Shown: one piece after another, positions 1 through 64,000 of the stretch
Layout of the letters: each line of letters begins with the position of its first letter
How positions within the stretch are numbered: position 1 is the stretch's first letter
Assembly (NCBI GenBank): GCA_001570385.1
Contig: BBYL01000006.1
Location: forward strand, 496,001 to 560,000
Source: Microtetraspora glauca
GTDB taxonomy: Bacteria > Actinomycetota > Actinomycetes > Streptosporangiales > Streptosporangiaceae
Direction: 5' to 3'
DNA: 64,000 nucleotides
The notes under the pieces: model-generated
The model's input: only the letters and a program-made list of their open reading frames with translations
What the model was told of the DNA's origin: nothing
The model's database searches: none
Position numbers and translations under genes: made by a program

Positions 1-821
1 CGTCGACCGGCATGCCGACCAAGACCGAGCAGACCGACCTGCTGATGGCGATGTTCGGCCGCAACGGCGAGTCGCCGGTGCCGGTGTTCGCCCCAGCCAC
101 CCCGTCGGACTGCTTCACGATGGCGGTCGAGGCCGCGCGGATCGCGGTGAAGTACCGCACGCCGGTCATGTTGTTGTCGGACGGCTACCTGGCCAACGGG
201 TCCGAGCCGTGGCGCATCCCCGAGATCGACGAACTGCCGGACATCTCGGTGCGGTTCACCACCGCACCCAACGGCGACGACGGCACCATGTATCTGCCTT
301 ATCTGCGCGACCCGGCCACGCTGGCCCGTCCGTGGGCCGTACCCGGCACTCCGGGGTTGGAGCACCGGATCGGTGGCATCGAGAAGGCCGACGGCAGCGG
401 CAACATCTCCTACGACCCGAACAACCACGACCGGATGGTCCGGCTGCGTCAGGCCAAGATCGACGGGATCGACGTCCCTCCGCTGGAGGTGGACGACCCG
501 GACGGGGACGCGAGGGTGCTGGTGCTCGGCTGGGGCTCCACCTACGGGCCGATCGCGGCGGCGGTGCGGCGGGTGCGCAAGGACGGCGGCAAGGTCGCCC
601 AAGCCCACCTGCGGCACCTCAACCCGCTGCCCGCCAACACCTGTGAGGTGCTGCGCTCCTACGACAAGGTGCTGCTGCCGGAGATCAACCTCGGCCAGCT
701 CGCCATGCTGCTGCGGGCCCGTTTCCTGGTCGACGTGATCACCTACAACCAGGTGCGCGGGCTCCCGTTCAAGGCCGCCGAACTCGCCGCCGTGATCCAG
801 GACGTGATCGACAGTGACTGA
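1..821 (+). CDS. korA: 2-oxoacid:ferredoxin oxidoreductase alpha subunit (C-terminal part)
   Basis: Alpha subunit of a CoA-dependent 2-oxoacid:ferredoxin oxidoreductase, most likely the 2-oxoglutarate enzyme that makes succinyl-CoA and reduced ferredoxin in the TCA cycle. The window opens inside the gene: the frame is already open at base 3, so only about the last 270 residues are here. Visible are the stretch PATPSDCFTMAVEAARIA of the pyrimidine domain and the C-terminal domain with VLVLGWGSTYGPIAAAVRRV and HLRHLNPLP. It overlaps korB by 8 bases, so the two are translationally coupled. The preference for 2-oxoglutarate over pyruvate is inferred from the two-subunit actinobacterial arrangement. 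Confidence 0.93.
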   Translation, partial: STGMPTKTEQTDLLMAMFGRNGESPVPVFAPATPSDCFTMAVEAARIAVKYRTPVMLLSDGYLANGSEPWRIPEIDELPDISVRFTTAPNGDDGTMYLPYLRDPATLARPWAVPGTPGLEHRIGGIEKADGSGNISYDPNNHDRMVRLRQAKIDGIDVPPLEVDDPDGDARVLVLGWGSTYGPIAAAVRRVRKDGGKVAQAHLRHLNPLPANTCEVLRSYDKVLLPEINLGQLAMLLRARFLVDVITYNQVRGLPFKAAELAAVIQDVIDSD

Positions 822-1884
822 CACCACCAACGGGAGCCTCAACGGCAAGGGCCTTGCCCTCATCCCCCGCGCCGAGGGCAAGCAGACGCTGAAGGACTTC
901 AAGTCCGACCAGGAGGTCCGGTGGTGCCCGGGCTGCGGCGACTACGCCATCCTGGCCGCGGTGCAGTCCTTCCTGCCGGAGCTGGGGCTCAAGCGGGAGA
1001 ACATTGTGTTCGTCTCCGGCATCGGCTGCTCGTCCCGGTTCCCGTACTACCTCAACACCTACGGCTTCCACTCGATCCACGGGCGTGCCCCGGCGATCGC
1101 GACCGGGCTGGCCGCCTCCCGGCCCGACCTGTCGGTGTGGGTGATCACCGGCGACGGCGACGCCCTGTCCATCGGCGGCAACCACCTGATCCACGCGCTG
1201 CGCCGCAACGTCAACCTGAACATCCTGCTGTTCAACAACAGGATCTACGGCCTGACCAAGGGGCAGTACTCGCCCACCTCCGAGGTCGGCAAGATCACCA
1301 AGTCGACGCCGATGGGCTCGCTGGACAAGCCGTTCAACCCGATCTCGCTGGCACTGGGGGCCGAGGCCGGGTTCGTCGCCCGGACCATCGACTCCGACCG
1401 TAAGCACCTGCAGAGCGTCCTGCGCCAGGCCGCCGCCCACCGGGGCACGTCGCTGGTGGAGATCTACCAGAACTGCAACATCTTCAACGACGGCGCCTTC
1501 GACACGCTCAAGGACCCCGCCACCCGGGACGAGATCACGATCCGGCTGGAGCACGGGCAGCCGATCGTGTTCGGCACCGGCGACAACGAGCAGGCCGTGC
1601 GGCTGTCGCCATACGGCGGGGTCGAGGTCGTCCGCCGCTCGGAGGCGTCCGACGACCAGATCCTCGTCCACGACGCCCACAATCCGGACCCGTCGCCGGC
1701 CTTCGCGTTGTCCAGGTTGGACGAGCCGGCGTTCCAGCACGTGCCGATCGGTGTCTTCCGCTCCATCGACCGGCCGTCGTACGACCACCTGCTGAACGAG
1801 CAGGTCCGGGCGGCCACCGCCGACAAGGGCGCGGGCAGCCTCGCCGACCTGCTCCACGGCGGCGACACCTGGCAGATCAACTGA
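814..1884 (+). CDS. korB: 2-oxoacid:ferredoxin oxidoreductase beta subunit
   Basis: Thiamine-diphosphate-binding beta subunit that pairs with the upstream alpha subunit to oxidise a 2-oxoacid, probably 2-oxoglutarate, to its CoA ester with ferredoxin as acceptor. The 356-residue length is normal for KorB. CPGCGDY at residues 38-44 supplies cluster-ligand cysteines, and the ThDP motif runs from GDGD (113-116) to the NN pair (141-142). The GTG start lies inside the end of korA (GTGACTGA overlap). No further subunit gene follows, as expected for the two-subunit actinobacterial enzyme. Cytoplasmic. Confidence 0.95.
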   Translation: MTDTTNGSLNGKGLALIPRAEGKQTLKDFKSDQEVRWCPGCGDYAILAAVQSFLPELGLKRENIVFVSGIGCSSRFPYYLNTYGFHSIHGRAPAIATGLAASRPDLSVWVITGDGDALSIGGNHLIHALRRNVNLNILLFNNRIYGLTKGQYSPTSEVGKITKSTPMGSLDKPFNPISLALGAEAGFVARTIDSDRKHLQSVLRQAAAHRGTSLVEIYQNCNIFNDGAFDTLKDPATRDEITIRLEHGQPIVFGTGDNEQAVRLSPYGGVEVVRRSEASDDQILVHDAHNPDPSPAFALSRLDEPAFQHVPIGVFRSIDRPSYDHLLNEQVRAATADKGAGSLADLLHGGDTWQIN

Positions 1885-2159
1885 TCAGCGAGTCCACCGA
1901 GCTCACCAAGCTCCAGCACGACCCTCCTGACCGCACTGGCCGTCGAGCTGCCCAGGAAGATCCTTGAGCTCACGGCACCAGCTGAACAACAGAGAGATCG
2001 AACGCCTGGTGACACGCCCTATCGGCGTGCTCCCAGTACGACCGCCGTACGGAGTGATGTTGTGGCCTCGGCCCGCCCGGCACCGTCTCACCGACGCCGC
2101 CCTCGGCCTTGTGCGCGAGCTGTCGGCTCGGCTGGGCCACAACCTCGCCGCCATACGCC

Positions 2160-2264
2160 CTGGCGACCATTCACGGCGCCGCTGGACGGGTGCACGGCGA
2201 GCTCGCGATGCTCCGCATCACGGTCGCGCCGTCCACCGTCGGGGAAATCCTCAGGGAAGAATGC
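2160..2264 (+). pseudogene. Decayed integrase-type transposase fragment
   Basis: Within the 472-base gap between korB and the next gene, one frame reads GRVHGELAMLRITVAPSTVG followed by EIL. This matches the start of the integrase-core region of IS-type transposases (usual form: WGYRR-hGEL-LGh-hAPSTVWEIL). The preceding part of the domain is out of frame and the DDE catalytic residues are absent, so this is a relic. No terminal repeats or second fragment could be assigned in the gap; the rest of 1885-2356 shows no recognisable gene. Confidence 0.5.
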
Positions 2265-2356
2265 GCAGCCGGTACCGGACGCGGTCGGCGGCTTCGATCG
2301 ATGGTCCGTCCGGAGGCGGCACCGTCCCGGCATGGTGGACCGGCCGGTCACGCCTG

Positions 2357-3088
2357 TCACCACTCGTCGAGCGAGCCGAAAAGCATCCACCCGGCGATCC
2401 CGGTGAAGAAGACGCCGAACACGATCTCCATGACGAGACCAACCCCGGTGTCCAGGCCGTAGGCCAAGGCATCCGTCGTCATCCTCACCGGCACGATACT
2501 CATGAACATCCAGGCGAACGTGCGGAAGGCGAGCATGAAGACCCCGTCCCACCAGCCGAACAGCAGTCCCCACAGCAGGACCCCGAGGCCGAAGAAGGCC
2601 AGGGACAGCGAGTAGCCGAGCGTTCTGCCGGACTCCGGCAGGAACCACTGTGTTTCACCCATCACCTCCACGCCGACGACCTCCCCGCGCCAGAGCCGCA
2701 GTGTGGCCGGTTGTCCCTCCCGGGCCTTGCCGTACAAGCTCGACGACACGTCGCGGGTCTGCCGGGAACCGTTGGCCCGCCGCCAGGTGACCTCGTAGTG
2801 GGTGGTCGTGGTCGTCGTCGTGTTGCCATTGGCGTCGGTGTTCGTCGTCGTCGTGGTATAAGTACGCCGCCCGACAATGGAGCCCGGCTCGTTGCCGAAA
2901 CAATCGCCGGCGCCCCGCTCGCACGCCACGGCCTCGCGAAACTGCCGGGTCTGCAGATACGGTTCGGCGCCGGCGGCGAGCGCCGCCACGAGTACACCCA
3001 GACCGACCGCGACCACGATCCACCGCCCGAGGGAACGCTTGGGCAACGATACGCGGAGCGGCAGTCGACGGTACCGGCGGAGTCTCAT
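2357..3088 (-). CDS. DUF3592-like integral membrane protein
   Basis: Membrane protein of unknown function, 243 residues. It has one N-terminal membrane helix (about 23-42), a roughly 100-residue extracytoplasmic part, then hydrophobic helices near 157-180, 185-205 and 213-238. The extracytoplasmic part contains a striking Thr-rich stretch (TYTTTTTNTDANGNTTTTTT, about residues 77-96) before HYEVTW, a layout common in DUF3592 proteins. The ATG start is preceded by no strong Shine-Dalgarno site. It stands alone between unrelated genes; no partner is evident. Confidence 0.75.
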   Translation of the reverse strand: MRLRRYRRLPLRVSLPKRSLGRWIVVAVGLGVLVAALAAGAEPYLQTRQFREAVACERGAGDCFGNEPGSIVGRRTYTTTTTNTDANGNTTTTTTTHYEVTWRRANGSRQTRDVSSSLYGKAREGQPATLRLWRGEVVGVEVMGETQWFLPESGRTLGYSLSLAFFGLGVLLWGLLFGWWDGVFMLAFRTFAWMFMSIVPVRMTTDALAYGLDTGVGLVMEIVFGVFFTGIAGWMLFGSLDEW

Positions 3089-3278
3089 GACCCATCCCCA
3101 TGACGATCATCCATGCATGGTGTCTGTCTCCATGATGCTCGCCCGCGGTTCGTGGCGGCCCTTCCGCCGATACCTGAGTTCGATCTGGCGCATCATGTCC
3201 GCCGCGGGCCCGACGAGCGTTGTCAGTGGTGCGGTGCAGTATCGAGACACCGGCCGTATTACAGAACAGGAGATTGCG

Positions 3279-3620
3279 GTGTCGCCCACAAACCAGCAGG
3301 TGGCCACCCATGCGTTTCTCAGGGGCATGTACGAGGACGGGTACTTCCCGGATCATGTCGTTGACAAGGGGAAAGCGATCCTGCTGAGGCTGTGCGAGCG
3401 GATAGAGGCCGAGCGGCCGTCGGATCTGGCGGCGCTGTACGTGCTCACGGAGGCTGCGACGGAGGAGTTCAACACGCTGGAGGCGGATTTCGAGGCGGCC
3501 GGCAGCGGGATCGAGACCACTGCACGAGAGATGATCGCCGAGGATTTCTGGTTCGTGGCGTCGGCATACGGGTTCGCGGAGGCGGACGCGGAAGAGTTGG
3601 TCGCCGCCCGGGATTGGTGA
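3279..3620 (+). CDS. DUF5713-like small protein
   Basis: Small cytoplasmic protein of 113 residues resembling the uncharacterised DUF5713 family. Recognisable blocks are FLRGMYEDGYFPDHVVDKGK near the N-terminus, a central helix with EEFNTLEADFEAAGS, and the C-terminal AEDFWFVASAYGF. The same frame stays open far upstream, but the GTG at this position has a good Shine-Dalgarno site (ACAGGAGA, 5-6 bases away) and begins exactly where the family similarity begins. Function unknown; it appears monocistronic. Confidence 0.75.
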   Translation: MSPTNQQVATHAFLRGMYEDGYFPDHVVDKGKAILLRLCERIEAERPSDLAALYVLTEAATEEFNTLEADFEAAGSGIETTAREMIAEDFWFVASAYGFAEADAEELVAARDW

Positions 3621-3938
3621 TTCCTCCTCGCCGGACCGCAATGGTGACCACACCACCCAGGGCCGGGTCGAAGCCGACCGCCTGCCCATCTCCCCACGCC
3701 GCGTGGCCCGCCTCCTGGCCGACCACGCTGCTCGTCTGTGACGGCCACATGGTCGTCGTCACCGGCCTGAACCTGGCCGAGGGCCGCCCATACGGATCCG
3801 GTACCCGGCATCGTCCGCGACCGCCGGGCCATGCCCTGCCTACCGGCCTCCAGGAACCAGCAGTCCATCGCCCTGCCGCAGTGCCACGTACGTGACCAAG
3901 GCGGCCGGCCCCGCCACATACTTCGTCTCCCACGCTGA
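3621..3938. other. Gap with no recognisable gene
   Basis: About 320 bases follow the DUF5713-like gene. Short open frames occur on both strands, but none has a Shine-Dalgarno site, family resemblance or normal codon pattern. The gap ends at the AT-rich operator in front of the citE-type gene. Confidence 0.5.
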
Positions 3939-3955
3939 TAATCTAATATAGATTA
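3939..3955. promoter_or_regulatory. AT-rich inverted repeat, probable TetR operator
   Basis: TAATCTA-ATA-TAGATTA, a perfect 7-3-7 inverted repeat in otherwise GC-rich DNA, 19 bases before the start of the CoA-ester lyase gene. Related palindromes occur at 11708, 16648, 18433 and, degenerate, 34736. The likely binder is one or both of the two near-identical TetR regulators in this window (6168-6953, 34007-34699); that link is inferred. Confidence 0.6.
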
Positions 3956-3973
3956 AATAATGATGGGAGAGTC

Positions 3974-4825
3974 ATGACACCTACCGCCGCACCTCGTTCG
4001 TGCCTGTCGGTTCCGGGAATGGATGCCAGGAAGATCCGCAAGGCATGGGAATCGGAGGCCGACGAGATCGTGCTCGATCTCGAGGACGCCGTACAGGCAG
4101 CGCGCAAGGCGGAGGCCCGCGACCTCGTCACCACCCTGTCCGGTCGCACGGGTTCGCGGGTCGCGGTCCGGGTGAACGCCGCCCGTTCCGCGTGGTGTCA
4201 TCTGGACATCGCCGCCTGCGCCGGACCAGACGGGCCGGCCGAGTCCGTCGTGCTGCCCAAGGTGGAGAGCGCGGGGGACCTGGAGTTCCTCGACCGGCTG
4301 CTCGACGGGGCAGAGGCGGCCTCGGGGCTCGGCGAACCGCTCGGCGTGCAGGCGCTGATCGAGACCGCGAAGGGCCTGGCCAACCTGCGGGACATCGTGA
4401 CGGCCACACCTCGGCTGCGCACGCTCATCCTCGGCTACGCCGACCTGGGCGCGTCGCTCGGGCGGTCGGCCGACAGGTGGTCCTACGCCCAGGACGCGGT
4501 GCTGGTCGCCGCGCGGAGCGCGGGCCTGGCGGCCATCGACGGCCCCTTTCTCGGCGTCGCCGACGATGAGGAGTTCCGCCGCCGCGCACAGCACGCGAAA
4601 GAACTCGGTTTCGACGGCAAATGGGTGATCCATCCGCGCCAGATCGGCACGGTCAACGCCGTGTTCACCCCGGGCGCGGACGAGGTCGCCCACGCCCGTG
4701 CCGTACTTGACGCCTTGCACGGCGCCGACAGGGGCGCCGTCGAGCTTGAGGGCAAGATGATCGACGAAGCGGTCGCGGTGGCGGCCAGGCGCGTTTTGGC
4801 GCGGGTGGACGGAGTGCGCCGCTGA
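3974..4825 (+). CDS. CitE-family CoA-ester lyase
   Basis: HpcH/HpaI aldolase/citrate-lyase-beta family protein of 283 residues, the usual length for stand-alone CitE-like enzymes that cleave or form beta-hydroxyacyl-CoA esters such as citramalyl-CoA, malyl-CoA or HMG-CoA. Seen: the N-terminal SCLSVPG strand, the Mg-binding LDLEDAV (34-40), LILGYADLGASLG in the middle and the C-terminal KWVIHPRQI. The ATG has a GGGAG ribosome site and sits just behind a TetR-type operator. A truncated relative of its last 25 codons lies at 34766-34858 in front of a MaoC hydratase, suggesting a lyase-hydratase pair. Exact substrate unknown. Confidence 0.85.
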   Translation: MTPTAAPRSCLSVPGMDARKIRKAWESEADEIVLDLEDAVQAARKAEARDLVTTLSGRTGSRVAVRVNAARSAWCHLDIAACAGPDGPAESVVLPKVESAGDLEFLDRLLDGAEAASGLGEPLGVQALIETAKGLANLRDIVTATPRLRTLILGYADLGASLGRSADRWSYAQDAVLVAARSAGLAAIDGPFLGVADDEEFRRRAQHAKELGFDGKWVIHPRQIGTVNAVFTPGADEVAHARAVLDALHGADRGAVELEGKMIDEAVAVAARRVLARVDGVRR

Positions 4826-4892
4826 GGGTCACACGGTCCCGATGGGCCGCCCCCGCCCGTACGGCAGGCGGCTCACCGGGTCCGCCACGGAC

Positions 4893-6074
4893 TCATCCAC
4901 GGCGCGGATCCTTCGTCGCGTCGGCGGACACCTGCACCGCCGCTCCGGATTCGATCAGGGCCGCGGCATCGGGCACACCCCACTCGTCGAGGACCTCCAG
5001 GGTGTGCCTGCCCGGGACCGGAGGGGGCGTGCCGAGCATGGTGGGGGTCAGGGAGAACCGGGGCGCGGGCGCGGGTTGAAGCAGCCCGTCGTGCTCCACG
5101 ATGGAACCGCGCGCCTTGATGTGCGGGTGATGCGCGGCGTCGCGCAGGCTCATCACCGGAGCCACGCAGGCGTCGGACCCGGCGAAGATCCCCGACCACT
5201 CCGCCTGCGTCCTGGCGGCGAAAGCGGCCGCGATCCGGGCGCGTAGCGCGGGCCAGAGAGTCCGGTCATGCTGCCTGGCCGGGTCGTCGTCCAGCCCGAG
5301 TTGCGCGAGCAGCTCGACGTAGAACTTGGGCTCCAGAGCGCCGACGGCCATGTGGCGGCCATCGGCGGTTTCGTACACGGAGTAGAAGGGCGCCCCGCCG
5401 TCGAGCAGGTTGGCGCCGCGCTCGTCCACCCACGTGCCGGTGGCGAGCATCATGTGCGTCCCGGCCAGGAGGTGCGCGGCGCCGTCCACGATCGCGGCGT
5501 CGACGACCTGCCCGCGCCCGGTGCGATCCGCTTCGCGCAGGGCGGCGAGCACTCCGATCACGAGATAGTTCCCGCCGCCGCCGAAGTCACCGACCAGGTT
5601 GAGCGGTATCCGCGGCGGCCCGCCCGCTTCGCCGATGGCGTGCAGGGCGCCGGTCAGCGCGATGTAGCCGATGTCGTGGCCCGCCGTCCGTGCCAGCGGA
5701 CCGTCCTGTCCCCAGCCGGTCATCCGGCCGTAGACCAGCCGGGGATTCCGCGCCTGACACTCGCCGGGACCAAGCCCCAGCCGCTCGGCGACACCCGGAC
5801 GGTACCCCTCGATCAGCACGTCGGCCTCGGCGGCCATGTCCAGTACGGTCGCCACCGCCTGCGGCCGCTTGAGATCGAGGAGGATGGATTTCTTACCGCG
5901 ATTCAACAGGTCGAGATGCTCGGCTCCGGGGAAGAACCCGCTGCCTCCGGGCCGGTCGACGCGGACGACCTCGGCGCCGAGGTCGGCCAGCGTCATCCCG
6001 GCGAAGGGCGCCGGTCCGATCCCGGCGAGCTCCAGCACCCTGACTCCGGACAGTGGCCCGCTGTTCATCGTCAC
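4893..6074 (-). CDS. mcr: Alpha-methylacyl-CoA racemase (CaiB/BaiF family)
   Basis: CaiB/BaiF type III CoA-transferase-fold protein of 393 residues that closely matches the pattern of mycobacterial alpha-methylacyl-CoA racemase, which interconverts (R)- and (S)-2-methylacyl-CoA so that branched chains can enter beta-oxidation. Seen: LELAGIGPAPFAGMTLADLG at the N-terminus, RMTGWGQDGP and AGHDIGYIAL (catalytic His region), LVGDFGGG (catalytic Asp) and GALEPKFY (catalytic Glu). It is the last gene of a leftward group with thiolase, two acyl-CoA dehydrogenases and a TetR regulator, consistent with branched-chain acyl-CoA degradation. Confidence 0.88.
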   Translation of the reverse strand: MTMNSGPLSGVRVLELAGIGPAPFAGMTLADLGAEVVRVDRPGGSGFFPGAEHLDLLNRGKKSILLDLKRPQAVATVLDMAAEADVLIEGYRPGVAERLGLGPGECQARNPRLVYGRMTGWGQDGPLARTAGHDIGYIALTGALHAIGEAGGPPRIPLNLVGDFGGGGNYLVIGVLAALREADRTGRGQVVDAAIVDGAAHLLAGTHMMLATGTWVDERGANLLDGGAPFYSVYETADGRHMAVGALEPKFYVELLAQLGLDDDPARQHDRTLWPALRARIAAAFAARTQAEWSGIFAGSDACVAPVMSLRDAAHHPHIKARGSIVEHDGLLQPAPAPRFSLTPTMLGTPPPVPGRHTLEVLDEWGVPDAAALIESGAAVQVSADATKDPRRG

Positions 6075-6167
6075 TCCAGTCGATCCGGCGACGCGTGGCG
6101 CCGCCTGTTTGGTGAAATCACGTCCATGGGTTCCGAGCGCCCGGTCGCGAGGAGCGGGGACGGGGGA

Positions 6168-6953
6168 TCAGGGCGTTCGGCGAGCCGGGTGCCGCTGCCC
6201 ATGGATCACGCCCGGCCGGGGCGGCTCGGCCAGGTGTGATCTGCCGCTGAGGCCGTGCCGGACGAGTGACTGGGCGGTGCGGACGACCGTCTCGAACGAG
6301 CCGCGCCTGGGGTTCCACCACTCGGCCGCCCAGTTCAGGGCGCCGACCACCAGCATGTGGGCGATGCGCAGGTCGAGCTCGGGGCGGAGTTCACCGGCGT
6401 CGTCGAGGTCGCGGAAAAGGTCGCGCCACAGCTTGCCGTACTCGGCCTCCTCGGCGAGCTGGCGGGTGCGCAGATCCTCCGGAACCTGGCCCGAGTTGCG
6501 GATCAGGGCGGTGGCGAAGTCGGAGAGTTCCAGCTCGATGCGGAGGTGGGCTTCGACGGCGGCGCAGATCCGATCCATCGGGGCGGTCTCGGCGGGCAGC
6601 GCGTCGAGGGCCTGGCCGACGTGTTGCCGTACGCGCTGCGCGCCGGTCCACATGACCTCTTCGATCAGCTCTTCGCGTGACCTGAAGTAGTAATAGATCG
6701 CGGGTGCCTGGAGTTGTGCCTGGTCGGCGATGTCGCCGAGGCGTGTCCCGGCGTAGCCCTTGCGGCTGAGGACGTGCGCCGCCGCGTCGAGGATGCGCTC
6801 GCGGGTACGGCTGGACTTCGCGCCGTGCGGGTCCTTCGCGACGGGCCTCGTCCGGGGTTTTCCGTGCGCCGACCGGTCACGGGAGACGGCTCCGCCGCCC
6901 GATGGAACCGTCTGCCCATGGCCCCGGGGGATCGATGAGGGCGTGTCGATCAC
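6168..6953 (-). CDS. TetR/AcrR-family regulator, copy 1
   Basis: DNA-binding repressor of 261 residues. The TetR helix-turn-helix is clear: RERILDAAAHVLSRKGYAG followed by TRLGDIADQAQLQAPAIYYYF. It is nearly identical over about 190 residues to the second TetR at 34007-34699, differing mainly at the termini. The GTG start overlaps the stop of the upstream acyl-CoA dehydrogenase, so it is probably translated with that operon; an internal start just before the HTH would remove the poorly conserved first 40 residues. It likely senses an acyl-CoA and binds the TAATCT/AGATTA palindromes nearby (inferred). Confidence 0.88.
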   Translation of the reverse strand: MIDTPSSIPRGHGQTVPSGGGAVSRDRSAHGKPRTRPVAKDPHGAKSSRTRERILDAAAHVLSRKGYAGTRLGDIADQAQLQAPAIYYYFRSREELIEEVMWTGAQRVRQHVGQALDALPAETAPMDRICAAVEAHLRIELELSDFATALIRNSGQVPEDLRTRQLAEEAEYGKLWRDLFRDLDDAGELRPELDLRIAHMLVVGALNWAAEWWNPRRGSFETVVRTAQSLVRHGLSGRSHLAEPPRPGVIHGQRHPARRTP

Positions 6954-8107
6954 GTGTCGAGGCCCCCTCTGCTCACCAGCTGCGCCGCGATGACGTTGCG
7001 CTGGATCTCGTTGGTGCCCTCCCCGACGATCATGAGCGGGGCGTCGCGGAAGTAGCGTTCGACGTCGAACTCGGTGGAGTAGCCGTACCCGCCGTGGATC
7101 CGCACGGCGTTGAGCGCGATCTCCATCGCGGTCTCGGAGGCGAAGAGCTTGGCCATCCCGGCTTCGAGGTCGCAGCGCTGCCCGGTGTCGGCGCGCTCGG
7201 CGGCGTACAGCACGAGCTGGCGCGCGGCGGTGAGCTTGGTGGCCATGTCGGCGAGGTAGTTGCCGATGGACTGGTGCTTCCAGATCGGCTTGCCGAAGCT
7301 CTCGCGCTCCTGGGCGTACCGCAGGGCGTCGTCGAACGCGGCCCGCCCCACGCCAAGCGCGCGGGCGGCGACCTGGATGCGGCCGGTCTCCAGCCCCTTC
7401 ATCATCTGCGCGAACCCCTGGCCTTCCACGCCGCCGAGCAACGCGGAGGCGGGAGCGCGGTAGTCGTCGAAGGACAGCTCGCAGCTCTCCACGCCCTTGT
7501 AGCCGAGCTTGGGCAGGTCGCGGGAGACCGTCAGTCCGGGGCCGTGCTCGACCAGGAGGATGCTCATGCCGGTGTGCGCCGGTTTCGCGGCCGGGTCGGT
7601 CTTGCAGAGGAGGGCGATGAGCTGGGAGCGGCGGGAGTTGGTGATCCAGGTCTTGGCGCCGTTGATCACGTAACCGTTGTCCCCATGCCGGGCGACGGTG
7701 GTCATGGCCTGCAGGTCGGAGCCGCCGCCCGGCTCGGTGAGTGCCATCGTGGCACGGACCTCACCGGTGGCCATGCGCGGCAGATAATGTTGTCTCTGCT
7801 CCTCGGTGCCGAAGATCGAGATGAGCTTCGCGACCACCGTGTGCCCGCCCATGGCGCCGGCCAGGCTCATCCAGCCCCGGGCGAGTTCCTCGGTGACCAT
7901 GACATAACAAGCGGTGGAGACCAGGACGTCGCCGTAGGGCTCGGGCACGGCGAGACCGAAGATGCCGAGTCGTTTCATCTGCTCGATCAGCGCCTCGGGG
8001 TACTCATCGGCGTGTTCCAGGTCGCGCGCGACGGGCCGGACCTCGCGGTCGACGAAGTCCCGGACCGTCGCCACGATCGCCTGCTCCTCCTCGGACAGCG
8101 CTGCCAT
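6950..8107 (-). CDS. Acyl-CoA dehydrogenase
   Basis: FAD-dependent acyl-CoA dehydrogenase of 385 residues that introduces the alpha,beta double bond into an acyl-CoA. Seen: an N-terminal helical domain starting AALSEEEQAIVATVRDFVD, the FAD/substrate signature MALTEPGGGSDLQAM, and the C-terminal HGGYGYSTEF with GEGTNEIQR, whose Glu is the catalytic base in short/medium-chain members. The frame is open for about 95 codons upstream, but that stretch is the MITE-like element; the ATG chosen has AGGAG seven bases before it. Part of the leftward operon thiolase, dehydrogenase, this gene, tetR, racemase. Confidence 0.92.
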   Translation of the reverse strand: MAALSEEEQAIVATVRDFVDREVRPVARDLEHADEYPEALIEQMKRLGIFGLAVPEPYGDVLVSTACYVMVTEELARGWMSLAGAMGGHTVVAKLISIFGTEEQRQHYLPRMATGEVRATMALTEPGGGSDLQAMTTVARHGDNGYVINGAKTWITNSRRSQLIALLCKTDPAAKPAHTGMSILLVEHGPGLTVSRDLPKLGYKGVESCELSFDDYRAPASALLGGVEGQGFAQMMKGLETGRIQVAARALGVGRAAFDDALRYAQERESFGKPIWKHQSIGNYLADMATKLTAARQLVLYAAERADTGQRCDLEAGMAKLFASETAMEIALNAVRIHGGYGYSTEFDVERYFRDAPLMIVGEGTNEIQRNVIAAQLVSRGGLDT

Positions 8108-8230
8108 CTCGGCTCCTCTCGTGTGCCGCCGGTCGTGTGGTCCCGGCCGGCAGCCTCGCAAATGTCTTGATACGGATGAGAATTTCGAGACCCGGGGCCG
8201 GGACGCACGGTCCCGGCCCGGAGGGCCATA

Positions 8231-8442
8231 GGTCGTGTCTGAGAAATCCAGCCCTGCCGCGCACGGCCCAGACGGCGCCTCGCCGCGTTGTCGCCCCACC
8301 CGCGAAAACGCCTCGCAGGCTCGGAGTTTCCGCGGGGCCCGGGAATGTCGGCCGGAGGCTCCCGCTCCGACCTTCTCCTCCGCCTTGCGAGGCATCCATC
8401 TGGATCCGCGTTCGCGACGGGCGGCATTCGTCAGACACTCCC
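8231..8442. mobile_element. MITE-like non-coding insertion (212 bp)
   Basis: The gap between the two leftward acyl-CoA dehydrogenase genes holds a 212-bp segment bounded by imperfect terminal inverted repeats. The left end starts GGTCGTGTCTGA; the right end, read inward on the other strand, starts GGGAGTGTCTGA. Both ends are flanked by the dinucleotide TA, as for IS630/Tc1-type insertions. No transposase is encoded inside. The right end abuts the TAG stop codon of the upstream dehydrogenase gene, so insertion at that TA left the protein intact. It now separates two genes of one operon. Confidence 0.6.
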
Positions 8443-9596
8443 TAGGACCGCGCCGCGACGTCCCGGCCGATGATCTCTTTCATGATCTCGGTGGTGCCGC
8501 CGTAGATGGTCTGGATCCGGGTGTCGACGAAGGCCCGGGCGACGGCGTACTCCGTCATGTATCCGTAACCGCCGTGCAGTTGCAGGCACCGGTCGACGAC
8601 GCGCTTCTGCAGCTCGCTGATCCACCATTTTCCCTTGGCCGCGTCCACGGGCGTCAGCTCGCCGGCGTTGTAGGCGAGCACGCACCTGTCGGTGTAGGCC
8701 TGGGCGATGTCCAGCTCGGTCTCCATCTCCGCCAGCGCGAAGCGGGTCGCCTGGAAATCGCCTATCCGGCGGCCGAAGGCCTCGCGCTGGAAGCAGTAGT
8801 CCCTGGTCAACTCGTAGACGGCCCGCGCACCCGTCATGGACTGCGCGATGATTCCCAGCCGCTCGCGGGGCAGATGGCTCATCAGGTGTCGCAGTCCGTG
8901 CCCCTCGGTGCCCAGCAGGTTGGCCTGCGGCACCCGGACGTCCTCGAAGAACAGCTCCGCGGTGTCCTGGCCGTGCAGTCCGAGCTTGTCGAGCTTGCGG
9001 CCCCGGGTGAAGCCGGGCATCCCCTCCTCGACGACGAACAGGCTGAAGCCGCGCGACCCCGCCTCGGGGTCGGTACGCGCGGCGACGATCACCAGGTCCG
9101 CGGTGACGCCGCTGCTGATGAACGTCTTCTGCCCGGTGAGCAGCCAGGAATCGCCGTCACGCCGGGCGGCGGTGCGCATGCCCTGGAGGTCGCTGCCCGT
9201 TCCCGGCTCGGTCATCGCCAGCGCGCCGATCACGTCGCCGCCGGCGAACCCGGGTAGCCAGCGCTGCTTCTGCTCCTCGGTGGTGAGGTCCAGCAGGTAG
9301 TTCAGGACCAGGTCGTCCTGGAGCCCCAGAGTGACCGTGAAGGTCGTCGCCTGCGCGCGGGCCACCTCCTCGCACACCACCATGCGGTAGCGGTAGTCGC
9401 TCACCCCGGCGCCGCCGTACTCCTCGGGGATCTCGAGACCGGCGACGCCCTGCCTGCGCGCGGAGGCGAGAACCGCGCGGTCCATGCCGCGCTCCTCCTC
9501 CCACCGGCGGTAGTGGGGGATCACCTCGCGGACCAGGAACTCCCGTACGGTCTGCCGGAACAGCTCATGATCATCGGTATAGAGATCGCGGCGCAT
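8442..9596 (-). CDS. Acyl-CoA dehydrogenase
   Basis: Second FAD-dependent acyl-CoA dehydrogenase, 384 residues, only modestly similar to its neighbour. Seen: DDHELFRQTVREFLVREVIP at the N-terminus, MTEPGTGSDLQGM (FAD and substrate), and LHGGYGYMTEYAVARAF near the C-terminus. The end reads IYGGTTEIMKE, so the Glu used by short-chain members is Gly here; long-chain and isovaleryl-type enzymes place the base elsewhere, possibly in PRERLGII. The ATG lies 2 bases after the thiolase stop, indicating coupling. The TAG stop touches the MITE-like element. Confidence 0.9.
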   Translation of the reverse strand: MRRDLYTDDHELFRQTVREFLVREVIPHYRRWEEERGMDRAVLASARRQGVAGLEIPEEYGGAGVSDYRYRMVVCEEVARAQATTFTVTLGLQDDLVLNYLLDLTTEEQKQRWLPGFAGGDVIGALAMTEPGTGSDLQGMRTAARRDGDSWLLTGQKTFISSGVTADLVIVAARTDPEAGSRGFSLFVVEEGMPGFTRGRKLDKLGLHGQDTAELFFEDVRVPQANLLGTEGHGLRHLMSHLPRERLGIIAQSMTGARAVYELTRDYCFQREAFGRRIGDFQATRFALAEMETELDIAQAYTDRCVLAYNAGELTPVDAAKGKWWISELQKRVVDRCLQLHGGYGYMTEYAVARAFVDTRIQTIYGGTTEIMKEIIGRDVAARS

Positions 9597-9598
9597 GA

Positions 9599-10753
9599 TC
9601 AGCCGAGCCGCTCGATGATGGTGACATTGGCCTGGCCGCCGCCCTCGCACATCGTCTGCAGGCCGTACCGTCCGCCGGTGCGCTCCAGCTCGTGCAGCAG
9701 CGTGGTCATGATGCGGGCGCCGGAGGCGCCGATCGGGTGGCCCAGCGCGATGGCGCCGCCATTGACGTTCACGCGGGCGGGGTCGGCGCCGGTGTGCTTC
9801 TGCCAGGCCAGCACCACGCTGGCGAACGCCTCGTTGACCTCGGCCACGTCGATGTCATCGATGGTGAGGCCGGCCTTGCGCAGCGCGTGCTCGGTGGCCG
9901 GCAGCGGTGCGACCAGCAGGTTGACCGGGCTGGCGCCGCGCACGGAAAGGTGGTGGATCCGGGCCCTGGGGACGAGACCGTACGTGCGTACGGCCCGCTC
10001 GGAGGCGATCAGCAGCGCCGCGGACGCGTCGGAGATCTGGCTGGAGACCGCGGCGGTCAGCCGCCCGCCAGGCGTGAGGGGCTTCAGCCCGGCCATCTTG
10101 TCCAGCGAGGTGTCCGCGCGCGGGCCCTCGTCGTGCTCGACCCCCTCGTACGACAGGATCTCGCGGTCGAAGCGGCCCTCCCGGCGTGCCGCGACGGCCC
10201 GCCGGTGGCTCTCGAGGGAGAAGCGCTCCATGTCCTCGCGGGAGAAGCCCCACTCCTCCGCGATCATCTCCGCGCTGCGGAACTGGGAGATCTCCTCGTG
10301 GCCGTAACGGGCCTCCCAGCCCTTGCAACCGGTCCACGGGTCGGTCGCGCCGTACGGCTCGCCGGCGCCGAACGCCGACAGGATGGGGTACTGGCTCATC
10401 TTCTGCACACCGCCGGCGATGACCAGGTCGGAGGTGCCGCTCATCACCGCCTGCGCGGCGAAGTGCACGGCCTGCTGCGCCGATCCGCACTGCCGGTCGA
10501 CGGTCACGCCGGGGACCGACTCGGGCAGTCCCGCGGCGAGTGCCGCGGTGCGGGCGATGTCACCGGCCTGCGAGCCGATGGCGTCCAGGCAGCCGTACAC
10601 GACGTCGTCGATCGTCTCCGGGTCGAGGCCGCTTCGCTCGACCAGGGCGCGGATCGGCGCGGCGCCCAGATCGGCGGGGTGTACGGCGGCGAACCCGCCA
10701 CCGCGCCGGCCGGTGGCGGTCCGGACGGCGTCAACGATGTAGGCCTCGGGCAT
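9599..10753 (-). CDS. Acetyl-CoA C-acyltransferase (thiolase)
   Basis: Degradative thiolase of 384 residues that cleaves 3-oxoacyl-CoA with CoA to acetyl-CoA (or propionyl-CoA) and a shortened acyl-CoA. Seen: the nucleophile region VTVDRQCGSAQQAVHFAAQA, VNEAFASV, the His motif GGAIALGHPIGASGAR and the C-terminal MCEGGGQANVTI with the second catalytic Cys. Of two ATG codons the inner one is preferred because GGAGG lies 5 bases upstream and the protein then starts PEAYIVDAVRT. It heads the leftward beta-oxidation operon. Confidence 0.92.
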   Translation of the reverse strand: MPEAYIVDAVRTATGRRGGGFAAVHPADLGAAPIRALVERSGLDPETIDDVVYGCLDAIGSQAGDIARTAALAAGLPESVPGVTVDRQCGSAQQAVHFAAQAVMSGTSDLVIAGGVQKMSQYPILSAFGAGEPYGATDPWTGCKGWEARYGHEEISQFRSAEMIAEEWGFSREDMERFSLESHRRAVAARREGRFDREILSYEGVEHDEGPRADTSLDKMAGLKPLTPGGRLTAAVSSQISDASAALLIASERAVRTYGLVPRARIHHLSVRGASPVNLLVAPLPATEHALRKAGLTIDDIDVAEVNEAFASVVLAWQKHTGADPARVNVNGGAIALGHPIGASGARIMTTLLHELERTGGRYGLQTMCEGGGQANVTIIERLG

Positions 10754-10810
10754 TTCTTCCTCCATGCGATAAGTGGGGCGAATTCCACAAGAGCTGGGTG
10801 AGACTGCGGC

Positions 10811-11608
10811 TCAGGGCATCGCGTAACCTCCGCTGACCGAGATCACCTGCCCGGTGACCTGCCGGGCCGCCACCGGGGAGGCGAGCCAGAGCACGGATTC
10901 GGCGATGTCCCTCGCCGTGGTCAGCCGGCGCAGCGGGGTGGCCTTGAGCATGTAGTCGACCTGGCGGTCGTTGAAGATCGCGCCTTGGCCTCGCGCCCAC
11001 AGGCTGGTGGCGGCGACGGCCTCCGGCCCCTCGGGGATGACCAGGCCGGGGCAGACGACGTTGGAACGGATGCCGTGCCGTCCGTGCTCCCTGGCGGTCG
11101 TCCGGGCCAGAGCGACGACGCCCGCCTTGGAGGCGCCGTAGACGCCCTGCCGGATCTCGCCGAACGCGGCGTCGCTCGCGATGTACACCAGGGACCCGCC
11201 GCCGGCCTCGCGCATCGGCCCGAGCACGGCCTGCGTGCACTCGATCGCCGCGAAGAGATTGACCTCGAAGGTGCGCTGCCATTCTGCGCGGTCGGTGTGT
11301 TCGGCGATGAACCCGGGGATGCTGATGCCCGCGTTGCTCACCAGCACGTCGATGCCCCCCCAGGCGTCCAGCACCCGGCCGGCGGCGCGGGCGGCGGCGC
11401 CCTCCTCGGCCAGGTCGGACCGTACGACCTCGACGGAGGCGGCTCCGCGGTCCAGGGCCTCGCCGCGGACCCGCCCGGCCTGCTCCCCGTCGAGGTCGCA
11501 GATGGCGATCCGCGCGCCTTCGGCGGCGAAGCCGTGCACGATGCCCCGCCCGATGTTGGAGGCGCCGCCGGTCACCAGGACCCGAGCGCCGGTGAGACCA
11601 AGATCCAT
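10811..11608 (-). CDS. SDR-family oxidoreductase
   Basis: Short-chain dehydrogenase/reductase of 265 residues. Seen: the NAD(P)-binding GGASNIGRG near residue 14, a DLDGE cofactor-specificity loop, VSNAGIS, and the catalytic pattern with Ser in YIASDAAF and Tyr/Lys in VYGASKAG. The C-terminal VISVSGGYAMP is typical of FabG-like members. It probably oxidises a 3-hydroxyacyl-CoA or related alcohol in the neighbouring pathway. It is divergently transcribed from the MaoC gene, and a perfect palindrome (11708-11723) lies in the shared promoter region. Confidence 0.88.
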   Translation of the reverse strand: MDLGLTGARVLVTGGASNIGRGIVHGFAAEGARIAICDLDGEQAGRVRGEALDRGAASVEVVRSDLAEEGAAARAAGRVLDAWGGIDVLVSNAGISIPGFIAEHTDRAEWQRTFEVNLFAAIECTQAVLGPMREAGGGSLVYIASDAAFGEIRQGVYGASKAGVVALARTTAREHGRHGIRSNVVCPGLVIPEGPEAVAATSLWARGQGAIFNDRQVDYMLKATPLRRLTTARDIAESVLWLASPVAARQVTGQVISVSGGYAMP

Positions 11609-11707
11609 GTCGCTGCGTTCCTTCGCGCTGGGGCCGGATGCTCCCGGACCGGATGGGCCGGGGTGCCACGGGTCGCGGCAGGACCCGGCCTTGTAACTGG
11701 ATTCTTA

Positions 11708-11723
11708 TCTAATCTAGATTAGA
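11708..11723. promoter_or_regulatory. Perfect AT-rich palindrome in a divergent promoter
   Basis: TCTAATCT-AGATTAGA, a 16-base perfect palindrome between the leftward SDR gene and the rightward MaoC gene. It contains the same TAATCT/AGATTA half-sites as the sites at 3939 and 18433 but with no spacer. Probably an operator controlling both directions. Confidence 0.6.
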
Positions 11724-11766
11724 ACAGAAAGCCGGGTGCGGCGGCACCCCCATCCGAGGAGGGAAC

Positions 11767-12219
11767 ATGAGGGTTTTCAGTGGCCTCGACGAGCTTGTGA
11801 AGGCGCGCGGAGAGGTGCTGGGCACCAGCGACTGGATCACGGTCGAGCAGGAGCGCGTCGACGGGTTCGCCGACGCCACCGGTGACCACCAATGGATCCA
11901 TGTCGACGTGGAGCGGGCCAAGGACGGCCCCTTCGGGGGGACGATCGCGCATGGCTTCCTCACGCTGTCGCTGCTCCCGGTGTTCTTCCAGCGGATCTAC
12001 CGGGTCGACGGCGTTCGGATGGCGGTCAACTACGGCCTGAACAAGGTGCGTTTCCCCATGCCGGTCCGGGTGGGCTCGAAGGTGCGGGCGACATCGCGGC
12101 TCGCGGAGGTCACGTTGATGGACGGCGCGGCCCAGGCGGTGCTGTCCACCACCATCGAGGCCGAGGGCGCCGGCAAGCCTGTGTGCGTGGCCGAGTCGGT
12201 CGTGCGGTACTTCGCATGA
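11767..12219 (+). CDS. MaoC-family (R)-specific enoyl-CoA hydratase
   Basis: Single hot-dog MaoC-like dehydratase of 150 residues that hydrates 2-enoyl-CoA to (R)-3-hydroxyacyl-CoA. The hydratase-2 motif is clear: FADATGDHQWIHVDVERA, with the catalytic Asp and His, then GGTIAHGFLTLSLL. ATG with GAGGAGGGAAC upstream. It opens a tight rightward operon: the next SDR overlaps by ATGA and two crotonases follow. An (R)-hydratase beside FabG-like reductases suggests (R)-3-hydroxyacyl-CoA intermediates. Confidence 0.92.
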   Translation: MRVFSGLDELVKARGEVLGTSDWITVEQERVDGFADATGDHQWIHVDVERAKDGPFGGTIAHGFLTLSLLPVFFQRIYRVDGVRMAVNYGLNKVRFPMPVRVGSKVRATSRLAEVTLMDGAAQAVLSTTIEAEGAGKPVCVAESVVRYFA

Positions 12220-13001
12220 GCGCGGCAGGGACGGATGCCGGGACAGCGCCAGGGATGGAGGCCGGGCTGGTGGCGGGCCGTACCGCGATCGTGACGGGCG
12301 CGGCCCGCGGCATCGGGCTGGAGATCGCCCGTCTGCTGCGTGAACACGGAGCCCGGGTAGTCCTGGCGGACCGGGACGCCGAGGAGGTGGCGGCGTCCGC
12401 GGCGGGGCTCGGGGACGAGCGGGCCGTCTGGTCGTGTGGCTGCGACGTCACCGACGAGGCCCAGGTCGACGCTCTCGTCGCGGGCGCCGTCGAACGGTTC
12501 GGATCGCTGGACGTCTTCGTCAACAACGCCGGCATCACCAGGGACGCCTCGCTGAAGAAGATGAGCGTTTTGGACTTCGACGCGGTGATCAATGTGCACC
12601 TGCGCGGCACCTGGCTGGGTGTGCGCGCCGCCGCGGCCGTGATGCGCGAGGCGGGCTCCGGCTCGATCGTCAACATCTCCTCCCTGTCGGGGAAGTCCGG
12701 CAACCCCGGCCAGACCAACTACAGCGCGGCCAAGGCGGGCATCGTCGGCCTGACCAAGGCCGCGGCCAAGGAACTGGCGCACCGTGGGGTCCGGGTCAAC
12801 GCCGTGCAGCCCGGCCTCATCCGTACGGCGATGAGCGAGGCGATGCCGCCCGACGTCTTCGCCGCCCGCGAGGCCGACATCCCGATGAAGCGGGCGGGCG
12901 AGCCGCGCGAGGTCGCGGGGGCGGTCCTGTTCCTCGCCTCGGACCTGGCGAGCTACATGACGGGGGCGGTCCTCGAGGTCGGCGGCGGGAGGCTGATGTG
13001 A
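12216..13001 (+). CDS. FabG-like 3-oxoacyl-CoA/ACP reductase (SDR)
   Basis: SDR of 261 residues. Seen: GAARGIGLEIARLL for the dinucleotide, NNAGITRDASLKKM typical of FabG-like reductases, SSLSGKSGNPGQTNYSAAKAG (Ser, Tyr and Lys of the active site) and VNAVQPGLI. Probably interconverts 3-hydroxyacyl- and 3-oxoacyl-CoA with NAD(P)(H). The ATG overlaps the MaoC stop (ATGA), giving coupling with the hydratase whose product it can use. The same frame is open upstream, but that is a shadow of the MaoC gene. Confidence 0.9.
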   Translation: MSAAGTDAGTAPGMEAGLVAGRTAIVTGAARGIGLEIARLLREHGARVVLADRDAEEVAASAAGLGDERAVWSCGCDVTDEAQVDALVAGAVERFGSLDVFVNNAGITRDASLKKMSVLDFDAVINVHLRGTWLGVRAAAAVMREAGSGSIVNISSLSGKSGNPGQTNYSAAKAGIVGLTKAAAKELAHRGVRVNAVQPGLIRTAMSEAMPPDVFAAREADIPMKRAGEPREVAGAVLFLASDLASYMTGAVLEVGGGRLM

Positions 13002-13801
13002 GCGAGCGAACCGATGGGCACACCGGCACGCCCGCGCCTCCGGTGGCCGCTGACGTCGTGCGGACCCGGGTGGACGGTGGGGTCGGGCACATCGTGCTCA
13101 ACCGCCCGGAGGCGATGAACGCGATCACCGTCGAGCTCGGGGCCGAGCTCGAGCGGGCGCTGCTCCGGCTCGCGGACCAGGTGAACGTCATCCTGGTGCG
13201 CGGGGCGGGCGGGAACTTCTCCGTGGGCGGTGACTTCCACGAGCTCGAACGGCTGCGTGTCCGGGGGAGGGAGGCGATGCGCCCGCTGTTCGCGAACTTC
13301 GGCCGGGCCTGCGCCGCCATCGCCGGACTTCCGGTGCCCGTGGTCGCCGCCGTCGAGGGGTACGCGATGGCCGGCGGTTTCGAGCTGATGCAGGCCTGCG
13401 ACGTCGTGCTGGTGCACGAGAACGCGAGGATCGCCGACAACCATGCCAGATTCGGGCAGGTGCCGGGCGGAGGCAGTACCCAGCGGCTGCCCCGGCTGGT
13501 CGGGCGGCAGCGCGCACTCGGCCACATTCTCTCCGGTGAGAGGCTGACCGCGGCCGAGGCGGTCGCCTGGGGGCTGGCCTACCGGTCGCTGCCCTCCGAC
13601 GGCTTCGACGATGCGGTGAACGCGTTCGTCACGAACCTGGCCGGGCGGAACCGTGACGCGCTGACCAGGATCAAGCGCCTGGTGTACGCCGGACTGGACC
13701 TGCCGTCGGCGGAAGGGCTCGCGCTCGAGATGGAGACCGTGCTCGACCACCTCGGCGGGGAGGCCGCCGCGGCGGGCATCGCCGCTTTCAAGGGAGCCTG
13801 A
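12998..13801 (+). CDS. Enoyl-CoA hydratase/isomerase (crotonase family)
   Basis: Crotonase-fold protein of 267 residues, starting at a GTG that overlaps the preceding stop (GTGA). Seen: HIVLNRPEAMNAI, the oxyanion loop RGAGGNFSVGGDFHEL, and GYAMAGGFELMQACD, which retains the first catalytic Glu of hydratases. The second position falls in NHARFGQVPGG, where the usual Glu is not present, so the reaction may not be a plain hydration. Second enzyme type in the operon with MaoC, FabG-like and another crotonase. Confidence 0.88.
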   Translation: MSERTDGHTGTPAPPVAADVVRTRVDGGVGHIVLNRPEAMNAITVELGAELERALLRLADQVNVILVRGAGGNFSVGGDFHELERLRVRGREAMRPLFANFGRACAAIAGLPVPVVAAVEGYAMAGGFELMQACDVVLVHENARIADNHARFGQVPGGGSTQRLPRLVGRQRALGHILSGERLTAAEAVAWGLAYRSLPSDGFDDAVNAFVTNLAGRNRDALTRIKRLVYAGLDLPSAEGLALEMETVLDHLGGEAAAAGIAAFKGA

Positions 13802-13802
13802 C

Positions 13803-14612
13803 ATGACACGTGAACTGATCGATTCCGGCCCGGTGCTGCTGGACCTCGACGCGGACGGGGTGGCCCGCCTGCGGCTCAACCGGCCGGAGGCGTCCAACGG
13901 GATGGATGTGCCGTTCCTGCGGGCGCTCTACACAGCGGTCATGCGCTGCCACGGCGAGCCGGGCGTGCGGGCCGTGCTGCTCACCGGAGAGGGCAGGAAC
14001 TTCTGCGCCGGCGGCGACGTCAAGACCTTCGCGGCCAAGGGGGAGGGTCTGCCCGACTACCTGCGCGAGGCCACCTCCTGGCTGCAGATCTCGACGTCGG
14101 CGCTGATGCGGCTGCAGGCGCCTGTGGTGGCCGCCGTACACGGCTTCGCCGCGGGCGGCGGCGGGTTCGGCCTGGTGTGCGCGGCCGACCTGGTGCTCGC
14201 CGCCGAGTCGGCGAGGTTCCTGGCTGGGGCCACCCGGGTGGGCATGGCGCCCGACGCGGGTGTGTCGGTCACCCTCACCCGGCTGGTCGGGCTGCGCAAG
14301 GCGATGGAGATCGTGCTGACCAACCCGGTGCTCAGCGCCGCCGAGGCCCTCGACATCGGCCTGATCACGCGGGTGGTCGCGGACGACATCCTGTACGACG
14401 AGGGCCTGGCGCTGGCCCGCGCGCTCGCCGAGGGCGCCCCCCGGGCGCTGGCCGCCACCAAGCGCCTGCTCTGGGACGGCCTCGGGGCGAACGTGGAGGC
14501 CAGGTTGCCCGAGGAGGCGCGTACGGTCGCCGAGCTGTCCGGCACGGCCGACGCGCGCGAGGGACTGGCCGCCGTGATCGAACGCCGGAGCCCGGTCTTC
14601 ACCGGCCGCTGA
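13803..14612 (+). CDS. Crotonase-family protein, isomerase-like
   Basis: Crotonase-fold protein of 269 residues. Seen: VARLRLNRPEASNGM, GEGRNFCAGGDVKTF (oxyanion loop) and FAAGGGGFGLVCAADLVLAA. The first hydratase Glu is replaced (GGGFGL), and the second site reads VGMAPDAGVS with an Asp, the pattern of PaaG/enoyl-CoA-isomerase-like members. It may shift a double bond rather than add water. It starts 1 base after the upstream stop and is the last gene of the rightward operon, converging on the MBL gene. Confidence 0.88.
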   Translation: MTRELIDSGPVLLDLDADGVARLRLNRPEASNGMDVPFLRALYTAVMRCHGEPGVRAVLLTGEGRNFCAGGDVKTFAAKGEGLPDYLREATSWLQISTSALMRLQAPVVAAVHGFAAGGGGFGLVCAADLVLAAESARFLAGATRVGMAPDAGVSVTLTRLVGLRKAMEIVLTNPVLSAAEALDIGLITRVVADDILYDEGLALARALAEGAPRALAATKRLLWDGLGANVEARLPEEARTVAELSGTADAREGLAAVIERRSPVFTGR

Positions 14613-14636
14613 CGCCGTACGCGCACACGCGTGATC

Positions 14637-15665
14637 TCAGGACCGCGCGTACGCGCGGACGCCGCCCAGATCGGCGGCGACGAGCACGCCCTGGTCGGTC
14701 AGCAGATCCAGATGGGCATCCGTCTCCAGTACGGCGAGCATCTGGCTGAAGAGGTCGAGGTCGTCCAGCGTGCGCCGCCGTCGGGTCCACGGCAGGGCCA
14801 GGGCCACCTCGTACGCGGTTCCCGCCCCGGAGCGGACCGCGTGCAAGGTGGCGTCCAGCCGCTGCTCGTGATGGACCAGCAGCTCCTCGACCCGGGTGTG
14901 GACGCTGGGGGTCACCGGACCGTGCGCGGGCAGCAGCAGGGTGTCGGGCATCCCGCGGACCAACCGCAGGGAGTCGAGATAGCTGCGGAGCGGCTTGGGA
15001 TCGGGGACGACCTCAAGCCCGAGGGACGGGGTGATGTGGGGGAGCACGTGGTCGCCCGCGTACAGCAGGCCGGCCGCCGCGTCACGCAGCACCACGTGCC
15101 CCCTGGTGTGCCCGGGGGTGGCGAACACGTCGAGCCCGACCGGGCCGAGGGACACCCGCTCGCCGTTGTCCAGCCAGCCGTCGGGGAGCTTCCACGGCAC
15201 GTCGCGCTCGTGATCGGAGATCTCCACGGTGGCGATGCGATCGGCGATCTCCGCGGCCCCGCAGCGGCGCAGCAGCTCGACCTGGCGAGGGTAGAGCCCC
15301 TTCTCCGGGTCGAACGCCTCGATGGAAGGCCGTTCCCCCCGGCCGATCCGCACCCGGGTGCCGAAGGCGCCGCGCAGCGCCAGGGCCTGGGAATAGTGGT
15401 CCCAGTGGGCGTGGGTCACCAGGACGCACGCGACGTCCGCCAGCCGGTGTCCGAGCGTTCTCAGCGCGTCGGCCAGCGCCTTCTCCGTGTCCGGCATCGC
15501 CCAACCGGAGTCGACGACCACCGGCCCCTCGGGGCTCTCGATCACGTAGGCGTTCACCGCGTGCAGGCCGTTCGAAGGGAGCGGCAGCGGCACCCGGTGC
15601 ACGCCGGGCCGTACCGGATGGGCGCCCGGCTCGGTCCAGTCCTCGGGTTGCTCTGCGATCGTCAT
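14637..15665 (-). CDS. MBL-fold metallo-hydrolase
   Basis: Metallo-beta-lactamase-fold hydrolase of 342 residues. The metal site is clear: THAHWDH near residue 87, the later FATPGHTRGHVVL, YAGDHVLP and a final HGP. A C-terminal extension of about 90 residues is helical with several basic residues, as in LACTB2-like members. In a CoA-ester gene region it may hydrolyse a thioester or lactone, but no substrate can be read. The start preferred here has AGGAG 7 bases upstream; an ATG 18 bases earlier lacks one. Confidence 0.85.
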   Translation of the reverse strand: MTIAEQPEDWTEPGAHPVRPGVHRVPLPLPSNGLHAVNAYVIESPEGPVVVDSGWAMPDTEKALADALRTLGHRLADVACVLVTHAHWDHYSQALALRGAFGTRVRIGRGERPSIEAFDPEKGLYPRQVELLRRCGAAEIADRIATVEISDHERDVPWKLPDGWLDNGERVSLGPVGLDVFATPGHTRGHVVLRDAAAGLLYAGDHVLPHITPSLGLEVVPDPKPLRSYLDSLRLVRGMPDTLLLPAHGPVTPSVHTRVEELLVHHEQRLDATLHAVRSGAGTAYEVALALPWTRRRRTLDDLDLFSQMLAVLETDAHLDLLTDQGVLVAADLGGVRAYARS

Positions 15666-15724
15666 GGGTCGTCTCCTCACCACTGGTGGCTTGTCTCGTA
15701 GTCCGGGACGGGCCTACTCTATTA

Positions 15725-15742
15725 TTTGAAAATAAATTCAAA
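15725..15742. promoter_or_regulatory. AT-rich inverted repeat in a divergent promoter
   Basis: TTTGAA-AATAAA-TTCAAA, a 6-6-6 inverted repeat, lies between the leftward MBL gene and the rightward crotonase gene, 16 bases before the latter's start. The half-site differs from the TAATCT type, so it may bind another regulator or be a promoter element. Confidence 0.4.
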
Positions 15743-15758
15743 AACTGAGGGTGGGAAC

Positions 15759-16559
15759 ATGCCGCAGCAACCCGACGTGACCAGCGAGAGTGCCCGCGTC
15801 CTCGTGCGGGACCACGGGGCCGTACGGGTGCTGACCCTGAACCGGCCACGCAGTCGCAACGCCATCGACATGACCCTGCGAGTCGTGCTCGCGGAGCGGA
15901 TCGAGGAGGCGATGGCCGACGCGGCGGTACGGGTGATCGTGCTGACCGGGGCCGGCGGCACGTTCTGCTCCGGTGGTGACATCTCGACGATGCGCCGCCA
16001 GTCGCCCGAGCTGACCCGGCCCAGGGCGGAGGCGGCGCAGCGCATCGTGCGCGCGATGTGGTCCGGGCCCAAGCCCGTGCTCGCCGCCGTCGAGGGCTTC
16101 GCCTTCGGCGCCGGGGCGGCGCTCGCCCTCGCCTGCGACCACGTGGTCGCCGCCTCCGACGCCACGTTCAGCGCGACGTTCACCAGGGTGGGGCTCGCCG
16201 GTGACTTGGGCGTCTTCTGGTCGCTGCGGCGGCGTGCGGGAGCGGCCGCGGCGCGCAGGATGCTCATGCTGCCCCGCGAGGTCCGCGGGGAGGAGGCGCT
16301 GGCCATGGGACTGGCCGATGTCCTGACCGAACCCGGCGCCGCGCTGGACGGCGCGCTGGCCGACGCGGAGCGGCTGGCCGCGGGGCCGCCGCTGGCGCTC
16401 GCCGCGATCAAGAGGATGCTGGTCGAGGGACCGTCCGACCCCTACGAGGTGCTGGCGTGCGAGGTCGAAAACCAGGTCCGGCTGTTCGACACCGACGACT
16501 TCGCCGAGGGTGTGGCGGCGTTCCACGAACGCCGCCCGCCGGTCTTCCTGGGCAGGTAG
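15759..16559 (+). CDS. Crotonase-family protein
   Basis: Crotonase-fold enzyme of 266 residues. Seen: VRVLTLNRPRSRNAIDM, GAGGTFCSGGDISTM (oxyanion hole) and EGFAFGAGAALALACDHVVA. Both hydratase Glu positions appear to be lost (GAALAL and VGLAGDLGVFW, leaving an Asp), as in isomerase-like members. ATG preceded by GTGGGAA. It is a single-gene unit: a GC-rich hairpin at 16565-16602 follows and a new AT-rich operator precedes the next gene. Confidence 0.87.
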   Translation: MPQQPDVTSESARVLVRDHGAVRVLTLNRPRSRNAIDMTLRVVLAERIEEAMADAAVRVIVLTGAGGTFCSGGDISTMRRQSPELTRPRAEAAQRIVRAMWSGPKPVLAAVEGFAFGAGAALALACDHVVAASDATFSATFTRVGLAGDLGVFWSLRRRAGAAAARRMLMLPREVRGEEALAMGLADVLTEPGAALDGALADAERLAAGPPLALAAIKRMLVEGPSDPYEVLACEVENQVRLFDTDDFAEGVAAFHERRPPVFLGR

Positions 16560-16564
16560 GCGGT

Positions 16565-16602
16565 CCCGTGCCCGGCGATCCCCTCCGGAAGCCGGGCGCG
16601 GG
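16565..16602 (+). terminator. GC-rich hairpin after crotonase gene
   Basis: CCCGTGCCCGGC and GCCGGGCGCGGG can pair with one mismatch around a 14-base loop, starting 5 bases after the stop codon. No T-run follows, which is usual for actinobacterial terminators. Probably ends the upstream transcript. Confidence 0.5.
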
Positions 16603-16647
16603 ATCCGCGTCCCGGCGGGTACGCCGCGACATTTGGGGTCTTACGTT

Positions 16648-16661
16648 TCTAATTTAGATTA
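16648..16661. promoter_or_regulatory. AT-rich element, possible TetR half-operator
   Basis: TCTAATTTAGATTA stands out in GC-rich DNA about 90 bases upstream of the acyl-CoA ligase. The right half TAGATTA is identical to that in the 3939 site; the left half is degenerate. Confidence 0.4.
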
Positions 16662-16752
16662 TGTAGCGTGTGCGACACCTCGCGATGTGAGCCGGCCGAT
16701 CACGTACCCGCCGTCCCGCGAGAGTCGGTTTCGCACCCCGGAGGTAGGACCC

Positions 16753-18396
16753 GTGACCACTCATCAGATCACTCATCCGCAGGTGGCCCTGCCGCTGCGG
16801 GAATCCTTCTGGCCGCGTGACACCAGCGTGCCGCTCATCGAGCACACGGTCGGCTCGCTGCTCGCGGAGCGCGCCGTGACCCACGCCGACTCACTCGCCC
16901 TCGTGGGCAGCGCGCACGGCACCGGCGAGGAGCGCAGGCTCACCTACCGGGAGCTGTACGCCGAGGCGCGGCGGGTGGCCGCGGGGCTGCGGCTGCTCGC
17001 CGAACCGGGCGAGCACGTCGCTCTGTGGGCGCACAACGTGGTGGAGTGGCCGATCATCCAGTACGGCGCGGCGCTGGCCGGGGTGACCCTGGTGGCGCTG
17101 AACCCGGTGCTGCGTCAGGACGAACTCCTGTACGCGCTGAACCACTCACGTGCCGTCGTGCTGCTGCACGCCGACCGCAGCCGCGACTACGACCTCGCGG
17201 CGGTCGCCAGCGAGGTCGGCCCGCACTGCCCGGCGCTCCGGCACACGATCAGCCTCTCCCACCCCGAGCTTTGGACAGCCGATCCCGGGGATTCGCCGAG
17301 GCCGGAGATCACCCCGGACTCGCCGGTGATGCTGCAGTACACCTCGGGCACGACCGGCAAGCCGAAGGGGGTGCTGCTGTCCCACCGGGCCCTGGTCAAC
17401 GTGGCGAAGCTGACCGTGGAGGTCGCCGAGATACCCGCTGGGGCTGTGTGCGCCGCGCCACTCCCCATGTTCCACACCGCCGCCTGCGTGATCTCGACGC
17501 TCGGCCCGCTGTGGCTGGGCGGGACCGTGCTCCTGGTCGAGCGGTTCGATCCCGCTTTCGTGCTGGGACTGATCGAGCGGGAGTCGGCCACGGTGCTGTT
17601 CTACGTGCCGACGATCCTGATCGCGGTCCTTCAGGCCGCGCGGGCCGGAGCCGGGCCGATGCCGCGGCTGACCGCCGTGGTCGGCGGCGGTGCGAACGTT
17701 CCCGGCGCGGTGATCGAGGCCGTGTCGCGGGAGTTCGGCGCCTCGGTGCACAACCTGTTCGGGCAGACGGAACTCGCTCCGGTGCTCACCCTGACCCGTA
17801 GGTCGGACACCCCGGAAGACCTGGTGAACACCGTGGGACGCCCGATCCCGCAGGTGGACTGCAAGATCGCCGATGCGGTCACCGGAGAGGTGCGGCCGCT
17901 CGGGAGCGAGGGCGAGATCTGCGCCCGTGGCTATCAGCAGTTGATCGAGTACTACGACGACCCCGAGGCGACCGCGCTCGCCGTCGACGCCGACGGCTGG
18001 GTGCACACCGGCGACCTCGGCACGATGGACGAGCGGGGCGTCGTGACCGTCACCGGCCGGATCAAGGACCTGATCATCCGCGGCGGGGAGAACATCGCGC
18101 CAGCCGAGATCGAGTCCTGCCTGGTCGCGCACGAGGCCGTGGTGGACGCCGCGGTCGTGGGAGTGGCCGACGACCGGTGGGGTGAGACGGTCGGCGCTGT
18201 GGTCGTGCCGCGCGAGCCCGGCCGTCCCGGGCTCATGGAGGAGCTGGTCGCGCACTGCCGGGAGCGACTCTCGCCGTACAAGGTCCCGCAGCACTGGTTC
18301 TTCGTGGACGCTCTGCCGCTGACCGCCACCGGCAAGTCGCACAAGCCCACGATCAGGTCGTCCATCGCCGAGGGCCGGCTGACGCCGGCGAACTGA
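16753..18396 (+). CDS. Acyl-CoA ligase (ANL superfamily)
   Basis: Class I adenylate-forming acyl-CoA synthetase of 547 residues: it activates a carboxylic acid with ATP and transfers it to CoA. Seen: the P-loop YTSGTTGKPKGVLLSHRA, the N-terminal-domain motif FGQTELAPVL, the hinge HTGDLGTMDERGVV with GRIKDLIIRGGENIAP, and the C-terminal lysine in TATGKSHKP. The GTG start follows GAGGTAGGACCC; the frame is open upstream but without similarity. It probably supplies the CoA ester for the downstream oxidation genes; the acid cannot be predicted. Confidence 0.88.
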   Translation: MTTHQITHPQVALPLRESFWPRDTSVPLIEHTVGSLLAERAVTHADSLALVGSAHGTGEERRLTYRELYAEARRVAAGLRLLAEPGEHVALWAHNVVEWPIIQYGAALAGVTLVALNPVLRQDELLYALNHSRAVVLLHADRSRDYDLAAVASEVGPHCPALRHTISLSHPELWTADPGDSPRPEITPDSPVMLQYTSGTTGKPKGVLLSHRALVNVAKLTVEVAEIPAGAVCAAPLPMFHTAACVISTLGPLWLGGTVLLVERFDPAFVLGLIERESATVLFYVPTILIAVLQAARAGAGPMPRLTAVVGGGANVPGAVIEAVSREFGASVHNLFGQTELAPVLTLTRRSDTPEDLVNTVGRPIPQVDCKIADAVTGEVRPLGSEGEICARGYQQLIEYYDDPEATALAVDADGWVHTGDLGTMDERGVVTVTGRIKDLIIRGGENIAPAEIESCLVAHEAVVDAAVVGVADDRWGETVGAVVVPREPGRPGLMEELVAHCRERLSPYKVPQHWFFVDALPLTATGKSHKPTIRSSIAEGRLTPAN

Positions 18397-18432
18397 CGGC
18401 CGCGGCACCGGGCATCCGCATGCCTTGACCGA

Positions 18433-18451
18433 TTAATCTAATTAAGATTAA
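18433..18451. promoter_or_regulatory. AT-rich inverted repeat, probable TetR operator
   Basis: TTAATCT-AATTA-AGATTAA, a perfect 7-5-7 inverted repeat 21 bases before the GTG start of the second acyl-CoA ligase. It shares the TAATCT N5 AGATTA layout with the site at 3939. It should control the long ligase-Rieske-thiolase operon. Confidence 0.6.
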
Positions 18452-18472
18452 ATGAACTCCAGGAGGTTCTCT

Positions 18473-20170
18473 GTGATCCCGAGTGTCGATGAGCGCCGCG
18501 AGCAGCTGAGCGAGCGGTTCCCCGTGTGGACGCCGCTCACTCTCGACGCACGGCTGGACCGCTGCGCGGAGGAGTTCGGCGAGCGCCCGCTCGTCCTGAC
18601 CGACGAGCGGACCCTGACCTACGCCGAGGCCGCCGAGTGGTCGGCGCGGCTCGCCGACGGGCTCGTGGCGCTCGGAGTCCGGCCGGGTGACCGGGTCGGC
18701 CTGCTGATGGCCAACTACCTGGAGTTCGTCCCGCTGAAGTTCGCGATCGCCCGCGCCGGCGCGGTCGCCATTCCGTTCAACTACCTGTACCGGCAGGACG
18801 AGCTCGCCTACGTCCTCGCCCAGTCCAAGTGCGACGCACTGATCACCATGACCGGCTTCGCCGGGCTGGACTACCTGGACATGCTCGACAACGTCGCCCC
18901 CGGATGGGACCGCGGCGGGAGCGAGACGCTGCCGGACCTGCGGCAGGTCGTGCTGCTGTCCACGGACGGGAGGACCCGCGAGGGTGCTCTCACCGTTGAC
19001 GGCCTCGGCGAAGTCGGCGCGCGCAACCCCGGCGCGGCCGTGCCCGGCACGCGGAACCCCGACGATCTCGGGGACATCCTCTACACCTCCGGCACCACCG
19101 GCTCGCCCAAGGGCGTGATGGTGACCCATGACGCGGTGCAGCGCACCGGCTACGCCTCCGCGCTGACCCGGGCGTTCGAGGACGGCCGGCGCATCCTGTT
19201 CTCGCTGCCGTGCTACCACATGTTCGGCTACGTGGAGGGGTTGCTGGCCGCCATGATGGTGGGCGGGGCGATCATCCCGCAGCCGGCCTTCAGCCCGGCC
19301 CGCTACTTCGAGGGGATCGAGCGCCATCGGGCCACCGAGATCCTGTGCGTGCCGACCATGACGGTCGCGCTGCTCGAGCACCCCGACCGGGTCACGCGTG
19401 ACCTGTCCTCGCTGTTCGCCATCCTCTCCGGCGCCGCGCCCTCCCCGGTCTGGCTGTGGGAGCAGGTGCGCGCCGAGCTCGGCGTCACCGAGGTGACCAC
19501 CGGGTACGGCATGACCGAGTGCGGCGGGGCGATGACGATGTCCCTGCCCGAGGACCCGCTGGAGCGCGCCTCGGACACCGTCGGCCGGCCGAAGCTCGCG
19601 GGCGTCGCCGGGTTGCCCGGTGACATCTGCGTCTACCGGACGGCCGACCCGATCACGGGAGAGTTCCTGCCGCCCGGCGCCGAGGGGGAGATCGTCTCCA
19701 CCGGCCCGACACACATGCTGGGCTTCTGGGACAAGCCGGCCGAGACCGCGCTCGCCCTCAGGGACGGCTGGGTGTACTCGGGCGACCTCGGCCGCGTACG
19801 CGACGACGGATACCTGGAACTCACCGGCCGAAGCAAGGAGCTCTACAAGAGCGGTGGCGAACTGGTGATGCCCAAGGAGATCGAGGACCTGCTCACCAAG
19901 CATCCCGGCGTCAGCCAGGCATACGCGGTCGGCGTACCCGACGAGAGGTGGGGCGAGACCGGGTGTGTCTGGATCGTCCCCGAGCCCGGCGCGCGGCTCG
20001 ACGCCGACGAGGTCATCGCGCTCTGCAAGGAGAACCTGGCCCGCTTCAAGGTGCCCAAGCACGTGCTTTTCGCGGAGCCGTCCGAGCTGCCGACCACACC
20101 GACCGGAAAGATCCAGAAGTTTCGGCTCGTCCAGCAGGCCAAGGCACGAATCGAAGGAGGAACGTCGTGA
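18473..20170 (+). CDS. Acyl-CoA ligase (ANL superfamily)
   Basis: Second adenylate-forming acyl-CoA synthetase, 565 residues. Seen: YTSGTTGSPKGVMVTHDA, YGMTECGGAMTM, YSGDLGRVRDDGYLEL with GRSKELYKSGGELVMP, and TPTGKIQKFRL. An upstream ATG exists, but AGGAGG lies just before the chosen GTG. This is the first gene of a long rightward run: its stop overlaps the Rieske alpha start (GTGA), which suggests the activated acid is a substrate of the oxygenase or of the steps after it. Confidence 0.9.
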   Translation: MIPSVDERREQLSERFPVWTPLTLDARLDRCAEEFGERPLVLTDERTLTYAEAAEWSARLADGLVALGVRPGDRVGLLMANYLEFVPLKFAIARAGAVAIPFNYLYRQDELAYVLAQSKCDALITMTGFAGLDYLDMLDNVAPGWDRGGSETLPDLRQVVLLSTDGRTREGALTVDGLGEVGARNPGAAVPGTRNPDDLGDILYTSGTTGSPKGVMVTHDAVQRTGYASALTRAFEDGRRILFSLPCYHMFGYVEGLLAAMMVGGAIIPQPAFSPARYFEGIERHRATEILCVPTMTVALLEHPDRVTRDLSSLFAILSGAAPSPVWLWEQVRAELGVTEVTTGYGMTECGGAMTMSLPEDPLERASDTVGRPKLAGVAGLPGDICVYRTADPITGEFLPPGAEGEIVSTGPTHMLGFWDKPAETALALRDGWVYSGDLGRVRDDGYLELTGRSKELYKSGGELVMPKEIEDLLTKHPGVSQAYAVGVPDERWGETGCVWIVPEPGARLDADEVIALCKENLARFKVPKHVLFAEPSELPTTPTGKIQKFRLVQQAKARIEGGTS

Positions 20171-21417
20171 CCGTCCAATACTCGGAGCTGATCCAGCCCG
20201 AGAGAGTGCACGGTTCGCTGTACACCGATCCGAGCATCTTCGCGGAAGAGCTCGACCGCATCTGGTACCGGACCTGGGTGTGCGTCGGGCACGCGAGCGA
20301 GGTGGCGCGGCCCGGCGACTACGTACGCAAGAAGGTTGCCGCGCAGGACGTCATCATGACCAGGAGCACCGACGGCGAGATCAGCCTGCTGCTCAACAGG
20401 TGCGCGCACCGGGGCAACCTGGTCTGCGAGGACGAGCGGGGCAACTCCGGCTCCTTCCGCTGCCCCTACCACGGCTGGACGTACCGCAACACCGGGGAGA
20501 TGCTCGGCTACCCCTACAACCAGGGGTACGGCGGCAAGGGCAAGCTGTCCCTCGGTCTCGGCCGGGTGCCGCGGGTGGACACCTACCAGGGCTTCGTGTT
20601 CGCCAGCTTCGCCGCCGACGGCCCCAGCCTGAAGGAGCACCTCGGCGCCGCGGCGGGCGAACTGGATCGGCTGGCCAGGCTCTCCCCGGAGGGAGAGGTC
20701 GAGCTCACCGCCGGCTGGCTCAAGCACCGCGCGAAGGCGAACTGGAAGCTGCTGGTCGAGAACGAGACCGACGGCTACCACCCGCAGTTCGTGCACGGCT
20801 CCGTCTTCAGCGTCACCGGCAGCCACATCGGCAACCTCTACAGCGACAAGTCGACCGCCGTCACCCGCGACCTCGGCGGCGGCCACAGTGAGAACGACCT
20901 GCGCCCGGAGTTCCGCCGGATGGGCACGCCGATGACCTGGTTCGGAACGTCCGAGGCCAAGGTCCCCGAGTACGTGGCGAAGATGCGCGAGCTCCACGGC
21001 AAGCAGGCCGAGGAGATCCTCATCGAGGGCGCACCGCACGTCATGGTCTTCCCCAACCTGTTCGTCGCCGAGATCAGCGTCTTCATGATCCAGCCGACGG
21101 CGGTGGACGAGACCGTGCAGAACGTCACCGCCGTACAGCTCAAGGGCGCGCCGGAGATGAACCGCAGGCTGCTGTCGCAGTGCGTCGGTTCGGTCGGACC
21201 CGCGGGCATGTTGCTCGCCGACGACTCCGAGATGTACGAGCGGAACCAGCGCGGCATGGCCGCCCGGATGCCCGAATGGCTCGACATCCGCCGCGGCGTG
21301 GGTCGCGAGCGCGTCGACGAGAACGGATTCCGGGTCGGCGCGGCCAACGACGAGACGGGGATGCGCGGGTTCTGGTCGCACTACCGGAGCCTGATGGAAC
21401 GGGAGGACGCGCGGTGA
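20167..21417 (+). CDS. Rieske ring-hydroxylating oxygenase, alpha subunit
   Basis: Large catalytic subunit of a Rieske non-heme iron oxygenase, 416 residues. The Rieske [2Fe-2S] ligands are Cys79 and His81 in RCAHRGNLV and Cys99 and His102 in RCPYHGW. The mononuclear iron site begins with ENETDGYHPQFVH (bridging Asp202, His205, His210). GTG start with GGAGG ahead, overlapping the ligase stop. The beta subunit follows by overlap; electrons could come from the 3Fe-4S ferredoxin and reductase at 31676-33081. It dihydroxylates or monooxygenates an aromatic or cyclic acid; whether before or after CoA activation is unknown. Confidence 0.92.
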   Translation: MTVQYSELIQPERVHGSLYTDPSIFAEELDRIWYRTWVCVGHASEVARPGDYVRKKVAAQDVIMTRSTDGEISLLLNRCAHRGNLVCEDERGNSGSFRCPYHGWTYRNTGEMLGYPYNQGYGGKGKLSLGLGRVPRVDTYQGFVFASFAADGPSLKEHLGAAAGELDRLARLSPEGEVELTAGWLKHRAKANWKLLVENETDGYHPQFVHGSVFSVTGSHIGNLYSDKSTAVTRDLGGGHSENDLRPEFRRMGTPMTWFGTSEAKVPEYVAKMRELHGKQAEEILIEGAPHVMVFPNLFVAEISVFMIQPTAVDETVQNVTAVQLKGAPEMNRRLLSQCVGSVGPAGMLLADDSEMYERNQRGMAARMPEWLDIRRGVGRERVDENGFRVGAANDETGMRGFWSHYRSLMEREDAR

Positions 21418-21908
21418 GCAGCCTGGCCGAACACACAGGCCTGGATCTCCGGGAGGTCGAGCGGTTCCTCTACCGGGAGGCGCGGCTCGCCGACGAGCAC
21501 GACTACGACGGATGGGAGGCCCTGTGGACCGACGACGCCCTCTACTGGGTGCCCGCAGGAAGCCCTGACGCCGATCCCCAGCGGCTGATGTCGGTGATCT
21601 ACGACAACCGCAGCCGCATCCGGACCCGGATCAGCCAGCTCAAGACGGGTAAGCGGTATGCCCAGTCGCCTCCGTCGAACATGCGGCGGCTGATCTCCAA
21701 CATCGAGGTGGTCGCGGTCGAAGGGGCCGACACCGTGGTCGGGGCGAACTTCCTGCTCATCGAGTCCCGCGAGCGCGGGACCACCATGTGGGCGGGCCGC
21801 ACCACCTACCGGCTGCGCCGCGTCGAGGACGACATCCGGCTGGCCTACAAGAAGGTCGTCCTGGTGGACAGCGCGGAGGCGCTCTCCACCCTGGCGTTCC
21901 TGATCTGA
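21414..21908 (+). CDS. Rieske oxygenase, beta subunit
   Basis: Small structural subunit (164 residues, NTF2/scytalone-dehydratase-like fold) of the ring-hydroxylating oxygenase. Typical features: VERFLYREARLADEHDYDGW at the start, WTDDALYWVPA, then NMRRLISNI and a C-terminal YKKVVLVDS. It overlaps the alpha gene by GTGA, so the alpha3beta3 partners are co-translated. Confidence 0.9.
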   Translation: MSSLAEHTGLDLREVERFLYREARLADEHDYDGWEALWTDDALYWVPAGSPDADPQRLMSVIYDNRSRIRTRISQLKTGKRYAQSPPSNMRRLISNIEVVAVEGADTVVGANFLLIESRERGTTMWAGRTTYRLRRVEDDIRLAYKKVVLVDSAEALSTLAFLI

Positions 21909-21921
21909 AGGAGCCGGGACA

Positions 21922-22143
21922 GTGGATCAGTGGATCATCGCCAGCGAGTTCGCGGAGGTGGCGGTGAGCCTCGACACCGAGGCCAACGGGCCACGTCTGC
22001 GTCTTACCGACCTACGCGGCGGCCGGGTCCGGTACCTGGACGCGCTGGAACTGGAGGCGCTCGCCTGGCTGCCCGACGAGCGGATGCGTGAGCTGCTGGA
22101 CCCGTCGGCCGGCCGCTGGAGCGACGGCCGCCGCGATGGCTGA
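21922..22143 (+). CDS. Small protein of unknown function after the Rieske beta gene
   Basis: A 73-residue protein starting at a GTG with GAAGGAG upstream. It reads as a small beta-rich domain (WIIASEFAEVAVSLDTEA, LRGGRVRYLDALELEALAWL) followed by an acidic/basic tail. It has no cysteines or metal motif, so it is not a ferredoxin. It begins 13 bases after the beta subunit and overlaps the CoA-transferase gene by 8 bases, so it is probably a real co-expressed gene, perhaps an accessory of the oxygenase. I do not recognise a family. Confidence 0.6.
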   Translation: MDQWIIASEFAEVAVSLDTEANGPRLRLTDLRGGRVRYLDALELEALAWLPDERMRELLDPSAGRWSDGRRDG

Positions 22144-23449
22144 GATCCTCGACCGGATCGGGCGGCTGGACCTTGCGGCCCACGTCAGGCCCGGCGACAC
22201 GGTCGTCTGGGGGCAGGCGTGCGCCGAGCCGCTCACCCTCACCGAGCGGCTCATGGAGCAGCGCGCCGCGATCGGCGGCTTCCGGTGCTTCGTCGGCGCC
22301 CCCGCCTCGGGCACGGTCCGCCCGGAGCACGCCGACCACGTGTCGTTCCTGTCCTACTGCGGCAGTGGCGGCAACCGGGCGATGCACCGCGCGGGGGTCC
22401 TGGACATCCTGCCGGTCCACTATTCGACACTGCCGGACCTCATCGAGAGCCGGATACTCCCCGTCGACGTCGCCCTGGTCCAGCTGTCACCCGCGGACGC
22501 GGCCGGTCGCCACAGCCTGGGCCTCGCCGACGAGTACTTGTCCGCCGCGATCGACCGGGCCCGCGTGGTCATCGCCGAGGTGAACGACCAGGTGCCCTGG
22601 ACGCGTGGGACGCGGACGCTGACCGCCGCCGACCTGGACGTGATCGTGCACACCTCCCGACCACCCGCCGAGATCCTCAGGAACGAGCCGGGCGCCGTCG
22701 AGGAACGGGTCGCCGACCACGTCGCCGATCTGGTCGATGACGGCGCCACCCTGCAGCTGGGGCTCGGAGCGCTGCCGGAGGCGATCGTCGCGCGGCTGGC
22801 CGACCGCCGTGATCTGGGCGTCCACTCGGGCCTGATCGGCGACACCGTCGCCGATCTGATGGAGGCCGGAGTGATCACCGGCGCCCGCAAGACGGTCGAC
22901 AGGGGCCGCACGGTCACCGGGGCACTGATGGGCTCGTCGCGGTTGTTCCGCTACGCCCACCGCAACCCGGCGATCGAACTGCGGGACACGCGCCACACCC
23001 ACGATCCCGGCGTGCTCGCGGCCCAGGAGCGCTTCGTCGCGATCAACTCGGCGATCGAGGTGGACCTGTCCGGCCAGATCAACGCCGAGGTCGCGCGCGG
23101 GTCGTACGTCGGAGCCGTCGGCGGCGCGATCGACTTCCTGCGTGGCGCGGCCCGATCATGGGGCGGCCTGCCCATCGTGGCCCTGACGTCCACAGCGAGA
23201 TCCGGCACAGCCAGACCCGGCACGGCGAGATCCGGCACAGCGGAATCAGGCGCCGGGAACACCGTGAGCCGGATCGTGGCGAAGCTGAGCGGTCCGGTCA
23301 GCACGCCCCGCGCGGACGCCGGGATCATCGTCACCGAGTACGGCGTCGCCGACCTGCGCGGGCGGTCCCTGGACGAGCGGCGTGCCCGGATGCTCGCCAT
23401 CGCCCACCCTGACCATCGCCCCGCGCTCGAGAAGGAGTGCCACCTATGA
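22136..23449 (+). CDS. Acetyl-CoA hydrolase/4-hydroxybutyrate CoA-transferase family
   Basis: Family I CoA-transferase-like protein of 437 residues that moves CoA between an acyl-CoA and a free acid. Seen: HVRPGDTVVWGQACAEP at the N-terminus, LQLGLGALPEAI, HSGLIGDTVADL, and the C-terminal IVTEYGVADLRGRSLDERR that follows the active-site region. Between about residues 352 and 373 there is an extra low-complexity loop encoded by four 15-bp tandem repeats (23192-23251). The start overlaps the small upstream gene, and its stop overlaps the thiolase start (ATGA). It could recycle CoA between pathway acids. Confidence 0.87.
   Translation: MAEILDRIGRLDLAAHVRPGDTVVWGQACAEPLTLTERLMEQRAAIGGFRCFVGAPASGTVRPEHADHVSFLSYCGSGGNRAMHRAGVLDILPVHYSTLPDLIESRILPVDVALVQLSPADAAGRHSLGLADEYLSAAIDRARVVIAEVNDQVPWTRGTRTLTAADLDVIVHTSRPPAEILRNEPGAVEERVADHVADLVDDGATLQLGLGALPEAIVARLADRRDLGVHSGLIGDTVADLMEAGVITGARKTVDRGRTVTGALMGSSRLFRYAHRNPAIELRDTRHTHDPGVLAAQERFVAINSAIEVDLSGQINAEVARGSYVGAVGGAIDFLRGAARSWGGLPIVALTSTARSGTARPGTARSGTAESGAGNTVSRIVAKLSGPVSTPRADAGIIVTEYGVADLRGRSLDERRARMLAIAHPDHRPALEKECHL
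23192..23251 (+). repeat. Four 15-bp tandem repeats inside the CoA-transferase gene
   Basis: Four in-frame units close to ACAGCGAGATCCGGC encode T-A-R-S-G, T-A-R-P-G, T-A-R-S-G and T-A-E-S-G. Unit length is a multiple of three, so copy-number change would lengthen or shorten a surface loop without a frameshift. Confidence 0.8.
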
Positions 23450-24657
23450 GAAGAGCCGCGATCGTCGCACCGGTCCGCACACCGGTCGGCGCCTTCGGCG
23501 GAACCCTGCGCCCGGTACCCGTGGAGGATCTGGCGGCCACCGTCATCAAGGCCGTGGTCGAGCGCTCGGGTATCGACCCCGGACGGATCGAGGACGTGGC
23601 GATGGCGCAGTCCTACGCCAACTCGGAGACGCCGTGCGTCGGCCGCTGGGCCGCACTGCACGCCGGCCTGCCGGTGGAGGTCCCCGGCTTCCAGATCGAT
23701 CGGCGGTGCGGCGGCGGCCTGCAGGCCGTGGTCACCGCCGCGATGATGGTGCAGACCGGAGCCGCCGACGTGGTGGTGGCCGGCGGCGTGGAGAGCATGA
23801 GCAACGTCGAGCACTATTCCACCAAGGTCCGCTGGGGCAGCCGCTCCGGCGGGGTTCACCTGTACGACCGGCTGGACCGGGGCCGCGAGCGGTCCCAGCC
23901 CGAGGGCCGCTTCGGCCGCATATCCGGGATGATCGAGACGGCCGAGAACGTGGCCCGCGAGTACGGGATCACCCGCGAGCAGGCCGACGCGTACGCCGCG
24001 GGCAGCCATCGCCGGGCCGCCGCGGCGTGGGAGGCGGGCGCCTTCGACGACGAGATCGTCCCGGTCCAGGTGCCGGTACGACACGGCGACCCGGTGTCGT
24101 TCGAACGCGACGAGGGCATCCGCCCGGACACCGACACCGAGAAGCTGTCGAGGCTGCGGACGCTGATGCCGGGCGGCACCGTGACCGCGGGGAACTCCAG
24201 CCAGCAGAACGACGCCGCGGCGGCCTGCCTGCTGGTGGCCGAGGACAAGCTGGACGAGCTCGGGTTGGAACCGCTGGGATTCCTCGTCGGCTGGGCCGCG
24301 GCGGGCTGCGAACCGGCCACCATGGGCCTCGGCCCGGTGCCTGCCGTGGCCAGGCTGCTCGCCGCCACCGGCGTGAAGTTCGACGACATCGACCTGGTGG
24401 AGCTGAACGAGGCGTTCGCCTGCCAGGTGCTCGGCGTGCTCAAGGCCTGGGGGTTCGACGACCCGGCCGACCTCGGCGACCGGCTGAACGTCAACGGCTC
24501 GGGTATCTCGCTCGGGCACCCGATCGCCGCGACCGGGGTACGCATGCTCACCACGATGCTGCACGAGCTGCGTCGGCGGGGCGGCGGCTACGGCCTGGAG
24601 ACCATGTGCGTCGGCGGCGGCCAGGGCATGGCCGCCCTGTTCGAGGGGGTGTCGTGA
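23446..24657 (+). CDS. Acetyl-CoA C-acetyltransferase (thiolase)
   Basis: Degradative-type thiolase of 403 residues. Seen: IDRRCGGGLQAVVTAAMMV with the nucleophilic Cys, GGVESMSNV, VELNEAFACQVLGV, NVNGSGISLGHPIAATGVR with the catalytic His, and the final MCVGGGQGMA with the second Cys. The ATG overlaps the CoA-transferase stop, and the next gene's GTG overlaps its own stop. It should release acetyl-CoA from a 3-oxoacyl-CoA of the pathway. Confidence 0.92.
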   Translation: MRRAAIVAPVRTPVGAFGGTLRPVPVEDLAATVIKAVVERSGIDPGRIEDVAMAQSYANSETPCVGRWAALHAGLPVEVPGFQIDRRCGGGLQAVVTAAMMVQTGAADVVVAGGVESMSNVEHYSTKVRWGSRSGGVHLYDRLDRGRERSQPEGRFGRISGMIETAENVAREYGITREQADAYAAGSHRRAAAAWEAGAFDDEIVPVQVPVRHGDPVSFERDEGIRPDTDTEKLSRLRTLMPGGTVTAGNSSQQNDAAAACLLVAEDKLDELGLEPLGFLVGWAAAGCEPATMGLGPVPAVARLLAATGVKFDDIDLVELNEAFACQVLGVLKAWGFDDPADLGDRLNVNGSGISLGHPIAATGVRMLTTMLHELRRRGGGYGLETMCVGGGQGMAALFEGVS

Positions 24658-26060
24658 CGCACATCAGGCGGGCCGCGCCGAAGGGACTCGTGGCCTATGC
24701 CACCCACCTGCCACGGCACCGGCTGCGGCACGCGGACCTCGCCGCCGCGCTCGGCGGCAGAGGCGGGCCGGGGGGCCGCGTGGCCGCCTCCTTCGACGAG
24801 GACAGCACCACGCTCGGGATCGAAGCCGCCCGGCGGGTGGCGGGGGCGCGGCCCGAGGCGATCTACTTCGCCACCACCTCGCCCGCGTATCTCGACAAGA
24901 CCAACGCCGCCGCCGTGCACGCGGCGCTCGGCCAGGGTGCGGACGGCCCGGGCATCGACGGTTTCGCGGTGGACCTGGCCGGGTCGGCGCGGTGTGGCGC
25001 GGGCGCCCTGCTCGCCGCCGCCGCGACCGGGGGCCTCGCCGTACTCGCGGATGTCCGTACCGGCCTGCCGGGCTCGGCCGACGAGCGCGACGGTGCCGAC
25101 GGGGCGGCGGCGTTCTTGTTCGGCGATCCCGGTCACGCGATCGCCGAGATCGTCGCCCGCGTGTCGGTGACGGCCGAGTTCCTCGACCGCTGGCGCGTTC
25201 CCGGCGAGTCGGCCGCCCGCCGGTGGGAGGAGCGTTTCGGGCTGGAGAGCTACCTGCCGCTGATCACGGAGGCGGGGCGGCGGGCGTTGAAGGAGGCGGC
25301 CGTCGGGGCGCCCGACCATGTCGTGCTCTCCTCGCCGAACCCGCTGGTGATCAGGCGAGCGGCGGGGCTGTTCCCGGCGCGGGTTCCGGCGGGGAGGATG
25401 CCGGGCCACGCGGGCGCGGCGGACGTCGGCCTCGGCCTGGCGGACGTCCTGGACCGGGCGGCCCCGGGCGAGACCGTCCTGGTGCTCGCCGCCGTGGACG
25501 GCTGCGACGCGCTGGTGCTCCGTGTCACGGACCGCATCGAGCACGGACGGCAGGCCCGTCCGGTCTCCGCGCAGCTCGCCGCCGGGCGGGCTGTGCCGTA
25601 CGCCACCTATCTCACCTGGCGCGGCCTCCTGGACCGGGAGCCGCCCCGGCGTCCCGAGCCGGAACTGCCCGCGGGGCCGCCGTCGGCCCGGTCGCAGGCG
25701 TGGAAGTTCGCCTTCACCGGGTCGCGGTGCCGCGGCTGCGGCTTCGTCCACCTTCCCCCGGCCCGGGTGTGCAAGGGCTGCGGTGCCGTGGACGAGATGG
25801 AGCTCCACCCGCTGTCCGGTGCGCGGGGCACCGTCGCCACCTTCACCGCGGACCGGCTGGCCTACTCTCCCTCGCCGCCGCTGATCGACGTGGTCGTCGA
25901 CTTCGACGGCGGCGGCCGGTACACGATGGAGCTGGCCGACGCCGCACCGGACGAGGTGACGATCGGCATGCGCGTCGAGACGACGTTCCGCAGGCTCCAC
26001 ACGACCGGGGGAGTGCACAACTACTTCTGGAAGGTACGGCCTGTGGAGGGCGAGAGATGA
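24654..26060 (+). CDS. HMG-CoA-synthase-like domain fused to a DUF35 zinc-ribbon/OB domain
   Basis: Two-domain protein of 468 residues. Residues 1-340 have the fold pattern of HMG-CoA synthase/KAS III condensing enzymes: ASFDEDSTTLGIEAARR with the acidic base, ATTSPAYLDKTNA and the nucleophile Cys114 in SARCGAGALL. The usual catalytic His strand (FHQPN-like) reads LSSPN, so the condensing chemistry is doubtful. Residues 355-468 are a DUF35 module: zinc ribbon Cys359, 362, 373 and 376, then an OB fold. Such DUF35 domains tether thiolases and HMGCS in archaea and support Ltp aldolases in steroid catabolism. GTGA overlap with the thiolase before it and ATGA overlap with the thiolase after it. 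Confidence 0.8.
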   Translation: MTHIRRAAPKGLVAYATHLPRHRLRHADLAAALGGRGGPGGRVAASFDEDSTTLGIEAARRVAGARPEAIYFATTSPAYLDKTNAAAVHAALGQGADGPGIDGFAVDLAGSARCGAGALLAAAATGGLAVLADVRTGLPGSADERDGADGAAAFLFGDPGHAIAEIVARVSVTAEFLDRWRVPGESAARRWEERFGLESYLPLITEAGRRALKEAAVGAPDHVVLSSPNPLVIRRAAGLFPARVPAGRMPGHAGAADVGLGLADVLDRAAPGETVLVLAAVDGCDALVLRVTDRIEHGRQARPVSAQLAAGRAVPYATYLTWRGLLDREPPRRPEPELPAGPPSARSQAWKFAFTGSRCRGCGFVHLPPARVCKGCGAVDEMELHPLSGARGTVATFTADRLAYSPSPPLIDVVVDFDGGGRYTMELADAAPDEVTIGMRVETTFRRLHTTGGVHNYFWKVRPVEGER

Positions 26061-27250
26061 GCACCAAGGGCATCAAGGACCGGGTCGCGATCGTCGCGAT
26101 GGGCTGCACCCGCTTCGGCGAACACTGGTCGGCCTCCGCCGACGATCTGCTGATCGACGCGGTGGGGGAGTGCCTCGCCGCCGTGCCGGGCACGGATCTG
26201 GCGGACGTGGAGGCGTTCTGGCTCGGCACGCTCGGCTCGGGACAGTCCGGCCTCACCCTCAGCCGCCCGCTCGCCCTGGACTACCGCCCGGTCACCCGGG
26301 TGGAGAACTACTGCGCCACCGGGTCCGAGGCGTTCCGCAACGCTTGCTACGCGGTGGCGTCCGGAGCGTACGACCGGGTCATGGCGGTCGGGGTGGAGAA
26401 GCTCAAGGACTCCGGCTTCTCCGGGCTGACCCGGATGGACCCGCCCGGCGACGGCACGGCTCCGGAGAACACGCTCACCGCTCCGGCGGCGTTCTCGCTG
26501 CTCGACCCGGCGTACTGCGCGAGGTACGGCGTGGACCCCGCGGACATGCGGGACGCCATGACGCACGTGGCCTGGAAGAATCACGCGAACGGCGCGCTCA
26601 ATCCCAAGGCGCAGTTCCGTTCGGCGGTGTCCAAGGAGAAGATCGCCGCGGCGCCGCTGGTGGCCGGGCGGCTCGGGGTGTTCGACTGCTCGGGCGTTTC
26701 CGACGGCGCCGCGTGCGCGCTGATCGTCCGGGCCGAGGACGCCCACCTGTACACCGACCGGCCCGTGCTGGTGAAGGCGCTGTCGCTGACGGCCGGGCCT
26801 GGGCGCGCCGCCATGGACGCGGACTTCGACTACACGACCTTCCCGGAGGTGGTGCGCAGCGCTCGCGACGCCTACCGGCAGGCCGGGATCACCGATCCGC
26901 GCACCGAGATCTCGCTGGCCGAGGTGCACGACTGCTTCACGCCCACCGAACTGGTGCTGATGGAGGACCTCGGCTTCGCCGAGCGGGGGGAGGCGTGGCG
27001 GGACATCCTGGACGGCGCCTTCGAGCTAGGCGGGCGGCTGCCCGTCAACCCGGACGGCGGCCTGAAGTCCTTCGGCCACCCGGTCGGCGCGAGCGGGCTG
27101 CGGATGCTCTATGAGTGCTGGCTGCAGTTCCGCGGCGAGGCCGGGCAGCGGCAGCTGAGCGACCCCAGGCTCGCGCTCACCCACAATCTGGGCGGCCGCC
27201 CGGGCGCCTGCGTCTCCTTCGTCTCCCTGGTCGGCGCAGAGCCGGGCTGA
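26057..27250 (+). CDS. SCP-x/lipid-transfer-protein-type thiolase
   Basis: Thiolase-superfamily protein of 397 residues of the non-canonical SCP2/Ltp branch. Seen: the nucleophile Cys86 in NYCATGSEAF, VGVEKLKDSG, EVHDCFTPTE in place of the usual NEAF, and GGLKSFGHPVGASGLRM with the catalytic His. The ending THNLGGRPGACVSFVSL is also typical. It overlaps the HMGCS/DUF35 fusion by ATGA, so the pair probably forms a complex. It could act as a thiolase or as a retro-aldolase like Ltp2 with ChsH2 in sterol side-chain loss (inferred). Confidence 0.85.
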   Translation: MSTKGIKDRVAIVAMGCTRFGEHWSASADDLLIDAVGECLAAVPGTDLADVEAFWLGTLGSGQSGLTLSRPLALDYRPVTRVENYCATGSEAFRNACYAVASGAYDRVMAVGVEKLKDSGFSGLTRMDPPGDGTAPENTLTAPAAFSLLDPAYCARYGVDPADMRDAMTHVAWKNHANGALNPKAQFRSAVSKEKIAAAPLVAGRLGVFDCSGVSDGAACALIVRAEDAHLYTDRPVLVKALSLTAGPGRAAMDADFDYTTFPEVVRSARDAYRQAGITDPRTEISLAEVHDCFTPTELVLMEDLGFAERGEAWRDILDGAFELGGRLPVNPDGGLKSFGHPVGASGLRMLYECWLQFRGEAGQRQLSDPRLALTHNLGGRPGACVSFVSLVGAEPG

Positions 27251-27359
27251 CACCGGCCGGGACCGGCTCCGTGTCCATGGCTGGGGCCGGGGCCGGCCAC
27301 CGGACGCTCCGCCTGACCGCGCCGGGTACGAGAGCTCGACCTGGCGGTAGTATTTATTT

Positions 27360-27375
27360 TAGTTTAAATTAACTA
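27360..27375. promoter_or_regulatory. AT-rich imperfect palindrome before a crotonase gene
   Basis: TAGTTTAAATTAACTA, within a longer AT-rich stretch (27350-27379), has TAGTT/AACTA arms and lies 13 bases before the ATG of the crotonase gene. It probably contains a promoter and operator for the second half of the catabolic genes, although it lacks the TAATCT half-site. Confidence 0.45.
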
Positions 27376-27388
27376 TTTGGAGGTTCGT

Positions 27389-28240
27389 ATGGCATCGAAC
27401 GCCGAGTCGCCCGCCGCGGGCCCGCCGCCGGGCACCGGACCTGGGTCGGGGGATCTTCCCGCGGTCGGCTTCGAGTTCGCCGACGGTATCGCCCATGTCA
27501 GGCTCGACCGACCGGACACCCGCAACGCGCTCGACACCGCCATGGCCGTCGGCCTGCGCGACGCCGCGCGGCGCTGCGCGGAGACGAGCGGGCTGAGGGC
27601 TGTGCTGATCAGCGGCGCCGGTCCGGCCTTCTCGGTAGGAGGCGACATCGGCGTGTTCGCCGAGGCGACCGACCACGAGCGAGCCGCCCTGCTGCGCGGC
27701 ATGGCGGCCCTCTACCACGAGGCGCTCCGGCGATTCCTCGATCTGGACGCGCCCATCGTCTGCGCCGTCCACGGCGCGGTCGCCGGAGGCGGGCTGGGCC
27801 TGCTCTACTGCGCCGACCTCGTGCTCGCCGCCGAGGGCACCAGGTTCGCCCTCGGCTATGGGGCGCTCGGGCTCTCCAGCGACGGAGGGAGCTCCTGGTT
27901 CCTGCCACGGATGGTCGGGCCCAAGCGAGCCGCGGAACTCTACTTCGAGCAGCGCATGCTGACCGCCCACGAGGCCGCCGAGTGGGGCCTCGTCTCCCGC
28001 GTCGTCCCGGCCGAGGCGATCAGGGAGGAGTCGCTCGCGGTCGCCCGGCGGCTGGCCGCCGGGCCCACCCGGGCCTACGCGGAGATGCGTCACCTGCTCA
28101 ACGACTCCGGTGACCGGAGCCTGACCGACCACCTGGCCGCGGAGGAGCGTGCCATGTTCCGCACCGCCGCAACGGCCGACGCGGCCGAGGGCATCGCCGC
28201 GTTCGCCGGCCGGCGCGAGCCCCACTACCAGGGACGGTGA
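27389..28240 (+). CDS. Crotonase-family protein, PaaG-like
   Basis: Crotonase-fold protein of 283 residues with a 30-residue Pro/Gly-rich N-terminal extension. Seen: HVRLDRPDTRNALDTAMAVG, the oxyanion loop SGAGPAFSVGGDIGVF, VHGAVAGGGLGLLYCADLVL and LGLSSDGGSSWFLPRMVGPK. The last block, with Asp instead of the second hydratase Glu, is characteristic of PaaG-type isomerases. The ATG has TTGGAGG at an ideal distance; an in-frame TTG 12 bases upstream overlaps that site and is rejected. Confidence 0.88.
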   Translation: MASNAESPAAGPPPGTGPGSGDLPAVGFEFADGIAHVRLDRPDTRNALDTAMAVGLRDAARRCAETSGLRAVLISGAGPAFSVGGDIGVFAEATDHERAALLRGMAALYHEALRRFLDLDAPIVCAVHGAVAGGGLGLLYCADLVLAAEGTRFALGYGALGLSSDGGSSWFLPRMVGPKRAAELYFEQRMLTAHEAAEWGLVSRVVPAEAIREESLAVARRLAAGPTRAYAEMRHLLNDSGDRSLTDHLAAEERAMFRTAATADAAEGIAAFAGRREPHYQGR

Positions 28241-28244
28241 CGAC

Positions 28245-29405
28245 GTGACGGGACTGATCCTCGACAGCGAGGAGCACGCGCTGCTCCGGCAGAGCGTCGG
28301 CAAGATCGCCGAGCGGTACGGCCACGCCTACTTCGCCGAGCGGGCGCGCGCCGGCGGCCGGGTCGACGAGCTCTGGGCCGACCTGGGCGCGGGCGGATTC
28401 CTGGGCGTGCACCTGCCGGAGGAGTACGGCGGCGGCGGGGGCGGCCTCTCGGAGTACGGCGTGGTCCTCGAGGAGTTGGCGGCCCACGGCATGCCGTTGC
28501 TGATGGGCGTCATCTCACCCGCCATCACCGGCTCGATCGTCTGGCGGCACGGATCCGACGAGATGCGACGCGAGTGGCTGCCCGGCATGGCCGCCGGCAC
28601 CAGGAAGATGGCGTTCGCGCTCACGGAGCCGGACGCCGGCTCCAACAGCCATCAGGTCACCACCACCGCGCACCGTGACGGAGACGGCTGGCGGCTTACC
28701 GGTACCAAGTACTACATCTCCGGCGCCGACGAGTCCGACGCGCTCCTGGTGGTGGCGCGCGACGGCGATCCGGGCCCGTCCGGGCGTACGCCGCTCTCGC
28801 TGTTCGTGGTTCCCACCGACGCGCCCGGCCTGCGCACGCAGCAGATCGCGACCGAGCTCGTCGTCCCGGAGAAGCAGTTCACCGTCTTCTTCGACGACGT
28901 GCGGATCGGTCCCGAAGCCCTGATCGGCGAGGCCGGGCGAGGTCTGCGCCAGGTGTTCGCCGGCCTCAACCCCGAGCGCATCCTGGCCGCCTCGCTCAGC
29001 AACGGCATCAGCAGGTACGCGCTGGACAAGGCCGCCCGCTACGCCCGCGAGAGGCAGGTGTGGTCCGCCCCGATCGGCTCCCACCAGGGAGTGTCGCACC
29101 CCCTCGCGGAGGCGTACATCGGCGTGGAGCTGGCCAGGCTGGCCACCGCCCGTGCCGCCGAGCTGTACGACTCCGGGCAGGACGCGGCGGAGGCGGCCAA
29201 CATCGCCAAGTTCGCCGCCGCCGACGCGTCGCTGAAGGCGCTCGACCAGTCCATCCAGACGCACGGCGGCAACGGGCTCTCCCGCGAGTACGGCCTGGCC
29301 GACCTGTGGTTCGTGGCCCGGCTGCTGCGCACGGCCCCGGTCAGCAGGGAGATGGTGCTCAACTTCGTCGCCCAGCACAGCCTGCGGCTGCCCGCCTCCT
29401 ACTGA
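28245..29405 (+). CDS. Acyl-CoA dehydrogenase
   Basis: FAD-dependent acyl-CoA dehydrogenase of 386 residues. Seen: VHLPEEYGGGGGGLSEYGVV, the substrate/FAD motif FALTEPDAGSNSHQV, TGTKYYISGADESD, and the C-terminal THGGNGLSREYGLAD. The terminal EGT-EIQ motif is absent; the end reads RTAPVSREMVLNFVAQ, as in a subgroup of actinobacterial FadE proteins. GTG start 4 bases after the crotonase stop. Works with the crotonase before it and the SDR after it in beta-oxidation. Confidence 0.9.
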   Translation: MTGLILDSEEHALLRQSVGKIAERYGHAYFAERARAGGRVDELWADLGAGGFLGVHLPEEYGGGGGGLSEYGVVLEELAAHGMPLLMGVISPAITGSIVWRHGSDEMRREWLPGMAAGTRKMAFALTEPDAGSNSHQVTTTAHRDGDGWRLTGTKYYISGADESDALLVVARDGDPGPSGRTPLSLFVVPTDAPGLRTQQIATELVVPEKQFTVFFDDVRIGPEALIGEAGRGLRQVFAGLNPERILAASLSNGISRYALDKAARYARERQVWSAPIGSHQGVSHPLAEAYIGVELARLATARAAELYDSGQDAAEAANIAKFAAADASLKALDQSIQTHGGNGLSREYGLADLWFVARLLRTAPVSREMVLNFVAQHSLRLPASY

Positions 29406-29461
29406 CCGCCTCCTACCGACCCCGAAAGTCGCTTCCGACAGAGAACGAAAGAGGTGCGCCC

Positions 29462-30325
29462 ATGGCAGGTGTACAGGACCGTGTGATCGCCGTGACCGGA
29501 GCCGGAGGAGGGCTCGGCCGCGAGTACGCGCTGCTGCTGGCCCGCTCCGGCGCCAAGGTCGTCGTCAACGATCTGGGCGGTGCGCGGGACGGATCCGGCT
29601 CAGGCACGACCATGGCCGACGCGGTGGTCACGGAGATCACCGAAGCCGGCGGGCAGGCCGTGGCCAACTACGACAGCGTGGCCTCGGAGGAGGGCGGCGC
29701 GTCCGTCGTCCGCGCGGCGTTCGACGCCTTCGGCCGCATCGACGGCGTGGTGAGCAACGCCGGCATGCTCCGTGACGTCGCCTTCCACAAGATGACCGCC
29801 GAGCAGTGGGACGCGGTGCTCCAGGTCCACCTGCACGGCACGTACCATGTCGTCCGCGCGGCCTGGCCGCACTTCCGCGAGCAGGGGCACGGCCGGGTGG
29901 TGGTCGCCACCTCCAACACCGGCCTGTACGGCAACTTCGGCCAGGCCAACTACGGCGCGGCCAAGCTTGGCATGGTCGGCCTGATCAACACCCTCGCCAT
30001 CGAGGGCCGCAAGTACAACATCCTGGCCAACGCGGTCGCGCCACAGGCGGCGACCCGGATGACCGAGGACGTCGCCCCGGCCGAGCTGCTGGCGAAGCTG
30101 CCCGCCGCGCACGTCGCGCCGGTCGTCGGCCACCTGCTCACCGACGAGTGCGCCGACAGCGGAACCGTCGTTGTCGTCGGCGGCGGCCTCTGCACCCGCG
30201 TGCAGCTCTTCGAGTCCACGGGCGTCACCTTCGCCGAGGTGCCGACCATCGAACAGGTCGGCGAGCGCTGGGCGGAGATCGTCGATATGAACGGTGCGGT
30301 CCCGGCCATCAACCGGGTGGGCTGA
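29462..30325 (+). CDS. SDR of the 17-beta-HSD4/MFE-2 type
   Basis: Short-chain dehydrogenase of 287 residues resembling the (3R)-hydroxyacyl-CoA dehydrogenase part of multifunctional enzyme 2. Seen: VTGAGGGLGREYALLLA (dinucleotide), VVNDLGGARDGSGSG, the characteristic VSNAGMLRDVAFHKMT, NTGLYGNFGQANYGAAKLG (Tyr and Lys) and LANAVAPQAATRMTED. ATG chosen; AAAGAGG lies upstream. It probably oxidises the 3-hydroxyacyl-CoA formed by a preceding hydratase. Confidence 0.9.
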   Translation: MAGVQDRVIAVTGAGGGLGREYALLLARSGAKVVVNDLGGARDGSGSGTTMADAVVTEITEAGGQAVANYDSVASEEGGASVVRAAFDAFGRIDGVVSNAGMLRDVAFHKMTAEQWDAVLQVHLHGTYHVVRAAWPHFREQGHGRVVVATSNTGLYGNFGQANYGAAKLGMVGLINTLAIEGRKYNILANAVAPQAATRMTEDVAPAELLAKLPAAHVAPVVGHLLTDECADSGTVVVVGGGLCTRVQLFESTGVTFAEVPTIEQVGERWAEIVDMNGAVPAINRVG

Positions 30326-30329
30326 GCGG

Positions 30330-31646
30330 ATGGAGACGACAGTGCAGGACTTCGACGCCCTCGTGATCGGCGCGGGCGCGGGCGGCCTGTGCGCCGCCGC
30401 CCGGCTCTCCCACCTCGGGTACCGCACCCTGGTGGTCGAGCGGCTCGACCGGGTCGGCGGGCGGGCGTCCACGTACGACATCGACGGCTTCAAGGTCAAC
30501 AACGGGGCGATCGTGCTGGAGCTCGGCGGCGTCACCGAGGAGACCTTCGCGACCGTCGGCGCGCCGTACGACGTCCGCATGCCCAAGCCCCCGATTCTCT
30601 ACCGGATCGGCGGCAAGGACATCGACGTGACCGGCGGTGGCTGGGGGTTCCTCCTCGGCAAGCTCACCCGGCAGGGCGCCAAGCTGGTCAAGGGGCTGGG
30701 CGCGGCCAGGGAGGACAGCGGACTGCCCGAGGCCGAGCTCACCACCGAGCAGTGGGTGTCGAAGTACACCACGAACGAGAACGTGCACGGGATGTTCCGC
30801 AACATGTGCGGCTCCATCTTCGCGGTCGGCTCCGAGGAACTGCCTGCCCGGGTCTTCCTCACCTATTTCACCCGCAAGAGCGCCTTCAAGAAGTTCGGCT
30901 TCCACCCGGAGGGCACCATCGGCGTCTGGCGGGCGCTGGCCGACGTGGTGACCCGGAACGGGGGCGAGGTCTGGCTGAACAGCGAGGCTCGCTCGCTGAC
31001 TCTCACTGACGGCGTGGTCACCGGTGCCGTGATCTCCCGTGACGGCGAGACCGTCGAGGTCGGCTGCCGGGTCGCGGTCAGCGACGCCGGACCGGCCGCC
31101 ACCGTGGAGCTGGTCGGCGCGGACAACCTGCCCGCCGACTACCGCGACGAGGTGCGGCGGCGGGACCGTCCCTGCTCGATGATCACGGTGAACATCGCCA
31201 GCAGGGAACGGCTCATCGAGGCCCAGGGCATGCTGAGCTTCGGCAAGACCCGGCGCCTGTGTTACATCGCCAACTTCACCGACCTGTGCCCGGAGATGGC
31301 CCCGGAGGGATGGCACCTGTACGCCGCCGCCGGAGTGCCCAAGCCGTCGGTCGGCGACTTCGACGAGCAGGCCGAAACCGAGCTGATCATGGAGGACCTG
31401 CGCGAGCAGGTGCCCGGATTCGGCCGGGCCCGCGTGCTCTCCGTCGCGGTGACGCGCGACGGCTGGCCCCCGCAGCGCGCCGTCGCGGGATTCGACCTCG
31501 CCCCCGCGACGCCGATCCCGAACCTGTGGAACGTCGGAGACGGGGTCAAGGAGTACGCCAACGGCGGCACCACCGCCTGCGCGGAGACGGCCAAGATCGT
31601 CGTCGAGCTGATCGCCGAGCGTCACCCCGTCGGAGCCGGCCGCTGA
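30330..31646 (+). CDS. Phytoene-desaturase-like FAD oxidoreductase
   Basis: NAD(P)/FAD-dependent oxidoreductase of 438 residues of the carotenoid-desaturase/amine-oxidase superfamily. Seen: the N-terminal FAD fingerprint VIGAGAGGLCAAARLSHLGY and RVGGRASTYDIDGFKV. Near the C-terminus NLWNVGDGVKEYANGGTTAC contacts FAD. No carotenoid genes are near; the setting in a ferredoxin/Rieske/acyl-CoA operon suggests desaturation of a cyclic intermediate instead (inferred). The start at the ATG 4 bases after the SDR stop is preferred over an upstream in-frame ATG inside that gene. Confidence 0.82.
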   Translation: METTVQDFDALVIGAGAGGLCAAARLSHLGYRTLVVERLDRVGGRASTYDIDGFKVNNGAIVLELGGVTEETFATVGAPYDVRMPKPPILYRIGGKDIDVTGGGWGFLLGKLTRQGAKLVKGLGAAREDSGLPEAELTTEQWVSKYTTNENVHGMFRNMCGSIFAVGSEELPARVFLTYFTRKSAFKKFGFHPEGTIGVWRALADVVTRNGGEVWLNSEARSLTLTDGVVTGAVISRDGETVEVGCRVAVSDAGPAATVELVGADNLPADYRDEVRRRDRPCSMITVNIASRERLIEAQGMLSFGKTRRLCYIANFTDLCPEMAPEGWHLYAAAGVPKPSVGDFDEQAETELIMEDLREQVPGFGRARVLSVAVTRDGWPPQRAVAGFDLAPATPIPNLWNVGDGVKEYANGGTTACAETAKIVVELIAERHPVGAGR

Positions 31647-31675
31647 GCCGGCGCCTCACGCGAAGGAAAGGAACC

Positions 31676-31867
31676 ATGAAGATCATCGTTGACTGGAACA
31701 GGTGCACCGGTCTCGGCATCTGCGAGTCACTGGCACCCGGCGTCTTCGAGGTCGACGATGCCGGCGACCTGGTCCTGCTGTCCGAGACGGTCTCCGACGG
31801 CGACCTCGAAGGCGTCCGGCAGGCGGTCGAGGGCTGCCCGACCGAGGCGCTGCGGCTGGAACCATGA
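31676..31867 (+). CDS. 3Fe-4S ferredoxin
   Basis: Small ferredoxin of 63 residues of the type that serves P450s and other oxygenases. Cluster ligands are Cys10, Cys16 and Cys54; the position of a fourth ligand in 4Fe-4S relatives is Leu13, so a [3Fe-4S] cluster is expected. Typical context GICESLAPGVFEVDDAG and VEGCPTEALRLEP. AAAGGAA precedes the ATG. It overlaps the reductase gene by ATGA, and together they are the best candidates to feed the Rieske oxygenase at 20167-21908. Confidence 0.92.
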   Translation: MKIIVDWNRCTGLGICESLAPGVFEVDDAGDLVLLSETVSDGDLEGVRQAVEGCPTEALRLEP

Positions 31868-33081
31868 GCGGGCGGCGATTCGTCGTCGTCGGAGCGTCCC
31901 TCGCGGGCCTGCGCGCGGTCGAGGCGGCACGCAAGAGCGGCTTCGACGGGCCGATCACCCTGATCGGCGCCGAACCCCACCTGCCCTACGACCGGCCGCC
32001 GCTGTCCAAGGCGTTCCTGGACGGCGCCGACCTGCCCGCCTTCCGCGGCGAGGAGGTGCTCCGTGACGAGCTGGGCGCCGAACTCGTGCTCGGCACCGCC
32101 GCGACCGCGCTGGACACCACGGCCGGGACCGTACATGCCGGGGAGCGGGAATTCGGCTACGACGCCCTGGTGATCGCGACCGGGGCGAGGGCCCGCACCC
32201 TGCAGGGAACCGACGGACTGCGCGGAGTGCACACCCTGCGCACCCGTGACGACGCTCAGGCCGTACGGCGGGCGTTGGACGCAGGCGCGCGCACGGTCGT
32301 GGTCGGAGCCGGTTTCATCGGCTCCGAGGTCGCGTCCGCCGCCCGCAAACGCGGTCGTGACGTGACGATCGTCGAGGCGCTGCCCACCCCGCTGGTACGT
32401 GCCGTGGGCCAGACCATGGGCGCGGCGTGCGCGGCCCTGCACACCCGGGCCGGCACGGACCTGCGCTGCGGCGTCGGCGTGGAGGCCGTGGAGGGTGCGG
32501 GGACGGTCGAGCGGGTCAGGCTCACCGACGGGACCGTGCTCGCGGCCGACCTCGTGGTGGCGGGCATCGGGGCGGTGCCCGCCACCGGCTGGCTGGCCGG
32601 TTCCGGGCTGACCCTCGACGACGGCGTCGTCTGCGACGAGACCCTGTTCACCGGAGCCCCCGGGGTGTACGCCGCCGGGGACGTCGCCCGCTGGCACAAC
32701 CCGATGTTCGGCCGTCACATGAGGCTGGAGCACTGGACCAGCGCGGCCGAGCAGGGAGCGGTGGCGGCGCGCAACGCCCTGGACCCGGCGGTGGCCAAGC
32801 CGTACTCCACCGTGCCGTACTTCTGGTCGGACTGGTACGGCTCCCGCATCCAGTTCGTCGGCGTTCCCGCGACCGACGAGGTCCGCGTGGTCGACGGCGG
32901 CCCCGGCGGTGACCACTTCGTCGCCCTCTACCGCGAAGGCGACCGCCTGGCCGGAGCGCTCACGCTGAACGGCCAGACCCAGATCATGAAATACCGCGGG
33001 CTCATCGCGCGCGGCGCCGCCTGGACGCAGGGCCTGGAATTCGCCGGCCGTCGCAGGTCCGCGGCCATGGAGCGCGTCTGA
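31864..33081 (+). CDS. NAD(P)H-dependent ferredoxin reductase
   Basis: FAD-dependent pyridine-nucleotide oxidoreductase of 405 residues, of the rubredoxin/putidaredoxin-reductase kind. Seen: FAD motif VVVGASLAGLRAVEAA, YDRPPLSKAFL, NAD(P)H motif VVVGAGFIGSEVASAARKRG, VYAAGDVARWHNP (second FAD contact) and the C-terminal YFWSDWYGSRIQFVG. The ATG overlaps the ferredoxin stop. It passes electrons from NAD(P)H to the preceding ferredoxin. Confidence 0.92.
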   Translation: MSGRRFVVVGASLAGLRAVEAARKSGFDGPITLIGAEPHLPYDRPPLSKAFLDGADLPAFRGEEVLRDELGAELVLGTAATALDTTAGTVHAGEREFGYDALVIATGARARTLQGTDGLRGVHTLRTRDDAQAVRRALDAGARTVVVGAGFIGSEVASAARKRGRDVTIVEALPTPLVRAVGQTMGAACAALHTRAGTDLRCGVGVEAVEGAGTVERVRLTDGTVLAADLVVAGIGAVPATGWLAGSGLTLDDGVVCDETLFTGAPGVYAAGDVARWHNPMFGRHMRLEHWTSAAEQGAVAARNALDPAVAKPYSTVPYFWSDWYGSRIQFVGVPATDEVRVVDGGPGGDHFVALYREGDRLAGALTLNGQTQIMKYRGLIARGAAWTQGLEFAGRRRSAAMERV

Positions 33082-33162
33082 GTCTCGTCCGGGCGCGGAT
33101 TCCGCCGGATCGTCGGCAGGCACGGCGAAGGGAGCCGGTGCCGACAAGACCACGAGAATGCG

Positions 33163-33987
33163 ATGGGAGTGTTGCCGACCATGACCGCCAACAGAGCCGG
33201 ACAGGGAGAGCCCGCCGCCATCAAGGATCCAATGGTTGTCGAGGATCCGGCCGCGGCCGGGCAGCCGGTGGCCGTCGCGGATCCCGCCGCGGTCGAGTCG
33301 TTCGCCGGGCACCTCGTCCGGCTCGACGACGCCCTGGAGCGGATCCTGTCGCGGCGGCACAGCTGCCGCGCCTTCCGCTCGGAACGGGTGCCGCCAGACC
33401 TGATCGAGCGGATGTTCGCTCTCGCCCAGCGCGCCCCGTCCTGGTGCAACTCCCAGGCCTGGCAGGTGATCCTCACCAGCGGCGAGGCGACCGAACGGTT
33501 CCGGGCGGAGCTGTACGCCGCCGGGACCCGGCCGGCGTGTTCGGACATCCCCGAACCCGCCGCGTACCACGGCGTCTACCAGACGCGGCGGCGGGAGGCG
33601 GGCTACGCCCTCTACGGCAGCCTGGGCATCGACAGGAAGGATCTCGAGGCGCGGAACCTCCAGCTCCTGGAGAATTTCCGGTTCTTCGGCGCTCCGCACG
33701 TCGCGGTGATCACATCAGACCGGTCGCTCGGTCCGTACGGCTACATCGACTGCGGGGCGTACGTGTCCACGCTCCTGCAGGCCGCGGAGAGTCTGGGCAT
33801 CGCGGCGATCCCGCAGGCGGCCATCGCGATGCGCTCCGACACCGTGCGCGCGCACTTCGCGATCCCCGACGACCGCGTGATCGTCTGCGGAGTGTCCTTC
33901 GGCTTCTCCGACACGGAACACCCGGCCAACTCTTTCCGCACATCCCGGGAGGAACCCGCGAACGTCGTCGAGTGGCACGACCGATGA
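33163..33987 (+). CDS. Nitroreductase-family flavoprotein
   Basis: FMN-dependent nitroreductase-fold protein, up to 274 residues. The first 50 residues are Ala/Pro-rich and poorly conserved. The core follows with SRRHSCRAFRSERVPPDLIE, LAQRAPSWCNSQAW (FMN binding), then AGYALYGSLGI and the C-terminal VIVCGVSFGF. An ATG 18 bases downstream (after GGGAGTGTTGCCGACC) is an equally good start. The substrate is unknown; the context suggests reduction of an enone or aromatic intermediate. It ends just before the convergent TetR gene. Confidence 0.82.
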   Translation: MGVLPTMTANRAGQGEPAAIKDPMVVEDPAAAGQPVAVADPAAVESFAGHLVRLDDALERILSRRHSCRAFRSERVPPDLIERMFALAQRAPSWCNSQAWQVILTSGEATERFRAELYAAGTRPACSDIPEPAAYHGVYQTRRREAGYALYGSLGIDRKDLEARNLQLLENFRFFGAPHVAVITSDRSLGPYGYIDCGAYVSTLLQAAESLGIAAIPQAAIAMRSDTVRAHFAIPDDRVIVCGVSFGFSDTEHPANSFRTSREEPANVVEWHDR

Positions 33988-34006
33988 GTCCATGCGGGGC
34001 CCTGGG

Positions 34007-34699
34007 TCACGGGGTGCGGCGGGTGCGCTTTCGTGGCGGGCGTGATCCGGTCTGCTCGTCGGGTTCGATCAGTTGTGATCTGGCGCTGAGGCCGTGTCGG
34101 ACGAGGGACTGGGCATTGCGGACAACGGCGTCGAAGGTGTCGCGCTTGGGGTTCCACCATTCGGCGGCCCAGTTGATGGCGCCGAGGACGAGGAGGTGGG
34201 CGACCCGTGGGTCGAGGCCGGGGCGGAGGTCGCCGGCGTTGTCGAGGTCGCGGAAGAGGGTGCGCCAGAGTTTGCCGTATTCGCCTTCTTCGGCGAGTTG
34301 GCGGGTGCGGAGGTGTTCGGGGATCTGGCCGGAGTTGCGGATGACGGCGGTGGCGAAGTCGGAGAGTTCCAGTTCGATGTGGAGGTGGGCTTCGATGGCG
34401 GCGCAGATCCGGTCCATGGGATCGGTGTCGGCGGGGAGTGCGTCGAGGGTCTCGCTGACGTGTTCGCGTACGCGGCGAGCGCCGGTCCACATGACTTCTT
34501 CGATCAGGTCTTCGCGGGATCCGAAGTAGTAGTAGATCGCGGGTGCTTGGAGTTGTGCTTGGTCGGCGATGTCGCCGAGGCGTGTCCCGGCGTAGCCCTT
34601 GCGGCTGAGGACATGTGCCGCGGCGTCGAGGATGCGCTCGCGGGTACGGGCTGACTTGGAGCTTTCTTCCGAAGTGGGGCCGCCGGCTTTCCTGGACAC
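34007..34699 (-). CDS. TetR/AcrR-family regulator, copy 2
   Basis: TetR repressor of 230 residues, almost a duplicate of the regulator at 6168-6953: the HTH (ILDAAAHVLSRKGYAG, GDIADQAQLQAPAIYYYF) is identical and the ligand domain differs by scattered conservative changes such as AINWAAEWWNPKRDTF versus ALNWAAEWWNPRRGSF. GTG start. It is divergent from the MaoC hydratase unit, with a degenerate AT-rich operator (34736-34754) between them. The paralogue pair may recognise the same palindromes but respond to different acyl-CoAs (inferred). Confidence 0.9.
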   Translation of the reverse strand: MSRKAGGPTSEESSKSARTRERILDAAAHVLSRKGYAGTRLGDIADQAQLQAPAIYYYFGSREDLIEEVMWTGARRVREHVSETLDALPADTDPMDRICAAIEAHLHIELELSDFATAVIRNSGQIPEHLRTRQLAEEGEYGKLWRTLFRDLDNAGDLRPGLDPRVAHLLVLGAINWAAEWWNPKRDTFDAVVRNAQSLVRHGLSARSQLIEPDEQTGSRPPRKRTRRTP

Positions 34700-34735
34700 G
34701 GAGCGATCATACGCGGCTCCCGCCCTCGAGGCGAT

Positions 34736-34754
34736 TTAACCGAATGTAGATTAA
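34736..34754. promoter_or_regulatory. Degenerate TetR-type operator
   Basis: TTTAACCGAATGTAGATTAA lies between the divergent tetR copy 2 and the MaoC unit. The right arm TAGATTAA matches the citE-gene operator at 3939; the left arm has decayed to TTTAAC. Its position relative to the citE remnant mirrors that of the 3939 site relative to citE. Confidence 0.4.
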
Positions 34755-34765
34755 CCGACCATCAG

Positions 34766-34858
34766 ATGTTCCGTGGAACCGAGGGAAAGATGATCGACGA
34801 AGTGGTCGCGGCAATGGCCGGGCGCGTTGCGGAGCGGGGAGAGGGAGTGGGCCGGTGA
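34766..34858 (+). pseudogene. Truncated remnant of a second citE-type gene
   Basis: A 30-codon frame whose residues EGKMIDEVVAAMAGRVAERG match the last residues of the intact lyase at 3974-4825 (EGKMIDEAVAVAARRVLARV). The final GVGR-stop also aligns with GVRR-stop. All of the catalytic part is missing. The stop overlaps the GTG of the MaoC-like gene, so an ancestral lyase-hydratase operon was probably deleted internally, leaving promoter, lyase tail and hydratase. The short frame may still be translated as a leader. Confidence 0.65.
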
Positions 34859-35865
34859 CGGCGATCGTGGAAGGTCCGTACTTCGAGGAGCTGGCGGTCG
34901 GGCAGGTGTTCGCCGGTGCGCCGGGAGTCACTCTCACCCCCGGGCACGCGGCGGTCCATCAGGCGGTCGTGGGCGATCGGCTGCGGTTGCCGCTGGACGC
35001 GCACCTCTGCGAGGAGGTCACAGGGAGAGCGTCCCTGGCGCATCCGGCACTGGTCTGGGACGTGGCGATCGGCCAGTCCACCTTGGTCACCCATCATGTG
35101 AAGGCGAACCTGTTCTACCGTGGACTCGTCTTCCGCCGGTTGCCGGTGATCGGTGACACGCTGCGCACGTCCACCGAAGTGGTGGCGTTGCGGCAGAACC
35201 GGCCGAAACCGGGCCGCCGTCCGACCGGGCTGGCGGCGCTGCGGATCAGCACCGTGGACCAGGACGGGGCGCCGGTGCTCGACTTCTGGCGTTGCGCGAT
35301 GGTGCCGCTCCGCGATTCCGCGACGCTGACCGGTCATGACGCCGATCTCGACGCGGTGGGTGCGGCCTCCGCGGACGCGGATCTCGTCGAGGCGTCGGCG
35401 GGGCTGCTGGCGGGCTGGCGGCTCGACCGGTTCAGGGAGCGGGCGGCCGGCCGGCACTTCTCCGATGTGGCCGAGGGGGAGATGTGGCGGGTGGGCGGGG
35501 GAGACGTCGTGTCCAGTGCCCCGGAGCTGGCCAGGCTCACCGTGAACGTGGCGCAGGTGCATCACGACGTGGGCGCCGCCGGAGGCTCGCGGCGGCTGGT
35601 GTACGGCGGGCACACCATCGGCCTCGCGCTGTCCCAGGCCGCCCGAGCGCTGCCGAACCTGGTCACGGTCGTGGCCTGGCACGGCTGCGACCACGTCGGT
35701 CCCGTCCATGAGGGGGACACGCTTTCCAGCGAGGTCGTCGTGGAACGCCGCACTCCGCTGCCCGGCGGCGGTGGGCTGGTTCATCTCCGCTCGCTGGTCG
35801 GTGTGGTGGGGGACGGCGAGCCGAGGGTCGTCCTCGACTGGCGGTTCGTCGCCGTCATGGCGTAG
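34855..35865 (+). CDS. MaoC-like double hot-dog hydratase
   Basis: Protein of 336 residues with two tandem hot-dog halves, resembling mesaconyl-CoA/2-methylfumaryl-CoA hydratase-type enzymes. Visible are PYFEELAVGQVFAGAPGVTL and HPALVWDVAIGQST in the first half. The second half has FSDVAEGEMW and LVYGGHTIGLALSQAARALP, where the hydratase signature is partly kept. It starts at a GTG overlapping the citE remnant's stop. A hydratase formerly paired with a citramalyl-CoA-type lyase suggests a C5 dicarboxyl-CoA (mesaconate/itaconate-like) step; this is inferred. Confidence 0.8.
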   Translation: MTAIVEGPYFEELAVGQVFAGAPGVTLTPGHAAVHQAVVGDRLRLPLDAHLCEEVTGRASLAHPALVWDVAIGQSTLVTHHVKANLFYRGLVFRRLPVIGDTLRTSTEVVALRQNRPKPGRRPTGLAALRISTVDQDGAPVLDFWRCAMVPLRDSATLTGHDADLDAVGAASADADLVEASAGLLAGWRLDRFRERAAGRHFSDVAEGEMWRVGGGDVVSSAPELARLTVNVAQVHHDVGAAGGSRRLVYGGHTIGLALSQAARALPNLVTVVAWHGCDHVGPVHEGDTLSSEVVVERRTPLPGGGGLVHLRSLVGVVGDGEPRVVLDWRFVAVMA

Positions 35866-35991
35866 GAACGCCCCCGGACGCGGGGAGCCATGCGATACCT
35901 CGACGAGCATTCACGGCGAGCAGAGAGAACTCCGCTTACATCTCTCCCGGGAGGCTGTACGCATCGGCTCTTGGATCGCGCCGCGCTTGGC

Positions 35992-36183
35992 CTACCTCAC
36001 CGTGACGAACGCCCGCCCCTGTGCGGGGACGGGCACCGAACGGACCGCGTCGATCTCGCGCCGCGCCTGTGCGGGGTCCATGGAACGCGTCCGCTCGATC
36101 TCCGCCCGCCAGCCCGTGATGTCGACACCGCCCGGCAGGCGCGCCTCGTCGTATCCGATCGCCAGCGCGGCGAGCAGGTGCAC
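35992..36183 (-). CDS. Possible small hypothetical protein or gene fragment
   Basis: A GTG-initiated frame of 63 codons with protein-like composition (LLAALAIGYDEARLPGGVD, WRAEIERTRSMDPAQARREI). The frame stays open upstream of the GTG for several codons, as if it were the 3' end of a truncated gene. No Shine-Dalgarno site was found and I do not recognise a family. It lies in the 415-base gap between the MaoC-like gene and the DUF488 gene, which otherwise holds nothing I can identify. Confidence 0.25.
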   Translation of the reverse strand: MHLLAALAIGYDEARLPGGVDITGWRAEIERTRSMDPAQARREIDAVRSVPVPAQGRAFVTVR

Positions 36184-36280
36184 GATGTCGTCCCGTCGCG
36201 GTGTCGCGTTACCGCCGGGTGACTTCCGGCGGCGTTTTGATCAGGCGATTGGCGCTCGGGCCCCCGGGTATGCGCCGCTG

Positions 36281-36850
36281 GTGGCTACCGCCGACCTGCG
36301 TCCGTCGTTCGCCGGCCGCGTCCAGACGCCTCCGTTGCTCACCTTCGGTCACGGCACCGCCTCCCGGACCTTGATCACCGCCCTCCTTCACGGCGTGAAC
36401 GCGGAGGCCGTCGTGGACGTCCGTACCGCGCCCGGGAGCCGCCGCCTCCCCCACGTGGGCAGGCACGAGCTCTCCGCCTGGCTGCCGGGGGAGGGGATCG
36501 GCTACTGGTGGGAGAGGCGGCTCGGCGGTTTCCGCACGCCGGCTCCGGACTCGCCCGACACGTTCTGGCGGAACGACTCCTTCCGGGGGTACGCCGGCTA
36601 CAGCCGCGGACCGGAGTTCCACGCCGCCCTGAAGGAACTCCTGGACCGGGCGGCGGCCACCCGTACCGTGATCATGTGCAGCGAGGCGGTCTGGTGGCGC
36701 TGCCATCGGCGGATCATCGCCGACTACGCCGTGCTGGTCCACCAGGTCCCCGTACTGCACCTGGCCCATGACGGGCGACTCACCGAACACCGGCCCACCG
36801 CGGGCGCGCGCCTTCTCGACGACGGGCTCCTCGTCTACGACGCCGCCTGA
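36281..36850 (+). CDS. DUF488-family protein
   Basis: DUF488 protein of about 189 residues, function unknown. The family pattern is clear: LLTFGHGTASRTLITALLHG at the start, VVDVRTAPGSRRLPH, and the conserved MCSEAVWWRCHRRIIADY near the end, with a Cys-Glu pair and the CHR motif. The start is uncertain: the frame is open far upstream, an ATG at 36185 would add 32 poorly conserved residues, and this GTG begins 20 residues before the family core. It precedes the sulfur-related operator cluster but is probably not part of it. Confidence 0.75.
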   Translation: MATADLRPSFAGRVQTPPLLTFGHGTASRTLITALLHGVNAEAVVDVRTAPGSRRLPHVGRHELSAWLPGEGIGYWWERRLGGFRTPAPDSPDTFWRNDSFRGYAGYSRGPEFHAALKELLDRAAATRTVIMCSEAVWWRCHRRIIADYAVLVHQVPVLHLAHDGRLTEHRPTAGARLLDDGLLVYDAA

Positions 36851-36867
36851 CCCAGATTTGCGGGAAC

Positions 36868-36883
36868 ATACCCCCCTGGGTAT
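36868..36883. promoter_or_regulatory. CsoR/CstR-type operator 1
   Basis: ATACCCCCCTGGGTAT, 10 bases upstream of the internally deleted csoR-like gene. It is the first of five copies of this G/C-tract palindrome with ATAC/GTAT ends, the known pattern of CsoR-family (copper CsoR or persulfide-sensing CstR) sites. It would have been the autoregulatory site. Confidence 0.75.
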
Positions 36884-36892
36884 ATTGGCCGC

Positions 36893-37018
36893 ATGCGCAT
36901 GGATGAGGCGAACATCGGTGGCGCGGTGACTCGCCTGCGGCGTGCGCATGGCCGGCTCGCCGGTGTGATCGCGATGAGCGTCGCCGAGCTGGAGAAGCTG
37001 TTCCTCGCCCTCGCGTGA
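36893..37018 (+). pseudogene. Internally deleted CsoR-family regulator
   Basis: A 41-codon frame that joins the normal N-terminus of a CsoR/DUF156 repressor (GGAVTRLRRAHGRLAGVIAM) directly to its normal C-terminus (SVAELEKLFLALA). About 45 codons that should carry the metal- or persulfide-sensing Cys and His residues and helix 2 are missing, in frame. The product cannot sense in the usual way and is probably non-functional, although its operator-type sequence survives upstream and at four sister sites downstream. Confidence 0.7.
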
Positions 37019-37052
37019 CCGGCTCTCCCAGCCGTTTCGCCATGACCTTCAT

Positions 37053-37068
37053 ATACCCCCGGGGGTAA
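37053..37068. promoter_or_regulatory. CsoR/CstR-type operator 2
   Basis: ATACCCCC-GGGGGTAA immediately upstream of the rhodanese gene at 37074. The GGGGGT half may also serve as its ribosome site, so a bound repressor would cover promoter and translation start together. Confidence 0.75.
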
Positions 37069-37073
37069 TCACC

Positions 37074-37403
37074 ATGTTTGGAAATCGCATGAGCCCGGAA
37101 GTCGATCTCGCCCGCTTCGCCGAGGCGTACCGCGGCGGCGCGACGGTGGTCGATGTCCGCGAAATGGACGAGTTCACCGCGGGCCATGTGCCGGACGCGC
37201 TGCCGATCCCGCTGGATCGTCTGCCGGGGCGGATCTCGGAGGTGCCGCGCGACGGCGCCGTCTATGTCATCTGCGCCTCGGGGAACCGGAGTCGCGCGGG
37301 CACCGCGATCCTGCGCCGCGCCGGGATCGAGGCGTACTCGGTGGCCGGCGGCACCAAGGGGTGGATGCACGCCGGAGGCCAGGTGGTCGCGGGCGCGGTC
37401 TGA
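37074..37403 (+). CDS. Single-domain rhodanese (sulfurtransferase)
   Basis: Rhodanese-fold sulfurtransferase of 109 residues. Seen: ATVVDVREMDEFTAGHVPDA, then the active-site loop with Cys67 in YVICASGNRSRAG, and VAGGTKGWMHAGG. It transfers sulfane sulfur from thiosulfate or persulfides to a thiol acceptor in the cytoplasm. An ATG 15 bases further on (MSPEVD) is an alternative start. It is preceded directly by an operator of the CsoR/CstR type, in keeping with sulfide/persulfide response. Confidence 0.88.
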   Translation: MFGNRMSPEVDLARFAEAYRGGATVVDVREMDEFTAGHVPDALPIPLDRLPGRISEVPRDGAVYVICASGNRSRAGTAILRRAGIEAYSVAGGTKGWMHAGGQVVAGAV

Positions 37404-37513
37404 CCGTGGTTCGGCAGCCCTTCCCGCCCGCCCTTCTCGCTGATCGTTCCTGAATCCCGGACGGCGCTCGCCTGCCGTCGGCGGCCTTGCCTGCCGCTAT
37501 TTTTGCGACCTTG

Positions 37514-37529
37514 ATACCCCCGGGGGTAT
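37514..37529. promoter_or_regulatory. CsoR/CstR-type operator 3
   Basis: ATACCCCC-GGGGGTAT, a perfect 16-base palindrome, 25 bases upstream of the MBL/rhodanese gene. Confidence 0.8.
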
Positions 37530-37554
37530 TTTCCCCTGTGAAAGTGAGGTAACC

Positions 37555-38895
37555 GTGGAGATCCTGTCCTTCCGCACTCCCGGCCTCGGCGACCAGACCT
37601 ACCTGCTCACGCACGAGGGCAAGGGGGTGCTCGTCGACCCGCAGCGCGACATCGACCGGTTCCTGCGAGCCGCCGCCGACCGCGACGTGGAGCTCCGCTT
37701 CGTGCTGGAGACCCACCTGCACAACGACTACGTCTCCGGCGGGGAGCAGGCCGCTCTTCGCACCGGCGCCGAGCTGGTTCTGCCCGCCGCCGCCGCGCCG
37801 GCCTACCGCCACACGCCGGCCTTCCACCTGGAGGAGATCAGCGGGGAGGACGGGCTCGCGATCCGCCCGATCCACACGCCCGGCCACACGCCGGAGCACA
37901 CCAGCTACCTCGTGCTGATCGACGGCGAGCCGACCGCGGTCTTCTCCGGCGGCAGCCTCCTTGTGGCCTCGGCCGGCCGCCCCGACCTGCTGGGAACGGC
38001 CCGGGCGAGCACCCTGGCCAGGCTCCAGTACGGCTCGCTGCGGCGGCTCGCGGCGCTGCCGCCGCAGGTCGAGCTCTTCCCGACGCACGGCGAGGGGTCG
38101 TTCTGCACCGCGAGCGGCGCGGGCCGCTACACCTCCACGATCGGTGACGAGATCGGCACGAACCCGCTGCTGGCCATCGACGACGCCGACCGGCTGGCCG
38201 ACGAGCTGCTCGCCGCGCCCATGCCGATCCCGGCCTTCTACGCGTACATGGGCCCGGCCAACACGCTCGGGGTGCCGCCGATGCCCGCGATCGAGGTTCC
38301 CGAGCTGGCGGTCGCCGACGTGCCCGACGACGCTCACGTCGTGGACATCCGCCCGAGGAAGGCGCAGGCGGAAGGCTTCCTGCCCGGCTCGGTCGGCATC
38401 GAGGAGGGCACCGACTTCGGGAGCTGGGCCGGGTGGCTGCTGCCGTACGGGTCACCACTGGTCCTGGTCGCGGAGCACGGCCAGGATGCCGCCGAGGCGG
38501 TCACGCAGCTCGCCCGGATCGGGATCGACAGTGTGCGGGGCGTGGTGCGCGATCTCGGCCCGGCCGCTACCGCGCGGTTCGAGCTGGTGGATCTGACGGC
38601 CTTCGTCGCGCTGGTGGAGCGGCCGGACGCCCAGGTGCTGGACGTGCGGATGCCGAACGAGCGCGCCGCCGTACGTCTCGGGGGAGCCGTGGAGCGATTC
38701 CTCCCCGAACTGGTCGCCGAGGGCGTTCCCGCCGAGCTCGACAGGGACCGCCCGGTGCTCGTGGCGTGCGGCTCCGGTCGCCGCGCGGCGATCGCCGCGA
38801 CCCTGCTCGCCCGCCAGGGCTACCGGGCGGTGGTGCTGAACCGTGCGGGCATCCCCGACGTCGTCGCCGCGAAGGCCGCCCGCCACGCGGCCTGA
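37555..38895 (+). CDS. Persulfide-dioxygenase-like MBL/rhodanese fusion
   Basis: Protein of 446 residues with an N-terminal MBL domain of the ETHE1/glyoxalase-II type (metal motif THLHND at 53-58, then HTPGHTPEHTSYL, and FPTHGEGSFC). Two rhodanese-like modules follow, of which the first lacks a catalytic Cys (VLVAEHG) and the second has Cys405 in VACGSGRR. Likely oxidises glutathione- or mycothiol-type persulfide to sulfite and shuttles sulfane sulfur. GTG start after GTGAGGTAACC. It heads an operon with a second rhodanese and is preceded by operator 3. Confidence 0.87.
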   Translation: MEILSFRTPGLGDQTYLLTHEGKGVLVDPQRDIDRFLRAAADRDVELRFVLETHLHNDYVSGGEQAALRTGAELVLPAAAAPAYRHTPAFHLEEISGEDGLAIRPIHTPGHTPEHTSYLVLIDGEPTAVFSGGSLLVASAGRPDLLGTARASTLARLQYGSLRRLAALPPQVELFPTHGEGSFCTASGAGRYTSTIGDEIGTNPLLAIDDADRLADELLAAPMPIPAFYAYMGPANTLGVPPMPAIEVPELAVADVPDDAHVVDIRPRKAQAEGFLPGSVGIEEGTDFGSWAGWLLPYGSPLVLVAEHGQDAAEAVTQLARIGIDSVRGVVRDLGPAATARFELVDLTAFVALVERPDAQVLDVRMPNERAAVRLGGAVERFLPELVAEGVPAELDRDRPVLVACGSGRRAAIAATLLARQGYRAVVLNRAGIPDVVAAKAARHAA

Positions 38896-38957
38896 CCGGC
38901 CGCGCCATGACCTCTCGCGGGTACCGCCGCGAGACGCTGAGGAAAGAGAAGATACCA

Positions 38958-39548
38958 ATGAGCGTGGACCGCCCATCCCAGACCATCGACCCCGCCAGCG
39001 CGCGTGCTCTGATCGCGTCCAACCCGGACGTGCTCGTCGTCGACGTGCGAACCGCGGCCGAGTTCGAGACCGCGCACATCCAGAGTGCGGTCAACCTGCC
39101 GCTTGACCAGGTGGACGCCCATCTGCGGCAGATCGTCGCGGACGCCGGCGGCACGATGCTGCTGATCTGCCAGTCGGGCGGCCGGGCCACCCAGGCGCAG
39201 AACAAGCTGTGCGAAGCCGGGCTGCCCGACACGGTCGTGCTCTCCGGCGGCATGAACGCCTGGATCGCCTCGGGAGCGCCGGTCGTACGCGGCCGGCAGA
39301 AGTGGAGCCTGGAGCGTCAGGTCCGCCTCGTGGCCGGCGGCATCGTGCTCACGTCGATCGTGGCGGACCTGTGGCTGCCCGGCGCGCGTTTCGTGGGCGC
39401 CTTCGTCGGCGCGGGGCTGACCTTCGCCGCGCTGACCGACACCTGCGCGATGGGGATGCTGCTCTCCAGGCTGCCGTACAACCGCGGAAGAGTCGACGTC
39501 GACGAGGCCATGGCCTGCATCCGCAGGCCCGCGCGCTCCAGGGCCTGA
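38958..39548 (+). CDS. Rhodanese with C-terminal membrane (DUF2892) segment
   Basis: Protein of 196 residues. Residues 8-112 form a rhodanese domain with VVDVRTAAEFETAHI and Cys71 in LLICQSGGRA. The C-terminal part, WSLERQVRLVAGGIVLTSIV and FVGAFVGAGLTFAALTDTCA, makes two membrane helices of the DUF2892 type common in sulfide-responsive sulfurtransferases. It would sit at the membrane with the rhodanese domain in the cytoplasm, possibly passing sulfur to the exporter encoded next. ATG after GAGGAAAGAGAAG. Confidence 0.88.
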   Translation: MSVDRPSQTIDPASARALIASNPDVLVVDVRTAAEFETAHIQSAVNLPLDQVDAHLRQIVADAGGTMLLICQSGGRATQAQNKLCEAGLPDTVVLSGGMNAWIASGAPVVRGRQKWSLERQVRLVAGGIVLTSIVADLWLPGARFVGAFVGAGLTFAALTDTCAMGMLLSRLPYNRGRVDVDEAMACIRRPARSRA

Positions 39549-39554
39549 CCCCCG

Positions 39555-39574
39555 GCTCCGCCGTACGGCGGAGC
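39555..39574 (+). terminator. Perfect 20-bp palindrome between operon units
   Basis: GCTCCGCCGTACGGCGGAGC, 6 bases after the rhodanese stop, forms a stable stem and precedes operator 4, so it probably separates two transcription units. Confidence 0.55.
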
Positions 39575-39588
39575 GGACTGTCTCCTAT

Positions 39589-39604
39589 ATACCCCCCTGG
39601 GTAT
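39589..39604. promoter_or_regulatory. CsoR/CstR-type operator 4
   Basis: ATACCCCCCTGGGTAT, identical to operator 1, 16 bases before the ATG of the TauE/SafE gene. Confidence 0.8.
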
Positions 39605-39620
39605 GAAGGGAAGGAATTCC

Positions 39621-40511
39621 ATGCTCGCCCTGACCCTTGCCGGCGCCGTGGTGGTCGGCCTGACGCTCGGCCTGTTCGGCGGTGGAGGGTCGATCCTGAC
39701 CGTGCCATTGCTCGTCTACCTCGCGGGCGTGCCGGCCAAGGCGGCGATCGCGATGTCCCTGTTCGTCGTGGCCGTGACCAGCGCGGTCAGCGCCGTCGGG
39801 CACGCCCGCGCCGGGCGGATCCGGTGGAAGACCGGCCTGATCTTCGGCGTGGCCGGCATGGCGGGCGCGTACGGCGGTGGCCTGATCGGGCCGCACCTGC
39901 CGTCCGCCGTGCTGCTGGCCGCGTTCGCGCTGATGATGCTGGCCACCGCGACCGCGATGATCCGCGGCCGCGCGGTGCCCGAGCAGGCGCCGGCGCACAC
40001 GGACCTGCCCATCGCGCACGTGCTGGCCGAGGGTGTCGTCGTCGGACTGGTCACCGGCCTGGTCGGCGCGGGCGGCGGCTTCCTCGTCGTCCCCGCGCTC
40101 GTGCTGCTCGGCGGAATGCCCATGAGTATGGCCGTCGGCACCTCGCTGGTCGTGATCGCGTTGAAGTCGCTCGCCGGGCTCGCCGGATACCTGCAGACCG
40201 TCCACATCGACTGGACGACCGCGCTCCCCGTGACCGCGGCCGCGGTCGTCGGCGGGTTGGTGGGAGGGCAGCTCGCCGGGCGGATCCAGGCGGACCGCCT
40301 GCGCAAGGGCTTCGGCTGGTTCGTTCTCGTGATGGGCGGCTTCGTGCTCGTCCAGCAGGCGCCGTCAGCGCTGTTCCACACGATGTGGGGCGTCGCGGCG
40401 CTGCTCGCCGGCGGCCTGTCGGTCCTGGCGGTCGTCACGTACCTGCTCCTCAGGAAGGAGAAGGGGCGGGGGCACCGGGCGGTGCGCGTCCCGGAGACCA
40501 ACCGTGGCTGA
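39621..40511 (+). CDS. TauE/SafE-family sulfite/organosulfur exporter
   Basis: Integral membrane transporter of 296 residues with two homologous halves and about eight membrane helices. The family signatures GLTLGLFGGGGSILTVPLLV in the first half and LVTGLVGAGGGFLVVPALVL in the second are clear. It probably exports sulfite or another oxidation product of the persulfide dioxygenase. An in-frame ATG 18 bases upstream overlaps the operator; this ATG has AAGGAA 5 bases before it. Thioredoxin and MFS genes follow in the same direction. Confidence 0.88.
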   Translation: MLALTLAGAVVVGLTLGLFGGGGSILTVPLLVYLAGVPAKAAIAMSLFVVAVTSAVSAVGHARAGRIRWKTGLIFGVAGMAGAYGGGLIGPHLPSAVLLAAFALMMLATATAMIRGRAVPEQAPAHTDLPIAHVLAEGVVVGLVTGLVGAGGGFLVVPALVLLGGMPMSMAVGTSLVVIALKSLAGLAGYLQTVHIDWTTALPVTAAAVVGGLVGGQLAGRIQADRLRKGFGWFVLVMGGFVLVQQAPSALFHTMWGVAALLAGGLSVLAVVTYLLLRKEKGRGHRAVRVPETNRG

Positions 40512-40560
40512 CGCCCGGCGGGCGGAGAGACACCCCGCGGGCAAAGAGAGAGGAAGGGAC

Positions 40561-40926
40561 ATGATCACCGAACTGACCAAGGACAACTGGAGCGCGACGG
40601 TCACCGCGGAGGGCATCGTGCTGGTGGACTTCTGGGCGGCCTGGTGCGGCCCGTGCCGTCGGTTCGCTCCGGTCTTCGAGGCGGCGGCCGCGCGCAATCC
40701 CGACATCGTCTTCGGCAAGGTCGACACGGAGGCGGAGCAGGAGTTGGCGAGCTCGTTCCGTATCACCTCCATCCCGACCCTGATGGCGATCCGGGACGGT
40801 GTCATCGTCGCCATGCAGCCCGGGGCGCTGCCGGAACCCGTGCTCGACGACCTCATCGCGCAGGTCCGGACGCTCGACATGGCGGAGATCCGCCGCCACG
40901 TGGCCGGGCAGCCCGCCCGGCGCTGA
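40561..40926 (+). CDS. trxA: Thioredoxin
   Basis: Thioredoxin of 121 residues with the classical active site WCGPC in VDFWAAWCGPCRRFAPVFEA, the cis-Pro loop SIPTLMAIRDG and a slightly extended helical C-terminus. It likely reduces persulfides or disulfides formed during sulfane-sulfur handling, or recharges the rhodaneses. It lies 49 bases after the exporter and ends 1 base before the GTG of the MFS gene, so it is probably in the operator-4 operon. Confidence 0.92.
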   Translation: MITELTKDNWSATVTAEGIVLVDFWAAWCGPCRRFAPVFEAAAARNPDIVFGKVDTEAEQELASSFRITSIPTLMAIRDGVIVAMQPGALPEPVLDDLIAQVRTLDMAEIRRHVAGQPARR

Positions 40927-40927
40927 C

Positions 40928-42268
40928 GTGGCACGGAGACCGCCCCAGCCCCCCGGGCCGGCTCGCGCGGCGGACGGCATGGGCGCCGTCCGTCCGCCGA
41001 GCCTGGGGCTGCGGGCCAACCTCGCCCAGTTCACCCTGCTCGTCGCCGTCAACGCGCTGGTCGGCGGGATGCTCGGCCAGGAGCGAACGGTGCTGCCGCT
41101 GCTCGCCGGGCAGACCTTCCACCTGAACGCCTACATCGGCGTGCTCACGTTCATCCTCGCCTTCGGCGCGGTCAAGGCGATCACGAACTTCCTCGCCGGA
41201 ACCCTGTCCGATCGGTACGGCAGGAAGCCCGTGCTGGTCGCGGGGTGGTTGATCGGCCTGCCGGTGCCGCTGCTGCTCATCTGGGCGCCGAGCTGGGGCT
41301 GGGTGATCGCCGCCAACGTGTTGCTGGGGGTGAACCAGGGCCTGACCTGGTCCACCACCGTCGTCATGAAGATCGACCTGGTCGGTCCGGAGCGCCGCGG
41401 CCTGGCCATGGGACTCAACGAGGCCGCCGGGTACGTCGCGGTCGCGGTCACGGCGATGGCCACCGGCTATCTCGCCGGAGAGTACGGCCTGCGGCCGTCG
41501 CCGTTCCTGCTGGGCGCCGCCTACGCCGCCCTGGGGCTCGGCCTGTCGACGCTCGCCGTACGGGAGACCCGGGGGCACGCCCACCACGAGGCGGGGACGG
41601 CGGTGAGCCCGCTGAGCACCCGCCGGATCCTGACGTTGACCAGCTTCAGGGAACCGGCGCTCTCCACCGCCTCCCAGGCGGGCATGGTGAACAACCTGAA
41701 CGACGGCCTGGCCTGGGGGTTGTTTCCGATCCTCTTCGCCGCCCACGGCCTCTCGACCGCCGGGATCGGACTGCTCGCCGCCCTCTATCCGGCCGTCTGG
41801 GGCTTCGGGCAACTGGCCACCGGCGCGCTGTCGGACCGGATCGGCCGCAAGTGGCTGATCGTCGGCGGGATGGCGACGCAGGCCGTCGCCCTCGCCATGG
41901 TCGCCGTGGGCACGTCGCTTCCCGTGTGGGTGGCGGCCGTGATCCTGCTCGGCCTCGGCACGGCCATGGTCTACCCGACCCTGCTCGCCGCCGTCGGCGA
42001 CGTCGCCCACCCCGCCTGGCGAGCCCGGGCGGTCGGGGTGTACCGGTTGTGGCGTGACGGCGGATTCGCCGCGGGCGCCCTGCTCGCCGGAGTCGTGGCG
42101 GACCTGTACGGGATTCCCGCCGCGGTCTGGACCGTCGCCGCGCTCACCGGCCTGTCCGGGCTGGTCGTCGCGGTGCGCATGTACGAGACGCGCCCGGTGG
42201 CGGCCGGCCGCACCGGGGAACCCCTGACTGACCAGGGGACATCCCCGAAACAGGGACTAAAGTCCTGA
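40928..42268 (+). CDS. MFS transporter
   Basis: Major facilitator superfamily transporter of 446 residues with about 12 membrane helices. Seen: the loop 2-3 motif GTLSDRYGRKPVLVAGWLIG and its repeat GALSDRIGRKWLIVGG, and LNEAAGYVAVAVTAMATGY in the first half. The first 30 residues are Pro-rich and poorly conserved; an ATG at 40979 is an alternative start. Co-directional with and 1 base from thioredoxin in a sulfur-stress operon, so it may move a sulfur compound or a metal-thiolate; the substrate is not predictable. Confidence 0.85.
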   Translation: MARRPPQPPGPARAADGMGAVRPPSLGLRANLAQFTLLVAVNALVGGMLGQERTVLPLLAGQTFHLNAYIGVLTFILAFGAVKAITNFLAGTLSDRYGRKPVLVAGWLIGLPVPLLLIWAPSWGWVIAANVLLGVNQGLTWSTTVVMKIDLVGPERRGLAMGLNEAAGYVAVAVTAMATGYLAGEYGLRPSPFLLGAAYAALGLGLSTLAVRETRGHAHHEAGTAVSPLSTRRILTLTSFREPALSTASQAGMVNNLNDGLAWGLFPILFAAHGLSTAGIGLLAALYPAVWGFGQLATGALSDRIGRKWLIVGGMATQAVALAMVAVGTSLPVWVAAVILLGLGTAMVYPTLLAAVGDVAHPAWRARAVGVYRLWRDGGFAAGALLAGVVADLYGIPAAVWTVAALTGLSGLVVAVRMYETRPVAAGRTGEPLTDQGTSPKQGLKS

Positions 42269-42277
42269 CCGAATCAG

Positions 42278-42293
42278 ATACCCCCAGGGGTAT
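42278..42293. promoter_or_regulatory. CsoR/CstR-type operator 5
   Basis: ATACCCCCAGGGGTAT, 37 bases upstream of the ATG of the second MBL/rhodanese gene. Confidence 0.8.
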
Positions 42294-42330
42294 GCTGGAA
42301 GCAACCCCATCGAACCGCAGGAGGACGGAC

Positions 42331-43716
42331 ATGTTCTTCACGCAGTACTACCTGGACTGCCTCTCGCAGGCCTCGTACATGATCGGTGACCGGGAGACCG
42401 GCCGGGCCGTAGTGGTGGACCCCAGGCGCGACGTGTCCGAGTACATCGCGGACGCGCAGGCGCGCGGGCTGAGGATCGAGGGCGTGATCAACACCCACTT
42501 CCACGCCGACTTCATCGCGGGCCACCTCGAGCTGGCCGCGCGCACGGGCGCCTGGATCGGCTACGGACATAGGGCCGAGGCCGAGTATCCCATCCGCACG
42601 CTGATCGACGGCGAGCGCGTCGAGCTCGGCGACGTCGTCCTGGAGATCATGGAGACCCCCGGGCACACGCCGGAGTCGATCAGCATCCTGGTGTACGAGC
42701 ACGCCTCCGACACGGTGCCCTACGGCGTGCTCACGGGAGACGCGCTGTTCATCGGCGACGTGGGGCGGCCGGACCTGCTCGCCTCGCTCGGCATGACGGC
42801 CGACCAGCTCGGCCGGATGCTGTACGACAGCGTCCAGCACAAGCTGATGGGGCTGCCGGACGCGGTGCGGGTGTTCCCGGCGCACGGCGCCGGCTCGGCT
42901 TGCGGCAAGAACCTCTCGACGGAGCGGCAGTCGACCATCGGCATGCAGCGGCTGACCAACTACGCGTGCGCGCCGATGAGCGAGGACGAGTTCCTGGCCA
43001 TCGTCACGGAGGGCCAGCCGCCCGCGCCCGGCTACTTCGTCTACGACGCCGTGCTGAACCGGAAGAACCACGAACTGCTCGACGTGGCCGCGCACGTCCG
43101 GCCGCTGTCGCAGGAGGACTTCCTGGCCTCGCGGGCGGCGGGCGCCGTTGTCGTCGACGCCCGTGACTCCCAGGACTTCGCCCTCGCCCACCTGCGCGGC
43201 TCGATCGGCGTCCCGGCCGACGGACGGTTCGCCGAACGGGTCGGCATGGTGGTCACGCCGCGCAGCGAGATCGTCGTCATCGCCCCGCAGGATCGCGAGG
43301 AGGAGGTGGTGACCCGCCTGGGGAGGATCGGCTTCGACACGGTCACCGGATATCTGCGCGAGCCCGAGGCCGCCTTCCTCGCCGTGCCCGGCGAGGTGGC
43401 GCACTCCACGCGGGTCACCGCGCGCGACCTGCGCGAGGCGCTCGCCGGGGTGGAGCCGCCGCTGCTCGTCGACGTGCGCAACGAGGGAGAGGTCGCGGGC
43501 GGCGCTATCGAGGGATCGGTGAACATCCCGCTCGCGCAGCTCGCCGGGCGGCTCTCCGAGGTGCCGGTCGACCGTCCCGTCGTCGTCTACTGCGCGGGCG
43601 GCGCCCGCTCGGCCATCGCGGCCGGCCTGCTGGAGCACGAGGGGCGAGAGCGGGTGGCCGACCTGATCGGCGGCTACGACGCCTGGCAGCGCGCCTTCGC
43701 GACCGCCGGGGCATAG
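42331..43716 (+). CDS. Persulfide-dioxygenase-like MBL/rhodanese fusion
   Basis: Protein of 461 residues, MBL domain plus two rhodanese modules. The MBL metal motif is THFHADF (55-61), followed by METPGHTPESISILV and FPAHGAGSACGKNL. The first rhodanese module (about 270-360) has no active-site Cys (VVIAPQDRE); the second has Cys421 in VVYCAGGARSA. It resembles CstB/BlhA-like persulfide-processing enzymes and is distinct from its paralogue at 37555. ATG after AGGAGGACGGAC, with its own operator 5. Confidence 0.88.
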   Translation: MFFTQYYLDCLSQASYMIGDRETGRAVVVDPRRDVSEYIADAQARGLRIEGVINTHFHADFIAGHLELAARTGAWIGYGHRAEAEYPIRTLIDGERVELGDVVLEIMETPGHTPESISILVYEHASDTVPYGVLTGDALFIGDVGRPDLLASLGMTADQLGRMLYDSVQHKLMGLPDAVRVFPAHGAGSACGKNLSTERQSTIGMQRLTNYACAPMSEDEFLAIVTEGQPPAPGYFVYDAVLNRKNHELLDVAAHVRPLSQEDFLASRAAGAVVVDARDSQDFALAHLRGSIGVPADGRFAERVGMVVTPRSEIVVIAPQDREEEVVTRLGRIGFDTVTGYLREPEAAFLAVPGEVAHSTRVTARDLREALAGVEPPLLVDVRNEGEVAGGAIEGSVNIPLAQLAGRLSEVPVDRPVVVYCAGGARSAIAAGLLEHEGRERVADLIGGYDAWQRAFATAGA

Positions 43717-43736
43717 GTCACCACCCGGCCACGCCG

Positions 43737-43850
43737 GTGTGCCCCACGGAGTTCGTCACCTTCGCCGGACTCGCCATGGAGTTCGCGGACCGGAAGGTCG
43801 CCCTGCTCGGTGACTCGGTCGACTCCGGGCACGGCCACCTGGCCCGCGGT
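43737..43850 (+). pseudogene. Peroxiredoxin (AhpC/TSA) fragment
   Basis: The frame reads VCPTEFVTFAGLAMEFADRK then VALLGDSVDSGHGHLA, which aligns with the peroxidatic-Cys region of typical 2-Cys peroxiredoxins (VCPTEI-F---FE---V-LLG-S-DS-HSHLAW). Sequence upstream and downstream has no further similarity, so only this internal piece remains. The peroxidatic Cys codon is kept. It lies directly behind the persulfide-handling gene. Confidence 0.6.
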
Positions 43851-43954
43851 GGGATGCCGCCGCGGGCCGGCCGGTCGCGGGCCCGGCGGCCCTGCGGTCC
43901 GTGGTGGCCCTCTGGCGCCGAGGTGTCCGTCGGCTTATAGTCATCCCCATGACT

Positions 43955-43970
43955 ACTCATATCCATGAGT
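43955..43970. promoter_or_regulatory. Inverted repeat over the PadR start codon
   Basis: ACTCAT-ATCC-ATGAGT is a perfect 6-4-6 inverted repeat that includes the ATG of the PadR gene; a further CATGACT lies just upstream. PadR proteins commonly repress themselves through such sites. Confidence 0.45.
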
Positions 43971-44555
43971 ATTGAGCCGATGGCCCTCAGGCACGCGGTG
44001 CTGGCGGCGCTGCTCGACGGCGAATACAGCGGATACCAGCTCGCCAAGATCTTCGACATCGGCGTCTCCAACTTCTGGTACGCCGCCCCGCAGCAGCTCT
44101 ACGCCGAGCTGACCAAGCTGGAGGCCGACGGTCTGGTCACGGGCCGGGAGGTGGTCCAGCGGGGCCGCCCCAACAAGCGCGTGTTCAAGGTGACCGAGGC
44201 CGGGCTCGGCGAGCTGGCCGCCTTCGCCGCCACACCGGCCAAGCCCCTGCTCATCCGCGACGACCTGGCCGTCAAGGTGCACGCCGTCGACCTGCTCGAC
44301 CCCGCGCCGGTGATCGGGCAACTGCACGACCGGGCCCGGGAGGCCGCCGCCAAGCTGGAGGTGTTCGAGCAGCTCCTGCTGCGCCTGCGCGGCGAGCTGG
44401 ACGAGGAGACGTTCCTGCGCCAGGGCGAGCACGTCGGCCCCTACCTGTCCTGCCTGGCGGGATGCAGGCTGGAGCGCGAGACCCGCGCCTGGTGCCTGGA
44501 GACGGCGCGGACGCTCGGCGAGCGCACGGCCCGCGCCGGAAAGGAGACCTCATGA
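43965..44555 (+). CDS. PadR-family transcriptional regulator
   Basis: PadR-type repressor of 196 residues. N-terminal winged helix: MALRHAVLAALLDGEYSGYQ, LAKIFDIGVSNFWYAAPQQL, and the wing GRPNKRVFKVTEAGLGEL. C-terminal helical dimerization domain from about 95. The ATG lies within an inverted repeat, suggesting autoregulation. The stop overlaps the following SGNH hydrolase gene (ATGA), so the regulator and the hydrolase form one operon. Confidence 0.9.
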   Translation: MSIEPMALRHAVLAALLDGEYSGYQLAKIFDIGVSNFWYAAPQQLYAELTKLEADGLVTGREVVQRGRPNKRVFKVTEAGLGELAAFAATPAKPLLIRDDLAVKVHAVDLLDPAPVIGQLHDRAREAAAKLEVFEQLLLRLRGELDEETFLRQGEHVGPYLSCLAGCRLERETRAWCLETARTLGERTARAGKETS

Positions 44556-45475
44556 CCGTCTACAGGCGCTACGTCGCGCTCGGCGACAGCCAGACCGAGG
44601 GCCTCGGTGACGGCGACGACGTCAACGGACACCGCGGCTGGGCCGACCGCCTCGCCGAACACCTGGCCCGCGCCGACCCCGGCCTCCTGTACGCCAACCT
44701 CGCGGTCCGCGGCCGGCTCGCGGGCCAGATCCGCTCCGAGCAGCTGGCCCCCGCGCTGGCGCTGCGCCCCGACCTGGCCACGGTCATGGCGGGCATGAAC
44801 GACCTCATTCGCCCCGGCTGCGAGCCCGCCGCTGTGGCGGAGGTGCTGGAGGAGATGTACGCCGCGCTGACCGAGGCGGGCGCGCACGTGGTTACCGTGA
44901 CTTTTCCGGATATCGGGAAGATCGCCCCGATAGCCCGGCCGCTCCGGCCCAAGGTGCTCGACCTCAACGCCCGCATCCGCGCCGCCGCGGCCCGCCACGG
45001 GGTCACGGTGGTGGACACGTTCGCGATGGAGTTCGTCACCGACGCGCGCATGTGGGGCATGGACCGGCTGCACGCGAGCCCGGAGGGCCACGCCCGCATC
45101 GCCGCCGCCATGGCCCACTCCCTCAGCCTGCCCGGCAGTGACGACACGTGGATGCTGCCCTTCCCGCCCTTGCCCCCGGCGCCGGCGTGGCGGGTGGCGG
45201 CGGCCGAGCTACGCTGGTTCGCCACGTTCGCGGGCCCGTGGATCGGCCGCCGCATCCGCGGCCGCTCCTCGGGCGACGGCCGCACGGCCAAGCGGCCGGA
45301 GCTCACGCCGTGGGCCCAGCCGGCCGCGAGCCCCAGCCCGCCGCAGTCCGCTCCCTCGGCCGGATCGGCGGCGGGCTCAGAGGTGCCGGTGCCCGCGGCG
45401 GGTGGACGGCAGGTCGTGCCGCCCGGAGAGGAACTCCTGGAACGCGATCCTAGCCTTGATCACCGGTCGCCGTAA
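44552..45475 (+). CDS. SGNH/GDSL-type hydrolase
   Basis: SGNH-fold esterase/lipase of 307 residues without a signal peptide. The four blocks are visible: GDSQTEG (nucleophile Ser about residue 13), NLAVRGR (Gly equivalent), GMNDL (Asn) and DRLHASPEGH (Asp and His). A Pro/Ser-rich tail of about 80 residues follows the catalytic domain. It hydrolyses an unidentified ester and is controlled with the PadR gene it overlaps. Confidence 0.9.
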   Translation: MTVYRRYVALGDSQTEGLGDGDDVNGHRGWADRLAEHLARADPGLLYANLAVRGRLAGQIRSEQLAPALALRPDLATVMAGMNDLIRPGCEPAAVAEVLEEMYAALTEAGAHVVTVTFPDIGKIAPIARPLRPKVLDLNARIRAAAARHGVTVVDTFAMEFVTDARMWGMDRLHASPEGHARIAAAMAHSLSLPGSDDTWMLPFPPLPPAPAWRVAAAELRWFATFAGPWIGRRIRGRSSGDGRTAKRPELTPWAQPAASPSPPQSAPSAGSAAGSEVPVPAAGGRQVVPPGEELLERDPSLDHRSP

Positions 45476-45531
45476 CCGCTCTTCTCTTCCGCCGAGCCGG
45501 CGCGTGCCGGGTGGTCAAACCGGCCGGCGCA

Positions 45532-45560
45532 CCTGGCCCTGGTCCAGGAGGAGGGCCAGG
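45532..45560. terminator. Hairpin between convergent genes
   Basis: CCTGGCCCT and AGGGCCAGG form a perfect 9-bp stem with an 11-base loop midway between the rightward hydrolase and leftward lipoprotein genes; it could end both transcripts. Confidence 0.5.
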
Positions 45561-45589
45561 GCCGTGGTCAACGCCGCGCCCTCCTGGCG

Positions 45590-46948
45590 TCACATCCTGT
45601 GCAGGAAGGCGGTCCACTGCTGCCAGAACAGCGAGTTGCTCGTGGTGACGAAGGGCTCCTTCTGCAGCTTGAGGCGGTACAGCGTGTCGAAGAGCGCGTC
45701 GCTGCCCTGCATGTCGCCGAAGCTCGGCCTCGTCACCAGGCCCAGGTAGACCTTGAGCGCGGTCGCGTGCCCCCTGGCCTCGGCGATGAACCGGAACAGC
45801 GACCAGCCCAGCGCGTAGTTGAACGAGCGGTACTTGTCATCGTAGAAGTGCTCGTTGTTGGGCAGGTCCGCGCGCAACAGGCCCTTGGCCAGGCCGTCAC
45901 GGATCACCCACCTGTTGGCGGCCGCCGGGGTCCCGCGGTTCTCGATGTAGCCGGCGAAGCCCTCGGTGGCCCACCGGGGCGCGGCCAGGCTCAGCCCCTT
46001 GCCGCCGGCGCCGCCCACCGGGCCGAGCTGGATGTCGACCGGCTGCACCGCCGTGGTGATCGCGTGGGTGATCTCGTGCTTCATCACCAGCAGCGGGTCG
46101 TCCGACTTGAGGGCGGACCTCATGTTGATCACGATGCGGGAGCCCGCGTAGTGGCCCGTGACCTCGACCTTGTCGGCGCTCGCGCCGAGCAGGGAGATCT
46201 CCACACCCTCCGACCAGCTGGGCGTGCCCGCGCCGAACCACTTCTTGTAGCTGGCGGGCCTGCCGGTCAGGAACAGGGCGAAGCCGCCGGGCGCCAGGTT
46301 GTCCAGCCAGTCGCGGCGCACCTCGGCGCTGGCCCTGGCGGCGACCTTGACGTAGGCCTCGAAGTCGGGCACCGACCCGTCCGTGGCCAGCACCACGTCC
46401 CCGCGCTTGGCGACGGTCAGCCGGGTCAGCTCCCACGGCGGGTCGTAGATCAGCCCGTAGTCGTCGGTGACGGGCCCGACGTCGACCATCGTGTACTGCC
46501 CGTTCATCATCGCGAACAGGTAGATGGAATCGCTGGCGCTGCTGTCCCTGTCGACGCCGGCCAGTTTGGAGACCAGGCGGACCTTGAAGCCGTTGACGTC
46601 CTGCGGCAGCGTCTTGACGTAGCGCTGGGCCTCGGCGACCAGCGGGCCGTCAGAAGGCCCGCTGGACAGCTGCAGGGTCTCCCACCGGAACTTGCGCAGG
46701 TTCGCGAACTGCAGCTTCTGGGCCGCCATCAGCGCGGCGTTGGACGTGTCGACGCCCGCGAGCCAGGCCTGCTCGTCGCCGGAGCGCAGCGCGGCGTTGC
46801 GGCGGTCGATGAAGCGCTTGACGTCGGCCTGCATGTCCGTGGCGTCGCGCGTCTTCTCCACCCCGGTCAGCACGCCGGGCAGGCGGCACCCGCTCAGCAG
46901 GAACACCGATCCGGTGAGCGTGAACAGGGCATGACGGCGTGTCAGCAC
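45590..46948 (-). CDS. Lipoprotein with gluzincin-type protease motif
   Basis: Exported lipoprotein of 452 residues. N-terminus RRHALFTLTGSVFLLSGC gives a lipobox with Cys21 as the lipidation site. After a 250-residue NTF2-like/unknown region comes a zinc-protease signature, His291-Glu292-x-x-His295 in MKHEITHAI, with a possible third ligand Glu329 in WATEGFAGYIE, the spacing of MA-clan gluzincins. A C-terminal helical part resembles peptidase-MA-like domains. Anchored outside the membrane; substrate unknown. Monocistronic. Confidence 0.82.
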   Translation of the reverse strand: MLTRRHALFTLTGSVFLLSGCRLPGVLTGVEKTRDATDMQADVKRFIDRRNAALRSGDEQAWLAGVDTSNAALMAAQKLQFANLRKFRWETLQLSSGPSDGPLVAEAQRYVKTLPQDVNGFKVRLVSKLAGVDRDSSASDSIYLFAMMNGQYTMVDVGPVTDDYGLIYDPPWELTRLTVAKRGDVVLATDGSVPDFEAYVKVAARASAEVRRDWLDNLAPGGFALFLTGRPASYKKWFGAGTPSWSEGVEISLLGASADKVEVTGHYAGSRIVINMRSALKSDDPLLVMKHEITHAITTAVQPVDIQLGPVGGAGGKGLSLAAPRWATEGFAGYIENRGTPAAANRWVIRDGLAKGLLRADLPNNEHFYDDKYRSFNYALGWSLFRFIAEARGHATALKVYLGLVTRPSFGDMQGSDALFDTLYRLKLQKEPFVTTSNSLFWQQWTAFLHRM

Positions 46949-47219
46949 GTAGACCTTCCCCCGTGGAAAGTTGATGCTCGGGCAGCGATTCAGGCGGCGA
47001 CCATGGTTGCACTTGAACGGGGTGAAGGCTAGCCAAATGATCTACAACCCGCGCATACCGGGTCGGGTGTTACAAATGCCACCTTCCGTGTCGTGACGTC
47101 ATAGGCGTCGGTGGCCGTGCCGTACCGCCGGCATCCTGTGAGAGCGCCGCTCTACGCTTCGTTGACTTTGACGCCTTCTCGCACGTGGCGAACAGTGGGG
47201 CGGAGCTCGAGAATGACGG

Positions 47220-50200
47220 CTAGCGCTTCAGCCGCAGCGTGACCAGTTCGAACGGGCGGAGTGTCAGGGGCACCGTGTCGCCGTGCCGCCGCGGTTCCGC
47301 GATGGGCCGCTCCAGCAGGTCCGTCGCCACCACGCCGGTGATCGGGAAGCTCGCGGTCAGGGTGGCCCGGGCCCGGCCGCCGTGCGCCTCGTGGAACCGT
47401 ACGATCACGTCGCCGCTGCCGTCGTCGGCGAGTTTGACGGCGGTCACGACGACCGCGTCGTCGTCGATCGTCACCAGCGGGGCGACCTCGGCGTCGCCGC
47501 GCATCCGCCGCGCGGGCAGATTGATGACGTAGCCCTCGCGGACCGCGTCGCCGATCGTCGCGCCCGGCACGAGCGCGTGCCGGAACCGGTGCACGCCCTG
47601 GTCGGTCTCGGGGTCGGGGAAGCGGGGCGCGCGGAGCAGGGAGGCTCGCAGCGTGGTGGTCGTCCCGCCGTCCGACGCGCGGACCGCGCGGGTCACGTCG
47701 TGGCCGTAGGTGGAGTCGTTGACCAGGGCCACGCCCCAACCGGGCTCCTCCAGGTGCACGAAGCGGTGGTTGCACGCCTCGAACTTGGCGGCCTCCCAGC
47801 TCGTGTTGGTGTGCGTCGCCCGGTAGACGTGGCCGTACTGGGTCTCCGAGGCGTACCGCTCGGCACGCAGGTCCAGGGGGAAGGCCAGTTTGAGGAACCT
47901 CTCGGTCTCGTGCCAGTCGACCTCGGTCAGGATGTCGAGCCGCTTGGCGCCGGGCGAGAGGCTGAGCAGTTGGGTCACCGTCGAGCGGCCGAACGAGCGG
48001 ATCACGCGGACCGAGCCCGGCTCCTCCCCGGGCACCACCTCGTCGGCGTCCACCAGGTCGGTGACCGTGTTGCGGTAGAACTCGTCCACGTCCCAGGCGT
48101 CCCACATGTTGGGGAAGTCGGGGTGGATCTGCGGCAGGTTGGCCGCCCGGCCGGGTGCGACGGCCTCCCGCTCGGCGGCGAGGTCGTACGCCGACACGAC
48201 CAGGCCGCGCCCGTCGATCTCCACGCGGAGCAGGCCGTTGTCGAGGAGGTGGCCGCCTCCGTCACGCGGGCGGACGCCGGTGCCGCCGCCGGCGGCGAGA
48301 GGCGCGGAGGCGCCCCCGGCCGCGACGCCATCGCGGGTGTGCGGCGCGGAGTTGAAGAGGAGCGGCATGTCTCCGCTCGGGTCACCGGCGAGGGCACGCT
48401 GCGCCGCGTCGATGATGCCGTCGAGTTCGCCGGCCACGACAGCGTAGGTCCTCTCGGCCTCGCGGTGCACCCAGGCGATGGACGAGCCGGGCAGGATGTC
48501 GTGGAACTGGTGGAGCAGCACGGTCTTCCAGAGCCGGTCGAGCTGCTCGTACGGGTACGGGTGTCCGGTCCGTACGGCGGCGGTCGCGGCCCACAGCTCG
48601 GCCTCGCGGAGCAGGGACTCGCTGCGCCGGTTGCCCTGCTTGGTCCTGGCCTGGCTGGTGAGAGTGGCGCGGTGGAGTTCGAGGTAGAGCTCGCCGACCC
48701 AGACGGGCGGATTGGAGTATTCGGCTTCGGCCTTGGTGAAGAACGCGGCGGGCGTCTCCCAGGTGACGGTGGCCGAGCCCTCCAGGTCGCGCATCCGGGC
48801 CGCCTTGGCCACCATCTCACGTGTGGTGCCGCCGCCCCCGTCGCCCCAGCCGGTGGGGGCGAGGGAGTGCCGGGCGACGCCCTTGTCCTTGAAGTTGCGC
48901 GCCGCGTGGGCGATCTCGCTGCCCTTCATCGAGCAGTTGTAGGTGTCGACGGGCGGGAAGTGCGTGAAGATCCGGGTGCCGTCGATGCCCTCCCAGAGGA
49001 AGGTGTGGTGCGGGAACGTGTTGGTCCGACTCCACGAGATCTTCTGGGTGAGCAGCCACTTCGATCCGGCGGCCTTGATGATCTGGGGGAGACCGGCGGC
49101 GAAGCCGAACGTGTCGGGCAGCCACACCTCGTCGTTCTCGATGCCGAACTCGTCCAGGAAGAACCGTTTGCCGTGGACGAACTGCCGGGCCATCGCCTCC
49201 GAGCCCGGCATGTTGGTGTCGGACTCCACCCACATGCCACCGGCCGGGACGAACCGTCCGGCGGACACCGCCCTGGTCACCCGGGACCACACCTCGGGCC
49301 GGTGCTCCTTCACCCAGGCCCACTGCTGCGCCTGCGACATGGCGAAGACGAAGTCCGGCTCGTCGTCGAGCAGCGCGGTCATGTTGGACGTGGTGCGGGC
49401 GACCTTGCGCACGGTCTCGCGGAGCGGCCAGAGCCAGGCCGAGTCGATGTGCGCGTGGCCGACGGCGCTGATCCGGTGCGCGGACGGCGCGGCGGGCGTG
49501 GCGAGGACGCCGGCGAGCCGCTCGCGGGCGGCGGCCGCGGTGCCGTTCACGTTCTGCAGGTCGACCGCGTCGAGCGCCCGGTCGACGGCGCGCAGGATGT
49601 CCCAGCGGCGGGCGCCCTCGACCGGCAGCTCCCGCATGAGCTCGCCCAGCACCTCCAGGTCCATCACCAGCCGCCACACCGTCTCGTCGAAGACGGCCAG
49701 GTCGATCCGGGCCAGGCGGTACTGCGGCTCCGTCCCCGCGGTCTCCTTGTCGCCGAGTTTCGTCGGGAGGAAGGGGCGGTAGTCGAGGATGACAGGGTTG
49801 GAGGCGGCCTCGATGTGCAGCCGCACCTCCTCGCCGCCCTCCACCGGCGCCCCGACGCGTACCCACTGGTTGCGCGGGTTGAGCCCCTTCACCGGGGTGC
49901 CGTCGGGGCGGTAGACGAGCCCCTCGCACTGGAAGCCGGGCATGTTCTCGTCGAATCCGAGGTCGAGGATCGCCTCGACGGTGCGCCCCGCCCACGCGGC
50001 GGGCACCGTGCCGGTGACGGTGAACCAGCTGGTGCCCCATGGCGCGCCCCAGCCGTCCCCGACCGCTATCGGCTCCGGGACGGCCGACAGGCCCTCGGCG
50101 ACCGGCACCGGCTCGCCGGGCGCGTGCCAGACGGCCACGTCGAGCGGCACGGACTCGGGGTACACGGCCGGACGGATGCGCTCGTCGAGCACGCGCTTGA

Positions 50201-50234
50201 GCCGGGCTTCGACCAGATTGCGGTCGTCATGCAT
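47220..50234 (-). CDS. Alpha-mannosidase (GH38)
   Basis: Glycoside hydrolase family 38 alpha-mannosidase of 1004 residues without a signal peptide, so cytoplasmic. Zinc-site motif GHAHIDSAWLWPL (259-271), catalytic nucleophile Asp374 in VWLPDTFGFAAGLPQI, and SFGRSTVTQLLSLSPGAKRL in the C-terminal beta domain. Start chosen at the ATG behind AAGGAGTCCTG. A decayed sugar ABC-permease end lies just upstream (50260-50417), so the gene probably once belonged to an oligosaccharide uptake operon. It trims alpha-linked mannose from imported glycans. Confidence 0.93.
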   Translation of the reverse strand: MHDDRNLVEARLKRVLDERIRPAVYPESVPLDVAVWHAPGEPVPVAEGLSAVPEPIAVGDGWGAPWGTSWFTVTGTVPAAWAGRTVEAILDLGFDENMPGFQCEGLVYRPDGTPVKGLNPRNQWVRVGAPVEGGEEVRLHIEAASNPVILDYRPFLPTKLGDKETAGTEPQYRLARIDLAVFDETVWRLVMDLEVLGELMRELPVEGARRWDILRAVDRALDAVDLQNVNGTAAAARERLAGVLATPAAPSAHRISAVGHAHIDSAWLWPLRETVRKVARTTSNMTALLDDEPDFVFAMSQAQQWAWVKEHRPEVWSRVTRAVSAGRFVPAGGMWVESDTNMPGSEAMARQFVHGKRFFLDEFGIENDEVWLPDTFGFAAGLPQIIKAAGSKWLLTQKISWSRTNTFPHHTFLWEGIDGTRIFTHFPPVDTYNCSMKGSEIAHAARNFKDKGVARHSLAPTGWGDGGGGTTREMVAKAARMRDLEGSATVTWETPAAFFTKAEAEYSNPPVWVGELYLELHRATLTSQARTKQGNRRSESLLREAELWAATAAVRTGHPYPYEQLDRLWKTVLLHQFHDILPGSSIAWVHREAERTYAVVAGELDGIIDAAQRALAGDPSGDMPLLFNSAPHTRDGVAAGGASAPLAAGGGTGVRPRDGGGHLLDNGLLRVEIDGRGLVVSAYDLAAEREAVAPGRAANLPQIHPDFPNMWDAWDVDEFYRNTVTDLVDADEVVPGEEPGSVRVIRSFGRSTVTQLLSLSPGAKRLDILTEVDWHETERFLKLAFPLDLRAERYASETQYGHVYRATHTNTSWEAAKFEACNHRFVHLEEPGWGVALVNDSTYGHDVTRAVRASDGGTTTTLRASLLRAPRFPDPETDQGVHRFRHALVPGATIGDAVREGYVINLPARRMRGDAEVAPLVTIDDDAVVVTAVKLADDGSGDVIVRFHEAHGGRARATLTASFPITGVVATDLLERPIAEPRRHGDTVPLTLRPFELVTLRLKR

Positions 50235-50259
50235 CAGGACTCCTTGAACATCTGAACGA

Positions 50260-50417
50260 TCAACCCTTGATCGCGCCCTCTTCGACGTGGCGGGGAACGC
50301 CGTGGGCGCGACCCTCGCCGGGTATGCCCTCACGGTGACGTACTGGGACACGATCGTCACCTCCCCGGGCAGTACGAGCGTGGACGGGAACAGCCCGAGG
50401 AGCAGTTTCGCGCCCCG
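50260..50417 (-). pseudogene. Relic of a carbohydrate ABC-transporter permease
   Basis: One minus-strand frame reads RGAKLLLGLFPSTLVLPGEV then TIVSQY, the LVPGEVTIIPLY-type segment of MalG-like permeases. A different frame then gives the typical permease C-terminus HVEEGAIKG-stop 26 bases before the mannosidase start. The EAA loop and most of the protein are missing and the frame is broken. It marks a lost sugar-import system upstream of the mannosidase. Confidence 0.5.
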
Positions 50418-50542
50418 AACCGCAGCATGGCCCGGCCAACCGCCCGCAGGGCCTGGTGACGCCGGTGCTGATCGACGCGGATGGATGACCGTGGTCCGCC
50501 GTGCGGGTCGTATCGTGAGCTGACAAGTCCCGGAGGTGCAAC

Positions 50543-52219
50543 ATGGCGGAAGCCGTCGGCGCAGCGCGTACGGTCATCCTGACCGTGGACGACGACCCTG
50601 CGGTGTCCCGCGCCGTCGCCCGTGACCTGCGCCGACGCTATGGCGACCGGTACCGCGTGGTCCGTGCCGAGTCCGGCGAGTCGGCGCTGGAGGCTCTGCG
50701 CGAGCTGAAATTGCGGGGCAGCCACGTCGCGGTGCTCCTGGCCGACTACCGCATGCCGCGGATGAACGGCGTCGAGTTCCTGGAGCAGGCCCTCGACCTG
50801 TTCCCCGGCGCCCGGCGCGTGCTGCTCACCGCCTATGCCGACACCGGCGCCGCGATCGACGCCATCAACGTCGTCGACCTCGACCACTACCTGCTCAAGC
50901 CGTGGGCCCCGCCGGAGGAGAAGCTCTATCCGGTGGTGGACGACCTGCTGGAGTCCTGGCGGGTCTCCGACGGCAAGGAGACGCCCACCACCAAAGTGGT
51001 CGGTCACCGCTGGTCGGCACGCTCCTCGCAGATCCGGGAGTTCCTGGCCCGCAACCAGGTTCCCTACCGCTGGTACTCCTCCGACGAACCGGAAGGCCGG
51101 CGCCTGCTCCATGCCGCGGGCCAGGACGGGCTTCGGCTGCCGCTGGTGGTCACCCCGGACGGCACCGCGCTCGTGGAGCCCGAGGAGCGTGAACTGGCGG
51201 GCCGGGTGGGGCTGTCGACGACCCCGGCGGCCGACTTCTACGACCTTGTCGTCGTCGGTGGCGGACCGGCCGGCCTGGGCTCTGCCGTGTATGGGGCATC
51301 CGAAGGGCTGCGGACGGTCCTGGTCGAGCGCGAGGCGACCGGCGGCCAGGCAGGTCAGAGCTCGCGTATCGAGAACTACCTCGGTTTCCCGGACGGCGTC
51401 TCCGGGGCACAGCTCACCGATCGGGCGCGGCGTCAGGCGACGAAGTTCGGGGCCGAGTTGCTGACGGCGCGCCAGGTCACCGCGCTGGAGGTGCGGGGCG
51501 CGGCACGCACGCTCCGGTTCTCGGACGGTTCCGAGGTCTCCGCGCACTGCGTGATCCTGGCGACGGGCGTGTCGTACCGGCAGCTGGACGTTCCGGGCGT
51601 CACCGAGTTGACCGGGTGCGGGGTGTACTACGGAGCAGCGCTGACCGAGGCTCCCGCGTGCCAGGGGCAGGACGTGTACATCGTCGGCGGGGCGAACTCG
51701 GCCGGCCAGGCCGCGATGTTCCTTGCCCGGGGTGCCAAGTCCGTCACCCTGGTGGTGCGCGGGTCATCGCTGGCCGCCTCGATGTCGCACTATCTACTCC
51801 AGCGGGTCACGGAGTCCCCGGTGATCTCGGTGCGCACCGACACCGTCGTGGAGGCCGTCCACGGTACGGATCATCTGGAGAAGCTGACGCTGCGCAACAC
51901 GGTGAGCGGAGAGACCGAGACCGTGGAGACCCAGTGGATGTTCGTGTTCATCGGGGCCGCGCCGTTGACCGACTGGCTGGACGGCACGGTGCTCAGGGAC
52001 GGGCACGGGTTCGTCCTGACCGGCCCCGACCTGTCGCCGGACGGGCGCCCGCCCGCCGGATGGGCGCTGGATCGGCCGCCCTACCACCTGGAGACCAGCG
52101 TGCCGGGCGTGTTCGCGGCGGGCGACGTGCGGGCCGAGTCCGCCAAACGGGTCGCCTCCGCGGTCGGCGAGGGGGCCATGGCCGTCATGCTCGTGCACCG
52201 CTATCTGGAGCAGTCATGA
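50543..52219 (+). CDS. Response-regulator/thioredoxin-reductase-like flavoprotein fusion
   Basis: Protein of 558 residues in three parts. A receiver domain (1-135) has acidic VDDD (15-18), phospho-acceptor Asp68 in LLADYRMP, Thr96 and Lys119. A glutaredoxin-like segment (about 150-225) follows. The C-terminal flavoprotein (230-555) has FAD motif GGGPAG (238-243) and a second NAD(P)H motif VGGANSAGQAAM. The redox CxxC of thioredoxin reductases is reduced to a single Cys (LTGCGVYYG), so it is not a true TrxR. ATG after GGAGG. It overlaps the histidine kinase gene by ATGA. Confidence 0.88.
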   Translation: MAEAVGAARTVILTVDDDPAVSRAVARDLRRRYGDRYRVVRAESGESALEALRELKLRGSHVAVLLADYRMPRMNGVEFLEQALDLFPGARRVLLTAYADTGAAIDAINVVDLDHYLLKPWAPPEEKLYPVVDDLLESWRVSDGKETPTTKVVGHRWSARSSQIREFLARNQVPYRWYSSDEPEGRRLLHAAGQDGLRLPLVVTPDGTALVEPEERELAGRVGLSTTPAADFYDLVVVGGGPAGLGSAVYGASEGLRTVLVEREATGGQAGQSSRIENYLGFPDGVSGAQLTDRARRQATKFGAELLTARQVTALEVRGAARTLRFSDGSEVSAHCVILATGVSYRQLDVPGVTELTGCGVYYGAALTEAPACQGQDVYIVGGANSAGQAAMFLARGAKSVTLVVRGSSLAASMSHYLLQRVTESPVISVRTDTVVEAVHGTDHLEKLTLRNTVSGETETVETQWMFVFIGAAPLTDWLDGTVLRDGHGFVLTGPDLSPDGRPPAGWALDRPPYHLETSVPGVFAAGDVRAESAKRVASAVGEGAMAVMLVHRYLEQS

Positions 52220-53673
52220 CCCGACCCGGTACGCGGTGCGACGAGGAAGAGCTGCGTTCCCTGTTCCTTTTCGAAAAGCTCTCTGACGACCAGCTCGCCC
52301 GGCTGTGCCGGGACGGCCGGGTGGAGTGGTCCGACCCGGGCACGGTCTACCGGGAGGGCGACCCGGCCGCGTACCTGTACGTCCTCTTCGAGGGCACGGT
52401 GGTGCTCTCACGCCGCGTCGGCGGCGAAGACGTGGACGTCAACCGCACCTCCACGCGCGGCGTGTACGCCGGGGCCTTCCAGGCGTACCTGGGCGACCAG
52501 GTGCCACAGGTCTACAACAACTCGATGCGGGTCACCGCGCCCTCCCGGTTCTTCGTCCTGCCTGCGGAGACCTTCGCGGAGATCATGCGCGACTGGTTCC
52601 CCATGGCCGTCCATCTGCTGGAGGGGCTGTTCTTCGGGACCAAGAACACGCAGCAGGCGATCGGCCAGCGCGAGCGTCTGCTGGCCCTCGGGTCGCTGAC
52701 GGCCGGGCTCACGCACGAGCTCAACAACCCGGCCGCCGCCGCGGTGCGGGCCACCGCCGAACTCCGGGAGCGGGTGGCCGGAATGCGCCACGGGCTCGGC
52801 GACATCGCGGCCGACCCGATCCGGCGGGACAGTGTCGACGCGCTGGCCAGGATTCAGGAGGACACCGCCGAACTCGCCGCACGGGCCCCCGCCCTCAGCC
52901 CGCTGGAGGCTTCGGACCGGGAGGACGTCCTGACAGAGTGGCTGGACGAACACGGCGTAGCCGACGGATGGCAGCTCGCGCCGACGTTCGTTCAGGCCGG
53001 TTTCGATACGTCCTGGCTGGACCGGATCGCCGCGGCTGTGCCCCCGGACGTGCTCGGCGCGGCCATGCGCTGGCTGAACTGCACCGTCGAGACCGAACTC
53101 CTCCTCAACGAGATCGAGGACTCGACCACCCGCATCTCCGCCCTGGTCGACGCGGCGAAGCACTATGCGCAACTCGACCGGGCGCCATACCGGCACACCG
53201 ACGTACATGACCTGCTCGACAGCACGCTGGTCATGCTCTCGCAGAAGATCGGGGCGGGCGTCAGTGTCGTCAAGGACTACGATCGCACGCTGCCCGAGGT
53301 CGCGGCGTGCCCCGGCGAGCTCAACCAGGTGTGGACCAACCTCGTCGACAACGCGCTCTCCGCCATGGGCGGCACGGGCGCCGACGGCACACTGTCCGTG
53401 CGCACCGCACGGGACGGCGACCGCCTGCTGGTCGAGATCGGCGACACCGGCCCCGGCGTGCCTCCCGAGATCCGTGACCGCATCTTCGACCCTTTCTTCA
53501 CGACCAAACCCGTCGGCGAGGGCACCGGGCTGGGCCTGGACATCTCCTGGCGCATCGTCGTCGGCCGGCACGGCGGTGACCTGCGGGTCGAGTCCGTGCC
53601 CGGCGACACCCGTTTCCAGGTCCGCCTGCCGCTGTCCCCCTCCGACCCGGACACCCCAGAGGAGTCGCCATGA
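52216..53673 (+). CDS. Histidine kinase with N-terminal cyclic-nucleotide-binding domain
   Basis: Soluble sensor kinase of 485 residues with no membrane helices. Residues 10-140 resemble a cNMP-binding domain (YREGDPAAYLYVLFEGTVVL). The dimerization box has the phospho-acceptor His166 in LTHELNNPAAAAV. The ATPase domain shows NQVWTNLVDNALSAM, GDTGPGVP and GTGLGLDISW. It overlaps the receiver-flavoprotein gene before it and the zinc-finger gene after it, so it most likely phosphorylates Asp68 of the fusion partner and links a small-molecule signal to redox activity. Confidence 0.9.
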   Translation: MTRPGTRCDEEELRSLFLFEKLSDDQLARLCRDGRVEWSDPGTVYREGDPAAYLYVLFEGTVVLSRRVGGEDVDVNRTSTRGVYAGAFQAYLGDQVPQVYNNSMRVTAPSRFFVLPAETFAEIMRDWFPMAVHLLEGLFFGTKNTQQAIGQRERLLALGSLTAGLTHELNNPAAAAVRATAELRERVAGMRHGLGDIAADPIRRDSVDALARIQEDTAELAARAPALSPLEASDREDVLTEWLDEHGVADGWQLAPTFVQAGFDTSWLDRIAAAVPPDVLGAAMRWLNCTVETELLLNEIEDSTTRISALVDAAKHYAQLDRAPYRHTDVHDLLDSTLVMLSQKIGAGVSVVKDYDRTLPEVAACPGELNQVWTNLVDNALSAMGGTGADGTLSVRTARDGDRLLVEIGDTGPGVPPEIRDRIFDPFFTTKPVGEGTGLGLDISWRIVVGRHGGDLRVESVPGDTRFQVRLPLSPSDPDTPEESP

Positions 53674-54026
53674 GCCCTGAGCGAGCGATCGACCCCGCCG
53701 TTCCGCCGAGCGGCACCGGCTGCGTCGAGTGCGACGCGGCCGGCGGGTGGTGGGTGCACCTGCGGCGTTGCGCCCTCTGCGGCCACATCGGCTGCTGCGA
53801 CGACTCGCCGTCCAAGCACGCCACGGCGCACGCCAAAGAGACGGGACACCCGCTGATCCGCAGTTTCGAACCGGGCGAGGAGTGGTTCTGGGACTACACC
53901 ACCTCGAAGTTCTACAAGTCCGGGCCCGCGTTGGCGCCGCCGGAGAGCCGCCCCGTCGACCAACCCGTCCCCGGGCCCGCCGGGCGGGTACCCGCCGACT
54001 GGGCCGAACGCCTGGGCGGCGGGTGA
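53670..54026 (+). CDS. UBP-type zinc-finger protein
   Basis: Protein of 118 residues dominated by a ZnF-UBP domain, the fold that binds free ubiquitin C-termini in eukaryotes. Ligand pattern: TGCVECDAAGGWWVHLRRC, ALCGHIGCCDDSPSKHA and HAKETGHPLI. The tail is Pro-rich. It overlaps the kinase stop (ATGA) and has GAGGAG upstream. In bacteria its partner is unknown; the fixed position behind kinase and receiver-flavoprotein genes suggests a role in the same signalling or redox complex. Confidence 0.88.
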   Translation: MSPERAIDPAVPPSGTGCVECDAAGGWWVHLRRCALCGHIGCCDDSPSKHATAHAKETGHPLIRSFEPGEEWFWDYTTSKFYKSGPALAPPESRPVDQPVPGPAGRVPADWAERLGGG

Positions 54027-54472
54027 CCGTCGCTTTGCGCCCGACCCGCGGTGCCCGGGGGAGGCGGGCGGAAGCCCGAAGGTGCACGAGAGCTCGACGC
54101 GGCGGATGGCGGCGCGCGTACACACGCGGTCGGGAAGCCATGCGCCGACGGGCAATCGAGCGGCGGCGTGCGCCCTGGCCAGATGGCCGAGGAGACCGTT
54201 GCCGAGCGGTACGTCAGACGAACACCCCCTCGGGCGTCACCGCGGAGCCCGCCGCCGATCCCGTGTGCCGGCCGCCGGGCGGTTCGGGTGGCACGCTGTC
54301 GGCACACGGGACGCTCGAACGGACGGACTGAGGCGCATTCTCGCCCTCCGGCCTGGGCACGAACACCAGGCGCACGCGTACCAGCGCATACGGCAATCAT
54401 CGGTGAGCCGTCACCAGGACACGACCCTGTGCTCGGCCGGAGTGCGCGGATCGGGGACAGTGAGGGGGACAC
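54027..54472. other. Gap with no recognisable gene
   Basis: 446 bases between the zinc-finger gene and the LLM oxidoreductase. Open frames occur in all directions, as expected for this base composition, but none shows a family pattern or ribosome site. It should contain the promoter of the LLM gene. Confidence 0.5.
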
Positions 54473-55363
54473 ATGAACGTCGGTCTCGGGCTGCCCATCA
54501 GCGAACCCGAATGCCTGCTGAAGTGGGCGCGGCGCGCGGACGATGGGCCGTTCAGCACACTCGGCCTGCTGGACCGCCTCGTCTACGACAACCCCGAGCC
54601 CCTGGTGGCACTCGGCGTGCTCGCAGGGGCCACCTCTCGGATCCGGGTGCAGACAGAGGTGCTGCTTGCCCCGCTGCGCGAGCCCGCGCTGCTGGCCAAG
54701 CAGGCCGCGACCCTGGACCGCATGTCGGGTGGCCGTTTCACGCTCGGTATCGGCCTGGGGGCGCGGCGGGACGACTACGAGGCGGCAGGGGTGGATGTGC
54801 ACACCCGGGGAGCTCGGCTCAATGAGACGATGGTAGTGATGCGGCGTGTGTGGTCCGGCGAGCCATACGTGCAAGAGATCGGCTCGATCGGCCCCGCGCC
54901 CGCCCAACCGGGCGGGCCGGAGGTGCTCTTCGGATCCTTCAGTCAGGCCGGACTCCGGCGCGCGGCGCGCTTCGGCGACGGCCTGCTGTGCGCGGCCCAC
55001 CTCGCCGACGCCGACCGCCAGTTCCGGGACGCCGAGCAGGCGTGGCAGGAAGAGGGCCGCGCCGGCCGTCCGCGGCTGGTCGCGCAGTTCAACGCCGTCC
55101 TGGGGCCCGACCACCTGATCGAGCGGGCGCGCGAGTCACTGCGTGCCTACTACGGGGGCCCTCACTATATGAATCTGCCCGCGGGGTTCGCCGAGGGCGC
55201 GGTGGCAAGCATGCTCACCACCCCCAGTCAGATCCACGACACGCTTGTCCACATGAGCGATATCGGTGCCGACGAGGTCATGCTCTACTGCTGGGCGTCG
55301 GATGCGGCCCAGGTGGATCGCTTCGCCGAGACGCTGGGCGAGTGGGGGATGCCCGCGCGATGA
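54473..55363 (+). CDS. LLM-class flavin-dependent oxidoreductase
   Basis: Luciferase-like monooxygenase-family protein of 296 residues, TIM-barrel type, using FMN or F420. Seen: LVALGVLAGATSRIRVQTEV, then LLAKQAATLDRMSGGRFTLG, GIGLGARRDDYEAAGV (cofactor loop) and a C-terminal half with GADEVMLYCWA. ATG after GTGAGGGGGACAC. It stands alone between intergenic gaps. Substrate unknown; actinobacterial members include F420-dependent reductases and monooxygenases. Any link with the hydrazine cluster further right is not demonstrated. Confidence 0.85.
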   Translation: MNVGLGLPISEPECLLKWARRADDGPFSTLGLLDRLVYDNPEPLVALGVLAGATSRIRVQTEVLLAPLREPALLAKQAATLDRMSGGRFTLGIGLGARRDDYEAAGVDVHTRGARLNETMVVMRRVWSGEPYVQEIGSIGPAPAQPGGPEVLFGSFSQAGLRRAARFGDGLLCAAHLADADRQFRDAEQAWQEEGRAGRPRLVAQFNAVLGPDHLIERARESLRAYYGGPHYMNLPAGFAEGAVASMLTTPSQIHDTLVHMSDIGADEVMLYCWASDAAQVDRFAETLGEWGMPAR

Positions 55364-55524
55364 ACTGATCCAGGGCTGGTGTCCGGCGGTCTCCTCATGG
55401 TCGAGAGACCGGCATCCGCGTGCCAGGAGGACGAGGGAGAACAACTCCGAGACGCCAGGCGCACACTTCGAATGATGACAGAACGAAGCGTTTGATTAGC
55501 CCGACGGTGTGGCACGACGCCACT

Positions 55525-57090
55525 ATGGCAGATAGCGACGGAACACCCTCATATGGTGCGGAGAATCATAGAACGCTGAGCAGGCGGAGCGTACTAAAAG
55601 GGGGAACATTCGCCGCGGCCTTGGCTTCCGGGGGAATCTACGAGTTGGTCGACGCGCTGGTCGGGCCCCCCGAGCGACCGCCGATCGGGACGGCTCCACA
55701 GCCCCTGCGTCCGGAACAATATGCCATTCCGAACCCGCGGCTCATCATGGACGACGGCTTCGGGCTCGCCAGCAGTAAGGGTAAGATCCCCGTTCTTATC
55801 CCGCCGTTCCACAACCATATCGTCACAGCGAAGCTGAATGTGCCGGCGGGGGCGAAGTCCCTGCAGGAGGCGCAGCGGCACCTGGAAAGCGTGCTCCAGC
55901 GCCTGGAACAGCAGTTTCCGCCCCCGCCGAGCGGATTGGGCGTCGTGGTCGCCTGGGGACTCCCTTATTTCGAGCATTACATCCCCAGGCTCGGAAAGAG
56001 TTCCAGCTATTTCCGCGCGGGAACGTCGTACCCGGCCTATTTGCCGGTTGACTTGATGACGTCCAAGCAGCGTGGCCGCACGGTCTATGCGCTGCAGGAG
56101 TCGAGAACATTCCCGAGCGACGAGCCGCCCCCCGGCTTCGGGCCGGTTCGCCTGGAACAGAACGATGTGGCCGTGCTGCTGCGCAGCGATTCGCTTGACC
56201 ACATCATGACCGCCACGAACGCCATTTTCGGAACGGGAAACAACCAAGCGGGCAGCCTGTTCAAGGTGACCAGCATTCGCCGCGGCTTCACCGGTGGCGC
56301 CCACACCGGCGGGCAGGGGCTGGCGAGCAAGCTGGCACTCGCGGCCGGCATTCCCGGCGCGGATATGATCCCCAGGAAGTCACCGATCTTCCTCGGGTTC
56401 ACAACCACAATCCGGGACGCGGAGAGCTCCGTCCCGGTCTCCAACTTCGAGACGCTGCCCGGCTGGACCGACCAATGGCCCAACGGATACTTCAAGCACG
56501 GGACGATCATGCCGCTCTCGCACCTGTTCCAGGACCTCGTCGCTTGGTATTCGAAAATATTTCCGACCTTTGATGCTCGTATCCATGCGATGTTTCGTCC
56601 GGGAGTCTCCTTCGCGCCCGGGACGGTGACAGCGGACCCGCCCGAGCAAAATGAGGCCGACGTCCTGACCGGCGTGCAGAAATATCATGCGTACGGCCAT
56701 AATGGAAGCATGCAGCCGGTGAACCGCCTGCAGGCGCAAACGACCGGCAACTACGGTCACGTCTATCCCGTCAATACGGCCATCACGAATCGCGGGGACT
56801 TCGCCACACTGGACAATCCGTTCCACTACACCTCGGATCCCGCCGGGGACCATTTCAGCGATCAGAAGGCGGCCGGATTGCATTTCCTGCTCTTCGCTCC
56901 GACCACCGAGACCTTCAACCGCGTGCGGCTTGCCATGGACGGCGAGTTTCCCGACGGCAGGCGCGCCCCTTTCTCGTCGCGCTCCTCGGGCGCCGGCTTG
57001 AATTCTGTTGTGCACACGACGCACCGGCAGAATTTCCTGATTCCGCCGCGCTCCCACCGTTCCTTCCCGCTCACCGAGTTCCTCGACTGA
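55525..57090 (+). CDS. Tat-exported protein of unknown function
   Basis: Protein of about 521 residues with a twin-arginine signal: RTLSRRSVLKGGTFAAALAS at the N-terminus, so it is exported folded and probably carries a cofactor. The mature part has no family I can name with certainty. It contains many His/Arg-rich patches (PFHNHIVTAKLNVPAG, HAYGHNGSMQPVNRLQ, HTTHRQNFLIPPRSHRSF) and ferredoxin-like alternation loosely reminiscent of DyP-type peroxidases, but no GxxDG motif. Its base composition is less GC-rich than neighbouring genes, hinting at acquisition. Start uncertain; no strong ribosome site before this ATG. Confidence 0.7.
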   Translation: MADSDGTPSYGAENHRTLSRRSVLKGGTFAAALASGGIYELVDALVGPPERPPIGTAPQPLRPEQYAIPNPRLIMDDGFGLASSKGKIPVLIPPFHNHIVTAKLNVPAGAKSLQEAQRHLESVLQRLEQQFPPPPSGLGVVVAWGLPYFEHYIPRLGKSSSYFRAGTSYPAYLPVDLMTSKQRGRTVYALQESRTFPSDEPPPGFGPVRLEQNDVAVLLRSDSLDHIMTATNAIFGTGNNQAGSLFKVTSIRRGFTGGAHTGGQGLASKLALAAGIPGADMIPRKSPIFLGFTTTIRDAESSVPVSNFETLPGWTDQWPNGYFKHGTIMPLSHLFQDLVAWYSKIFPTFDARIHAMFRPGVSFAPGTVTADPPEQNEADVLTGVQKYHAYGHNGSMQPVNRLQAQTTGNYGHVYPVNTAITNRGDFATLDNPFHYTSDPAGDHFSDQKAAGLHFLLFAPTTETFNRVRLAMDGEFPDGRRAPFSSRSSGAGLNSVVHTTHRQNFLIPPRSHRSFPLTEFLD

Positions 57091-57282
57091 CCAGACGATC
57101 TCCGAACCGGGACGTCGTCCACGCGGTAGATCAAGATATTCTTCACGTGGACGTGACAGCTCGGGTTTCGCGAATGAGCGGTGGACGGCTCCTTGTCCGC
57201 GGAACGCCGACCCAGCGGCCCTGGTCGCGTTGAACTCGACGCGGCTCCCAGGTAAGAGCGGCCTCGTGGTGGTCCTTCTTCC

Positions 57283-57425
57283 TCAGCTCGCGACCGCCTG
57301 AGTGGCTTCGCGCGTGAATTCGGCGATGGTGGAGCGAAGGTGTCGGGCTGTTCGAGGTGCCCCAGATGGCCGCTGTCTCCGAGGAGGACGAACCGGGAGC
57401 CGGCGATGCCCTCGTGCAGGAGACG
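57283..57425 (-). pseudogene. Alpha/beta-hydrolase C-terminal relic
   Basis: One minus-strand frame reads LLHEGIAGSRFVLLGDSGHL then GHLEQPDTFA, the His-containing end of alpha/beta hydrolases. After one frameshift it continues STIAEFTREATQAVAS-stop, completing a normal C-terminus. Nothing of the nucleophile elbow is found. The rest of the 1.2-kb gap 57091-58270 shows no other gene apart from the leader features listed. Confidence 0.5.
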
Positions 57426-57713
57426 CCCCCGAGGACGCCGCGGGCCCCGGTGGGCGTGCTCACTCCTTCCCGCTGACCAGACATTCCGGATCCGCCCGCC
57501 CGCGCGGGCGGCGGCCACGCGCCGGGATCGATCACACGGTGGCCCGGGTGCAGGCAGGCCGTGCTGTGTGTTACCTCGAATCACTACAAAATGGGCGATT
57601 CGGATGTTCGATGATGGGCTGAGAGTATCGGTTCGATGGCCGAAACCGGCCTGACGCGAATCCGTAACCTGGAACAGCGCGGCACTACCGACAAGTAAAC
57701 ATGACTCTGCGTA

Positions 57714-57728
57714 ATTATCATTGATAAT
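57714..57728. promoter_or_regulatory. Perfect palindrome ATTATCA-T-TGATAAT
   Basis: A 15-base perfect 7-1-7 inverted repeat in an AT-rich pocket. It resembles Fur-like half-sites in inverted order but not the IdeR/DmdR iron box usual in actinobacteria. A regulator site is likely; its target gene is unclear because the nearest intact starts are 540-650 bases away. Confidence 0.4.
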
Positions 57729-58018
57729 GTCCAGGCCCGGAACTCCGGAAAACCGCAGTCGAAATCTCCCGGTCCGAGCCCGCGCCAGCCGGGAAGGAGT
57801 CGCCGGCGGCCCTGGCCGCGGCTCTCCGGCGGACGCGTGGAGGCCGCCTTGGAGTCCTCTTGGCTGCCTGCTCACCGGGCCTGCTCCCGTCGATCGCCGA
57901 CGATTGTTCACCGTGGCGACCACATGACGTCATCGGGCGATGACGGAGCCGCGAATCATCATGAGGCAAACGAAAGAAACTGCGCCGCGTAACGTTATTG
58001 GGCTCGGTTTTTCCGTTA

Positions 58019-58048
58019 TTGACAGCTCTGGTGCGACATGATTATGGT
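58019..58048 (+). promoter_or_regulatory. Sigma70-type promoter candidate for the hydrazine cluster
   Basis: TTGACA, an 18-base spacer and TATGGT lie about 220 bases upstream of the N-hydroxylase start. The -35 is a perfect consensus match. It would produce a long untranslated leader with the pairing elements noted at 58111-58161. Confidence 0.4.
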
Positions 58049-58110
58049 GATCCTCATCGCAGTTGATCGACTCGGGTAGTCAAATGTTCGGCTGGGTGAA
58101 TTTTCCTCTG

Positions 58111-58161
58111 CAATCCCCTGACCGGGGGATTCGCATGATCAACGCCATCCAAAGGGGATTG
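58111..58161 (+). promoter_or_regulatory. Leader with two competing hairpins
   Basis: CAATCCCC (58111-58118) can pair with GGGGATT at 58125-58131 (tight hairpin) or with GGGGATTG at 58154-58161 (longer loop). The two structures exclude each other, as in attenuators. No terminator U-run is evident. Confidence 0.3.
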
Positions 58162-58212
58162 GGACCGGTGAGGAGGAGGTTTCGTCACGCCTCGGCAAAA
58201 CGCGATCAGTGA
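58135..58212 (+). CDS. Possible 25-residue leader peptide
   Basis: A short frame inside the leader of the N-hydroxylase gene, starting at an ATG 7 bases after a G-rich tract. It contains three consecutive AGG arginine codons (GPVRRRFRH), whose DNA also forms AGGAGGAGG, a strong internal Shine-Dalgarno-like run that could stall ribosomes. It overlaps the second pairing element. Speculative; listed because it could couple ribosome stalling to the competing hairpins. Confidence 0.2.
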   Translation: MINAIQRGLGPVRRRFRHASAKRDQ

Positions 58213-58270
58213 TGCGCGAAAACCGGATGGCGCGGGCTGTCGCAAACATATCGGAAAGGTGATTCCGATC

Positions 58271-59617
58271 GTGCAAGAAAAGGCACCTGTTCCTGGCGGC
58301 GACTATTTCCGTTGTATCGGCGTGGGTGTGGGACCGGCGAACCTGAGTCTCGCCTCGCTGTTGTACGCGCATCCCGAAGTGACGAATCGCTTCATAGAAA
58401 AGCGACCCTGTTTCGGGTGGCATGACGGCCAGCAGCTCGAGGACGCCGCATTACAAGTATCGACTCTCAAGGATCTGGTAACCCTCACCGATCCGACGAA
58501 CGCGTTCTCGTTCCTGTCGTATCTGCGTGCCCACGGCCGGCTGTACCACTTCATCAACGCCCAGTTCGACTCGGTCCCCCGCCAGGAGTTCCGTAACTAC
58601 ATGGAGTGGGCCAGCCGCATGAACCACAACGTGGTTTTCGGCGAAGAAGTGCTGTCGATCGACTTCGACGGGCTGTTCCACATCAGGACCACGAGCAACA
58701 CCCTGCGCGCCGAGAACGTCGTGCTCGGCGTCGGCACGGAGCCCTGGCTGCCCGCGCATGCCCGCGACGCCGTAGGCGACGACCAGTTCCACGTCAGCGA
58801 GTTCGTCGGCAAGGCAGGCGATCTCGGCGGTAAGCGGGTGGCCGTGGTCGGCGGCGGACAGTCCGGCGCGGAGGCGTTCCTCAACCTCATCTCACGCCCC
58901 AAGCGTCAGTTGCCGCGCCGGGTCGTGTGGATCTCGCGCCGGCAGAACTTCCTGCCCATCGACGACTCGCCGTTCACCAACGACTACTACACGCCGTCGT
59001 TCTCCGACTACTTCTCCCGGCTGGAGCCTTCGGTCCGCGAGGCGTTCAACCAGCGCCACATCCTGACCAGCGACGGCATCTCCGAGGTGACGCTGCGCGA
59101 GATCTACCAGCGCGCGTACGTGCATCGGTTCGTCGAAGGCGCGGTCGACCTGTTCGCGCTCTACCCCAACCGAGAGGTGTTGCACGTGACAGGCGACGAC
59201 GGCGGCGGATGGGATCTGGCGATCGGCCACAACGACCTCCGCCACGTCACGGAGCACATCGACGTCGACGTCATCGTCTGGGCAACCGGGTTCCGTCCGG
59301 CGCGGACGGATTTCCTCGCCCCGATCGCGCACCGCCTGGAGCGCGAGGGCGACGAGTACCGGATCGACGACAGCTTCGCGGTCGTGTGGGACGGTCCGCA
59401 GGACCGCAACATCTTCGTACAGAACGGCGCGCGGCAGCAGCGCGGCCTCGCGGACCCGAACCTGAGCCTGAACGCCTGGCGGGCCCAGCGCATCCTCGAC
59501 CGCCTGCGCGGCGTGAACACCGAGAGCCAGACCGCCTCGTTCATCGAGTGGTCGGCCAAGCTCCAACCCGACGATCGGGCGGGCCGGGAGCACCAGGGCC
59601 AGGAGATCCACCGGTGA
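58271..59617 (+). CDS. Lysine/ornithine N-hydroxylase (SidA/IucD/PvdA family)
   Basis: FAD- and NADPH-dependent N-monooxygenase of 448 residues that hydroxylates the side-chain amine of lysine or ornithine. FAD motif GVGVGPANLSLASLLY (17-32), then FGWHDGQQLEDAALQVSTLK (44-63), NADPH motif VVGGGQSGAEAF (192-203) and the C-terminal WATGFRPAR. AAGGTGAT precedes this GTG at good distance; a GTG 12 bases earlier is too close to it. It overlaps the DAO gene (GTGA). With the cupin/MetRS fusion downstream the product is probably N6-hydroxylysine used for N-N bond formation rather than for a siderophore. Confidence 0.9.
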   Translation: MQEKAPVPGGDYFRCIGVGVGPANLSLASLLYAHPEVTNRFIEKRPCFGWHDGQQLEDAALQVSTLKDLVTLTDPTNAFSFLSYLRAHGRLYHFINAQFDSVPRQEFRNYMEWASRMNHNVVFGEEVLSIDFDGLFHIRTTSNTLRAENVVLGVGTEPWLPAHARDAVGDDQFHVSEFVGKAGDLGGKRVAVVGGGQSGAEAFLNLISRPKRQLPRRVVWISRRQNFLPIDDSPFTNDYYTPSFSDYFSRLEPSVREAFNQRHILTSDGISEVTLREIYQRAYVHRFVEGAVDLFALYPNREVLHVTGDDGGGWDLAIGHNDLRHVTEHIDVDVIVWATGFRPARTDFLAPIAHRLEREGDEYRIDDSFAVVWDGPQDRNIFVQNGARQQRGLADPNLSLNAWRAQRILDRLRGVNTESQTASFIEWSAKLQPDDRAGREHQGQEIHR

Positions 59618-60678
59618 GCCGGCCGACGGTCGTGGTGGTGGGCGCGGGCATCGTCGGATGCCTCGTCGCACGGGAGATCACGGATCGCGCCGCCGGCGCC
59701 GAGGTCGTCGTCGTCGACCGGGACGGCGTGGGCAGCGGCGCGTCCCGGCGCTCGGCCGGGCTGCACTTCCCGCGCGGCGCCTCCGAGCGGGTGCGCCGGA
59801 TGACCGCCTACAGCGAGGACTGGTACCGGCGGCTGCTCGGCGCCGACCCCGGTGCGCCGATCCACCCGCTCCCGATGACCGTGGTCGCCTCATCCGAGCG
59901 GGCCGCCGAGGTGCACGAGGCGTACCTGCCCAGCGCCAAGCTGACACCGGTCGCGGCGCCGGACGACGACCGGGTCGTGCTGCCCACCGGCGCGGTGGCG
60001 TGGACCGGCGAAGGCTGCCAGCACGCCGACGTCCACGCCCTGTCGCTGCGCCTGGCACGCGGGCTGCGCCCCGCCGTCCCGTTCCGGGAGGGCATCGCCG
60101 TCACCGAACTCGTGTCCCGGGCGGGCGGCGTCACGCTGCGGCTGGGGTCGGGGGAGGACCTCACCGCCGACCAGGTGGTGCTCGCCCCCGGGCCCTGGAT
60201 ACACGCGCCGGCCTGGCGCGACCTGCTCGCCCCGCACGGGGTGCGGGTCAAGAAGGTGATCGCCCTGCACATCGAGGACCGGCCGGGCCCAGGCGCCCCC
60301 TGCGTCGTCTTCCACGACGAGGACGCCTTCCTGCTCCCGCTGGCCGACCGCGGCCACTGGTTGTTCAGCTACACCTGCCAGGAATGGGACGTCGACCCCG
60401 ACCAGCCGACGGACGGCCTGCACGCCGAGCACCTCGCAGAGGCCCGCGCCACGCTCGCGCTGTACGCGCCGGAGCTCGCCGCCCGCTGCACGTCGGGCCG
60501 GGTGTTCTGTGACGCCTACACACCCGACCGCCGGCCGCTGGTGCGGGCCCTCGATCCGGCCGGCCGGATCGTGTTCGCCGGTGGCGCCAACGGATCCGGA
60601 TACCGCCTCGCCCCGGCGATCGCCGCCGAGGCGGTCGACCTCCTCGACCTGACGTCCAGCCGTAGGAGCCAATGGTGA
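59614..60678 (+). CDS. DAO-family FAD-dependent oxidase
   Basis: FAD-dependent oxidoreductase of 354 residues of the D-amino-acid oxidase/glycine oxidase family. FAD fingerprint VVVVGAGIVGCLVAREI at residues 6-22, then SAGLHFPRGASERVRRM, and the C-terminal FAD contact FAGGANGSGYRLAPAIAAEA. GTG start inside the N-hydroxylase stop; its own stop overlaps the next ATG. In hydrazine pathways a DAO-type enzyme oxidatively cleaves the lysine-derived hydrazine intermediate to give hydrazinoacetic acid, and this gene is the natural candidate for that step (inferred from context). Confidence 0.88.
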   Translation: MSRPTVVVVGAGIVGCLVAREITDRAAGAEVVVVDRDGVGSGASRRSAGLHFPRGASERVRRMTAYSEDWYRRLLGADPGAPIHPLPMTVVASSERAAEVHEAYLPSAKLTPVAAPDDDRVVLPTGAVAWTGEGCQHADVHALSLRLARGLRPAVPFREGIAVTELVSRAGGVTLRLGSGEDLTADQVVLAPGPWIHAPAWRDLLAPHGVRVKKVIALHIEDRPGPGAPCVVFHDEDAFLLPLADRGHWLFSYTCQEWDVDPDQPTDGLHAEHLAEARATLALYAPELAARCTSGRVFCDAYTPDRRPLVRALDPAGRIVFAGGANGSGYRLAPAIAAEAVDLLDLTSSRRSQW

Positions 60679-62912
60679 TCATCAGTTCGTACGACGCAGG
60701 CGCGCTGCATGAGCTGTTCGGCATCGACATGAGTTCGATCGACGGGCTGGGGGTCGGCGCCGGATGGGGCCGCGTGGTGCCGGGCGGACGGTCCGACGCC
60801 CACCAGCACGACGAGACCGAGACCTTCGTGATCGTCCAGGGCGCCGGCGACCTGATCGTGGACGCGCGCAGGTACCCCGTGCACGCGGGCGTCGTGGCCC
60901 AGTTCGAGCCGTTCGAGACGCACGTCATCGAGAACACCGGCGATGAGGACCTGCTGTTCGCGACGCTGTACTGGCGGGATCCGGAGCGGGCCGGCCGGCA
61001 GGCGGCGCGGGTCGAGCGCGGCCGGCTGCGGGACCGTCCGGTCTTCGTCTTCTCCACCCCGCCCACCCCGAACGGCGACCTTCACCTTGGCCACCTCTCC
61101 GGCCCGTACCTCGGCGCGGACGTCTTCGTACGGTTCCAGCGCCTCAACGGCGCCCAGGCCTGGCACCTCACCGGCAGCGACGACTACCAGAGCTATGTGA
61201 CCGAGTGCGCCCGGCGTGAGGGCCGCACCCCGGCGGAGACGGCGGCGCACTACAGCGCGGAGATCGCCGAGACGCTCCGGATGATGGACATCCCGCTGGA
61301 CCAGTACACGGTGACCGACGCGGACCCTGCCTACCGCCCCGGGCTGCAGGCGTTCTTCTCCCGGCTGGCCGCCTCCGGCGCGGTCGCCCCCGCCGAGGCG
61401 CCCGCCCTGCTCGGGCCGGACGGCCGCTACCTCTACGAGGTCGACGTGTCCGGCGGCTGCCCCACCTGCGGCGGGTCCACCGGCGGCAACATCTGCGAGG
61501 AGTGCGGCGAGCCCAACTTCTGCCACGACCTGGTGGACCCGTCCATCCGGCACTCCGACGCGGCCCCGCGGGTCGCCGAGGTGACCCGCTTCATGCTGCC
61601 GCTGCACCGGTTCGCCCCCGACGTGGCCCTGCACCACCATCTCGGCCGCGTACCGGCACGCCTGCGTGAGCTCGCCGAGCGCCTGTTCGCCCGGCCCGGC
61701 GTCGACGTGGCGATGACCCACCCGTCGGACTGGGGTGTGCCGCCGCTGGAGGACGGCGCACCGGGCCAGGTCATCTGGGTCTGGCCGGAGATGTCGTACG
61801 GGTTCCTGCACGGCATCGCCGAGCTCGGGAGGCGACTGGGTCAGGACTGGCGCGCCGACGCGCCCCAGGCGGACTGGAAGATCGTGCACTTCTTCGGGTA
61901 CGACAACAGCTTCTACCACGCGATCCTCTACCCGGTGCTCTACAAGCTCGCCTTCCCGGACTGGGCGCCGGACATCGACTACAACGTCAACGAGTTCCTG
62001 CTGCTCGACGGCGCCAAGTTCAGCACCAGCCGGCGGCACGCCATCTGGGGCAAGGAGATCCTCACCCCCGGCACGGCCGACGCGGTGCGCTACTACCTGT
62101 CCCGGATCCGCTCCGAGGGGCGGCGCACCAACTTCGAGGTCGGCGCGTACGAGAGCGCGGTGCGTGACCGGCTGGTCGGGACCTGGCAGGACTGGCTGCA
62201 CGACCTCGGGCGGCGGATGGCGGAGCGGTACGACGGCCTGGTCCCCGACGCCGGCAACTGGACGCCGGAGCACACCGCCTTCCTGGCCCGGCTCGACACC
62301 CGCCGCGCCGCCGTCGCCGGGGCGCTCGGTCCCGACGGGTTCTCGCTCAACCAGGCCGTGGCCGAACTCGACGGGCTGGTGGACGACGTACGGCGGTTCG
62401 CCTCGCTGGAGGCGAGATCGTCGACGTCCCCGGCCTGGCGCGACGAGGCCCGCACCGCCATCGCGCTCGAGCTGGCGGCGGCCAAGCTGCTGGCCGTCTG
62501 CGCGGCCCCGGTGATGCCCAGGTTCGCCGCGAAGCTCGCCGCCGCGCTGGGCGGCGGCGAGATCGACACCTGGCCGCAGACGGTGACGCTGGTCGCCCCC
62601 GGATCCCGGGTCACCCTCGCCGACCAGACCTTCTTCACCGATCCGCGTCCCGCCGTCGACGCCGAGCTGGCCGGCTGGCTCACCGCCACCGTGGCCGAGA
62701 CGCTTCGGCTCGAAGCGGAACCGCCGGCTGCCGACCTGAGCCTGGTCTCCCTCGGAGCGGCGTCGCTGCACGCGGTCACCCTGCAGTACCGGATCCTCGA
62801 ACACACCGACGTCGAGGTCTCGGTCGAGGAGCTGCTCGGGTCGACCATCACGGAGCTGGCCGCCCTGATCGCTCAACGGACGCAGGCGGGGATGGAGGTG
62901 GCTCTGGCGTGA
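60672..62912 (+). CDS. Cupin / methionyl-tRNA-synthetase-like / carrier-domain fusion (hydrazine synthetase-like)
   Basis: Three-domain protein of 746 residues. The cupin (1-105) has metal ligands His44, His46, Glu50 and His84. A class I synthetase core of MetRS type (122-640) has HLGH (138-141), a Cys4 zinc knuckle (Cys263, 266, 275, 278) and KFSTS (449-453) for KMSKS. The C-terminal carrier domain (660-738) has Ser698 in LGAASLHAV for phosphopantetheine. Cupin-MetRS didomains such as Spb40 couple N6-hydroxylysine with an amino acid and rearrange the ester to an N-N bond. Residues matching MetRS anticodon contacts look changed, arguing against tRNA charging. ATG after TAGGAGCCA, overlapping the DAO stop. 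Confidence 0.88.
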   Translation: MVIISSYDAGALHELFGIDMSSIDGLGVGAGWGRVVPGGRSDAHQHDETETFVIVQGAGDLIVDARRYPVHAGVVAQFEPFETHVIENTGDEDLLFATLYWRDPERAGRQAARVERGRLRDRPVFVFSTPPTPNGDLHLGHLSGPYLGADVFVRFQRLNGAQAWHLTGSDDYQSYVTECARREGRTPAETAAHYSAEIAETLRMMDIPLDQYTVTDADPAYRPGLQAFFSRLAASGAVAPAEAPALLGPDGRYLYEVDVSGGCPTCGGSTGGNICEECGEPNFCHDLVDPSIRHSDAAPRVAEVTRFMLPLHRFAPDVALHHHLGRVPARLRELAERLFARPGVDVAMTHPSDWGVPPLEDGAPGQVIWVWPEMSYGFLHGIAELGRRLGQDWRADAPQADWKIVHFFGYDNSFYHAILYPVLYKLAFPDWAPDIDYNVNEFLLLDGAKFSTSRRHAIWGKEILTPGTADAVRYYLSRIRSEGRRTNFEVGAYESAVRDRLVGTWQDWLHDLGRRMAERYDGLVPDAGNWTPEHTAFLARLDTRRAAVAGALGPDGFSLNQAVAELDGLVDDVRRFASLEARSSTSPAWRDEARTAIALELAAAKLLAVCAAPVMPRFAAKLAAALGGGEIDTWPQTVTLVAPGSRVTLADQTFFTDPRPAVDAELAGWLTATVAETLRLEAEPPAADLSLVSLGAASLHAVTLQYRILEHTDVEVSVEELLGSTITELAALIAQRTQAGMEVALA

Positions 62913-64000
62913 GCGTCACCGAGCTGCTGCACGATGTCACCTCGCGCGGCTTGACGCTCACCGCGGTCGGCGGCGACCTGCGGCTCCAGGGGCCCACCGA
63001 GAGGATGGACGCCGAGCTGGTGGCCCGCATCCGGGCGGCCAAGCCCGACCTCCTCGCGCACCTCACCGCGCCGGCCGGCCTCGAGCTGACCCCGCTGCAG
63101 GGCGCCTACCTGTACGGCCGCAGCGAGCTGGTCGAGCTCGGCAACGTCGCCAGCCACGTCTACCACGAGATCGAGGGCGTCTGGGACGTCGAACGGCTGG
63201 AGCGGGCGCTGTGGGCGGTGGTGCACCGCCACGACGCCCTGCGCGTCTCGTTCACCCCGGACGGCCGTCAGATCGTGCATGATCGGGTGCCGGTGCGCAT
63301 CCGGGTGCGCGACCTGCGGGCCCTGCCGGAGCGCGCCAGGCTGAGCAGCCTCAAGTCGTATCGGGAGCGCTGCTCGCACCGGATGTCGCCCGTCGACCGG
63401 CCGCCCCTGGTCAGGGCCGAGGTCAGCGTCCTCGCCGACGACCGGATGGTGCTGCACGTCGGCCATGACGGACTGGTCATGGACGGGATCAGCATGTTCC
63501 TGTTCTTCCGCGAGTGGTGGCGCGCGTACCAGGACGACGGAACCGGGCGGGACGGCCGGGACGATCCCGGCGTGCCGCTCGCGGACTACGTGGCGGAGCT
63601 GTGCCGGGCCCGCGACCGGGCGCCCGCGCGGCGCTCGCGGCGCTACTGGACCGACCGGGTCGACGACCTCGCGCCCATGCCGGACCTTCCACTGGCCACC
63701 AGTCCGTCCTCGATCGCCCGGCCCCGGTTCACCCAGCGGCTGGTCCGGCTCGACGCCTCCCCGTGGCGCGAGCTGAAGCGGCGCGCCGCCGCCGGCGGCA
63801 TCACCCCACCGGCGCTGCTGCTGGCGGGCTACGCGCGGACGCTCCACTACTGGGGGGCCGGAGACCGGTTCACGCTGAACACGACCTTCGCGAACCGGCC
63901 GCCGATCCACCCCCGGATGGCCGACGCCGTCGGGCAGTTCTCCGACGTCATGCTGGTCGAGGTCGGATTCGGGACCGGCGCCACCTTCGAGGAGTGGGCG
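62909..64000 (+). CDS. NRPS: TubC-type docking domain and heterocyclization domain (incomplete)
   Basis: Start of a non-ribosomal peptide synthetase; 364 codons are present and the frame runs off the window. Residues 1-53 (TELLHDVTSRGLTLTAVGGD, ELVARIRAAKPDLLAHL) form a TubC-like N-terminal docking domain. From 58 on, LELTPLQGAYLYGRSELVEL and HVYHEIEG begin a condensation-superfamily domain. The active-site motif is Asp187-x4-Asp192 (HDGLVMDGIS), the DxxxxD of heterocyclization (Cy) domains instead of HHxxxDG. The GTG overlaps the stop of the carrier-domain fusion, which may dock with it and deliver its tethered product. Confidence 0.85.
   Translation, partial: MSVTELLHDVTSRGLTLTAVGGDLRLQGPTERMDAELVARIRAAKPDLLAHLTAPAGLELTPLQGAYLYGRSELVELGNVASHVYHEIEGVWDVERLERALWAVVHRHDALRVSFTPDGRQIVHDRVPVRIRVRDLRALPERARLSSLKSYRERCSHRMSPVDRPPLVRAEVSVLADDRMVLHVGHDGLVMDGISMFLFFREWWRAYQDDGTGRDGRDDPGVPLADYVAELCRARDRAPARRSRRYWTDRVDDLAPMPDLPLATSPSSIARPRFTQRLVRLDASPWRELKRRAAAGGITPPALLLAGYARTLHYWGAGDRFTLNTTFANRPPIHPRMADAVGQFSDVMLVEVGFGTGATFEEWA

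What the first reader, a model, noticed from the sequence alone, without database searches (positions are those of the whole stretch)
58271..64000. Hydrazine (N-N bond) biosynthetic cluster reaching an NRPS
Four overlapping genes encode a lysine/ornithine N-hydroxylase, a DAO-family oxidase, a cupin/MetRS-like protein and an NRPS. The first three are the established signature of bacterial hydrazine formation (Spb38/Spb40-type chemistry of s56-p1; similar sets are known for other N-N compounds such as triacsin): N6-hydroxylysine is joined to an amino acid, rearranged to a hydrazine and oxidatively cleaved to hydrazinoacetate. Feeding this directly into an NRPS that starts with a heterocyclization domain suggests an unusual N-N-containing heterocyclic peptide.
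Basis: partly seen in the sequence, partly recalled or inferred. Interest (0 to 1): 0.92.

Follow-up and report, generated by a model that had tools for sequence, protein, structure and literature searches.

The report
Azaserine-type diazo cluster with extra NRPS
These genes are the left end of a 17-gene bacterial cluster that closely matches the known pathway to the diazo antibiotic azaserine, with one extra peptide-building enzyme and its release enzyme, which suggests the product is a new azaserine-like peptide rather than the heterocyclic peptide first proposed.

Summary
In detail: four overlapping genes encode an N-hydroxylase, a DAO-type oxidase, a cupin/MetRS-like protein and an NRPS. 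I followed the contig past the window. The whole cluster has 17 genes (58.27-82.56 kb). Fifteen match azaserine (azs) genes in family, domain order or direct homology: azsL, M, N, O, P, Q, S, T, C, D, E, F, G, K and B. This includes the diagnostic carrier domain at the end of the cupin/MetRS protein. The NRPS is TubC_N-Cy-A-CP. Two genes are not in azs: an NRPS module C-A-CP (X) and a stand-alone TE (Y). M. niveoalba has the same block, 96% identical, at another genomic site. In my sample X-type A domains occur only in six Streptosporangiaceae azs clusters and share a binding code, which points to an azaserine-containing peptide (inferred). AzsE is the only candidate hydrazone oxidase linked to all 19 AzsN-CP clusters from unbiased searches; P450 AzsG is missing from 8. 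Verdict: new variant of a known kind. All product assignments are predictions.

The parts
57548..64000 (.). Left end of a 25.6 kb block (to 83132 in extended coordinates) that is collinear at 96% DNA identity in M. niveoalba but lies at a different genomic site
   Evidence: one blastn alignment 57548-83132; flanks do not match there
58271..59617 (+). L-lysine N6-monooxygenase, AzsL/Spb38/Tri26-like
   Evidence: PF13434 E 4e-91
59614..60678 (+). FAD oxidase (DAO family), AzsM/Spb39/Tri27-like, predicted to cleave the hydrazine adduct to hydrazinoacetate
   Evidence: PF01266 E 5e-32
60672..62912 (+). Hydrazine synthase AzsN-like: cupin, MetRS-like, carrier protein
   Evidence: PF07883, PF09334, PF19303, PF00550; HxHx3E...H at H44/H46/E50/H84, HLGH, KFSTS
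60771..60959 (+). Cupin domain (N-N forming, Zn site)
   Evidence: Pfam residues 34-96; same ligand spacing as PyrN H50/H52/E56/H90
61059..62192 (+). MetRS-like domain
   Evidence: Pfam residues 130-507
62676..62870 (+). C-terminal carrier domain, diagnostic of AzsN as against Spb40/Tri28
   Evidence: Pfam residues 669-733; PMC10445470
62909..64000 (+). AzsO-like NRPS, TubC_N-Cy-A-CP; gene continues to 66274 beyond the window
62915..63064 (+). TubC_N docking domain
   Evidence: PF18563 residues 3-52; aligns to the EpoB docking-Cy structure 5t7z
63080..64000 (+). Cy domain with ester-forming signature (DxxxxD kept, Thr to Asn, Asp to Asn); ends near 64340

Best explanation
This is an azaserine-type (azs) cluster with one added peptide module. 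Steps predicted by homology to characterised enzymes: L hydroxylates lysine; N joins N6-hydroxylysine to glycine and rearranges the ester to a hydrazine; M cleaves it to hydrazinoacetate; S succinylates it; P loads it on carrier Q; T and F desuccinylate and dehydrogenate it to the hydrazonoacetyl thioester; D moves that group to the carrier domain of N; the Cy domain of O esterifies it onto the side-chain hydroxyl of serine held on O. Inferred: the HDO enzyme E oxidises the hydrazone to the diazo group. Inferred and specific to this variant: the extra module X (C-A-CP) and its TE Y join this residue, or free azaserine released by B, to a further amino acid and release a small azaserine-type peptide. 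Confidence in the core pathway to O-(hydrazonoacetyl)serine is about 0.9; in the peptide extension about 0.55.
For: Domain content matches azs for 15 genes, including CP-bearing N directly upstream of Cy-A-CP O, which the azs authors found to be characteristic. Cy residues N/N with DxxxxD intact. O A-code DLYNMSLIWK is Cys-like, and antiSMASH likewise called AzsO Cys although it uses Ser. Catalytic residues are intact and conserved. 13 Streptomyces azs-type clusters lack X; in 200 family genomes X-type A domains (E<=1e-150) occur in six, exactly those with azs+X clusters. The code DVMC[IL][AS]GIGK is kept in X and in the loading modules of four related clusters while the other modules vary. 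Y is homologous (38-42%) to the C-terminal TE domains of those NRPSs, and X and Y carry similar N-terminal helices. All 19 AzsN-CP clusters from unbiased searches have E.
Against: No product is known. Identities are to relatives from genome searches, not to the azs proteins themselves, whose sequences I did not hold. A true azsB is present, so the serine ester could simply be released as in azaserine. O lacks the acidic tail expected of a partner for X's N-terminal helix. In the related clusters the loading module has a dead C domain, so X may not take its donor from O. X's amino acid cannot be read from its code. O has Tyr239 where most of the Streptomyces clusters have Trp239, so Thr or Cys instead of Ser is not excluded.
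Confidence: 0.6

Rival explanations
1. The cluster simply makes azaserine (or the threonine analogue thrazarine); X and Y are accessory or make something separate.
For: All azs-type functions including azsB are present; a canonical cluster without X makes azaserine (PMC10445470).
Against: X and Y are intact, conserved in a second species at 93-97% identity and travel with the block to another genomic site; X-type modules occur only with azs genes in the family sample.
Confidence: 0.25
2. The end product is a nitramine (N-nitroglycine type) or stays a hydrazone instead of a diazo compound.
For: The N-nitroglycine cluster shares the pathway up to the serine hydrazone ester (PMC13274452).
Against: N-nitroglycine needs a second P450, NngS, and a hydrolase; only one P450 lies in the cluster and its surroundings, the AzsG-type one.
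Confidence: 0.1
3. One reading: an N-N-containing heterocyclic (thiazoline or oxazoline) peptide.
For: A Cy-type domain and a Cys-like A-code are present.
Against: Both heterocyclization residues are replaced by Asn, the AzsO ester signature, and the full azs set follows.
Confidence: 0.04

Closest known systems
Azaserine clusters azs (Streptomyces fragilis) / aza (Glycomyces harbinensis)
   Same: Same families and domain architectures for L-T, C-G, K and B, with N-CP directly upstream of Cy-A-CP O, and the same ester-type Cy substitutions
   Different: Extra C-A-CP module X and stand-alone TE Y; no saccharopine dehydrogenases H/I, ATP-grasp J or LuxR regulator found among the called genes; different gene order
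N-nitroglycine cluster nng (S. noursei, S. yunnanensis)
   Same: Shared pathway to the serine hydrazone ester; HDO homologue NngH
   Different: No second P450 (NngS) here; X and Y added
Triacsin cluster (Tri22, Tri26-31, Tri13)
   Same: Shared hydrazonoacetyl-carrier machinery
   Different: No polyketide synthase; NRPS Cy-A-CP and AzsE instead; N has a carrier domain
Dob cluster (4-diazo-3-oxobutanoate, Nocardia)
   Same: Hydrazonoacetyl carrier chemistry, diazo by hydrazone oxidation
   Different: Dob uses a PKS and the ferritin-like oxidase Dob3; here NRPS and an HDO
s56-p1 (Spb38/39/40)
   Same: Hydrazinoacetate formation
   Different: Spb40 has no carrier domain
   Same: azs core plus X-type modules with the same first A-code
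   Different: Several X modules (four in G585, three in G429), some TE-fused; loading module with dead C domain; no azsF or azsG nearby

Membership tests
Azaserine-type (azs) cluster | Lys N-hydroxylase, DAO oxidase and cupin/MetRS hydrazine synthase | tested here: met
Azaserine-type (azs) cluster | Carrier domain fused to the cupin/MetRS protein, directly upstream of the NRPS | tested here: met
   criterion from PMC10445470
Azaserine-type (azs) cluster | NRPS Cy-A-CP with Thr to Asn substitution in Cy | tested here: met
Azaserine-type (azs) cluster | GNAT, AMP ligase, carrier, C45 hydrolase, acyl-CoA dehydrogenase, KASIII-like transferase (S, P, Q, T, F, D) | tested here: met
Azaserine-type (azs) cluster | HDO-like AzsE and P450 AzsG | tested here: met
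Azaserine-type (azs) cluster | Type II thioesterase AzsB | tested here: met
   81760-82557, 54% identical to the homologue in G585
Azaserine-type (azs) cluster | Product azaserine | not testable with these tools
   needs expression and mass spectrometry
N-nitroglycine (nng) cluster | Second P450 NngS | tested here: not met
   one P450 signature in 45-100 kb extended coordinates
Hydroxamate siderophore cluster | N-hydroxylase feeding hydroxamate acylation, no N-N machinery | tested here: not met
Heterocyclizing Cy domain | Conserved Thr and Asp for cyclodehydration | tested here: not met
   both are Asn

The most novel reading that the evidence does not exclude
A family of azaserine-containing peptides: the DVMC[IL][AS]GIGK adenylation domain activates azaserine (or its hydrazone precursor) itself as the fixed warhead residue, and the further modules, variable between species, extend it. 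Diazo peptides of this route are not described in the papers I could read.
Probability: 0.35. Interest if true: 0.72.

Novelty: new variant of a known kind. Interest (0 to 1): 0.52.

Why it matters
Azaserine-type diazo amino acids are glutamine antagonists, and few natural diazo compounds are known. A peptide version would be a new compound class with a defined warhead. The comparison also bears on an open step: PMC13061610 (2026) states that the hydrazone oxidoreductase of azaserine is unidentified. AzsE is linked to 19 of 19 AzsN-CP clusters from unbiased searches while P450 AzsG is missing from 8, so AzsE is the better candidate, in line with the NngH knockout reported for N-nitroglycine. 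Clusters with neither AzsG nor AzsF nearby offer a direct test.

Tried and rejected
My first gene calling missed azsB, because an antisense frame at 81685-82257 was called instead; a homology search corrected it, and I dropped an argument built on its absence. The substrate of X could not be read from its Stachelhaus code: DVMCIAGIGK matched none I know. Literature searches for azaserine dipeptides or for Microtetraspora hydrazines gave nothing relevant. No terminal repeats at the block ends. NCBIfam gave no azaserine-specific names. The genome-contig scan gave only three relatives. Foldseek alone gave no E<=0.001 match for AzsE. The supplement of PMC13061610, which may show this architecture among its five new cluster types, could not be read.

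Full report
Observation. The four genes are real and overlap by 4, 7 and 4 bp: 58271-59617, 59614-60678, 60672-62912 and 62909-66274, the last running past the window. Pfam gives Lys/Orn monooxygenase, DAO, cupin plus MetRS plus a carrier domain, and TubC_N plus Condensation/Cy plus AMP-binding plus carrier. The window is G000:C6:496001-560000 of a 621 kb contig, so I read on to the right; coordinates above 64000 below are the window's numbering continued.

The whole cluster. All genes are on the + strand: L 58271-59617, M 59614-60678, N 60672-62912, O 62909-66274, P (AMP ligase) 66271-67794, Q (carrier) 67784-68050, S (GNAT) 68047-68679, T (C45/AAT hydrolase) 68679-69725, C (PEP mutase/isocitrate lyase family) 69754-70596, D (KASIII-like) 70593-71516, E (iron-containing redox enzyme, PF14518) 71545-73740, F (acyl-CoA dehydrogenase) 73740-75014, G (P450) 75025-76185, K (MFS) 76243-77559, X (NRPS C-A-CP) 77586-80846, Y (TE) 80877-81758, B (type II TE) 81760-82557. 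I use the letters of the azs cluster of PMC10445470. Assignment rests on family, domain order and direct homology among the clusters compared here; I did not hold the S. fragilis protein sequences.

Why azaserine-type. The azs authors report that cupin/MetRS homologues with a carrier domain are mostly encoded in putative azaserine clusters and that all such genes lie just upstream of an azsO homologue; both hold here. They show that AzsO's Cy domain makes an ester on serine and that Thr and Asp of ordinary Cy domains are Asn in it. In this Cy domain the aligned residues are also Asn (PYTFNCAIG against FTS in HMWP2 and BmdB; QTPQVWLN against QTPQVWID in HMWP2), with DxxxxD intact. The O A-code is DLYNMSLIWK; most of the Streptomyces clusters have DLWN[ML]SL[IV]WK, two have DLYNMSLVWK. 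So serine is likely, and threonine or cysteine not excluded.

Intact enzymes. The cupin ligand spacing H44, H46, E50, H84 equals PyrN's H50, H52, E56, H90; HLGH and KFSTS of the MetRS-like part are conserved across relatives, as are C112 of T, C121 of D, S39 of Q and C342 of G.

Relatives. AzsE relatives were sought in 341 family genomes, 396 from the phylum and 393 Streptomyces, and in GTDB contigs. M. niveoalba NBRC 15239 carries the same genes in the same order at 93-97% protein identity. A single 25.6 kb DNA alignment at 96% spans 57548-83132 and stops sharply; the right flank lies on another contig there and the left flank is absent. So the block sits at different sites in the two genomes; no terminal repeats were seen. 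The 13 Streptomyces clusters have the azs core without X.

The extra NRPS. X-type A domains at E<=1e-150 occur in 6 of 200 family genomes: the own genome, M. niveoalba, G585, G440, G429 and G430, all with azs clusters. In four of these clusters the module with code DVMCL[AS]GIGK has a broken C-domain motif (HRAVLDD, HQIAFDD, HQTAFDD) and so looks like a loading module, while following modules have other codes. X here has DVMCIAGIGK, an intact HHSVFDG and an N-terminal helix, and its C domain is somewhat closer to the elongation modules. A conserved first residue with variable followers is what a fixed warhead would give, but this is inference. Y is homologous to the fused TE domains of those NRPSs and begins with a helix like that of X, while X ends in an acidic tail, so Y probably docks on X (inference).

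The diazo-forming step. Searches with N, not E, gave 8 clusters with O in the family and 11 CP-bearing N loci in 316 Streptomyces. E is linked to all 19 (in G440 and G430 on a separate contig; in G430 cut by the contig end), F to 13 and G to 11; no P450 signature lies in the fetched regions of the other eight. Fragmented assemblies weaken this for G440 and G430. PMC13274452 reports that knockouts by others make NngH (the HDO) essential for N-nitroglycine and NngJ not required. An AlphaFold model of E (pLDDT 79) matches HDO structures in two places: residues 19-293 to the N-oxygenase HrmI (Z 17.3, 3.6 A over 258 residues) and 433-715 to SznF (Z 11.1, 3.6 A over 230). These are helical folds, so Z values near 11 are only moderate. 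Conserved E561, H571, E624, H661, D665 and H671 are likely metal ligands of the C-terminal domain (assignment by spacing to SznF, inferred).

Verdict. Real, well defined and mostly explained by published azaserine chemistry; the added peptide module makes it a new variant. No product has been shown.

Noticed in passing
L006:13545-15737 (AzsE): The model suggests two HDO-like folds in tandem; the azs paper describes only the C-terminal one. Whether the N-terminal one binds metal was not tested.
   Followed up: partly
57548-83132, extended window coordinates: The cluster block sits at different genomic sites in two Microtetraspora genomes, with sharp ends and no terminal repeats found.
   Followed up: partly
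L110-L113 (G964, G876): Two Streptomyces azs-type clusters lack both the acyl-CoA dehydrogenase F and any P450 nearby, so what makes the hydrazone there is unclear.
   Followed up: no
L115, L046-L047 and L118, L051-L052 (G678, G661): MetRS-carrier proteins that match from residue 104 or 109 on, apparently without the cupin domain, next to O, with a 40% identical N-hydroxylase; G661 also has KS- and SDR-like genes.
   Followed up: no
L054-L057 (G669, G631): Clusters with E, F and G but a cupin/MetRS protein without carrier domain and no O: a different architecture.
   Followed up: no
50543-54026: Response regulator fused to a thioredoxin reductase-like protein, beside a cyclic-nucleotide-type sensor kinase and a small zinc-finger-like protein; read by eye, no family search run.
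   Followed up: no
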